From Phoenix dactylifera (Eukaryota; Streptophyta; Magnoliopsida; Arecales; Arecaceae): 64,000 nt of DNA. Shown here piece after piece: positions 1 to 64,000 of this stretch (position 1 is the first letter of the stretch; each line of letters starts with the position of its first letter). The stretch covers positions 21,197,045 to 21,261,044 of the forward strand of contig NC_052399.1 in NCBI RefSeq assembly GCF_009389715.1, given 5' to 3'. The position numbers and the translations under genes were made by a program. The notes below the pieces were generated by a model, which was given only the letters and a program-made list of their open reading frames with translations, was not told the DNA's origin and did no database searches.

Positions 1-3000
1 AGGTTATTTATCAACTTCAACATTGTTTGGATGCCTGCAATATTCTCTACCCCACGACTCTTCACAAAGATTATTAATTAAATGAGATCCTAGACTGCAT
101 CAATTAGTCTAATAAAAGTTTAAACGAACTTTCCTGAAAAAAAATTTAAACCAGAATGAGGGGCTAAGGCTGACTGTGGTCTGGGAATATCCATATTCCT
201 GACAAACAGGCTTTGTAAGAATAGGAAAATGGAGGAACAATTATTCCAGGTGCGAATGAGAGAACGCTATTCCTTGAATTAGGCTCTCTTTCTGAACTTC
301 AAACAATCAAAAAAGAGGAATAGCTATCCGCGTTCCACCTCTTCTCATTCTGGAACCAGCGGCCAAGACACCTCATAATATACTGATAGAGGACGTATCT
401 ATCAGCCATCACTTGTAATTGAGAACAAGCCATGTTCCCCAGTGCAAATTAAACAACCCACATGTGTGTAGAGCTTGAAAGAGGACAAAGAGTTCTAAAA
501 ATCAAGAAGATGGCCCTTCATGCACTGGAAAGCAAGAAAGAGACCATGCTCTAAAAGAGTTCATCGTTCCCTCAAGTACCTTTCAGAATCTTTCCTGCAG
601 GCACCGCATGCTCCCGACGATCTCTGTGTCGCATTTCTCGGGCTATCATACACCCTTTTCCACAAGCCACCAAAGTTTGATGTCAAGGTTGGGCCCATCA
701 GAGGCCATGATATGGTCAATCAGAAGCTATCACTGTTTGATCTGTCTGACCCTAGCTAAATATCGACCATCCAACAGAAGTTCATTGGATGGTTCAGAGT
801 AGCATCAATGAAATCCTATGCAGATAACTTGAGTTAAAGATGGAACTAAGTACAAATTTGAAGATGGAGTATTTCTTAAGCTTTGTTGGAGTTATAAGGA
901 AGTTCACCCATTTGATCAGACATTTCTACTACTGTAACTCAATTTGCTCCAAGCTTCCATCTGAGCCTCTTTTGTGCTGTAATGTCGTTACCTACTCATC
1001 CATGAGCTGCTCTATATCTTTGTAAACAAAAACATCTCAATCAGTTCCGCCCTTCCTTATGTGAAAAAAATAAGCTTAGTGCAGTGAACAGCCATTTTCA
1101 TTAATTTCCTACATTTACTAACTAAATAGACATTCGAATGATCTAAATTTGATGACTTGAAATCTCCTGGATTGCTAGGAAGTGTTCTTTTTTCATCAGT
1201 GTGGAGTTCCAGTTAGTGGCATATAGACAGCAGAATAATTTGGTGCATACATGGCAATTGAGAATTCTCAGAGCTCATTTGAATAGATGAGTGTAGGATG
1301 TTTTTATTAACTGTCTTCATGAAAATTCTTGTCTGAGATTCACATATAAAATTTTATTGTAAAATTTGCCTGATACCTGTAGAAAATTAGAAAAAAGTAT
1401 TCCACAAATTGCAATAGGATAGCATGATAACTTAAACAAGTCATTGTTTACGAATTCTGTGCGGGCACTCTTTTTTTTCAAAAAAAAAAAAATATTTGAA
1501 ACGTTGCTTGCCGAGTCCCAAGAGAAAGCCAGCCCTAGTCCTGGCTATCAGAAGACAATTCTGACGTATCTCTTGGACCTAACACCATCAAAATAAACTA
1601 AAACCCTTCTCTTAGCTCCTCTGTATCTGGACTGCTGATTGTGAAAAAACATAGGATAACCGATGATGGATGTAAATATTGGAACAGACAATGAATTCTT
1701 TTAATGGGCAAAGCTCATCATTCCCCTCAACCAAAATTTCATCAATAGTGCATGCGCATACACGTGTGTTTCGTCATCCCATTTTCCTGTCATAATTTAT
1801 TTATCTAAGACAACAAAAAATGAATTAGAAACAGCAAATTATCAAAACAGCATGGGTCATCCTTCCACAATCTCAATTAGTTTGAATAAAATAGAGCATT
1901 TGATTCAAGCCCGACTTGCAAATTCACTGCCGTTCACCATTATTATCTCTGGTGCAAAGCACTCCTATTCACCATGACTACCCATGGTACGTAATCTTCC
2001 TTCCAACTTCAAATGTCAGAGCATACTATGTGGGTATTCTAAGCCTTGAGCTCTTTCTGGTGGCCCCTAATTAGCAAAAATCATTACCACTAAAACTAAT
2101 CATCCATCTCACAAGCAGAATACTACATATTCACCCCTTTACATTGGCATATCAGTCTTTTAAATCCTTACGGAATTTTGGAGCATCCTGATCATCTGTA
2201 AGATGCACCCCACGTAATCAAGTAGGAAGCATGCAATAAACAGACTGACAATCTTCTATAACTGCCTAGCTTCGGATCCTTCAGAGAGTAATCAAGAAAT
2301 GGTTTTGCATAGAGATTTTACCTTTTCGAGAATAGTCCATGCCAAGAGGAGATCAATTATTTTTTTGGAATCATCGGTCGCCAGAAACTCAAAAGGCAAC
2401 AGACTGTAGACCTAAACCATGGAGAAATCATAGAAGATAAAAAGGTACATGATTGTCATTGCAACCGCACCACAAGAAGCTCACCATGCTCATGATGAAT
2501 CCTAGGTAGTTTTCTAGTCCTTACTGCTTTACCCATTGAATCCATAGATATGATCTTAGTTGCTTGGCAAGGTTGCAGAAAGTTATATGATACACCATAC
2601 GGGTTGTCCTTGAGCTCCATTTGGAATATGTGCACAAAATAACTTCACTTAGAATGGCTCATTGCCGTTTTAATTCCAACAGCATTCCATTTTACCTCCA
2701 AAAGTTGTGCATGACTCCTGACTCTTGAGAGTTGCTGAACGAGAACCAACTCACATGAATATACCTCCCATATATTCTCCCAACATGGGGTATATCACCT
2801 CTCAGACATTCCCTTCCATCCATATATTAATGAAGTAAATTTTACCTCTTTCAGCAAAAAAAAAGAGTAAATTTTACCTCTAGAACAGTAGAACTCCCTC
2901 CCCATCCCATAGCAACATCTTCATTACCCACTTGCCATATGTACTAGTTTGTTAATCTTTCATAATTATTTGACCCTAGACAATAAATGATCACCAAAAT

Positions 3001-4149
3001 TCTACTTCAACATGAACCCCTTTGATATTTAGTACAAGTATAGTTTCATTCATGCAAATATCTCACTAGCATTACGTCACCTAGTAAGTACAAAGACTGG
3101 CTTCTAGGTTTTATTTTTTGAGCCTAACACATGCAATTGTTTAGTGATGCACAAAGGCCAAGAGACACAGTTATGCATAGAAATGATATGAATCCAAAAA
3201 AGTTCCTCAAGCTAATTTAGACACTCGATACTGACATGGAACTTTGTCTACACCATAGCTTGAACTTTGTCCTTTATCTTATGGTGAAGATGGTCAGATG
3301 GAGCACTCCTAATTTGCACGCGTCTCAGAATAAGTTCCAATATCAAAGCAACACAACAATCGCATTAACCTCAAGATTCCTTATTGTGTCACAACAATCA
3401 CTTTAATGCGTTCACCCATAATGCATAAATTCAGGTGCTTTTTCCACTAGGATATAATCAACACGACCTCTATAAGTCTATAACACCATACAAACAAATG
3501 ATAATAGACCAATCAAGAGCAGAAGTTCAGCGATGCAATCTTCCCAAACTAGCCTTTGAAGAATAGATGAAGTGATGGAGAACAATTCAGCAGTTAGATA
3601 AATGTCAGGATCCTATGGAATAAAGAAACAAAGAACAACAACTGCTATAGGTCCAACTCCCTTTCCCTTCCATAAAAGCAGAACAACTTTGATCATGCTG
3701 CTTACCAAAATATGCTTTTATTTCTAGTTTAGGATTAAGGTTCCCTGACATTTAATTTTCAATTTCACAAAATAAGCAGTGATATAATCTACTTTTCTCA
3801 AGTTTGTTAAGAATGGAATTTATCAATAGTCCTTCAGGTTCCTTTGTCTAGACGATACCTTATGTCCTTGCTTACCTTAAACTTGCCAATTCGTTCCCAC
3901 GGTCATAATCATTAACCCCTTTCCCATCTTTCTCGATTGCTCTCAGCAGCTAAAACAGGACAAGAAATTATACACAAAAAAAAAACAATTTTGAGTATAT
4001 ATCGTCCATAACCAGACTTCATTAAAAAGAAAATCCAATATTATCCAATAATTTCTCAAATAAATGAGCGAAGGTTCAAGAATTTATTGATAAAAAACAA
4101 CTCGATACTCCAGGAGCAAAGATACGAAACCGAAGAACACCCACCTCAA
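1..4149. other. Gene-poor spacer, no gene recognised
   Basis: About 4.1 kb of mostly AT-rich sequence. I read both strands and found no domain motif, snRNA or tRNA signature. The longest modest open frame is 520-759 (+), 79 codons, which encodes no family I recognise and has no convincing splice partners. Homopolymer runs near 1471-1493 and 3977-3986 are unremarkable. The last few hundred bases probably include the 3' UTR of the minus-strand gene ending at 4150. Confidence 0.5.
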
Positions 4150-4647
4150 CTAATCATCCAACTGCTTGAGCTCGGCCTTCAGTTGTTCGATCTTAAGGCC
4201 CATCGACCTCTGCAGCGCCGTTCTCTCCTTTTCCGGCAGCCTTGCGAGAAGCCCTTCGAACATTTCCAGCACTACCTTCGCCGCCTCCCGCGCGCACTCC
4301 GCCTCCTCGTCGAAGTAGACCGTCTCCTTGGACTCCAGCGCCGCCTCGATCTCCTCACGAGCCTCCGCGAACTTAAGGTTGATCTCGTCCACCTCCTTGC
4401 TGTGGTCGGTGGGCAGCTCGCCGGCGCTGAACTCGCGGCGGTCTCCGGCGCGGTTCCTGGCATGGGGCGAAGGGTTGGGGAGGAAGGTGCGGCAAAGAGG
4501 ACGGGTGGCCGAGGTGGGGAGGGGCAAACGACTGGATTTTGGGGGCTTCGCGGGGATTCTCGGGAGAGAAGACGACGAGGGTTTCGGAGAGGGGCAGGAA
4601 GTAGATATGGATTTAAGGAGAAGAGATCGAGCGACGGTCCGTCGCAT
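4150..4647 (-). CDS. Small conserved plant protein, probably mitochondrial (embryogenesis-like type)
   Basis: An intronless frame of 165 residues when started at the ATG at 4647. The chosen start gives MRRTVARSLLLKS, an Arg/Ser/Leu-rich, acid-free amphipathic leader typical of a mitochondrial presequence. A Ser/Pro-rich stretch follows to about residue 60. The conserved-looking part is residues 80-165. It is acidic and strongly helical, with heptad-like repeats (EINLKFAEAREEIEAALESKE), and ends in GLKIEQLKAELKQLDD, which looks like a short coiled coil. I recall similar C-termini in plant proteins labelled embryogenesis-like protein, but the molecular function is unknown to me. The frame stays open upstream to an ATG at 4845, so a longer N-terminus is possible. 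The targeting-like leader favours 4647. The GC-rich exon contrasts with AT-rich flanks, as expected for a monocot leading exon. Confidence 0.72.
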   Translation of the reverse strand: MRRTVARSLLLKSISTSCPSPKPSSSSLPRIPAKPPKSSRLPLPTSATRPLCRTFLPNPSPHARNRAGDRREFSAGELPTDHSKEVDEINLKFAEAREEIEAALESKETVYFDEEAECAREAAKVVLEMFEGLLARLPEKERTALQRSMGLKIEQLKAELKQLDD

Positions 4648-5139
4648 CTTTGCCGTGGGGGTTTTCGTTGGAATGGGAAAGAGAGGAAGAAGGGCGACGT
4701 TCGAGGGCTCTCGGCGCGGAGGGTTTGGGGTTCGGATCCTCCGGTGCATATCTTTTACGCCACAGAACAGGATACAGCTCTTGATTGCTGCCACGTTTTC
4801 GGATTCTGAAGATGGAAGGCTATCAAATAAAATACAATAAATCATATTGAGTTACATGCCATATATGATGTATTGCTCTTCGATGTTTAATAGCCATCCG
4901 TTTATGCAATCGAATGGTAAGGCGGTTATTCAAGAATGTACAGCTCTTTATATCATACCGCAGCGAATTCGGAGTCATGTCAAAGTTCAGAATTATAGCT
5001 TTTAGTTTCATCCTTGCTCTTATGTGGGATTAGTCTTGGTATATGGTCTCACTAGTGCAAAATTATTACAAAATATACTAGCACGTAACTCAACAAGTAA
5101 TAGCCTTAAGTTCACGCAAGGCTTGCATATCTAATTTTC

Positions 5140-5267
<128 letters not shown>

Positions 5268-5629
5268 TTACGTGCTATATATGATGTATTACTCTTAGAT
5301 GTTTGATGGCCATCTGTTTATGCAATCAAATAATATGGTGGCTATTTAAAAATGTACAACTCTTTATATCAAACCGTAGGGGATCCTGGGTCAACCATTG
5401 AAGCTAATTTGCATAATATAAAAGGAAAATAGAGTATTAGGGTGTTATCTTCTTTGACTCATGTCAAAGTTCAGAATTATAGTTTTTAGTTTCATCCTTG
5501 CTCTTATGTGGGATTGGTCTTGGTATATGATCTCACTAGTTCAAAATTATTATAAAATATACTTGCACGTAACTCAACAAGTAATAGCCTTAAGTTCACA
5601 CAAGACTTGCATACCTAATTTTCGGCTCT

Positions 5630-5736
<107 letters not shown>

Positions 5737-6386
5737 TTATGTGCTATATATGATGTATTGCGCTTAGATGTTTGATAGCCATCCGTTTATGCAATCGAAT
5801 GATATGGCGGTTATTTAAGAATGTACAGCTCTTTATATCAGACTGTAAAGGATCTCGAGTCAACCACTGAACCTAATTTGAATGATATGAAAAGAAAATA
5901 GAGTACTAGGGTGTTATCTTCCCTAACGTATGCATGTCAAAGTTCAGAATCACAGTTTTCAGTTTCATCCTTGCACTTATGTGGGATTAGTCTTGGTATA
6001 TCATCTCATTAGTTCATAATTATTACAAAGTATATTTGCAAGCCTTGTGTGAACTTAAAGGCTTTTACTTGTTGCTTCTTGCTCTCTTGCATTCTCTTTA
6101 TACCACCTTTCTTGTTCTCCTTTCGTCTTGTTACAATATTATGAACAGTCCTAATTTTTATACAATATTATAGCAACCAGCATTTCACTACATTACACAA
6201 CGCGCGCGCGCGCAGGATTTTGGAGGGGAAGGGTATAACGAGAGCTTGTTAATAACTTTGAATTTTAGTTGATAATTAATATGGATATATTTGGAGATAC
6301 GAAAGAAGACCTTATGGCTCTAGATTTAGTTTATCCTTAGTATTTATTACATGTATGGCAGACAAAATTATGTATTATATATATAA

Positions 6387-7630
6387 GAAAAAATTACTGT
6401 TTCACTTCCTCTAATTTGACCAATTTGCATTCACATCTTCTCAATTTCAAAATTTTTTAATGGGATCCTTTAAATGAGTATATTGACATAATATGATCTA
6501 ACCATTCATCTCCATTAACATGATCTTAAAAAACAATCCACCCTACATGATAACTTAAGGACTAAAATATCCTTAACACATGCAACGCCTTCGTGCAAGT
6601 GACCACCATCTTGATCCAGCACCCCTCCAGAACCAATGCAGCATCTCATTGAGTCAACTCAAGCTCGTTGCTAGTGCCACTACACTAGATGTGCATGTAG
6701 TCGTAGCAGCAATCCTGCTGGCAGCAAAGTAGCATAGCCAAAAAAGCCAGTAGGTTTCAACGCAAGTAAGTAGTCACGTAGCCAAAAAGCTAGCAACAAC
6801 AAGAGCAGTGAGTAACCAGTCCCAATCCATCGCGATCGACCCCTGGCTTCCGGCTTGAGAGGTTCAACACGCGCCCTTGATTGAGTTCATCGATCACTAC
6901 CCAGCTCAGCGCCAGATTGATCAGCAAGCTCACCAAAGCTGCCATTGGCACTCACTCGGTCATTTTGGGACTTTGCAAAGGATTTGGTAGAAAAGAGCTA
7001 ACATCGTTGAAGAGAGCCACCCTGTGCTATACTACTTGAGCGTGACTCGGCGACAGTCATCAGCTAGATCCAGCAGAGCGCGGGAGGGGTGGGCAACTAT
7101 CACTCATTGCTTAGGGATATCCGGACGATGGTTGGTGGTGGGATGGCCTTGCAGGCCAAGCATGTATATAGAGAGGCCAACAGGGCAGCGGATTGGATAG
7201 CCTCTTTTGTGGCTAACCACTCTAGAAATACTTTTTGGCTAGGGGAGAGAAGGTTATCTGGTGCGTTCCGAAACTTATTATTTTTTAACTCCTTTTGGTG
7301 TATTCGTACCCTGCACTATATGATACATCCATCCTAGCAAAAAAAAAACCAGAGAGAGAGAGAGCCACTCTTTGAGGCAAGAGGCAAAGAGACTTGGTCG
7401 AAAGATTTTGTGGAAGGCTGAAAAGGGGGAGGGTAACTTCGTTATTTAGTATGCTGCACTAAGGACGTTCGACGATGGATGGTATGCTGCACTAAGGACG
7501 TTGAACGATAGACAAGCCGCATGATCATATTGAGTAAAATACTAACTTAAAGGATCCAATTAACAATTTTTAACTTTAAGGCATGAATGCAAATCCGTCA
7601 AAATCAAGGAGATGAAATTATAATTTTTCC
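6387..7630. mobile_element. Mutator-like non-autonomous DNA transposon with long TIRs
   Basis: The left end (6387-6500) and the reverse complement of the right end (7518-7630) align along about 115 bp. Shared blocks include AAAAATTA, ATTTCA, TTTGAC, ATTTGCATTCA, GGATCCTTTAA and ATATGATC. TIRs of this length are typical of Mutator-like elements. The interior (about 6590-7020 and 7370-7515) is clearly more GC-rich than the surroundings and encodes no transposase I can see, so it could be a Pack-MULE that captured host sequence. A LINE fragment inserted later at 7021-7358. I could not settle a 9-bp target duplication because the AT-rich flanks are ambiguous. A 36-bp imperfect direct repeat (CTGCACTAAGGACGTT) lies near 7450-7510. 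Confidence 0.68.
7021..7358 (+). mobile_element. 5'-truncated LINE tail with RNase H fragment and poly(A)
   Basis: Codons around 7089-7260 encode the end of a plant LINE RNase H-like domain: AKHVYREANRAADWIASFV, with the AN.AAD-W.AS signature. A short 3' UTR and an A-run (7339-7348) follow. The insertion is bracketed by a 10-bp direct repeat AGAGAGCCAC at 7011-7020 and 7359-7368, the expected trace of target-primed reverse transcription. Only the C-terminal part of the last ORF is present, so the copy was dead on arrival. It lies inside the Mutator-like element, so it is the younger of the two. Confidence 0.8.
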
Positions 7631-7689
7631 AGTATATAATCCATGCTAGAACATATCAAAACTATCTAAAACTCTATCCCTACGGAGAC

Positions 7690-8395
7690 CTAGCACAATC
7701 GAGTGGGGTATCACCTATGCCTATTTGGTCTATCATATCTGGCCGAACATAAATGCCTATCTCTTTGAAAACAGAAGGGTGCCCCCAAGGACTATGCTAG
7801 ACAAAGCTCGTCTTCATATTATCGAGATCACCAACACTACTACGGCGACTTTAACTGAGATGGATAGGGACATCTGGGACTCCCACTTCGCTTTTACAGC
7901 ATCTAGGTTTGCCCTTGTCCTTTGGGAGCCGCCATCTTCCGGTCATCTCAAGGTAAACTTCAACGATAGTATATCCATAAGTAGAGACAGTGGAGATATG
8001 GGCTTTGTGATCAGAAATCATGACTCCAAATTAATTTCAACTGGGGGGGGGGTATACCTATACGAGGCGTGTTCTGGGTGCGGATAGCATTTGTCTTGAA
8101 GGAGATTCTGCAATGGTGGTCGAGTAGATGCAGGATGAGCACAAATATAGGGATGGACATTTGCTACTCTGTGATATTCGCAGACTGGTGAGAGATTGTG
8201 GCTCATTCCAAATCGCTCATGTGTACCGGAAGGCGAACGGAGCCATGGACTGGGTTGCTTCCTTCGCTGTTCAGCACTCGAAAAAGATTCTTTGGGAGAG
8301 TTATGTAGCTGCTTCTCCTCTTTGCCAACTTTTTTTCTCATGACTCTGCTAAGTATACTCATGTAAGATCTGTGCGAGGAAGAAAAAAAAAAAGA
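7690..8395 (+). mobile_element. LINE remnant: zf-RVT and RNase H end with poly(A)
   Basis: The plus strand encodes a decayed C-terminus of a LINE polyprotein. First comes a segment typical of the region after the reverse transcriptase (YHIWPNINAYLFENRRVPP, about 7728-7786). Next is the RNase H entry (LKVNFNDSISISRDSGDMG, near 7950). Last is the RNase H end (HVYRKANGAMDWVASFA, near 8219-8272). The frame changes at least once near a G-run at 8045-8052, and an in-frame stop sits near 8126, so it is a pseudogene. An A-rich tail ends near 8395. It resembles the copies at 7021 and 30140, so one LINE family seeded all three. Confidence 0.8.
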
Positions 8396-9176
8396 AGCAG
8401 CCCATTGTCTTAAACTCTCAACAGCTCCGTAAAAGAAGAAAAAATAATCCTTTAAATTTCTAATTAAATCAAAACCAGCGGAAATAAAAATATAATAACA
8501 AGCACAGACACGTTATTAGAAAAGCCTCGGAGTCCAAAACTCTACAACTAATACTCCAGCAACCTTATCTGTGATGCTTTTACAGTATATATTACATAGA
8601 GTCTTGGTGGTCTTCATCTTCTTCAAAGAATCAGAACTCCAGGGTTTCTCACCTACGGTCTCCCACGCCATCATAGCTGATACCACAGTTTAACTCTCTT
8701 TCTCTCGACATTCGCTGCTTTTCTCCCTCTTCAAGCTTTAACATGATCTTAACCATCAACATTGAACATTAACCCCATCTTGCTTCATATATATATAAGA
8801 CTGTATTCGTCTATTCTAACTTCATAATTTTATTAACTTGAAGTTTTGCTTCAGCGGAGCATAGGTCGCAGAAGGATTCCTACATATGGAGTTGATAGCA
8901 GACACAAAAGCTAGGAGAAAGAATCTATACCAATCGGAGTAAAGGACTCAAAAAGACTCGGACATTCGTACTCCTCTCGAACCATACATGGTTTGGTTGA
9001 GACCCCAGAAACCAATCTCCCTTCTTCAACTTCTACACTACAACTGAGTAGTTGGACTACTACTTACAAACGACTCCATATCAGCTTTGACTCCTTCCGA
9101 CATGCCTTCATAAATAGAGAGAAGATACATAGAGCCCGGCAAGTCATGTTCGTTCGTCACCAAAATAATAACCCAA
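8396..9176. other. Spacer upstream of the small secreted-protein gene
   Basis: No gene is recognised. A possible TATA-like AT run lies at 8787-8800, too far (about 390 bp) from the downstream ATG to be assigned with confidence unless the 5' UTR is long or spliced. Confidence 0.4.
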
Positions 9177-9518
9177 ATGTCTCGCCAACTTTTCTTCGAC
9201 AAGCACACCATGGACACAACCAAAGCAAGGTTTGGAGCAGCAGCAACCTTCCTGCTTCTCTGTGCTCTCACAGCAATGGCTTGCGTTTCCCATTCCAGGC
9301 GTTGGCGCTGCTTCATGGCTGCACGGCGTCGGAGCTCTGAGTCAGCTATAAGCGTTCAACAAGTCCAGCCAGGAGTTGATGAATATTGTATCTGGCAGAA
9401 GAACATACTAATGGGAGAGAAATGCCAACTCCCAGATTTCTCAGGCATCATCACCTATGATTCTGCTGGAAACCTTGTTGCTCCTGGCCATCCTCATGCA
9501 ACATACGCTCTCAAATGA
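9177..9518 (+). CDS. Small secreted or membrane-anchored plant protein (putative)
   Basis: An intronless frame of 113 residues from 9177. A second in-frame ATG at 9210 gives 102 residues and places a hydrophobic segment (FGAAATFLLLCALTAMACV) close to the N-terminus, as in a signal peptide or anchor, so 9210 may be the true start. After a basic stretch (SRRWRCFMAARRRSS) the C-terminal 45 residues look conserved: EYCIWQKNILMGEKCQLPDF, then SGIITYDSAGN. I recall short plant proteins with the same WQK-ILMG-KC-PDFSG-I-YD signature, but no assigned function. Two cysteines flank the ILMG core and could pair outside the cell. There are no obvious introns, and an in-frame TGA follows immediately. Confidence 0.62.
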   Translation: MSRQLFFDKHTMDTTKARFGAAATFLLLCALTAMACVSHSRRWRCFMAARRRSSESAISVQQVQPGVDEYCIWQKNILMGEKCQLPDFSGIITYDSAGNLVAPGHPHATYALK

Positions 9519-11589
9519 TTGAAAGTCCTTTTCCGTAACAAGTTTGTGCTTCGAGCGTGCAATTGCCATGTTTAAAGCTCTCAATTATGCTCTCATTTTG
9601 CGGTGGATGAAACTAATGTAGCGCCACAACATACATTAGAAAATCATTAACTGGGCTACAGGAGAATGGTTAGATTGGATTTCATCTCTGACTCTGGTCT
9701 TCATTTGTGAGAAGAAAATTACAGACACTTTTCTTTTCCATTTCCCAAAAACCAGAAATTATCTTGATTACAAAAATCAACCATCCAGTTCGTCAAAACG
9801 ATCTGTCCTAGTACCGTCAGTACTCAAATAAGAACTCAGATTTCTTACTCTCATCAAATAAAAACAAGAAATTGCCCATTTCTGTCCTAGTACCCAAGCA
9901 TTGTGACAATGCTTGGGTCTCTTTCTGTAAAAGAACTCAGATTCAAACGCTCTCTCTCAAGCCGTTGTTCAGATTCTGCTTTTGCAGAGGGTATAATGTC
10001 ATCAATGAAACTTCTTTTGCAGATGGTATAATGGCATGTTTGGTTGATCAAAAAAAAAAAATTCAGAATAATTTATATTTGATTGAGCATTTATTTTTCT
10101 AAAATAGTTACATAAAAGCCCTATTATACTCTTAATAAAAAGTACAACTTTATCCATAGATTTTAATAATTTGAAAATATTTTTGGAAAGAAAATTAATT
10201 TCTAACTGGTGAAAAAGTAGTTTTTTTATGTTCTTCATAATTTTTTTATAAAATCTAAAAATTTAATTTCATAAAAATACTACTTTTCTATCTCTTTTTT
10301 AAACATTCTAATCAAATAAAAAATATTTTTTTTATTTTTCTATCCACCTCACTTTTTTTTTTCCCGCGAACCAAACGCGCAGGTGTGCGGTCGGCATTCT
10401 CCGCCAGCTACTAGGTCCAATGAGAACGAGGCAGTGATGAGAGGCCATCGCTGTAGCCTTTTTCGGCCGTTTTTTAATACCTTATAGAAACGGAGGGGAA
10501 GGATGGAAACGGAAAGCCTCGAAGTGACAAATGATACCTTATAGATCTTCATTCAATAATGAAAATATCTATTCATTTACCCAAAAATTCCAACGCTGAA
10601 CTCATAAGGATCTTGACATAGCAAAAACCAAAACAAATAACCACCGCTTGCAACTGACTGAAATGTATTGGAAGAATTCAACACTGAAACCTGATCGTAA
10701 TTAATACTGGTTACATTTGAATTATTGAAATTTCCAAACAAACCAAGAGACCAAAGGTTTCGCCACCGGTCGGCATTAACCTAAAAACTTTTTTAAAAAA
10801 AGGCAAAAAAGAAAGAAAAGAAAGAAAAGAACGAGGAAGGCTGAAGGGTCCTATACACTAAAAGTGTTGATTTTTCACACTGAATCCAGAATGTAGGGTC
10901 GTTTTTTATTTAAGAAAAATCTTGATTTCACAACTCTCAATCCGGTATGTTGAGGCCTCCTGTCTGTCCAGTTTCTGTCGTAGGGATTTCTTCTATAGTT
11001 CGATTGATCTGGTAAGGCTCTAGTACAGCGGCCCGTTGGACGTTGCACGAGCCATGCATGAGCTCTACAGCGCGTCCCATAGTTTTTTATGATATAAAAC
11101 AAACTCCTTACGTACCCCACCCCAAAAAATTAAGAGTAATAATAATAATAATAATAAAACCAAAAATATTTTAGAACCTTCTTCAGTGATTGAAATTTCT
11201 TGACAGAAACCAAAACCAAAGCCACGGTGATCAATTATATCAATGAAATAGGCAAGATTACAAATTTAACTAGAACTTACAAAAATAAATGATTTTTTTT
11301 AAAAGGAAGGATATGAAATAGGCAAAATTCTACAACCTGGGTGATGAAGCCCAAAGGACCATGCCATAAGCCCTCCACCATCCTTCGTTGAGCCTGAGAT
11401 GGGGGGGAGAGTAAGCAGGAGGCAAGAGAAAGGAAAGTTCTAAGTTTCAATCTCTCAGGGTCCGTGTCCTGAGTTTGGATCTTACATGAATACGATTTTC
11501 TCAAGGGTGGGGAAAAAACACTCGTCCAAGAAGCTCCGGTATGCAGCATTTACAGTGGGTACATTCCTAAATGCGTCACCCATGATACA
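9519..11589. other. Intergenic spacer with one MITE
   Basis: It holds the 3' flank of the small protein gene, a MITE at 10032-10380, an AAT repeat near 11131-11155 and the probable 3' UTR of the helicase gene ending at 11590. No further gene is recognised. Confidence 0.5.
10032..10380. mobile_element. MITE, family with GTTTGGTT ends
   Basis: The left end GGCATGTTTGGTTGATCAAA is matched by a right end whose reverse complement is GCGCGTTTGGTTCGCGGGAA. The interior is AT-rich and non-coding. The copy at about 57130-57477 shares internal blocks such as TTATCCATAGATTTT and AAAAGTAG, so the two form a family. The superfamily (hAT or PIF/Harbinger) is not resolved because I could not fix a target duplication. 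Confidence 0.62.
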
Positions 11590-13750
11590 TCAACTTGGTC
11601 TTAGTGATTCCTTTTTTCTAGAGGAACTGCGCCCCCTGAATCCAACAATGCTGAGCTTCGCAGCAGCAGCCTTCGCAGTTTGAGAGTTTTTACCCTTTAA
11701 GGATTCTCTCTTTCCACCACTAGTAGCAAGAGATTTTATTGGCCTTTTAAGTGCAGCACTCTTTCTTGCCTTAGTGGGTGCTGATCTTTTACCTGTTATG
11801 GTTGCTTTTCTCCCAACTTTGCTCTTCTTGTTTGCAGCTTTTATAATGCTAGAGTTCTTTCCCTTTCGATCCACCGGTATTGACTTGGCGGCATCCCTTC
11901 TGACATTGTTTACATTAAGAGATTCCAGGCTCTCATTTTTCTTGATGGCTTCTTCAATTCGAGTTGCTAAAGGAAGATCTTTCTTTGCAACAAGGCTTGT
12001 TACTTTGCCTGCATGAGGAAATTTGTAAAACAATAAGAATACACAGCGGAATCGTAGAGAAGGATAATATAAAAAGATAATGTCAACATAATCCTGTTAA
12101 CTATCATCTCTGTTTCAAGAACATGTCAGCACAAGAGCTGAAAAACTACAGAAATGGCTAAAAAAATAAATATAACAATCACAACAACTACATGCAGAAG
12201 CACATCTCTGCAATGGTGGCCCATCCAATTAAACAAAGAGGAAACATTGATACATAATTTCTTTTACTTCCATTTTTTTGTACCCCATCAACCTCATCAT
12301 ACGTGTAAGTTGAGATGACCATTCACGATGGTATTGCTTAGATTTTTATTACTGACATAAATTAATAAGCCAAAAGATGAAAAACAAGGTCCCTCCAAAA
12401 GATGAAGGTATGGTTGCCAATCAAAAAGTTTAAAAATCGTGGTTTACGAGCCAATTCAGGTCAGCCAGGAAATAAATGCTCCATCCAAAACAAAATCATT
12501 TTGGTTAATCTACACCAAAACTCATAGAAAACATCAAAAAGAAATTGCATAACACAAGATGCAGAAAATCAGAAAATATCTAATAAAGCATTAAGAGGTT
12601 GCCTATATCAGGAATGCTCGTGAATTTAACACCAATGTCAAGTTCATTAATGCAAGCCTTAAATTCACACAGTGTGGATTTGATATTTGATACGGTATTC
12701 AAGTCAAAAAATTTAATACAAAAACATAAACCAATAGAACTGAGTAATCAAACATTAGAACATGTCAGTATTTTCTACTTGGAGAGTATCTCTACAAACA
12801 TCACTAAAAATCAGGTGTTAAATTTGAGAGTATCGCTTTCTCTTCACTCCCCCCCCCCTCCCCCTCCTTGAGGATTTCCACATCTCCACTCTAAGAAAAT
12901 CAAGACAACTTATCAAACTTCTAAATCAGTAACAAGAAATCTAAGCTCTAGTTCATGAAGAGAGAAGGAAAGAAGAAGAGAATTCGGTGAAGGCATTAAA
13001 TCAGAACTTCAGAAACAGAAGATCAACAAAAAAAAGAGTAAGAACATTTGTTGACATCATATCTACAGTTGCAAAAGTTGAACAAAGTATCATTCATATG
13101 CAAAAAAAAAAAAAGATAGTTTAGCTCAGTGTATAATGCAATTAATGGCATGTGAAAAAATAGATAAACACATTTCACATAAGCAGACCTTTGGCACCCA
13201 TCCGAGCAGTTCTTCCAGTACGATGGAGGTAATCAATCTAGAATCACATAAGAATGAATAATTCAAGCTCAAAGCTAAGGAGAGTAAAAACTAGTAAAAA
13301 TTGTGGATCTAAGAGTCAAGAAGAAAAGCAGCACCCACAGAATTCAGTGGAAAGTCGAACATGATAACATGGTCGACATCTAAATCAAGTCCTCTTGCAG
13401 CCAAGTCTGTGCACACCAATGTTGGGCAATCCCCTTCCTCACTCTTAAACTTTTTCAGGTTTTCAACTCTGGCATCAAAAACATATTTCTTGATAAATAT
13501 TTTTGATACCTTAAAATCTCAATTGTGAAAATGTCCTCTTTAGGTAATATAGTGAATATCTCTTCTTTAAATAATATAATGAGCATAATATTTTAAGAAA
13601 ACTTTACACCAGTTATATACTTAAAAAAAAAAAAAAACTATGCAACTACACATACAAAACATATCATAGACATTATGGTATGATCTTTTGGCAAACTTGC
13701 AGCAAAAAGATAAAAGAATTGATATGGATATTGTCATAGTATCATAGACA

Positions 13751-13808
<58 letters not shown>

Positions 13809-16800
13809 ATTCTCTATATAGAACGATCTTGCTGCACTTAAAAATCATGATAGACGCACAAGCAGGAGTTAAGCATAAGAAGGAAGGGAACAATCATAAC
13901 ATGCGCAGCGAGTTCAGAGAAGGGAAAGGACTAAAAGTAGTATACTAGCAAAGAAATTAAAGGGAACAAGTATTACTTATAAATTTTGAAAAAAAAATAC
14001 TGATATGGTGCACAAGTACAGAATATGAAAAGGAAATACTTGGTGCAAGCTCAAAATGAAATAAAAGGCATCTGAATGATTTTTGGTTTTAAAGAAGACC
14101 TAAAAGTGAGCCAAGAAAACTCTCACTGTAGCTACATGAAGCATGATTAGCAATTAGAGATCACAGATATGGCAAGTGATGAACGCAGAAGTGCACATCC
14201 TTTAGGAAGTCGCCAAGTGAAAGTGTGAATGCTCAAGTGATCCTTTAAACCACTGATGCTGATATAACTGCCAGTTAGGAAGTCTAACAAGGCAAGCTAT
14301 TAAGGACACTAGGTTACATGCAGCAACAACTTGTCTGTCAATCACTTCCCCTCCACAATGTGCATATAGCTGGCTTTTATTTCATTTATTTGTGTCGTAA
14401 GTATTCTATAGCTTGATACCTATTTAGGGTTACATATAAATAGCCCATTTAGGCCCTGTCCTGCATCAACATTGTTGGCTACTTAAATAATTCACGTTTG
14501 CATCTGAATATATCTTCTCTTCCTGTTAAATGAAAATCCTATGTATCAGTCTAAATTGTGCATTTTTTCTAAACTTATTTCCTTACTTTAAGTACATGTG
14601 CACTTAATGTTTTGAAGGTTCCATAAATATTCAATAAATTTATTCTATATTTTTAACTTTATAACATTCCTTTTTAGCTAAGGCAGAAATCACTCTCTTT
14701 TTTTTAACTTAAATAATTCAGGTTTATCACTAAATCTTTAGTTATCATTCATTGATGATAGTCCAGACAATAGATATGAAGTTCCATGCAAGAAATCACT
14801 CCAAAATAAGGGTTTAAATCTTGGTACTGGGCCCTGTCTTGGTTTGCTCCTGGAACAGTAATGGTACTGAGACAACAAGACAATACGGTCGGATGGTTCA
14901 AAATAGTTAGTAGTAACAGGGATTTTGGGGGGTGGGAGGACATAATACATATATCAATAATATTTCAATTTTATAAAATAATAAACAATTATTTGGTATT
15001 GTTTCATCAAACACAAAGAAAATTAGACTCCTAGCTAATAATACAGTATATTATATATGACATACATATTTTTACAAATGAATCAATTTTCTTCTTTCGA
15101 ATCTAAATGGTTATACTTCCAAATAATTGTTCCCAGATCTTGAAATACACAAATAACCTTATCACTTCATTGATAACAGGGATAAAAGTATTAAAAGGAT
15201 TTAATCAAGACTTGAAAGTTATATTCGACAAATTCAAAATGAAAAATAGCAATAGACAACAACCAATAGATTGTGTAGTTGCATATTTTCTTTGAAAGAT
15301 ATGTGTGTGTGTAATTTAATAATAAAAGAAATAGTAAACAAAAGAGAAAGGAATAACTTGCTTTGAGTGATAAAATTATGTTCTATCTATCGGATTGATG
15401 TAGTAGAAAAGATATAAACAGATTAGAGGATAAGAGGGACAAAGCCAAGTTGATGCTAGGAGTCGCTGGACTATAAAAAAAATGAGAGAAAAAGTTGTGT
15501 AGCTCTACAGAGGTAGATTGTGGAGCCATGATGGTTGTGGCCTTCTCATAATTAACATTGTAAGCAATTAGTATATTTCCAAATCCACCCTTTACTCACA
15601 TGTGGATAAATCCTCCAATTAAGGTGTTGGTTGGTGATCCTAATTTAGTCGATTTTTTATAAAACTTTTATTTGGATTCTCACAAAAAATTTTGAGAAAA
15701 ACCTAGAGCATTATCTTATTTAGAAATTCAAAATATCGCATGAAAATTTTGAGATGCGAAAATTTAGGAAAGTGGGATAAGCCGGTTGGTATTTTGGGAA
15801 AAAGAATGCAGAAATTTAGGAAAGCAGGATAAGCCGGTTGGTATTTTGGGAAAAAGAATGCAGAAATTTAGGAAAGCAGGATAAGCCGTTGGTATTTTGG
15901 GAAAAAAGATGAGTGTGTGTTGGGGCGTGGGGGGGATTCCAGATTCCAAGTAAATAGGAATTTTGGAAAATATACTTGCGAAAGGCAGATTATTAAGGTA
16001 CTTTTCCCAATACTTGGAGAGCCATGGTCCCCACCAACCCCTTTAGATCCACCCCTAAGTAACAACAAGAACAAAACTTAAAAAAAAAAAAAAAAAAACC
16101 GTTTTTGTCCCAACCATCCCAAATGCAAGCGCAACTAAGACAAGTGAGATGGGCCGGGACAGTCAGGAGAGAGAACCACTGTCCCATACCCATCTCAGTC
16201 ATGTTTTCTTATCGGAAGGCACGGCACCAAGGATATCGTCCCATTTCAATGGGACCTAAATCCTTGCTCCAGAGATGTCATGGGCATGCACTCTGTCAGT
16301 AATATGAATTGCATCATCAAACTAATTAGCAATAGCTATTGGAAGATTGAGATTGATCAAAAAAAATGTAATATCAAGTAGTATCACTCAGCAACTTGAA
16401 CTGGAACTGAAATCTGGCATTACCATGGGGCAACATAAGCATTTTTCCAAGATGTCACATGTATCTACCAAAGATTACCTTTGTGCACAGCTAAATAATG
16501 AAAACAAACTTTGAATAAATGGGCTTACGAATGGAATCATTTATTAGCAGTGTACGACCAGTATTGATAATTTAATGTTCAATATAAAGTCACAATTCCT
16601 TTTCAACTACCAGCAAACTGCACCACAGTAATATACAGTAACCAGAACCAATCAACTAACCTTTCCTCTGCTGGCACCTCCCCATGGTAATTTACCGTGA
16701 ATATCTGGTTTTCAGTTAGAAAATGATCCACGGCACGACTTGAATTCAGTGTATTGCAGAACACCATCACCCTATTTCCCTTTGCCAGACTTGGCTCAAG

Positions 16801-19800
16801 AACCTGCCATGACTCATGACACATTATTTTCAGAAAGTTTGCATGTTGGAAAGCGCCATACTTTCTGATATTTAAGCATTCATCGTCAATGCAAAAAATG
16901 GTCGACACCAAATGCAAGGATTGCAGATGGACTAGAATTAAGGAACCAAATATAGATACATTATAAGCCTAGAATTTGAGTACCAAAGTGTATCAGTCTG
17001 TACAAGCAATACCATGCAATACTAGTTAGGCACAAGTACTGGGATGCTCCTAGTCCATGTCAACAAGTAGTACATCATCTCAATTTTGTTGTGCCGGCAC
17101 CAAGCAATGTACGAGGTGTCGGTATGATATTGTATAGTACCAGCAAGGGTATCATTAATCAACCCTTGCTATAAGCATAACTTGAATATTTTGAATATTA
17201 TGTTCTAAATTTTTGGCTAGCATCTATAGTTTAGTGTAGTCCTAATATTAAAGTATGATTATGGACTTCGTGGGCAGGAAAAACTACATAAGTTTTTGAA
17301 AATTGGGTGGCTTGTAAGCTTCGTATGAAAGCGTGAATTTCAAACTTGAATAATAACTAAAACTAGTTTCTAGTTATTAGATACATGTCTTCCTAGTTTT
17401 CAATTCTTTCCCTCTTCTATTCAGACCTTTAATGCCAAGGATCCTACAAAGTCACAATCTCCAAGTTCAAAAATCTTGCAAAAGACAATGTCAAAATATT
17501 AAGGCATTATTAGCAGATTAATAAAGATATTTGCATTAGAAAACCACATTTCTCTAAAATACTCCATCCCAATATTATCATCAGACTTAAGCATTTTCAG
17601 CCCAACCTGCCAAACCCATCCCAGCACAGCCTGATTTGGGCGGGCCTGGGGGCCCGAGCATTGGCTAGGAATTTTGAGCCAATGGAAATTCCCCTCAGGC
17701 CTAGGCTGGTCCAAATTATATAGGCCCATCTTGAAATTATACATAACAAAAAGCTGCCTTTCGCTTTCCCAATCCATCTCGTTCCTAATCCCCTTCCTCT
17801 CACTCCGTCCACCTCACCACAACCTCTTGCCTCCTCCCTCCTCTTCTGTTATATTGAAGATCTCATCAAGTTCCCGTCACTCTATCTCTCTCTCCATCTC
17901 GCTTCACCCACCTCCTTCGTCCACTGGCCATCTCTTTCCTTCCCTTTGCATGCCTCCCTGACATGGCCACTGCACTCGCCCTCGAATGATCCAGATTAAG
18001 CTGAATTGGTCTGAGGTTTGGGCTGTAGGAGCCGATCCATGTCAGGTTCAAGCCAGCATTTTTGGCCTTCAATATGCAGCTTAGAGCCAACCCAATCCCG
18101 AATGCTTAGGTACAATTGTCTTGTGTTGGGAATCCTTTAGTAAGATAAGGTCTCTTTCTTGATAAAAATGTTGTAAAGGCAACATTAGTAAAACTTCATC
18201 TAACCTTCATCTTTTAAAGTCATATCCCAAAGAGGGCACCAAAAGTAGAAGGAAACACAAAGATAGACAGCGTATCAAGAGAGCTAGATGCATAACTTTA
18301 TGTTTATTCAATTCTCAACAATACAAATAATCATGTTTCTTCTCTTAAGTTGACAATACTTAATTAACCTTTTTCTTAATTAAAAATAACCTTCCACACT
18401 TCTAACAGCACATTAGATCTAGATAGAACTTTTCATTCTCATATGAAAAAAACAAATTGGGGGCCTACAAACATCTTCGCGCCAAAAGTAACATGCAGCA
18501 GAAAGTTGTACAGATTATTTACATGTGAAATACTGAAAAACTCTAAAATTTGGTTGGAAAACTAAGTTTCGCGCATGGAGCAAAAACACCAATATCTCCA
18601 CCAAAAGAAAATGTGTAACATTGTCCCCGTATCATCTGACAAGAGCATAAAGCACAAAGGTAACAAGTAAAAAACAACAGCAGGCAATTGATATGTAAAC
18701 AACACGAGATAATTATCAAGTTGTGTAAGAAGCTAATAATTATATTCGTAACTATTTTGTGTCTTGTATATCAAAACTAAAATGAGAGTATTTCAATAAA
18801 TAATCATAATATAATTCTTTCTACTAAGAAAATTTTTAGTACAGGTAATATCAAGGTTTGCCATCTTGGAACCGAACCTCATACCGATATCATCCTATTT
18901 ACGGTGTCGGTACACGCGATATAATACCCGGTTCAACATACAGCTACAATTAATCACATATATATTTTTAGAGATATATATTAATTAGATTAAAGACCTT
19001 AAAATATAATCAATTTAATATTGAGCACAATTATTAAATACAGTTATTAATTCTTTATCCCAATTCTTAAGATCAAAATAATTTTCTCTGCTCATATTTC
19101 AAGCAACCAATGGCAAAAGTTGGGCATTAAGGCATAGCATATATCTCGCACATATTATATATGGTAAGACAACATGGTAATTAACATGATTGCATCCTTT
19201 GTATGGAGTTAAGTGGCACCGACAAATTCCTAGATATGTCCAAATTCATAAATCAGAAGAATTAGCAAAACTAGGCATGTTGATCTCAATAATATAACTT
19301 AGCTGAATTTAAGAGGTACTATGTTCAACCATCCACATGTTTGTATATGGACAAGATTACCAATTCACAAGTATGTTAATAAAAATAAAAGCACATTAAA
19401 TTGTCTGAAAGTCTGACCTGCAGAAGAGCGTCCAGCTTGTTTTCAACACCAGAAAGTTTGATAAAATCATGCCTTGCAGATGCAACTTTCTTGTGCAAAG
19501 TGGATGTATGCAAATGGATTATTCCTTGAAATTCCTCATCAATCAGTTTTTGCACTGCCTGCAACGCATTGACAGGTCAAGGATCCCAGTTAAAAAGAAG
19601 AATGTGAATTAGAGAAGGGGGGGGGGGGGTGCGGAATCAGTTTCATTAGCTGACTGCTAACTTTTTATGACAAGCCATGGGCTGAGAATATAACATCATT
19701 GTGCCATAACAAACACCCTAGAGTGATCAGAGGCTTTCAAATGAATATGATGGAATCACACAAAAGGCAGAAGCATATGACTACAATAAATAGCCCTTGG

Positions 19801-21664
19801 TTTTAGAAATATGCAAGGAAGAGTGTTAGGTTTCAACTAAAATTTGGAATAACCTTCGTCATGGTTGCAGCAACCAAAACAGTTTGAAATCCATGGTCAC
19901 CAGGTTTTGCTGCACGGTTCTTTAATGGACCAAGAAACTTGCGAATGTCAGGACCAAAACCTCGATCAAACATCGTATCTGCCTCATCCAAAACCTGCAT
20001 GCATAATGCCAATTCCACTTACTAGTCAACAGCATTCATGAAAACATATTTAGATTGCACACCAGTTCCAAGATAAAAAATCAAAGGAGTTGTTATGAGT
20101 CGTAAATATAACCCACCAAGTACTTGATATCCCCATAAACCATGTTCCCATCCTCAATATGCTGCAGAACCCTTCCAGGGGTCCCAACAACCATATCAAT
20201 TGGAGTATTTAGTGAATCTTCTTGAGGTCTTAAACGGCCACCTCCGCTTATCATGGTCGACCGAAATCGTGCATGGTGACCTATAGACTTCGCAACATGG
20301 AAGACCTGCAATTTTACCCCATAGTTTATTCCTTTCCAGTGCATAGTCTATTATATATTGAGGCACAAACTTTGAAAAGCATTCCCAACCTGCTCACATA
20401 GCTCCCTTGTGGGACAAAGCACAACTGCTCTAGGACGCCTCGGTTTCATCAGCATGCCTGACAAGGCTTCATCACGCCTCATTAGCTGCAGAACAGTTAG
20501 CTCAATTTAAGTATTTTTCAGATTAATCCAACCAAATATGTGGCCCACAAAACGTGAAAGCAGTTCTATTCTGGTATACAGAATTTAAATATGCAGCATG
20601 TTAGCCAAAATATGTCCTAAAGAGGATGTAAAATAATAATAATAACAGCTCTGCATCAGATAAATTACCCGTGAAATATCTAATACAAGAATTGTTTTCT
20701 AAAACTCTTTAAACTTCCAATGAACATTGGGGTTATCAAATAGGTTGTGGCCTTTGTATCAGAAAGAAAACATGCTAATCTCATGGTACGAACAAAAAGA
20801 GAATAGTCTTATCAATCCTTTAAAGTAAGGATCATCAAAGATTATAAATGAATGCTCAGAGACACAAAGACCTCTTAAACAACAGCAAGATACTATTTTA
20901 TCAAACAAATCAATGGCGGACTTGAAACAAGAACTCAACATGTGAAACCCCCAAATCAAAAATTGTAAGTATAACGGAAACAAGAGCCAAGAAATGGATT
21001 TCTCTGATGATTATACTAATTAAACCACAGCAAGATTAATTCTTTTATCAGACACGTCGAGGTAAAAAAAAAGTTCAAGAAACTCATGCATGTTAACTTG
21101 GCTGAAACTCAAAATCCGTAAATAAAAAAAAGATAGACGGGTCAGGAAGACCTGAACAATAGGCAGCATATAAGCCAGGGTCTTCCCGGACCCTGTGTGA
21201 GAGCCCAAGACAACGCTCCTCCCCTCGAGCACCGCCGGCACCCCGATGCACTGGATCTCCGTTGGCACCGAGATCCCCATCTCCTTGGCGGCCCTCATCA
21301 CCTCCTCGCCGAGACCCAGCTCCTCGAAGCTTGAAGCCATCACGCTCTTCTTTTCCTTCTTCTTCTCGACGGGTGCGGTAACAGGAGCCAGGGAAGCAGG
21401 GGAAGAGGGCGTTCTCTTGGCAGTGTCTTTGAGGTGCCTGACCCGAAGGCGCTCTAGGAGGAGGGATTTCCGGAGGGACTGCGTGTCCTGCTCGGCCTCG
21501 GCGGCGGGCCCGGTGGAGAGGCAGCGGGTCCGATTAGACCGTAGATAAACCCTAGGCAGCGAGGGGCGGGCTCGGGCGGAGGAGAAGAGGACGGAGGAGG
21601 AGGAGAAGGAGAGGGAGAGGAGGGCTCTTCCGGTCCCTCCGCCGCCGGCCATAGCTGCTGTCAC
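11590..21664 (-). CDS. RH39: DEAD-box ATP-dependent RNA helicase 39, organelle-targeted
   Basis: Nine exons: 21664-21152, 20485-20390, 20305-20117, 19994-19854, 19558-19418, 16803-16661, 13468-13339, 13237-13189 and 12008-11590. All junctions are GT/AG and phases agree, giving 606 residues. The N-terminus is Ser/Arg-rich like a transit peptide. Motifs in order: Q motif ([10 protein letters not shown], 134-143), I (GSHTGSGKT, 154-162), Ia (PTRELCEQ, 196-203), TPGR (245-248), II (DEAD, 269-272), III as AAT instead of SAT (about 308-310), IV (VMVFCNT), V ([11 protein letters not shown]) and VI ([10 protein letters not shown]). A Lys/Ser-rich basic tail ends in [12 protein letters not shown]. Helicase core and tail match my recollection of Arabidopsis RH39 (about 620 residues), a chloroplast protein needed for the hidden break of 23S rRNA; that role is transferred by homology. 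A second ATG four codons in could also be the start. Confidence 0.93.
13764..13806. repeat. (TG)n microsatellite in RH39 intron 6
   Basis: About 20 TG dinucleotides follow a short AT run. It lies in the 3.2-kb intron between the exons at 16661 and 13468. Confidence 0.95.
15756..15910. repeat. 52-bp minisatellite, three copies
   Basis: Units start at 15756, 15808 and 15860 with a period of 52 bp. Each contains AATTTAGGAAAG, GATAAGCCG and TTGGTATTTTGGGAAAAA. Copies 2 and 3 are almost identical. It lies inside RH39 intron 6. Confidence 0.9.
17580..18110. repeat. GC-rich insert in RH39 intron 5
   Basis: About 500 bp of distinctly higher GC sits within an AT-rich 2.6-kb intron (16804-19417). It has C/T-rich stretches (about 17760-17950) flanked by segments rich in GGCC-type words. 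No protein domain is recognised in either strand. It looks like an inserted repeat rather than intron-native sequence, but the class is unknown. Confidence 0.35.
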
Positions 21665-23047
21665 CGAGACCCGCCGGTTGGATGGGGTGGGGTTCTTGAA
21701 TCCAGGGAGGGCGTGGATTGTTGGATATTCATATGTAAGGGTGCTATGCTATCCGGTATACGGTATTCCAAGTTTGCTACCGCGGCGTGGTGTTAATTTC
21801 GGCCCAAGCTTGAGCAGCATGCTAACAGTTTGTTTGAAAGATATAGTAAAAATTTAATATCATTTAAGACTTTTATTTCATTGTTATATTTTAATTATAC
21901 GGTAGGAATACACGCCATTCTTATATGAATTAAACAATTATCTATTATATATAATAATAATTAAAATAATATAATATATAATTTATTTTTATATTTTTAT
22001 TTTCTAGCTAATTTGTGTCGATCTCATTTCTCAATTGGGCGGACAAAACTTAAGCCAATTCAGGAGCAAGTTTGTCGCTTACTTGCCCTATCTTCATTGT
22101 AATTAGAGGAGCAATACTAGTTTCTTTTTTTTTTAGTTACTAAATGAACTAGACTTGATTAAAATTTCTTTTAGCTTATTTTATTTTATTCCAACACCGC
22201 ATTTTGATGATCTTATCCTAGATTGTAAGAAACTTAGGGTATTTTTGTAATGCAATTATTTTACAGGATCATAATGGTTGTATTTCAGATGTCATTCATG
22301 ACTACTCGGGTCATACTTGCTCTTGGAGCTGCCCTTGCATGTGAGAAGTTAATCTATGTGATCGAACTACATTTTGCTTAAGAGGGAGTGACGTTCCTCA
22401 AGATTCCTAAGATTATTATTAAGAAGGATTCTTCTATTGTAATCTCTTGGATTGATAGGCACGGCAACTTCATTCATGGGTATCTAATGAAGATTAGGAG
22501 TTTGCCATTCAATATAGTTTAAGCCATTCATACTCCAAGGGAAGGTAATCAAGTTGTGGATCACCTCGCAAACATGGCATAAGTTGAAGCCAAGTTCTGA
22601 AATTTCCCTCTGCTATTACATGGTGGATGCTAGTTCTACTTCATTACTGGATCTATAATATATATTCTACAAACAATATATTTATTGTATTTACCTCTTA
22701 CTAATATATAATAAGAATTCTCAATTGGCCAATTGCAATTGAAAGTTTCCCTAAATCTCACATGTAACCATGTGATGCAAGGAGTCACATAATCTTTCTA
22801 TTTTTCAATGTGTTTACGTTATTGTATGTTTGATCATTCCATTAGTTATCTCACAAATCACCAACAGCCTTCTGTCAATGGTAGAAGCCATCATGGAATT
22901 TCAAGAAAGAATGTCTTCTTCAAGTATTTGACCGGGAAAAATCAATTTTTAAATAATTTAATCGTTCGTCAATCACCATGGGATTGTACGGCCAAGCCAA
23001 CGGATGCGATGCAGGCTCGCCAAAGGTCCAGCGCTTGAGGCCAGTTT
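21665..23047. other. Intergenic region between RH39 and the U1 gene
   Basis: It holds the RH39 promoter side (transcribed leftward), an AT-rich stretch at 21840-22010 and a LINE fragment at about 22290-22640. No other gene is recognised. Confidence 0.5.
22290..22640 (+). mobile_element. LINE RNase H fragment
   Basis: Codons near 22529-22580 encode HTPREGNQVVDHLANMA, the terminal helix of the RNase H-like domain in plant LINE polyproteins. Stops interrupt the frame upstream and downstream, so it is a remnant. It differs in sequence from the copies at 7021, 7690 and 30140 and probably belongs to another LINE lineage. Confidence 0.6.
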
Positions 23048-23048
23048 A

Positions 23049-23059
23049 GTCCCATATCG
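23049..23059 (+). promoter_or_regulatory. USE (upstream sequence element) of the U1 gene
   Basis: GTCCCATATCG matches the plant snRNA upstream sequence element RTCCCACATCG with one change (C to T at the seventh base). It lies about 75 bp upstream of the U1 5' end, the known position for plant snRNA genes. Confidence 0.88.
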
Positions 23060-23091
23060 GGAATGGTGGAAATACGAAGGGCAACCACCAG

Positions 23092-23097
23092 TATAAG
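23092..23097 (+). promoter_or_regulatory. TATA box of the U1 gene
   Basis: TATAAG begins 32 bp upstream of the U1 5' end and 32 nt after the end of the USE. In plants a USE-TATA gap of about 33-34 nt specifies RNA polymerase II and a gap about one helical turn shorter specifies polymerase III, so this gene is predicted to be Pol II transcribed, as expected for U1. Confidence 0.85.
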
Positions 23098-23123
23098 ATC
23101 AGATGGCTGTGTGACAAGAGGTC

Positions 23124-23285
23124 ATACTTACCTGGACGGGGTCGATGGGTGATCAAGAAGGCCCATGGCCTGGAGCAGCGGCCCTCATTGCACTTAGAGG
23201 GAGCGCTGTTCTACCATCTCCCCAAGTGGGAGAGTGGACGTCATAATTTGTGCAAGAGGGGGTACGCGTTCGCGCGGCCCCTGCC
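23124..23285 (+). ncRNA. U1: U1 spliceosomal snRNA
   Basis: The transcript begins with ATACTTACCTG, the invariant sequence that pairs with 5' splice sites. Stem-loop I follows with the plant loop GATCAAGAAG (the U1-70K site). Stem-loop II carries the U1A-type loop ATTGCACTT at about 23187-23195. Stem-loop III is CTCCCCAAGTGGGAG, about 23217-23231. An Sm-like site AATTTGTG lies near 23244-23251. Terminal stem-loop IV is a GGGG...GCGTTCGCGC...CCCC hairpin ending near 23285. The total of about 160 nt suits plant U1. A loose 3'-box-like CA...TTTTAAA follows. USE and TATA are correctly spaced, so the copy looks functional. I cannot exclude a mildly diverged variant because plant U1 genes are multicopy and often include variants. 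Confidence 0.93.
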
Positions 23286-23314
23286 AATCCTAATTTTAAA
23301 GACTTATTAACTAC

Positions 23315-23749
23315 GGGCTCGTTTGAAGGGGGGAAAAGTGTGGGCTGGAAAAGTAATGAAATGTCTCTTGTTTGGTTGGAGTTTTTAAAGGAGAGAGAAG
23401 GGAAAGTTGAATTCTCATGGAAATATGATTTCCTCATGGGAAAGTTACTTTCCCATGAGGCAGGAATTACTCCATTTTTACTTTTTTCCAAAAAGTCCCT
23501 TCAGCATTAAAGAAGCATTAAAGAGACATTAAAAACCTAATTTTTATTAAGAGCATAATAGAAATTATACATAACTTTCCTAGGAAAGTGGATGGCCAAC
23601 CAAACATAAGCACTTTGGAAATTTGTCACTTTCCCATGGTCAACCAAACATGCCAAAAGTATTTTCCTAGGCATCCTCTTCCCAGGAATTTGTTTCCCAG
23701 AAATCATATTCCTAGGAGGGAAAATGCTTCCCGCGAACCAAACGAGCCC
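23315..23749. mobile_element. MITE with GGGCTCGTTTG terminal inverted repeats
   Basis: GGGCTCGTTTG (23315-23325) is exactly inverted as CAAACGAGCCC (23739-23749). The ends are extended by purine-rich and pyrimidine-rich arms, including repeated TTTCCCATG/CATGGGAAAG-type words that would fold into a long hairpin. It has no coding capacity. It begins only about 30 bp downstream of the U1 RNA 3' end, so it may abut or disrupt the native 3' box region. No clear target duplication was found. Confidence 0.72.
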
Positions 23750-24577
23750 TTCGTCGCATTGCATTTACCTTGCATTGTTCTTACGAGGATGAGTGGGGTG
23801 GTGAATCATTCCAAGTTTTTGTGTTACGTTTGCATTAGATGCTTCTAAAGTTTGCTGCATCAGATTTAGGCTTGATAAATTGATGAAGGATACACTAAAA
23901 AAAATTATATATAATTATATTAATATATTATTGATTTAATTTATTATTTATGTGCTAAAATTTTTAATTATATAGTTATAAAATTTAATTTTTTTTAATT
24001 TATATTTTAATTTATATATTTAATTTGTATTTATTTTAAAATAAATATGAATATAAATATATTAATATCCAATTTCGATTGGTATACTTTAGCCTATCAT
24101 AACTCACTGCTCCTTTTCTAGGCACAGAAGGGATCGGGTTGTGACTTTCGTGTCTTTCTCACAGCATTATATGTGGGATCGCGCCTACATAGCTCTTCGA
24201 ACTATCTGATTCATTAGGTTAAACAGATCTCGAAGTTACAGTTGCCCGGTCCATCGGCGGACCCATGCAAGGGAAGGTGAATTTCTTTTGACGCCTATCC
24301 GCTTATACAAGAAGCAACAAAAACCACAATAACCAGTAAACAAATCAATAGTTTATAATAACTATTACAGTTGATAAGCAGATAAATGAGGAAAACAAAA
24401 CTGCCACAAGTAATAAACCAAGCCACAGGTTCTGGAACTTCACGAAATAAATGGTTTATTGCAGTTATTCGCAGTCGTATACATTCCGTGCTATAGTGAT
24501 GCATAAGTTACAGATCCAACCTAGTGTTTCCTCAAAAATTAAACACATTAGTCATGTTCCCTGGATACATCAAAGCT
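23750..24577. other. Spacer and probable HGPRT 3' UTR
   Basis: AT-rich sequence at 23890-24070 is followed by unassigned sequence. The last 200-300 bp probably represent the 3' UTR of the minus-strand HGPRT gene. No other gene is recognised. Confidence 0.45.
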
Positions 24578-27500
24578 TCATTTGTACACTTCTGGTCTAA
24601 GGACACCAACATAAGGCAGGTTTCTGTAAAGTTCATCATAATCCATGCCATAGCCAACGACAAAATAATCTGGGCACTGCAAGAGGAAAGACAAGGAGAA
24701 TCCATCATTTTCAGGAAAATTCAAATTAAGATGAGCATTAAAGTGAAACCTTAGAAAAGTAGTAGTTTTTTTTCTTTTTGGTAAGGGAAAAGTAGTAGTA
24801 TTTGCAAGCTATGCATGCAAGTAAACATAGAAAAAATTTGGCAGATGCATATAGCAACTTCTTACCTCAAAACCTCGATAAAATTTTCCCTCTCCCACTA
24901 GCTTAAAATGAACTTGCCTTCTTGCAGGTTTATCCAGCAAAGTGCAAACAGATACAGAAGATGCTCCTTTTGTTTCCAGGTGTGAAATAAGAGAGGATAG
25001 GGTATTTCCTGTGTCTACAATGTCCTCAACCTACAAAAACAAATATTAATTATACAGCAAACCAAGTCATTAAAGCACTTGTTATCTGATCAGGGAAAAG
25101 GAAAATCATGGTATAATAGATAAATAAAATAACCACCTCAGAGTTACGATGGTATGCACATGGCATGAGTGCAACTGCCAATGGCATAATGGAATTAATA
25201 GGATAGATATATAAAAATTTAAAAAATTTAAAATTCTTGAAGGATGGAAACAGCTGCTACAAAAAATATTCAATTTGTCTAACAGCCAAATTTTACCCAT
25301 CATGGTATCATAAAAAATGTTGGCTGCTTCAAATTTCAAATTACCCGATCAAGGACAATAACCACATGACAAGTATTTTTACCGTTGGAAAATTCTCAGC
25401 TTATCTATCAGTTTAGCAGGCTAGAAAATCATGACAGCATGTAACCACTTGTTCAATGCTAGCACACATTTAGCATCTGTTAAGGAAATAAAGGCTATTT
25501 CTGTCACCCATCTTGAATACAACAAACTAATTGCCAAAGCTTTGAAACTTAATTTTTATAATGTGCAGTTAATCTGAACTTAAGGATGAAGCAATAGAAG
25601 TAGTTGTCACTTAAAGTAAGGCATCTTTTAACATCACTATGAAAAATTCTAATTTCTCTATGCAAGTTTTCCTAAGCAATAATATCAATTAACTAAACAA
25701 TAGACACCTCCATCAAATTGCTACGGCAAACTCAAGTATTCATTTTGTATTCAATACTGATGTGGGGTCGGAACCCCGACACCAGCCCGCACACCGGACG
25801 AGCAGGGAAAGCATCCGCGTCCTCCCCGAGGTATTGTCCGCTCTGGGATTGCCGCTTCGGGTCTGCGGGAGGTCGCCCAGGGCCGTGGCCCAATGACAGT
25901 CCCGAGCCCTGCCGGCGCGGGGGTCCGCGGAGGTACTACCCCTACCCTTACGGTTTTGTCCTACAAAAGGGCCCTCGGTGAGAAGAGGTGTTTGCACCCC
26001 CATTTAAGGCACAGACCTTTTCGCTGATTATCCGATGTGGGACTAAACTGGGAACCCCATCCCACAACACAGCCCCCCGAGCGGGAAGGTCTGTGCGTGG
26101 CCGGGGCCCTCCTTCTAGCGCCATCTGATGTGGGGTCGGAACCCCGACACCAGCCCGCACACCGGACGAGCAGGGAAAGCATCCGCGTCCTCCCCGAGGT
26201 ATTGTCCGCTCTGGGATTGCCGCTTCGGGTCTGCGGGAGGTCGCCCAGGGCCGTGGCCCAATGACAGTCCCGAGCCCTGCCAGCGCGGGGGTCCGCGGAG
26301 GTACTACCCCTACCCTCACGGTTTTGTCCTACAAAAGGGCCCTCGGTGAGAAGAGGTGTTTGCACCCCCCATTTAAGGCACAGACCTTTCCGCTGATTAT
26401 CCGATGTGGGACTAAACTGGGAACCCCATCCCACAACAAATACCATCCTATTACTCTAAAATTAGAACAATTTTATTGATTGAATCATTCTGTCGATTAG
26501 CACAATGAAATCGTCCTTTTTTTTCCAGAAAGCATTTTAACCTTTGACTACTCTTTGATAGTTAGGTAGGTGATCTACTTCTTCCACTCAGTTAGGTCCT
26601 ACCTGAAATCAGTATGGTGACATACAAGAATTGTTTCTTTGATGAAACTCAAATGTACAAACTTTACTTCCATATCATTTGATTTTCTCCTTTCTTATAT
26701 GAAGGAATAATTGAATTAGATTTACTTCCATATCCTTTGATGTTCTCCTTTCTTGGATGAAGGAATAATTGAATTAGATTTTTGTGCTTGCAGGACCATC
26801 TAGAGAAAAATTGGAGTACATCTTCAAGGAACATAATTAACCATTAATTACACCATTATTGTGCACGTGATATGAACATGTTTTTCATGGAAAAAAGGGG
26901 AGAGAGAGTGACGGAAGAAGAAAAGGAGTTATTGTGCATGGAAGCCCTCCCTCTCACTCTCTTAAGCTACATAGGCCCATGAGGTATTTATTTTTTTCTA
27001 AGATAAGACCTCCACCCATAGGAATTATATAGGGGCTAGACTTTTGGAGTCCATCTTCGCATGATCAACTCTGGGAATTTCTATAATATATATAATGTAG
27101 TATATAATATATAATATATGGTATATGATATAATAGATAGAAAGATAGAGAGATAAATTGAAATAAGCGAACAATCTCAGTACCACCACTCTTCTTTGTA
27201 TAAAGAAATGCAACTCCAATGATGTGGTTTGGCCTCAACAACATCAATATAGGATTTGATAATTATACCACCACAAGCAAGGCCTTCATCTCAGCCAAGA
27301 TCTTGGTTTATTCCAGTATCAAGAACTCCCCAATACAAATATACAAAAATATTGGTCAATATAAATTGATAAAATCTTAGATATCTGCAAATATTTTCCA
27401 ATCATTTCTTTACTTCCTTAAATAATTTTTTAAGCTACTAACTTTTGTAATCAATGTTCAGGTGTAGATGGTAATCTTGGATTTATCCTGTTGGCTAGGA

Positions 27501-28545
27501 TTTAGATATCTTGGTCCTAAAATATTTGAAAAACCTCAATTGCCTATTTTCCCACTTGTTGTTATAGTCTCGGACAAAAACCAGATCTTGGCTCATCTTG
27601 TCTCGGTAATATATGGGGATTTGAAAACGATTTAAGACCTAGATCATGAACCTATGAGCTGATAATTAACAAACTCACCTACCGTATACAAACCCGAACG
27701 AATTCACAGAATTTAATGATGCTCCAGCCATCATAAACTTGCATTTCAGCCCAACAAGATAAAGTGATCGGGCATGTTTTATGATTTTTTGCAACACAGA
27801 GTTTTAAAACTTTGCATCTGAACTCGTGAAAATCCCTTACTCTGATTGATCCATTGATCCTCAATCAGCTCCATAACCAGCTATCCTCAATCATGTCTTT
27901 CTTTCATCCCAAAAAGGGAATCCTCCCTTCTATCTACCTGGATAGTCTTTGTATCTTGAAGTTCCTACACTAACCCAGTATTAATTCCTGCTCTTTCCTC
28001 TATACCGTGTGTTTTCCAAGTATTAATTAGAGATATACTATGACAATTTCAAACTTGTGGCAGTGCACCTGCTAAAACACGGATAAATTGTTCATCTAGC
28101 AGTTCTATAATTGAAAGGAGCTACCTTTCTGGTTCTGTAAGTAAAGTAGTCATATTTTGTTGATCATTCATTGATATGATGAACTGATGACATCAAGCGA
28201 AACAGAACAAGAAAGACTCCAGGGATCTACACCAAGGGATCATACCAAAATCACGTGTTTGCCGCCGATATCGATCTTGAGGTCGCTGGAGATCCTGGGA
28301 ACGCCACTGGACTCCGTCCCCGACCCATACGACTCGGCCCGGATGAAGTCGACAGCGACGGGCAAAGTAATCTTCCTCACGATGTCGGCGATGAAGAGGA
28401 AGGCCCCCGTGGCGACCCCGACGACGACTACAGGGACCGGGGACCCCCTGAAGTCGTCGGAGATCTGCGAGGCGAGCTCGGCGACGCGGCCGGAAATCTC
28501 CTCCTCCGTCCACAGGACCCGCTCGATATTGGCATCGGAACCCAT
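24578..28545 (-). CDS. HGPT: Hypoxanthine-guanine phosphoribosyltransferase
   Basis: Three exons: 28545-28246 (100 codons), 25030-24866 (55 codons) and 24676-24578 (32 codons plus TGA), all phase 0 and GT/AG. The protein has 187 residues, close to my recollection of about 188 for the plant enzyme. It salvages hypoxanthine and guanine to IMP and GMP using PRPP. Key motifs are the SYGSG loop ([11 protein letters not shown], about 71-81) that closes over the active site, the PRPP-binding signature [15 protein letters not shown] (about 97-111, split by intron 1 between VIL and VED), the purine-contact region ending KFYRGFE, and [20 protein letters not shown], with the Asp that binds the purine pocket. 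There is no obvious targeting peptide, so it is probably cytosolic. Intron 1 is 3.2 kb and hosts a TRIM element and tandem repeats. Confidence 0.94.
25758..26438 (-). mobile_element. TRIM (miniature LTR retroelement), looks whole, in HGPRT intron 1
   Basis: Two LTRs of about 312 bp (25758-26069 and 26126-26438) flank a 56-bp interior. The element begins TG and ends CA and sits between perfect 5-bp target duplications AATAC (25753-25757 and 26439-26443). Read on the minus strand, a TGGCGCTAGAAGGAGGGC primer-binding-site-like sequence lies 2 nt inside the 5' LTR, and a G-rich polypurine-like tract precedes the 3' LTR. It has no coding capacity, as is normal for TRIMs. The LTRs differ at about three bases plus one indel (about 1 percent), so insertion is recent, probably under one million years at grass-like rates and older at slower rates. 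It is GC-rich and stands out sharply from the AT-rich intron. The long open frames here are by-products of the repeat. Confidence 0.9.
26032..26044 (-). promoter_or_regulatory. USE-like motif in TRIM LTR
   Basis: The minus strand reads AGTCCCACATCGG, a full match to the plant snRNA upstream sequence element RTCCCACATCG. A TATA-like TTAAAT (26007-26002) starts 25 nt after it. The same motif recurs in the other LTR of this element (about 26400-26412). Function is inferred only from the match. Confidence 0.6.
26665..26780. repeat. 58-bp tandem duplication in HGPRT intron 1
   Basis: Two copies with a 58-bp period start at 26665 and 26723. They share TACTTCCATATC, TTTGAT, TTCTCCTTTCTT and GAAGGAATAATTGAATTAGA. 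Confidence 0.9.
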
Positions 28546-30139
28546 GGGACCGAGCGAGGGACGGCAGCGGAAGGCGGAAGCCTAGAATCTCTAGGGCTTA
28601 TCATTTTGAAATCCCGATGCGCGACCACCGCTGAATAGGAAACAACGAAGGGGAAAAAATTCAAGGCGACGAATCCGGAGGAATGTGGGAAAAGGAAAGT
28701 GGGTTGCCGTCAAATCGTGATTCCATAAACGAAAAGGATGTATAAAAAAATAATAATCTATTAATAAAAATATACCTACACGCTATCCAAGTTTCCATAC
28801 AGAGAGAGTGCACGTGAGAGTTGCACGTGCAAATACATATACGAGAGAGGATGTAGGGAAAGGAAAATATGAAAAATATAATTGATTATATTAAAGAAAT
28901 TTGCTAAATTATTGAGTAATAACTTATTATTTGATCCATAATATATAATGTTTGGGCAGTGATTGAGGATGTGAACTTTGAAGTTGGTGCAGAATTAAAT
29001 GTTGTGGTGGCTGAGTTTCAAAATTATTGGATTTCTGATAGTGATGCAGCTGGTTGTGCTCATGCGATCGCAGTGTGAGCAGCCATTGTACCAAAAAAAT
29101 AAAATTATTAAAATTTTTGAAAAAGAATGGTGGTGCTATGAATAATTTGAAAATTGACAAAGTGCTACTTGTAAATGCATGTAAAACTAATGCACTCTAT
29201 TTGAAATTATTAGCACGTGATCTCCCTCTAGACTAAAATTAATAATGTTGAGCATTCTTTCATTCAAATCTAGTAGAAGGACACGATGTTTATGGGACTT
29301 GTAGTCATTGGTAGGGCAAGAACGGATGCTAATGTCTAAGATGGTTGAACAAATGCAATGATAAGTATGCAGCCATTTATATGAGTGCACTAGCACTCTT
29401 ATTAAAAAAACAATATTTGAAATGGAGAAAATAACAAATGAATAAACATGGAAGATATTATAAAGATAAATGGGTAAGATATAATGAGTAGTTTATAATA
29501 TACAACAATCAATATAACAAGATTAAAACCTATTATGTTAGATGATCATGAATAAGAATACCAAGAGTCCTAGATGAAGGCATAAAGAGCTCTTGGAAGA
29601 GACCTTGCCAACCTTGAAATACTCTTGACATGGTCATTGGTTTGTCTGTCACTTCCCCGAAATTTATACAAGATATTGCTCTGGACCTGCAATGGCTACA
29701 TGATTCAATTTAAAAAGATTTGCTTTGAGTCTCGTAATCAAATCTGAATGTTATAGTTACTTATCTCATTAAAATGGTTAACGGACATGGATACTCCGGT
29801 TAGGGCTGAAATAAGATTAGATACTAGTATATCTATATCCATATTTATTTTATTTGATGGATATGGATACTTCGGTTAGGGCTGAAACAAGATTGGATAC
29901 CAATATATTTATATCCATATTTATTTTATTTAATGGATATGGATATTTATATGGATGTTAGTTGGATGAAAAAATTTGTATCTATATTTGTTTTAAGCAA
30001 TTATAAATACATATTGGATCATAGAAGTACGGATATAAATACGAATATCAATTGGATAATTAAATTTCATGAGCACAAAATCAAAGATAATTAGTTATTT
30101 ATTTTTTCAAAAATTTATGAGTGCTATATAAATACATAT
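28546..30139. other. Intergenic spacer with a 77-bp tandem repeat
   Basis: Non-coding, AT-rich sequence upstream of HGPRT (transcribed leftward). It contains a GGATATGGATAC tandem repeat at 29782-29945 and no recognisable gene. Confidence 0.5.
29782..29945. repeat. 77-bp tandem repeat (two copies plus a partial)
   Basis: Units start at 29782 and 29859, and a partial third starts at 29935. They share GGTTAGGGCTGAAA and TATATCCATATTTATTTTAT. Confidence 0.9.
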
Positions 30140-30231
30140 ATCCCTAGAGCAGAGCTCAGAGTTATTTGAAAAGGCCTTACTTATGCGAGGCTCGTCTTAG
30201 GTGTAGATAGTATCCACCTTGAAGGAGCCTC

Positions 30232-30670
30232 TGTAACGACCTAGGATCTCACCCAAAATGGCTAGCCGGAAGTTATTATTTGAGTTCCTTGATCTTGTAT
30301 AAGTACCCAAGATTTACTCAGCGAATAACTGATGTGGGACTAAACACACGCTCGCACGGATTCTCACATACTCTCCCCGTTCAAGCCCTGACGTCCTCGT
30401 CAGGCTAAGGGTTCAAATATATTCAAATCTAATCACAAACACCATGATTGGTCCGTGGTCAGCCCCAATGGATCCGTACTGCAGTGTCTCCTAGTCCACA
30501 TAGGTTATAGGCTGGGTCCGCTCTGATACCATTTGTAACGACCCAAGATCTCACCCAAAATGGCTAGCCGAAAGTTATTATTTGGGTTCCTTGATCCTGT
30601 ATAAGTACCCAAGATTTACCCAGCGAATAACCGATGTGGGACTAAATACATGCCCGCACGGGTTCTCACA
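30232..30670 (-). mobile_element. TRIM (439 bp), looks whole, inserted in a LINE remnant
   Basis: LTRs of exactly 137 bp each (30232-30368 and 30534-30670) flank a 165-bp interior. The element runs TG...CA and is bracketed by the perfect 5-bp duplication GCCTC (30227-30231 and 30671-30675). On the minus strand the interior begins, 2 nt after the LTR, with TGGTATCAGAGC, the classic primer-binding site for initiator methionyl-tRNA, and ends with a purine-rich tract (ACGGGGAGAGTA). It has no coding capacity, as expected of TRIMs. The LTRs differ at about 11 of 137 positions (8 percent), so it is clearly older than the TRIM at 25758. Confidence 0.92.
30630..30643 (-). promoter_or_regulatory. USE-like motif in the second TRIM LTR
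   Basis: The minus strand reads AGTCCCACATCGG (30643-30631), a full match to the snRNA USE consensus. In the other LTR (30341-30330) the final base has changed. A TATA-like TTATACA starts 27 nt downstream in that LTR (30302) and is preserved in both. Confidence 0.6.
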
Positions 30671-31494
30671 GCCTCTACTACAATGATCGAGTAGATCCGG
30701 GGCCAGCACAAATCTGACGATGGGCACCTGCTGCTATAGAACGTCCATAGGCTAACGAGGATTTGTGGCGCTTTCCAAACTACTTATGTTTACCAGAAGG
30801 TGAGCAGAACTGTCAACTTAGTTGGCTCCTCGTTACTTAGCATTCGGGTGGAGTCCTCTGGGGGACCCATGGGCTGCCTCTACTCCTCTACCACAACTTT
30901 TTTTTTTCTTTTTTTTTTTTATAGTACTCATAGATCAGTATAATCCACCGTTCTACCAAAAAAATAGAAAAGTAAAATAATATTTCTTACCAAATCTATT
31001 CCCTAGCCAAAGGGGGTTAGATTTTATTTATTTATTTTGACAGATACGATTCTCTACTATAAAATAATATTTCTTACAAAATCTATTCCAGCCAAAGGGG
31101 GTTAAATATATAATATGGATTATTATTATATTGTTATTTTTGGCGAGATATCGTCAGATATTTCAACGGTCAAAGGTCCGAAGTTGAATTTCGGCTCCCC
31201 TAACATGGTGAGCTTACCTCCCAACGGCGGTCCGGGTGCTGGCTCGGGCGTCCCTGCCAACCCTGCGGAAGCGGTGTGGATATAAATATCACCTGGCGGT
31301 GACAGCAAAACGGAGAGAAACCGCCGACGGAATTCACCCCAAAACCATGACCTATGACTTTTGCCCATCAGTTCACACGTGTTCCCAGTCTCAACCGTCA
31401 CGATAAAGTCCGTAGATTTAACGCCACGACGTCAGACCGCACGTGCGAATACCACATCACTCTCTGAGGATCCCAGTCCCCGTTGTCCTCCGCC

Positions 31495-31503
31495 TATATA
31501 AAT
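31495..31503 (+). promoter_or_regulatory. TATA box of the PABP gene
   Basis: TATATAAAT in a C-rich context, about 230 bp upstream of the ATG, predicts transcription from about 31527 and a leader of about 200 nt. A telo-box-like CCCTAACCCTAG at 31629-31641 is common near start regions of plant translation-machinery genes. Confidence 0.7.
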
Positions 31504-31570
31504 TCCCTCCCTCTCTTCTTTTCGCTCCCCTCTCGCGTTTTCGCCTCCCCCGAGCCCCTTTTGAAGTCAC

Positions 31571-31620
31571 CCAAAAAGGAAAAAAAAAATCAGAAAAATC
31601 CCTCAGAAAATCCCAAAAAG
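31571..31620 (+). promoter_or_regulatory. A-rich tract in the PABP 5' leader
   Basis: Roughly 50 nt of the predicted leader is mostly adenine, in runs of 4-10 A broken by single other bases. In animals such a tract in PABP mRNA binds PABP itself and represses translation. In plants, PABPs bind purine-rich leader motifs. Autoregulation here is inference. Confidence 0.5.
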
Positions 31621-31664
31621 ATCGATATACCCTAACCCTAGCGAGGGCTTCGCCTCGTTGTTGA

Positions 31665-42942
<11,278 letters not shown>

Positions 42943-44149
42943 AGTTATCTGTCTTCTTTAGATGGCTATCTATCTTTAGTTAAGAGTTGCTTCATGACAT
43001 AAATTTATTTTGGATTGCTTTATTCCATTTAGGCTTTGGCACCTGCAATGCCAGAATTTTTGGGGATTCAACATGGTACAAGCAAGGGGCAGCATATGTA
43101 CTTGGGGGTTTTTATATTATTATTCTTCCGCTTATTATTGTTTTTTCGGGTTTGTTTATTAGTTGGATTACGTATTGTGGACAGAAGTCTGGGGTTGATG
43201 GTTTTGCTTTGTGTGGATTCTAATACTAGTTATCTTGTTCCAAATTTTATAGATGATTGGATGTTATATTACCTCTTACCTCCCTGATGTTTTATATCTC
43301 GGGATAAGCTTTGAACATCAGAAGCGTCGACAGTAAAAATATATGTGCATCAATATAAACTTGTAGTTCGGCTGTGTTCCAGCAAGCTCCAATTTTCGCT
43401 CTCTTGATGTTCTAATCTTTGGATGCTGCTTTACGAAAGGTGGTGCAATAACATTAATCTTGATCAAACATAACATGCTTAGGTTGCACCATTAAATGTG
43501 GAGGATGAGAGTTCATCCAGGAGCAGTTGGCTTCAGTCTCTGGGTGACCCTGGATCCATATTGCTGGTGGGCTGGCTTGGATGTGAGATTTGATGGTTCG
43601 CTTGCTGATTCCGAGTTTATTTTCAGAACCTCACCCGGCTGAAGATGGATACCATAATAGGATCCTCCTCTATTGTTCCTGGGCTCCCATTTGTGGAAGT
43701 GTTTCGACTGTTTTTTCTTCGGAATTAGATGTTCTTTATTAGAGGCACGTTGGTAGTAGCAGCAACTGTTGTAGGCGTCATTCTCACCTGGAGGCATTAC
43801 CAAAGTACTTCCATCTAAAATTTTGGGTCGCATTGTTTTATTTTGGCCGTAGGGCGGCCCTAGAGAATGACCTAAAGGCTTTCAGCCGAGCGTTGCATTA
43901 GAGAGCCCTATTGAGTGCGACCATCACGGAATGCATGGAGTAACAAACGTAGATTTTATGCATGAACGTAGGTGCCAACTGGTTCAGCGGATATCGCCCC
44001 AGTCGTCCCTGCATCTGCACAGGGGCAGCTCGTCCCTTCTCTCAAAAAATTTAAAAAAAAATCCTTTTCCTCTGAAAAACAATTCTCAACAACAACCTGA
44101 ATAATTCCAGCAAAATATCCCGGATGATCCAAAGCTTTTTTCATTTTAT
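42943..44149. other. PABP 3' UTR and downstream spacer
   Basis: The first few hundred bases after the TAA-type stop region are probably the PABP 3' UTR. A minus-strand open frame of 106 codons at 43513-43833 has no recognisable domain and no sign of a promoter, so I do not call it a gene. Confidence 0.45.
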
Positions 44150-44179
44150 TCATTTATCTGAAAGAGATACTGCATTAAT

Positions 44180-44880
44180 TATTCAATCCTAGGTCTAGAA
44201 TATAATAGCAGTACTGAATAATATCAAATTATTTAGCTCAGTTTAGCATAGCTTTTGGTGGGTCAAAAATTCAAAAATTACTTTTTAACCCTTCAAAAGT
44301 AGAATGTTTAATTAAAAAAAAAAAAAGAAAGAAAGCTAAAATAGCTTCATAGAGGAAGCTTCAAAATAGAACTTCTTAAAAAAAATGCATCGAAAAGTTA
44401 TCTTAATTTATAAAATTATTTTTTTACCAAAATATCCATAATAAAATATTATAATTATAGAAAATATTCTTTATACTATAAAAATCTGCAGGAACTCAAC
44501 AAAGAAAACAAAGAACCCTAAATCTCCCTTCTTAATAATAATAATAATAATAATAATTTATACCTTTATTATTATATTATACTTCAAATATAATATAATA
44601 TCATATTATATTATTATGTTATAATAATATTGTATTATATTACAATAATATTATACTATATCATATATTTATATTTTAATATATATATATATATAATATT
44701 TTATTATGCTTTGTTGTATAATACTGTGCTATGTTCTTTATGATCATTTTATCGTACTAAAAGTACTTTTGCAGTTTGTTAAACAAACACATTAAAATTT
44801 TCCAGTACTTTAGAAATGTAATTAGCAAACAGCAAATAGATTTTTATAAAATTTCTACTTTTAAAAGCTTAATCACTGAA
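44180..44880. mobile_element. MITE copy related to the 55277-56841 element
   Basis: It shares GAACCCTA near the left, an AT-rich centre beginning TTTATACCTTTATTATT, and a right part with GTTGTATAATACT, AAAAGTACTTT, CAGTTTGTT, AAACAAACAC and AGCAAACAGC, all in the same order as the 55277 copy. It carries only one diverged centre unit where the other has five. Ends are eroded and coordinates approximate. An AAT microsatellite (about 44532-44560) lies inside. Confidence 0.6.
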
Positions 44881-45075
44881 ATCTTGCTTATTTAAAAATA
44901 AAAAATAATACAGTAAATACAAGGATTACTGTTTCAGTAACACACCCAAAACAATTTTACACCATAGTGACACGTATTATTTCAGTCCTTACAGCAGCAT
45001 GCTCCTTTCGCATGGTTATACAAATAAATCAAGGCCTAAAATACTGTTAAGAAAGAAATTTCCATGGTTCAAGTG

Positions 45076-45213
45076 ATAATCTTGTGATATGCAGACAGAA
45101 CACGCTGCTTTATTCTACCATTTCCTTTGACCTCTCCTGTTCTCAGCAACCATGAGGAATTTCCTGCCTCCGCAGAGCTGATTAGGAGACCATCAGACAG
45201 TATAATGGCATCT
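45076..45213 (-). other. Possible 3' UTR exon of GUF1 (or orphan coding-like segment)
   Basis: Ten bases after the GUF1 stop codon there is a strong donor AG|GTAAGT near 45720 (minus strand). Near 45214 a CTAAC branch-like site, a T-rich stretch and an AG precede a segment of higher complexity. A 3' UTR intron of about 500 bp is therefore possible. The segment also has a 45-codon open frame (IEDAIILSDGLLISS..., ending TGA at about 45077), which may be chance. I do not recognise its product. Confidence 0.35.
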
Positions 45214-45280
45214 TCAATCTTCATGTAAGCATATGGAGGAACGAAAATGTTAGAGATTTTTTTTTTTTTTGTTGGGGTTG

Positions 45281-45297
45281 GGGGGGGGGGGGGGGTG
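45281..45297. repeat. Poly-G run
   Basis: About 14 consecutive G with one flanking T, next to a T-run on the plus strand. It is a homopolymer slippage site and a likely assembly or read-error spot. Confidence 0.85.
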
Positions 45298-45729
45298 GTT
45301 GAAAGAAAACCTTAGAGAGGTTATTGAAAGAAAACCGTAGGGACCTTAGAGAAGTTATTGAATAAAAGATGGCAGAGGCTACATTCATATGTACGAACGG
45401 CCAATGCGAATTTAGTGCTACAAAATATTGCAAGAACATTTGTTTGTACAGAATAAAATCATGCATTCTGCATATAAAAGAAAAATGTAGTGATTTCAAG
45501 CTCTGCGCATTCAAGATGATATAGATTTGGCAATTAAGCTACAGGTCTGATTAGTAAATTTTTTTATGCAAATAAGATATTCAAATGGATCAGATGAGTA
45601 TTATTCTGGAATCACGTATGATCACCATAAAATGTAATTTCAACTACTAATAAAAAAATTAAAATGCTGATACGCTGCACCAAGGGCCAAATTGCAAACT
45701 AACCAAACTAAAACTTACCTATTTAACCA

Positions 45730-48700
45730 TTAGGACACTTTCAGCAGTTCATGGAATGCTTCTTGTGGTATATCAACAGAACCCACGCGCTTCATGCGTT
45801 TCTTCCCTTCCTTCTGCTTCTCCAAGAGCTTCTTCTTCCGTGTAACATCACCACCATAGCATTTTGCTAGAACATTTTTTCTCATTGCTGAAATACTGCA
45901 AGGAGAAAAAGATGATCTGAAGTGTTTGTAGGAGCGAATAAACGATCCAGTCATTATGAAGCACACAATCATCAAAGAATCAGAACCGAAACAGGAACGA
46001 TTTTAGAAGTACAAAAATAGCATGTATTTCGTCTTGAGACAAGGAGAGAACTTCAAACACCATCTTAGATTATGGATTTCCATGGTTTAAGAAATAGCAT
46101 ATACTTGAGAATGAATATTTAAGTTGGCCAGTCCATGTACAGATCAATTCATGCCACCGTGCAGTCACCTCATCTTAAGGAAAAATATATCATATATGTG
46201 GATTTTTAGTTCTACGTACCCAGAATCCTATGTTTAGGGTTGAAAAGAAATGTTCTACACCACACAAAACAAGCTTAAGTCATCAATATGTGAAGATTAA
46301 GTTCAAATGTTTTAATTATTAGAATTATATTTATTTCCAAATTTTTAGGATGTGTATATATACAAATATGTATATTAACTGACTGACATCAAATTAATAA
46401 TTAATTGGAATACAGTTAAAAAAATTTGGTGGGTAACTCTCATCCTTCCTTCTACTTCCCACATCCCCTTCTTTACCTTCTAAATCACTGTTTTTTCTCC
46501 TTTCTCCATGACACATGCAAATCATGCAGATTTCCTAGTCATCCTTTCAAGGTTGCATCATTAGACTCCAATGCAAAAGAATTTACATTTTACAACCCCA
46601 GACAAGCTCCATCTTTGATGAAAAACTTTAGATTTTACAATCGATGTAGGTTCGAGAAGAGGATTAAACATCACATGGCAACATGTGAGAACTTCAAGAA
46701 GAAATTTTCTACATTGAAAGCATGTTTTGTTCTGTTATTCCTCATATGCAGCAAATATTTCTATACTCTTAAGGTGAGAATAGTTTAAAAGAGGTTTACC
46801 AAAATCCACATATAACAAACAGACAAATTTTTTTCCCTTGCAAATGCGCACACCCCAAAAAGGAAAAAAAAGATAAGTTTTGTCGAATGCTCTTATACAC
46901 AACTCAGTACATGAGAAAGATATGCTGCAGAATTATAATTTCCTGGTGAATCATCTTGAGAAAATTTAATCAAGCAGTTAAGATTTTTAAGAAAGTGATT
47001 GTAGAAATGGATGCAAAACACATCAAAAATCAAGCTACCATCAGCAGCACAAACCAACAAGCGTATTTATTTGTACTAAATATGTATGAAAATACAAGAC
47101 CAAGAAATAGCTCATCATATACTCCAAGATGGAATTGGGATCTGAGAAATCCAAAAGTCAAGCAAATCAGAGGGGTGGAAAGCGATGGACTGCACCATGA
47201 ACCCTACTCAAAGTTGGAAAAATGGCAGAATATCTAGAAGGTCACTGATATTCTGACATGGAAATGAATCATTTATCAGAACAAACATTGGGAAGATGGA
47301 ACAATCAAAGTTCAGAACAGACCCAATTGACTTAAGATGAATGCAAGACAAATTACAGCCTGACCAGGAGATCCTGTTGCAGGGAATGCTTACGTGGAGT
47401 ATAGGAAGTAGGAAAGGAATGGCAATTCCTATGAACGTACAACCCCACAGTTCAACACCATGAGATATCATTGTTCTTCAAGAACCTTTGAGAATAGGCG
47501 GTGAATTTCTATATAAACAACACAAACACAATTGGAACAATACGAAACTTTGATTTAATGGTGGAGACGGATGTTCAACAATGCAAGGAATCAAAATATA
47601 AAATTTTCATTAATAGCCATGAAAAGCTTATGATGTTACTTGGTGAAGTACTTAAAACATGAGAAATACTCTAATTGGTTGGAGATGCTAGTCAAGACTA
47701 CCAGGAGCAAGTATCCAAAATATCCAGCTTCCATTGCTATTCAACATTTAATGATAAAAATCATTGCGCTCAAATTTAGGACACCTTTGGGTGATTGAAG
47801 CATAAAATGATTCTTATTTAACAGTTCAATTGAACGTTATAATTCACAAGATATCTACTCTAATATAATGGGAAAGCCACAGTCCAGCATGTGTGTTAGA
47901 CTCTGTGGCGTCTCTTTGAACACCTTAACAGAGAATCGAGTGCATGCTGGACTTCAAAGCCTACAAAACCACCTCTTAACAGAAAATGGGGAGAAAAGCT
48001 AAGAGAGCCTAGCTGGTGAACGTGCAAAAAAGATGCTGGAGACGTAGTCAATCGTAATTCGACAAACTTTTTGATGGTCAGCAGTGCCCAAATGTTTCGG
48101 ATTATGAGCTGCTTTAGCACCTTGTCCTCAAAGACAAACCAAATGATTAGGGATCAAATAACGCACCAGTATCTCCAATGTGAACAAAGTTGTTCAGCAC
48201 TTATTTTGGGATTAGAATTTATTAAATCTATCTTCACGTGATTTTATCTTAGGCCATAGTACTAAAGAGCGCAAGTTTATAATTTACGGGTAGAGTCCAT
48301 AAAATGGAAGTGATTGGAATCCCATTTTTATGAGAATTAGGGAGAGGGAGGAAGCCTGGCTGAAATCAAGGTGAGGGCAAGATCGAGCCAAGGTCATTAG
48401 AATCCAACACTTGGTGACATTACCAACTCAACCAATTGGCACCCTCATTGGAGTCCTAGATATAATTCACATCTAAGAGGAAAAAAATACAATATTAGAT
48501 TGGTACCAACACTTACCAGTAGGGGTTGGATCAGTATGGTCCAACCCCATATTGACATATGATACACTGTTGTCAGTGACAGTACATTATCATATTGAGC
48601 CTCTGTACCATCCAGTACCTTATTAGATTTTGTACAGTACACCTAGTATCAGGCAACACAAGTAGACACGGAAAACCTTGGTTGAAGGATTTCGTACTTT

Positions 48701-51700
48701 ATACTTTCAACTTGTAGAATTCTTCAAGTCGAATTACTCTAAAAAAAAAATTCATCGAGAGCTACCAATAAAATTGGCGCATTATCACAAGCACAAATAT
48801 CCATAGAGTAGTATGAAATTTCTAAGCTATATCGTCATGTCTTTTTTCCCTTTTCTTTTTTTCTAAGAGGAACTAACATGTCCTAAAAATCTTCTTAAAC
48901 ATAAGCACATGAGTTCACAAAGCTACTATGGCAATTTGTTGGAAACAATTGATAGTTTAATACAAGTTATGTAAGCTGTTTTATAAGTTTCAAGTGAGAT
49001 TGTGGCAGTTACCCCATCACAGGGAATAGGTGTCTCGATCCTTGGTCATGCATGTGTGCTTGCATGCACTGCTGCTCTCTATGTAAAGTGAAAAGCTGGC
49101 AGTAATTATGTGTGAACAATTGCAGGGATGCATCTATTATGAATATATTTATGTGTGCGACATATACCATGCATGAGCCATCCTTCTTATTCTATATGGA
49201 TCAAGAACATGTCATTAATAAAATGCAAAAGAATTGGCAGTAATTATAAACTATTAGGTTGCAACAAGGAGGAAGAGGTTGTGCCAATATCTTACGACTC
49301 CCTTGCGATAATCTTTGAGCCAATCGCAGCTTGTATCGTTATTTCAAACATTTGCCTGCAAAAATTTATGACATATTGAGACATAAACAAAAGAACAGAA
49401 GAAGTCAATAAAGGATGCACTTCCGATTGCACTAAGCACTATTACACCTGTCTATGAACTTCTTTAGTTTTTCCACCAATTCACGTCCAATCCTCTGCGC
49501 TTTCAGATTGTGAACAATGGTTGCCATAGCATCAACAGGCTGGGCATTGAGGAGGATATCAAGTTTGACCAAATCAGATTTTTGATACCTATAACACAAA
49601 TTGAGAATGTTAGTTATGTTTGGAAGACATAAGAACCAAGAGTGATAGATACTAAAAATGGACAATGATGGAGTCAACACCATCCTGGTCTCTATGACAT
49701 ACTGATCCTTCCAGGACAGTCTTTTTTTTTCTAAGTAGGATCCTTCCAGGACAGTCAAACAATGAAATGGTCTAGAATAAAGGGTAAGAGTTCAGGATAG
49801 TGTGTGCAGAGTGCCCGTCACAACCAACTTTTGATGCCATTCAAAAGTTTTTGTTCGTATCCAAGACCACGTCCATCAATTTGATTTTCAAATTATGTCT
49901 AGCATCTTGATGCATAAGTCTTCTTCTCTTATTAGATTCTTTTACAGATTCTTCCTCAAGTAGGAGCATGTACCAGTGCTTCTTATGTGTATCCAGCTGC
50001 TGCTACCTGGTACTGCATTTATTAGAACATTTTCTTTCATAAACAGTCTCAACGCCAGCAGACAATCTGAACCATACTTTCTTCTCCCCGACTCTTTTAC
50101 TTAACATGTGCCCAGAGAGCAGTGTAAATTATCTTACCACATTTGGTATTCTAAGTGGTCTTTATAATAATAATAATCGCATGAAATCTCAGTATCATGC
50201 TGAACAGCCAAGGAAACATACTTCCCTAAAGGAGCATGAAAATAAATTCGCACATATTGTGTGCATAATTCATATATCAGGTTGATTATACAACTTATTC
50301 TTGGTAAAAGATGTTATGCTATCATGCTTTCGTCTTGAAATTAAATTATGAGAAAACACTAAATCCACAAACACAATGTTAACTAAAAAAGCATTGATGT
50401 TAGTAAGCTAGAGTGAATAAATCAGTTTCCCAGGAGAATGATAAAAATACTGGAGCAGCCCCTCCAAAAGGATTGCTACCAACATCTACTTAAATATTCA
50501 CTAACGAAAAAACACAGCCCATCCAAGCAAAATTCATCGTCTTTGTCAGACTGACGCTTGCACCACAGTCAACCTTACTATAAAACATATAATCAGGAAA
50601 TACAAAAATTTTGGACTTGCCAAGTAGGTCAAGAAAATTTTTCAGAGTATAACACTTGTGCACTCGAACTTTTTTATGATAAAAGGTGGTAACATTATTT
50701 ACTTAAGTCACAAATTTGATTAAAATGTAGATACTATCCAAAAAAAGAAAGAAAAACTTTGCTCATCAAACACCAGCATAAACTGTATGATGATTAGAAT
50801 ATTGATAAGGTTGATAATACTCTTCCCACATGTTGGTTGAACACAAAAGAAAGTTGAAACTTACTCAGAATCTTCATAATCAAATGTGGCATATCCGGAT
50901 GTTATACTTTTCAATTCATTGTAGAAATCCACAATGATTTCCCTCAGTGGTAACCGATATTTCATAAGCACACGCTGGCTGCACAGAAGAATCCAGCATC
51001 AACTGGTAGTCGCCAATTAGTTTACCAAATGCAAAACTGTTTGTCTTCCAAAAAGACTTACTTGTCAATAAATGAATATTCTAGCTGCTCTCCTCTCCTT
51101 TCTGAACAAAGTGTTATAACAGGTCCAACATACCTGAATATCAATAAAATGAATAGATGACACATCAATACTTTACAAATTAAATCAACTAATATCATGT
51201 CAGATGAATACTTGCAAAAGAACCAAAATAAGGAAACAGCGCTTACTCACTAGGAATAATAATGGTTGCAATAACAGATGGTTCCCAACATGCAGTTACA
51301 CGCTTCCCAGGATTTGAAGCCAGTGAAGCAGGATTTTGAACTTGTATCTTACTAAACAAGCAAAGAAGCTTTAGCTGCGATGACCATTTTAATAGCATGT
51401 GAACTGATAACACGAGTAGTCGAGTACCATACCTTCCATCTGAATACTCAAAAATATATGGCACAGTTGGTATGGTAGATATGATTCGAGCTCCATACTC
51501 CTACAAAGCACATGTAAACAAAGATAATTTCAGAAACATTTCAAGGGAAGGACTAATATATGGTGAAGAAATAGAATGCATACTGTTTTTATTTTTTTAG
51601 TGTACGAAAATACAAAATATTATTAGAGAAACAGAAAATTAAGGCATGAATCAATGGACAATATTGAGAGCAAGCCAAATGTCTTTTATTGACAGAATAC

Positions 51701-54700
51701 TGTTGTTGCATGGGCATCTTAACAATCATTTGGTATTTGACTTGCGGAACACTATAATCATATCTGAAAGTGACCTATCCAACAGGGGAAAGAAAAACCA
51801 AGAATTATGTTGACATCTAGGTTGAAAAGATATGGGTTGCTTCCTTTTTAAAAACAAACAAACATATTGGAGATTAATTTCTGCCTGTAACGGAAAAGGA
51901 AAAAGAAAATCATATCATGCCTGATATTAGGCTAAATACTTAGGAAATTCTTCGTAACAAAGATGGCATGTTTCTAGATCTGTCATTCATAAGCTGCATG
52001 AAGCACAGAAAGTGCTTATATTAATTCATTGCAATATCATGAACTCTATCACCACTACCTGAACTTGAAGTTATCAATAGCTTGGACCAACAAAAACAAA
52101 AATGTAATTTCTGCTATATTTCTGAAACGCAGCATAACAAGAATGTTAATAGCAGAAGAGTATATACTTGCTCAAGCCGCTGATGAAAGACATCCATGTG
52201 AAGTAAACCTAAGAAGCCACACCTGTCCGAAGCACATCATATGCATATAAAAAAACAAGGATAGGTGCTGAATCTAGTAAAAAGGAACTGACAATATCTC
52301 TTTAACTCACAAAACTGATGGAGAACAATACAGAATAGGCTAAAATTTCTCCTCAAATGAATATACCTGAATCCCATGCCAAGAGCAGTGCTAGACTCTT
52401 TGGCAGCAGATACACTAGCATCATTGCATGTCAATCTCTCTATTGCATGGTTAAGAGCATCAAAATCAGATCCATCAGCTGGATAAAGACCAGAGAATAC
52501 CATATGCTTTGCAGGCTTGAAACCTGCAAGACCAGATAGTTTATAAAGCCAAAAATATAAAAGAATATCTGAATAGAAGAAATCAAGCAACAAATAGTTA
52601 AAAAAAACACTACCTAAATTGACTAGTAGTTACTGGCAAGAATCTGTTTATGGGTATTATTCAACAAACAAAGAAATGAAAATGAAGTCTATAAATGGGT
52701 CTATGTCGAGAAGATTAACCTGGAAGAGGTACCACAACGCTCTTGGAATGGTAAAGTGTATCACCAACACGTGCTTCTTTTGTTGTACGCATGCCACTAA
52801 CAACATAACCAACTTGTCCAGTAAAAAGTACTCCAGTTGGAGTAAGTTCAGGATGCATTATTCCAACATCTAAGACTTCATAATTCTGGCCAGTTGCTAC
52901 AGATGCAATCTTATCCCCCTTGCGGAGAGCACCATCAACAACAGCAACATGGCAGATTACTCCTTTATACTCATCGTAGTAAGAATCTAACAAAAGCATC
53001 CGCAAAGGTGAATCACATTTCCCAGGAGGAGAAGGTAGGCGCTCTATAACAGCAGGCAGGATTTGCTCAAGCCCTTGGCCAGTTTTGGCAGAAGTTAAAA
53101 GAGCATCATTTGGATCAAGATCAAACAATGATTTCAATTGAGTTTTAACACGATCAGGATCAGCAGTGGGTTGGTCAATTTTGTTTATGACAGGAATAAT
53201 ACTCAGGTTACATTCAAATGCAAGATAAAAGTTAGCAACTGTCTGTGCTTGAACACCTTGGGCAGCATCAACTACTAAAAGGGCACCCTGGCAAGCTGCA
53301 AGAGATCTTGATACCTCATAGCTGAAATCCACATGACCAGGAGTGTCGATCAGATTCAGTAGAAAATTTGGTGGATCTTGAATATCGGAGGCATCAGGGA
53401 AACCAAATTTATGCTTGTGGAACATAGTTGCTGTCTGCGCTTTAACTGTAATACCCCTCTCTCTTTCTACCTGTAAATATAAGTCATTCACAACATTTAC
53501 AGGGGGGAGGGGGGGTAGTTGAAAAGAGATTACTAATTTAGAAATGGCAAAATGAGAAAGATGAAAACAATTATTTCATGTCAGGTTGATGAACCAATTT
53601 CAGATTCTTTATTTGACTTCCTTTGTCCCTTTCAGCACTGAGGCTTTTGGTATGGTCTTGTTGAGGGTTGTTAAGTTATATGTGCCCGCTGTCTTGTTTA
53701 TCATTATTTATTACGAAGAGATGATGCCATGTGTGATCTTAGCACTAAATCCAATATAATTCAGATTACATGGTTCTTGAGCCGCTTTCTTCGTTATCAC
53801 ACCATAATGGTGCTTTTTATAATTAAGGGCACAATTATATAAAAGATCACATATACCAAGCCCCTTGACGTGATTCTCTGTAATGCAAAGCACCATGGAT
53901 GCTTACTGAATCTTCATAGTGTTTCAAGGACTTGAGTATAAGTATCGAATGCAGGTGCATGTCAGAGTAATATCTTGGTAATTTCTAAGATTTTGTTCTT
54001 GTGGACATTGTGTGACACTGATACGCATTTATGAGTATCTAGTATGGTTACTTTGTGTTAAGCTGAAGGGTCTGATGGCATGGATGGCAAATACATAAAT
54101 GGCAAATAAAAGCACAAACTCTATTTTTCCTTCAAGTGGAGTCATAGAGATGCAGGATAAATCTCAATGTACATAGTTGGTTATTTTTTCTACCTAAAGG
54201 TAGCATAGTGTGTTTTCTCGAAGGGTTTCTAATGGAGAAAATTGGCACCATCAGAAGCAGTTATTTGCTCCATCAGCTTGGCAAGAATATTCAATTCCCC
54301 AGCCTGTCCAATGAGAAGCCAAATAACACCTACCGAGATGGAAATTTAAAAATCTGTTTCCATTTTGTAACAATGTTCTTAGATATCCACCCTTCTTTCA
54401 GCAAATGCCTTCCCTCCAAGCTCAAAAATACCCATGTAGACGCATCAAAAGAATAAAAACACCCAACCACACATGAATCTTGAGGATTTAAGAAGCCCTA
54501 AACAAATACTCACCATCAAAACATCCTAAACTGAAATAAAGAAAACACAAGAACATAGCTTGTTAACTATTTTGTCCAAACCTGTAACTTGTCGAGGTAC
54601 TGAGGTTGGCCGTGGCCTCTCTTGATGGTCCCCGTCAGCTCCAGGAGACGATCGGCAAGCGTTGATTTCCCGTGATCAACGTGGGCGATGATGGAGAAGT

Positions 54701-54896
54701 TCCGTATCCTTTCCGGCGGATATTGGCTCAAATCTACGCCACTTTCTCTGCTATTCTGACGAGATTGGGAGCAGAACGAGCGATCAACGCATCCGAACGG
54801 GATTCCCCTAAATGTAGATGAAATAGGACTCGTAGTAAATAGAAGAGGCCGGAGTTTCGACCTCGCCGCCCTCGATGCACGATCCAGAGCGCCCAT
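45730..54896 (-). CDS. GUF1: Translation factor GUF1 (LepA/EF4), mitochondrial type
   Basis: Eleven exons: 54896-54582, 53470-52720, 52523-52367, 52222-52168, 51500-51433, 51351-51247, 51133-51062, 50978-50865, 49588-49448, 49355-49296 and 45895-45730. All junctions are GT/AG and phase-consistent, giving 667 residues (about 660 is usual for plant GUF1). The first 50 residues are Arg/Ser-rich without early acids after position 5, as in a mitochondrial presequence. GTPase motifs: G1 AHVDHGKS (71-78), G2 RGIT (109-112), G3 DTPGH (147-151), G4 NKID (201-204) and G5 SAK (232-234). Next come domain II, the EF-G-like domains ([19 protein letters not shown], then [14 protein letters not shown]), the FDYEDSE strand and the LepA-specific C-terminus [20 protein letters not shown] ending [10 protein letters not shown]. 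The LepA family acts on ribosomes in elongation or initiation quality control, chiefly in organelles. The targeting call is inference. Confidence 0.95.
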
Positions 54897-55276
54897 TGAA
54901 GCTCTTTCTTCTCGTTTATTCGGTTCCCTTCGACGCTATCGCAGGGATCGAAGGAGGAAGAGAGCTAGGGTTTTGGGAGGGTTTCGCATCGGAGAAGGCG
55001 GAGGGTTTCGGGGGGCCGGACGGAAGAAATAAGAAAGGCGAGAAGACGGAAGAGCTCGCGAAAGGGTTTTGGTTCGAAGCACGACTCATGGACTAAGATG
55101 TGAAAATATATCTTGATAGGGACTTAAGTGACATAGTTCTCGCGTTAACTTTGTACAGGTCCCGGCAGGCCGAGTGCAGGGACTGGCTAGAAGATAAAAC
55201 TTTCGTTTTTACAAGCTCTGCCCCAAGTGATACAAATTTTATGGTAACTCCCATGCGTAAGGTTTACGCAGTCCTC
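54897..55276. other. GUF1 upstream region
   Basis: The first 190 bp upstream of the GUF1 ATG are GC-rich and probably hold its leader and promoter (minus strand). A GTACAGGTCCCGGCAGGCCG-like block at 55154-55190 has a diverged echo at about 56972-57010 on the far side of the MITE. Confidence 0.45.
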
Positions 55277-56841
55277 CCTGTTTGGGGGAGCTTTTGGAGG
55301 GCCAGAAAGCGCTTTCTGTCTCTCCAAAAGTACTTTTAGATGAAAAACTGTATTTGGTAAATTTTTCAAAAAGCTGTTTCAGCTTTTGCGGAAAGCTGAA
55401 AACAGCTTTTGGGAGGAAGTTGCAATTTGGAGCTTTTGAGAGGAAGCTGTTTCAGCTTTTTCGAAAAGCTGTATTTTTGACAAAAATGCCCATATTAAAA
55501 TAACATAATTACATAGTTTGTCCCTTTATAAACCTAAAAATCTGCTGGAGCTAAGAACCCTAGCCGTCAGACTCCCTTCTGTAAGAAAAGGTATTTTTCT
55601 TTTCAATTTTTGTATGCATCTCTTGAACCACATTTTAGAAGAAAATTTTTTTAATCCTTTTCCATACCTTCCAAAATCAATTTATTGTTTTTTTTTATCA
55701 TCAACCTCGCGGCCCACGCTGAGGTCCTCCTCGAGCGTGGACCACGAAGAAGAGCCCCTGGACCGCGAAAAATTATTTTATGGGAAATTATGAAAAATTA
55801 TTATGGGAAATTATTTTATACTAATAATTATAATATTTTATACCTTTATGTTTGTATTATACTATAAATATAATATCATATTATATTATATCATAATACA
55901 TTAATATGTTATGTTAAATAATTTAATATTATGTTATATTATGAAAAATTAATTTATACTAATAATTATAATATTTTATACCTCTATTTTTGTATTATAC
56001 TATAAATATAATATCATATTATATTATATCATAATACATTAATATGTTATGTTAAATAATTTAATATTATGTTATATTATGGAAAATTAATTTATACTAA
56101 TAATTATAATATTTTATACCTTTATTATTGTATTATACTATAAATATTATATTATATTACATTACATTATAATACATTAATATGTTATTTTAAATAATTT
56201 AATATTATGTTATATTATGGAAAATTAATTTATAATAATAATTATAATATTTTATACCTTTATTATTGTATTATACTATAAATATTGTATTATATTACAT
56301 TACATTATAATACATTAATATGTTATTTTAAATAATTTAATATTATGTTATATTATGAGAAATTAATTTATACTAATAATTATAATATTTTATACTTTTA
56401 TTATTGTATTATACTATAAATATAATATATATTACATTATATCATAATACATTAATATGTTATATTAAATAATTTAATATTATGTCATATTACCAAATAT
56501 TAATTTACTCTAATAATTATATTACTATTATGCTATATTAATATAATATTATTATATATTACAATAATATTATACTATATCGTATATTTATGTATTAATT
56601 TATGTTATGTTTTATTATGTTCTGTTGTATAATACTATGCAATGTCCTTTATGGTAATTTTGTCATACAAAAGTACTTTCTCAGTTTGTTTACCAAACAC
56701 AAAATAAAGTACCACAGCACTTTACGAATGTAGTTACCAAACAGCAAACAGCTTTTTATAACAGCTCTACTTTAGACAGCTCTACTTCCAACAGCTCTAT
56801 TTCCAACAGCTCTACTGCCAACAGCTCTCCCAAACAGGGCC
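55277..56841. mobile_element. Large MITE-like element with CCTGTTTGGG ends and internal minisatellite
   Basis: The left end CCTGTTTGGGGGAGCTTTTGG is matched by a right end whose reverse complement is GGCCCTGTTTGGGAGAGCTG. Both arms carry several AGCTTTT/AACAGCT words that would pair. The centre is an AT-rich minisatellite (55833-56522). No transposase is seen. Target duplications are not resolved; the ends resemble PIF/Harbinger or hAT MITEs of monocots, but I leave the superfamily open. Confidence 0.65.
55833..56522. repeat. 138-bp minisatellite, five copies
   Basis: Unit starts at 55833, 55971, 56109, 56247 and 56385 are spaced exactly 138 bp apart. Each contains ATATTTTATACCT(T/C)TAT, TATTATACTATAAATAT, ACATTAATATGTTAT and AAATAATTTAATATTATGT. 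The perfect spacing with few indels implies a recent expansion. It lies wholly inside the MITE. Confidence 0.93.
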
Positions 56842-57129
56842 TTAATATTATCGCCTTTCATAGAGACCTTTATATAATATTTCGCATAAGCCAATATTTT
56901 GCATGTAACTCCATAGTTGACTCAAAAATCGTGTACAATTCAGGTGCTGCAACTCTAGATACGTGCCGAGTTTGTACCGGTCTCGGCAAGTTGAGTGCCG
57001 GAATTAGCTCAGCCATGAAAGAGTCATTCCATGTTTATCTCTGAAGACACCTTTGGTTTGTCGAATTTTTTTTTTTTTTACTAGGATATTTTTTCTTATA
57101 GAAATATAATACCTGAAAAAATAATTTTA

Positions 57130-57477
57130 GCGTATTTGATTGATCATATAAAAATGGCACATTATAAGTAGCTTACGTTTAGTTGAACATCTACTTTTTT
57201 ATAAAAGTTGTGTAAAATATCTATTATATCTCTAATAAAGAAAAAACTTTATCCATAGATTTTGATAAACTTCATGGTATTTTTGAAAAAAAATAATTTT
57301 TAATCCGTGGAAAAGTAGCTTTCTTATACCACTCATGAATTTTTTTAAAATCTTATTTTCATGAGAATGCTACTTTTCTATTGCTCTTCTTTAAAAACTC
57401 CAACCAAACGAACGACATTTCTTTATTTTTTTGTTGACCATACTTTTTTTCTTCTTTTTCTGCAAACCAAACGAGCC
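57130..57477. mobile_element. MITE, same family as 10032-10380
   Basis: The left end is GCGTATTTGATTGATCAT and the right end AACCAAACGAGCC. It shares internal order with the 10032 copy, including TTATCCATAGATTTT, ATTTTT-GAAA and AAAAGTAG. AT-rich and non-coding. Confidence 0.6.
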
Positions 57478-58142
57478 ATAATTTAACGCAGAAAATACTC
57501 TTCTCAGATTAGTAGCGATCCCAGCAGATTGAGTGGTGGAAGTGGTTCAAACTTACAAAAATGAACATATTCTACTGGCCTTAGCATACTGGGTGCAGTG
57601 ATTTGCTCAGACTCTGTATATATATATATATCCCCTCCTCATTTGACTCAAAAATTATAAACAAATCACCTGCAATGAATTAAATAGTCATGCTAACAGC
57701 TCGAATTTTGAGACTGGTTTAGACTTAGAATGAACTTATTTCATGCATATACTTATTGAGCACACAAATTTACATATAAGCTTTGTATTAGACTTAAATT
57801 GTTCTACGCATTTGGAATTCCAAAACTGGTATCGACTCCATGTAAGCATAATTTTATCACTCTATACTAATCTCCACCACCTAGGCATTTACCAATATTC
57901 CCTCCCACCTCTTCTTTGTTTGATCATGGCTCATGATGAGCCAACTAGCCATTAGTGAAAAAGTGGTTATCACTTTTCTGAAATCATCTTTTCTGAAATG
58001 CTGTAGATCTTCTTGAGCATGCAGAGAGTTAGAAATATCTTTGAACTTTCCAACTATATCTAAAATTTGCAATCTATTACTTTCTCAAAAGTTCGTACAT
58101 GATTAGATGAAGTTGTAGTCCTTTTCCTCTATAATTTTATTG

Positions 58143-59640
58143 CTTTATTATAACGGTCATGACTAGTTCATTGCTATAATCTTAGCTCTTTATGAGTTAT
58201 TTCTCAAAATCTATTAAAATTGTCCTTTTTTTTTGTTTTTCTTTTATCATGCACTAGTATAATCCACATGCGATGCATGTTGTCAAACTAATAATCTATC
58301 TTATATCATGAAATATACGAATTAATTATAAAAAGCTATGAAAACAAACAAAAAAGATGTTGAACAGATTGCATGAGATTGCACTTTGAAAAAAAAAAAT
58401 CTAAAAAAATAATGCATAACTATAAGTTCACAAACAAAACCAAAATTATTTCTAGATTACCGAAACATCAAAGAAAGGATGAACTAAACTCGCTTATGAG
58501 TTTTTTATTTTTTTTAAATAAGGGAGCATCGGTCTCTAAAATTTTAAAATTATTGCACTAGAATAAAGGTAGGACTTTGCTCCAAATTTGTATAGAATGA
58601 TTAAAAAATTTAACTTGTAACTAGCCAACATCTTCTATTTGTCATGAGTTTATACAAAATATAAGTTTCTTATTTTTAAAATCTTAAAATTAATGGTTTT
58701 TTATTTTTTTCCCAAAAATAGTGAAATGATTTTTTTATTGCTGAAATAGATGTCTCAGATTTATATAGTTTGAGGATACATTATTATGTCATAAAACAAA
58801 TAATGCCGAAAAAGATAAGGTGTAGTAGCACAGTTTGTCAATAAGATTTTGCCACAATGATCCACAACATAGAATAGTATCCGGTCCGCTGTGTTGTTCA
58901 CCTCCATCAATTATTGAGAAATAAGCTAAGACCATTATACTGTCTTATTGTATTGGTAATGACTAGTCCATTGCTATAATCTCATTTCTTTATAAGTTAT
59001 TTCTCAAAATCTATTAATTTTTTTTACCATGCTAGTAGAATCCACCTGCAATGCATGTTGTCAATCTAATAATCCATATTATAGTATGAACTATCCAAAT
59101 TAAATATAAGTAGTTATGAAACAAATAAAAAATATGTCGAACAAATTACACGAGATTGCAATTCAAAAAAAAATAATCCAAAAAAAAATAAAACATAACT
59201 ATAAGTTCACAAACAAACCCAAAATATTTCTAGATAATATCAAAGAAAAGGTAGACTAAACTTACTCATGAGTTTTTTTTTAATTTATTTTTTAAAAATA
59301 AGAGAGTAGCCAATCCCTAAAATCTAGAAATTATCACACCAAAATGAAGGTAAGACTTGATTCCAAATTTGTATAGAATGATTAAAAAAATAAGCTCGTA
59401 GGCTAGCCAGGACCTTCTATTTGTTTCAAGTTTATATAAATCAAAAGCTTTTTTATTTTTAAAAATATTAAAAAAAAATTTCTTGTTTTTTAAAAATAAT
59501 AAAAATAGATGATTTAGGTCTATTTAGTTCGAGTGCAACCAATCATATCAAAAAAACAAACAATGCCAAAAAATGTAAGATGCAATAGTATTATCTATCG
59601 ATAAGGTTCTATCAAAATGATCCACAACATAGGACGTCAT
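58143..59640. repeat. About 800-bp diverged tandem duplication
   Basis: Two head-to-tail copies, about 58143-58890 and 58943-59640. Shared blocks include ATGACTAGT, CATTGCTATAATCT, TTTCTCAAAATCTATTAA, GCATGTTGTCAA and TATAAGTTCACAAACAAA. There are many indels and substitutions, so it is older than the PABP intron duplication. No coding content. Confidence 0.82.
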
Positions 59641-60969
59641 TATTCATCTTCATGCAGATGTGTGAAATACCATAGGATATATATGTAAGATTTGGCTATG
59701 TCCGGAGATCCAACTCACCACCATTGCATCATCTTTTTGGTTCTTGTAATTCTTTTTAAAAAATTGTTGCTAAATAGGTCCTACAACATGGTGTTCCGTT
59801 TATAATACATTTTTTTTTTTTTTTTTTTTTTTACTAAAGCGGATGGATCATACCTATGAGTACATATGCATCCAAAAAAAAATCTTTTTCTTTGATGAAG
59901 AGTTTTTAATACAAAATCCGCAAAGCTTCCTCTTGCACGCATCACACATCACACGAAGTCTCGACGTACCACTGGCCTGCAGTACTAAATTAATATAAAA
60001 TCCTAACTCGAGACAAGGAAAGCGTCACGAGCAAAACATATTATACTTGGTAAGGGGGAAAAGAGTAATCCGCGTGTGCTAAAGTTTGGTTAGATTTTAT
60101 CAAATTAGGCCGAGTCATTGACCACGCCGCCTCTTTTTTTTTTTTCTTTTTTTTACTGAAATGGATATTCATATCGTTCTAATATAGTTATATTTAATAA
60201 AATTAAAAAATAATAAATTTTAGAGTGCACTAGACAGTTTTTTTTTCCAACCGAGGAGGTCTCTGAAATGACTAGCCATGTAGGAAGCTACCTAGTCTGC
60301 ATCCCATTTACTTCCTCTGGAGGCATGCTTCACCTGTTTTTTTTTTTTTGGGTACATACGAATCTATTCCTAAAATTGGAGGTCATTTCTAGTGCATCAG
60401 GAAGTGGACTCCTCCAACTATTTAAATCCAACGGCTGAAATAATTCAATCCTATCGGTGCGACCCAACAATAAAAAAAAGAGACAAAAAAACCCAACTGA
60501 AACCAATAATTCGATTCAGTTACCAATAATTTCCATCGGTGTCTCCAATCAACCCCGTGGCAATGGCGCTGGTCCCGCATATCTAAAACGGATCCGGCGG
60601 TCCAGAGAAGAGGACCCCAAGCAGAGACGGAAGCCACCATCAAACTTACGCATAGAGATTTCTATGCGATGCTATATCCTCCGTCCAATTTATCGCGGTA
60701 TCCGATCACGAAGGAACCTAGAGCGAACTGACGGTTTGATCACTTGTTCTCATATATGTTATATGCGTACCTTTAGTTCGTTCGATTCCGTGGGGACGGG
60801 GCGGCGAACCTATGTTACCTATCCAGCGAATGGCGTCACGATGAAGTAAAGCAATTTAACGAGTAAACCAAATTATTAAATTAATTCAACGCGGAAATGA
60901 ACCCTAAGATTTCGGCCACTTCGCCCTTTCTTATATCTCGCCTCCTGCTCTCCTGGTCTCTCCCCTTCC

Positions 60970-60976
60970 TATAAAT
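60970..60976 (+). promoter_or_regulatory. TATA box of the UBC2-type gene
   Basis: TATAAAT in a C/T-rich context predicts transcription from about 61000. The leader then has CT-rich and GA-rich stretches and the telo-box-like AAACCCTAGG at 61106-61115. Confidence 0.72.
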
Positions 60977-61152
60977 GGGGAGGAGACCCCTCTGATCTCT
61001 CCCCTCTCGAGGCTTAGCAGTAGGAAAAGAGAGGGGGAGACCACGGATTCGCTTAGCCGGAGGCCGACGCTAGGAGAAGCACTGGTCCGCGCCCCGGGGC
61101 GCTGAAACCCTAGGAAAGGATCGGCGGCGGTGTTCGCCGCGGTGGATTACAG

Positions 61153-62474
61153 GTAAATAGATCTTTATGCGGCTCTCTTGCGATCGTTTCTTGATTCTTT
61201 TCGCGGTTTTACCTCTCTTCTTGTGCGCGATGTGGGTGGTAACCGGATCCTGGCAGGAAAACCCTAAACGGGGAAACCCTAGTTTTGGATGCTGGTTCTT
61301 GTGATCGTGGGTGGATTGGCGTCGAATTATTCGAATCATCGGGGCCTGTGAGGAAGCCCAGGATTCAGGAAAACATGATTTCATTCATGGTTGCTCTTTT
61401 GGATTCTGTTCTATGAGATCTGCGTTGCGTCTGGTGTTTGACAATTGGGATTTGTTTCGTGGTGTTAATCCCAAATTTCGACTTTGATGTATGTAAAAAC
61501 TGCCTACTCTTGGGATCTTGATCCTGTTGTAATGCGAAAAGTCGGAACCTTTTTCATAATTGGGTGGCGATCGGACAATTCTGGTTGGTACTGATCAAAT
61601 TTAGAAACTCTAAATTCCAGTTTTACTTTTCATATAGGTTATAGCTGTGTATCTATGGGAGATAAACTTTTTGTCATTTTTTTCCTTTTTGCTGGTCAGT
61701 AATGATATTTTTGATCTTTTTTTGGTTTTTCTTGTATATTATTTTCTTGTTCAATTTGGCGATGAAACAGATCTTGGTAAGACTAGCCCTAGGTTGGTTA
61801 GTTGTATGTGCAGTTGCTGGAACCCTAGGCTTGGCTATAGATTTTGCTAACCTGGTGCGAATTGGACTTGAATTAATCAAATCACTGGACTGTGGTGCTT
61901 CAACATGCATCTCTAACAAAGAAACTCCAGATCTGAATCTTGATTGTTCTTTTTGAATTCATTTTTCCAATTGATCATCCATTCCAATGCACCTACTTGC
62001 AAATTCATGGTGCGCTGAAATTTGCATGTTATCAAGAATTGGCATCTGATTCATATGTGGGGCAATCCCGTATTATAATTTTGATGTAGGTGGAGCTCTC
62101 CATTTTTGTGCGATGTTAATCTTGTTTGAACGTGAAAGCTGTTAACATTTTGTCATCTTGGTTATATGGAGCTTGAAGTAGCTGATGTTCACCTGGCTTC
62201 TGGCTAACAATTTTCGAAGAAAACTGATTTACTCTTGTGCTGGCTATGATTATGTATCTTTGGGACATAAACCGATATCCCAGAGATTACGTCGAATAAT
62301 TTTATGACTATGATTATGTATCTCTGGGATTTACTCCTGTACTGGTTATGATTATGTCTTCTGGCTGATAATTTTATGATTTACTCTTGTACTGGTTATG
62401 ATTATGATGTTCTTGTTTTCTTTCTTTCCTTTTTTCCCGTTTGGGATTGGGATAAAATGTTATGGATTATATAG
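61153..62474 (+). other. Leader (5' UTR) intron of the UBC2-type gene
   Basis: The donor CAG|GTAAAT follows the GC-rich leader at 61152, and the acceptor TATATAG ends at 62474, nine bases before the ATG. The 1.3-kb intron is T-rich. Long first introns in plant ubiquitin-pathway genes often boost expression; that is inference here. Confidence 0.75.
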
Positions 62475-62483
62475 GTGGTGAGG

Positions 62484-62728
62484 ATGTCGACCCCTGCAAG
62501 GAAGAGGCTGATGAGGGATTTTAAGCGATTGCAACAGGACCCTCCTGCAGGAATCAGTGGTGCTCCACAGGACAACAACATCATGCTCTGGAATGCTGTC
62601 ATATTTGGGTATGTCTGTATGAAACTGTACGGATGTAGTTTTCTAGATATTTCTTTATGTAGTGACCTTGCTGATACTCTGTGCTTGGGTTTTGTTTTGC
62701 AGCCCTGATGACACCCCTTGGGATGGAG
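62484..62728 (+). CDS. UBC2: Ubiquitin-conjugating enzyme E2, RAD6/UBC2 type (5' part)
   Basis: Coding exons 62484-62608 and 62703-62728 join with GT/AG sites to give [20 protein letters not shown], then [20 protein letters not shown], then [11 protein letters not shown]. This is the N-terminal helix and first strands of a RAD6-class E2, near identical to plant UBC1/2/3 as I recall them (about 152 residues). The next exon, which should begin TFKLTLQF and later carry the active-site Cys, is not in the window. The intron starting at 62729 runs past 64000 or at least through the rest of this sequence. The protein would transfer ubiquitin to histone H2B with HUB-type E3s and act in post-replication repair. 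The upstream in-frame ATG at 62475 (MVR) is unlikely to be used because family members start at MSTPARKR. Confidence 0.93.
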
Positions 62729-64000
62729 GTGAGGCATTTTAAGTACTTAAGCATTGGTTCGCAAAAGAGAATGAAAGTTGAAGCATGAGATGGACTTTTT
62801 ATAGTTTGCTGTAGCTATTGATAGTCTTTTATTTATTTATTTATTTATTTATTGGTCTGATGTATTTTTTACCATCAGTTTTGGTGCCAGTTCATTTTTT
62901 AAAAATAGTATTAACTCTGAATCTTAGTTGCTATTTTTCTTTGCATTTTAAAGGGTAATTTTAATAACGCATAGTTGGCGTATTGTATGTTTCCATATCA
63001 AAATGATAATGCAGCATCTGCGAATACTGATTTTGCTGCATGATCCTTATAGTGTTGTTGCTATGTAGAACAGTATGCGACATAACTCAAGATGCCAAGC
63101 TATGTTCTCATGTGTTATTTCTTATGTTCTGATATGCTTTAAGTTCCTTAAGCACATGATCGATATCTTGTTTCTCAAATGGAGATTAGGCTATTAAAAT
63201 ATTTATTTTTTTATTTCTTTGTTCTCTCTTGAATGCAGGGATTTGTAGTCTGATGTGGGACATGGTGAAGCCTTATTTTAAACCTTCATCTAGTGTGACT
63301 TATCTAAATATGTCATAAACTGGAATTCATCAAACAATTGATTTTATGTCTGATATTGGTATAACTCAGCTTTAAAAAAGACAAGACAACATTATAAGTC
63401 ATTTCTTAGAAAAACAGGGAAGAAGTCATTTGTGAACAGCGTTCGGTGCCTTCAAGTACCTTGAATCCGACCAAATAGATTAGGAAGCAGAAAAGATAGT
63501 TTCTTGTTTAAGATGAGAGAAAGATGAGATGGAGTAGAATGCCATGTTCATTATGAGAAGATGTTTGGACAGTTGGATGAAACAGAGAGAGAAGAGAGGA
63601 AGGAAAAATCAGGGGTGTATATTTTCCCCAACATTTATCAATAGTCAATATTTTAGTTACAGTTATAATGTTTTGCAGAGTTTTATAAGTGAAGCCTCCA
63701 AAAGTACTTCAAATTTACAAATTCAATGAGTTCAAGATATCCTCTTTTAACATTCACTCTTGAGGAGGCCAGAATATGACCTCTATAACAAAAAATTAGT
63801 TTCTTTTTAACTAAAAAATGGAATTGGATGTTTGAAAATTTAAATAAAAAATGCCTCTTTGAAGGACATCCTTTTTACCAAAAATTCTTTTATGAGTTTT
63901 CATTGATCTTACCATATATTCTAATACTGTAATCCATCATTAGATTTCATGGATGCCCATTTATTTGGGGATTTCTGCCAGCTATAACTCTTTGCAACTC
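62729..64000. other. Intron of the UBC2-type gene up to the window edge
   Basis: AT-rich, with a TTTA microsatellite at 62829-62852. I searched for a segment encoding TFKLTLQFSEDYPNKPP and did not find it. No other gene is seen. Confidence 0.6.

Follow-up and report, generated by a model that had tools for sequence, protein, structure and literature searches.

A candidate snRNA-type promoter core with U6-like spacing in the LTRs of TRIM elements from Phoenix dactylifera

The window analyzed here, a 64,000-nucleotide stretch of Phoenix dactylifera contig NC_052399.1, harbors two short TRIMs, E1 (family B) and E2 (family A), and a U1 snRNA gene that serves as a Pol II ruler within the window (Table 1). 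Primer binding sites (PBS) and polypurine tracts (PPT) give both elements a minus-strand sense. Each features TG...CA LTR ends, a PBS, a PPT, a 5-bp TSD and a size below ~1-1.5 kb, as is characteristic of TRIMs. Neither codes for a retrotransposon protein, and the internal parts comprise only 56 bp (E1) and 165 bp (E2). The original prediction had placed two TRIMs at these positions with LTRs of different length (312 vs 137 bp), and our annotation (312/313 bp and 137/137 bp) agrees. Both families are multi-copy, with 42 family A and 22 family B sites among 98 USE sites read and 1188 copies of a family B block genome-wide.

Table 1. Features of the two TRIMs and the U1 snRNA gene, in window coordinates.
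Feature	Position	Strand	Description
E1, TRIM, family B	25758..26438	-	681 bp
E1 TSD	25753-25757 and 26439-26443		AATAC (+ strand)
E1 5' LTR	26126..26438	-	313 bp
E1 3' LTR	25758..26069	-	312 bp; 98.7% identity to 5' LTR
E1 primer binding site	26108..26123	-	TGGCGCTAGAAGGAGG; putative, assigned from position, by eye
E1 polypurine tract	26070..26080	-	by eye
USE, E1 5' LTR	26402..26412	-	GTCCCACATCG, perfect
TATA-like box, E1 5' LTR	26371..26376	-	TTAAAT, 25 nt past USE
TTTT, E1 5' LTR	26333..26336	-	candidate weak Pol III terminator
USE, E1 3' LTR	26033..26043	-	GTCCCACATCG, perfect
TATA-like box, E1 3' LTR	26002..26007	-	TTAAAT, 25 nt past USE
TTTT, E1 3' LTR	25965..25968	-	
E2, TRIM, family A	30232..30670	-	439 bp
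E2 TSD	30227-30231 and 30671-30675		GCCTC
E2 5' LTR	30534..30670	-	137 bp
E2 3' LTR	30232..30368	-	137 bp; 92% identity to 5' LTR
E2 primer binding site	30520..30531	-	TGGTATCAGAGC; from sequence, by eye; presumably initiator-Met tRNA type
E2 polypurine tract	30369..30382	-	by eye
USE, E2 5' LTR	30632..30642	-	GTCCCACATCG, perfect
TATA-like box, E2 5' LTR	30599..30604	-	TTATAC, 27 nt past USE
TTTT, E2 5' LTR	30557..30560	-	
USE, E2 3' LTR	30330..30340	-	GTCCCACATCA, one mismatch
TATA-like box, E2 3' LTR	30297..30302	-	TTATAC, 27 nt past USE
TTTT, E2 3' LTR	30255..30258	-	
U1 snRNA gene	23124..23283	+	Rfam RF00003, 137.6 bits
U1 USE	23049..23059	+	GTCCCATATCG, one mismatch
U1 TATA box	23092-23098	+	TATAAGA, 32 nt past USE

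A full match to RTCCCACATCG had been claimed for the LTRs of both TRIMs. Three of the four LTRs carry a perfect USE and the 3' LTR of E2 departs by one mismatch, so the claim stands for both elements but not for every LTR. The TATA-like boxes lie where they were predicted, TTAAAT 25 nt past the USE in E1 and TTATAC 27 nt past it in E2. The E1 box is weak, and TTATAATG or ATATAATG occupies the same position in some relatives.

The genome's own snRNA genes provide the scale for these distances. TATA lies 22-28 nt past the USE in seven of nine U6 genes (Pol III) and 31-34 nt past it in 10 of 11 U1/U2 genes (Pol II); the end of the USE is 53-54 nt from the gene start in the nine USE-bearing U6 genes and 64-66 nt in 10 of the 11 U1/U2 genes. 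The U6 sample represents 30 fetched from 48 matches, of which nine with a USE within two mismatches were used, including L113 and L114 despite no clear TATA word; L121 (high-scoring, no USE), L123 and L124 (three mismatches, another distance) and 18 lower-scoring matches were left out. Six of 29 U2 matches were fetched and three used, the remaining three having no USE; for U1, all seven fetched of 22 matches were used along with the window's own gene. The flank before the USE reads TTTA in 7/7 fetched U1, 2/3 U2 and 4/9 U6 genes, and AATA in the other five U6 genes. The monocot upstream MSP motif (RGCCCR, either orientation) was dropped as a discriminator, being absent from 16 of 20 of the genome's own snRNA genes; as only 4/20 contain it, any absence from TRIMs, which were inspected by eye, would mean little.

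Measured against this scale, the USE-TATA distances of E1 (24-25 nt) and E2 (27-28 nt) both fall inside the 22-28 nt U6 range, E2 at its edge. We examined 98 of the 100 USE sites listed, out of 6252 genome-wide, and found that three TRIM-type families (A, represented by E2; B, represented by E1; and C) hold 87 of the 98. A TATA-like word lies 22-28 nt past the USE in 78 of these 87 TRIM-type sites, and the best word lies at 31-34 nt in one; all come from a single genome, in which copies of one family are non-independent. In families B and C, TATA is nearer the USE than in U1/U2 genes by about one helical turn. In family A the difference is about half a turn, and the modal distance of 28 nt (25/42 sites; a gap of 28 in 63 of the first 100 genome-wide matches) lies halfway from the U6 mode to the U1/U2 mode, just at the limit of the range seen in U6 genes. 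The USE flank is mostly TTTA or CTTA in A and B and AATA in C. In repeat types E and F, too, the TATA-like word begins 22-28 nt past the USE, and in repeat D the word is at 31. Family C features LTR ends and a PBS-like GGTAT, with an exact 5-bp TSD in two solo LTRs (L071, L091) and an inexact one in L064 and L111; it also occurs in a tandem array (L078).

The window contains 36 USE sites at <=2 mismatches, relative to a shuffle mean of 14.8, and 36 was reached in 0/100 shuffles. The 773-Mb genome contains 6252 exact USE 11-mers vs 626 for the reversed pattern (10-fold), and 616 vs 21 when TATAWA is required 15-45 nt downstream. These three comparisons led us to reject the idea that a few repeats match the 11-mer by chance. 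One repeat family on its own may amplify a random match; however, five of six repeat types place the word at 22-28 nt (p ~0.002, at a chance of ~0.2 each and with types taken as independent), leaving coincidence extremely improbable. An external test on viral contigs returned 44 USE+TATA matches; they serve as background only, because their gaps spread over 18-39 nt (10/44 at 22-28) and no TRIM context was noticed around the 44.

Among 18 B modules located via a different block, which was itself first found in USE-bearing copies, 13 retain a perfect USE, always in one position; of the other five, three have a USE with one mismatch, one lacks a USE (L106), and one, at 8245130, is outside the loci examined and has no perfect USE among the sites listed genome-wide. 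This sample derives from 21 block matches on C1 below 9.77 Mb, with three second blocks in L076 LTRs set aside. An alignment of 19 B rows, which counts those three second blocks and omits the USE-less L106 row, has 13 rows with an intact USE; the median 11-mer window is intact in three. In 18 diverged B rows, conservation is 0.92 for the TATA block and 0.95 for block CAAAACCGTG, against a mean of 0.65; CAAAACCGTG is conserved without a role in the model proposed below.

Alternatively, shared descent alone could account for the motif, if one old LTR core were kept for another reason (e.g., another factor) and its likeness to a USE were coincidental. Consistent with an old core, 12 of 17 B-type loci align to the E1 LTR over its first ~126 nt only, and B and C share a weak downstream likeness around CGGACAATA, where, for three B members, 14, 17 and 41 of 300 shuffles score as high. 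The E1 and E2 LTRs, however, are otherwise unrelated, as originally predicted: downstream of the motif, 271/300 shuffles reach their alignment score. The match also takes in the sequence flanking genuine USEs, and the distance to the TATA-like word is like that in the genes. Common ancestry, which had been named as the main alternative, is plain within families, suggestive between B and C, and undetected between A and B; as the sole explanation it is unlikely, and descent and function are mutually compatible.

On these sequence grounds, we conclude that the USE and TATA-like box constitute a real, conserved snRNA-type promoter core, and the core is quite probably functional as well as conserved. 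Which polymerase it serves is less certain. Spacing predicts Pol III, although as the main polymerase this falls just short of an even call. The competing possibility is conventional LTR transcription, in which Pol II would use the TATA box, SNAPc or another activator would occupy the USE without recruiting Pol III, and the TTTT (T4) in each LTR would be incidental. Family A's distance of 28 nt is ambiguous between polymerases, and AATAAT, a candidate poly(A) signal, occurs near the predicted start in many A copies. By the usual views, lengths of 3.4-8.5 kb exceed those of Pol III transcripts. Putative autonomous partners of some TRIMs, which share their LTRs, are described at 3.4-8.5 kb (PMC4717578), and Cassandra-like TRIMs lacking 5S have TATA boxes that their authors interpret as Pol II signals (PMC10853983). 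Against Pol II, B and C stand at a U6-like distance, the U1/U2 distance occurs in only 1/87 TRIM-type sites, and no conserved AATAAT block was noticed in either B or C; we regard Pol II transcription as a real if rather doubtful possibility. Overall, an snRNA-type promoter core in TRIM LTRs, whose spacing would recruit Pol III, is the best explanation, and a reasonably likely one. The proposal of an snRNA-style, perhaps Pol III, promoter is partly supported: it gains from the USE, its flank and the U6-like distance (78/87), and is weakened by the family A mode of 28 and by a TTTT soon after the start.

Each LTR of E1, of E2 and of the C unit has that TTTT as its sole T4, 6-17 nt past a U6-like start point. 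Among TRIM-type sites, T4 occurs 54-76 nt past the USE in 77/87. As a proven terminator it was rejected: A-runs of four occupy the same stretch in 16/22 B, 22/23 C and 1/42 A sites, so that by this control T4 is not special in B and C, where A4 is equally common. T5 or longer is present 54-120 nt past the USE in 8/42 A copies. T4 in the 5' LTR would halt at least some Pol III, and full-length Pol III RNA could arise only if this weak signal were read through; at the 3' end, T4 makes a weak stop too, since the nine U6 genes terminate in T-runs of 7-11.

We tentatively propose, as somewhat less than an even prospect, that several unrelated plant TRIM families carry a U6-type external Pol III promoter in U3, a T4 that is both read through and used as a stop, and a very short R. 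SNAPc would bind the USE seen in the LTR, and the close USE-TATA spacing would recruit Pol III by the plant spacing rule. As with the U6 genes of this genome, transcription would start ~54 nt past the USE, pass the TTTT 6-17 nt past the start in the 5' LTR and stop at its counterpart in the 3' LTR. The resulting short repeat at both RNA ends may suffice for first strand transfer (cf. Cassandra), and the enzymes of an autonomous LTR element would presumably carry out reverse transcription and integration, the view held for TRIMs generally.

Several known systems resemble parts of this arrangement, as described in the accessible portions of the sources. Cassandra is a TRIM with a Pol III promoter in its LTR and also forms tandem arrays, as does family C, but its promoter is internal and 5S-derived (PMC7215508, PMC10886601); the motifs of E1 and E2 are external and of upstream type. 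Helenus and Ajax, termed TRIMp3, have proposed Pol III promoters from small RNA genes (Kojima 2024, PMC10886601); unlike E1 and E2, both promoters are internal, from tRNA in Helenus and 5S sequence in Ajax. The same paper names 7SL as a possible further source, and its accessible text does not mention snRNA promoters. SMART, a grass LTR element of very small size (Gao et al. 2012, PMC3281118), has a TATA box within its LTR and was compared by description only; no USE is mentioned in that portion of the paper, its authors detected no signal for polyadenylation or termination, and they state the transcription and termination of an element coding for nothing as an open question. In plant U6/U3 type 3 promoters, RTCCCACATCG and TATA are separated by one helical turn less than in Pol II snRNA genes, but these promoters drive small RNA genes ending in T-runs rather than LTRs (PMC9845283). 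Finally, the protein complex of the trypanosomatid retrotransposon promoter Pr77 includes TBP and SNAP50, a SNAPc subunit; this promoter differs in serving non-LTR elements and Pol II, without a plant-type USE (PMC8190864). Among the matches listed in the open-access literature, mostly titles and abstract openings, no description of plant TRIM/LTR elements bearing a USE or an snRNA-type promoter appeared; PMC3443450 and PMC3127826 are plant papers that contain TCCCACAT and LTR.

A Cassandra-like embedded small RNA gene was rejected for E1, E2 and 20 scanned loci: Rfam detected neither 5S nor any other small RNA sequence in E1, E2 or the 20 loci (11 with A, B or C copies), and ARAGORN (bacterial code) found no tRNA in the window. 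Locus L143, with 9.5 kb between two B-type LTRs, was likewise rejected as an autonomous partner. The insert encodes a Copia-type reverse transcriptase frame (RVT_2) flanked by its own repeat (a repeated reading frame), and we read it as a nested insertion.

If correct, the model would set a class of TRIMs driven by an external (type 3) promoter alongside the internal-promoter Cassandra, Helenus and Ajax. It would represent a new transcription mode for LTR retrotransposons, may explain how such TRIMs are transcribed, and would be testable by mutating the USE and by widening the spacing by 10 nt. Because most snRNA promoter motif copies in the stretch sampled reside in transposons (87/98 sites), TRIM copies could titrate SNAPc, seed non-coding RNA genes and mislead searches for snRNA-type genes. 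Roughly 15 old A copies, not included in the counts above, were seen near snRNA matches; most of them carry mutated USEs, as would be expected if the copies are dead.

Two complete TRIMs, here E1 and E2, lie on the minus strand of the window and are listed with neighboring features in the table below. In E1, LTRs of 313 and 312 bp (98.7% identity) are accompanied by the target site duplication (TSD) AATAC (plus strand), a G-rich polypurine tract (PPT) and, 2 bases 3' of the 5' LTR, the primer binding site (PBS) TGGCGCTAGAAGGAGG. E2 has LTRs of 137 bp each (92% identity), the TSD GCCTC, the PBS TGGTATCAGAGC and a PPT. Both elements and their distances from the snRNA-type upstream element (USE, RTCCCACATCG) to a TATA-like word had been placed correctly in the original prediction: TTAAAT starts at 25 nt in E1 and TTATAC at 27 nt in E2. 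The full USE match it claimed for both TRIMs holds in three of four LTRs: E1 carries GTCCCACATCG unchanged in each of its LTRs, E2 in its 5' LTR, and the 3' LTR of E2 departs from it by one mismatch.

Features of the window
Feature	Position	Length	Strand	Remarks
E1, complete TRIM	25758-26438	681 bp	minus	LTRs, TSD, PBS, PPT
E2, complete TRIM	30232-30670	439 bp	minus	LTRs, TSD, PBS, PPT
U1 snRNA gene	23124-23283		plus	137.6 bits; 2.5 kb from E1; among 22 genomic U1 matches; USE-like GTCCCATATCG and TATAAGA
Sequence containing ATCCCACATAA, in three related copies	4980-6000		minus	CT and TA microsatellites between copies
Tandem duplication	29778-29929	76 bp		88% identity

The USE occurs more often than expected by chance. 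The window holds 36 sites at up to two mismatches against a shuffle mean of 14.8; genome-wide (773 Mb, 2391 contigs), the exact motif occurs 6252 times and its reversed pattern 626 times, or 616 versus 21 times when TATAWA follows 15-45 nt downstream. We assigned 98 of the first 100 exact sites listed, at 0.44-9.29 Mb on one contig, to repeat families, so that the assignments rest on one stretch of one contig of one genome. TRIM-type LTRs hold 87 of them, divided among family A (the E2 type, 42), family C (23) and family B (the E1 type and diverged subfamilies, 22); family F accounts for four, and the other seven belong to repeats D (four) and E (two) and to locus L112 (one). The four bases 5' of the USE are TTTA in snRNA genes for U1 (7/7), U2 (2/3) and U6 (4/9), with AATA in the remaining five U6 genes, which share a region of about 10 kb of a single contig. 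At the same position, family A has TTTA (38/42 sites), family B TTTA or CTTA (21/22) and family C AATA (22/23), so most of these TRIMs carry the extended form of the genome's snRNA USE.

Pol III and Pol II snRNA genes are described, in excerpts of PMC9845283, as differing in USE-TATA spacing by one helical turn, and this known difference is now measured in the U6 and U1/U2 genes of this genome. From 48 U6 matches, 30 loci were fetched and nine had a USE at up to two mismatches. Their genes start 53-54 nt after the USE, and the best TATA-like word lies at 22, 22, 22, 24, 24, 26 and 28 nt in seven; L113 and L114 have no clear TATA-like word at 22-28 nt. The Pol II ruler comprised seven of 22 U1 matches, the U1 gene of the window and three usable loci among six fetched from 29 U2 matches. 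Here the gene starts at 64-66 nt and the TATA-like word at 31-34 nt in 10 of 11, the outlier being L147 (72 and 40 nt).

Scored in the same way, with TATA weights of our own setting, 78 of the 87 TRIM-type sites have their best word at 22-28 nt (A 34/42, B 22/22, C 22/23), versus about 20% of shuffles in each family. Spacing in families B and C is U6-like. In family A it is ambiguous between the polymerases because the modal distance is 28 nt (25/42 sites). Some of the TRIM words are weak (CTTAAAT, CATATGA). Among the first 100 genome-wide matches listed with strict TATAWA, which count five places twice, the gap is 28 in 63, 22-28 in 81 and 32-33 in seven; among viral contigs, taken as background, it is 22-28 in 10 of 44 USE and TATA matches. 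Of the six repeat types, A, B, C, E and F have the word at 22-28 nt, and only D departs, with its word at 31.

We propose that the USE and TATA pair is probably a conserved, working promoter core. Pol III would be the likeliest enzyme to act there, a tentative prediction from one genome to which we give slightly less than an even chance. The main rival is transcription of TRIMs by Pol II, which is how, in excerpts of PMC10853983, the TATA boxes of Cassandra-like TRIMs were read by their authors; the U1/U2-like distance of 31-34 nt is found in one of the 87 TRIM-type sites. TRIMs with Pol III promoters are already known, and those described in PMC10886601 and PMC7215508 rely on internal promoters of 5S or tRNA type. 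Rfam scans of E1, E2 and 20 loci, 11 of which hold A, B or C copies, detected no small RNA sequence, so the present TRIMs are not TRIMp3 by that definition; they would act alike through another type of promoter. Among the literature matches listed, mostly titles and the starts of abstracts, there is no earlier report of a USE or snRNA-type promoter in plant TRIMs, and the main text of Gao et al. 2016 (PMC4717578) contains no words beginning TATA, promoter or snRNA. For a trypanosomatid non-LTR promoter, TBP and a SNAPc subunit are reported (PMC8190864, in part).

TTTT (T4) occurs exactly once per LTR, and nowhere else in sense, in E1, in E2 and in three consecutive units of a C array. It lies 71 (E2), 65 (E1) and 60 nt (C) after the USE, or 17, 11 and 6 nt past a U6-like start, and at 54-76 nt in 77 of the 87 TRIM-type sites. 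The resulting layout is similar to that of Cassandra, whose RNA ends carry an 18-bp repeat (excerpts of PMC10886601). Two points count against T4: in the same stretch AAAA is as frequent as T4 in B (16/22) and C (22/23), unlike A (1/42), which speaks against a special role, and a Pol III unit would need to read through the T4 of the 5' LTR.

Conservation within family B was sampled through a second block, GGNCAAAACCGTGAGG (1188 matches genome-wide, none in the control), on the stretch where every perfect USE is listed. Setting aside three of 21 matches as second blocks of one LTR type left 18 modules; in 13 the block is preceded by a perfect USE that begins 81-84 nt before it, three have one mismatch, one lacks a USE and one has no perfect USE among the sites listed. 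Across 19 aligned rows, a count that takes in the three second blocks and omits one USE-less row, 13 preserve the whole USE, compared with three for the median 11-mer window. In addition to the USE, 18 diverged B rows have further conserved blocks (CAAAACCGTG 0.95, TTAAATGG 0.92, CCTTTTGT 0.82; mean 0.65), although these rows were chosen by perfect USE, GGNCAAAACCGTGAGG itself was discovered in them, and rows within a subfamily are not independent. At L076, the block GGACAAAACCGTGAGG occurs twice within the LTR of one B subfamily, 160 bp apart, and at L143 a Copia-type element (RVT_2) lies, apparently nested, between two B-type LTRs.

Common descent and function are compatible with each other. 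In the sequence 3' of the USE, families A and B give no sign of a common core, as 271 of 300 shuffles reach the score of E2 against E1 (two further B members give 258 and 279). Family A is weakly like C (37/300), and the likeness of B to C is suggestive, with 17, 14 and 41 of 300 for three B members, around CGGACAATA. In 12 of 17 B-type loci, alignment to the E1 LTR is confined to its first ~126 nt. On this evidence, families B and C may have an old core in common.

Family C is a third TRIM-type repeat, with an LTR of ~243 bp and an internal part of ~46 bp starting TTTGGTAT; it also forms tandem, head-to-tail arrays of a 289-bp unit (the whole of L078; also L079 and L045). Exact 5-bp target duplications flank two solo LTRs (L071, L091) and were not found around copies L064 and L111. 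In family F (L083, L088, L089, L092), no LTR pair was found within 2 kb; the USE and TATA-like word face a reversed PBS-like GCTCTGATACCA ~100 nt downstream, and the reversal makes these motifs antisense to the element. Repeat D (L056, L057, L069, L070) has a perfect USE and no convincing TATA-like box, the best word in L056 being CAAAAAG at 31 nt. Finally, the USE with TTTATATA occurs in a repeat with many GCGTCGCTAA-type palindromes (L051:1501, L082:1023 and several further genomic copies), possibly a DNA transposon.
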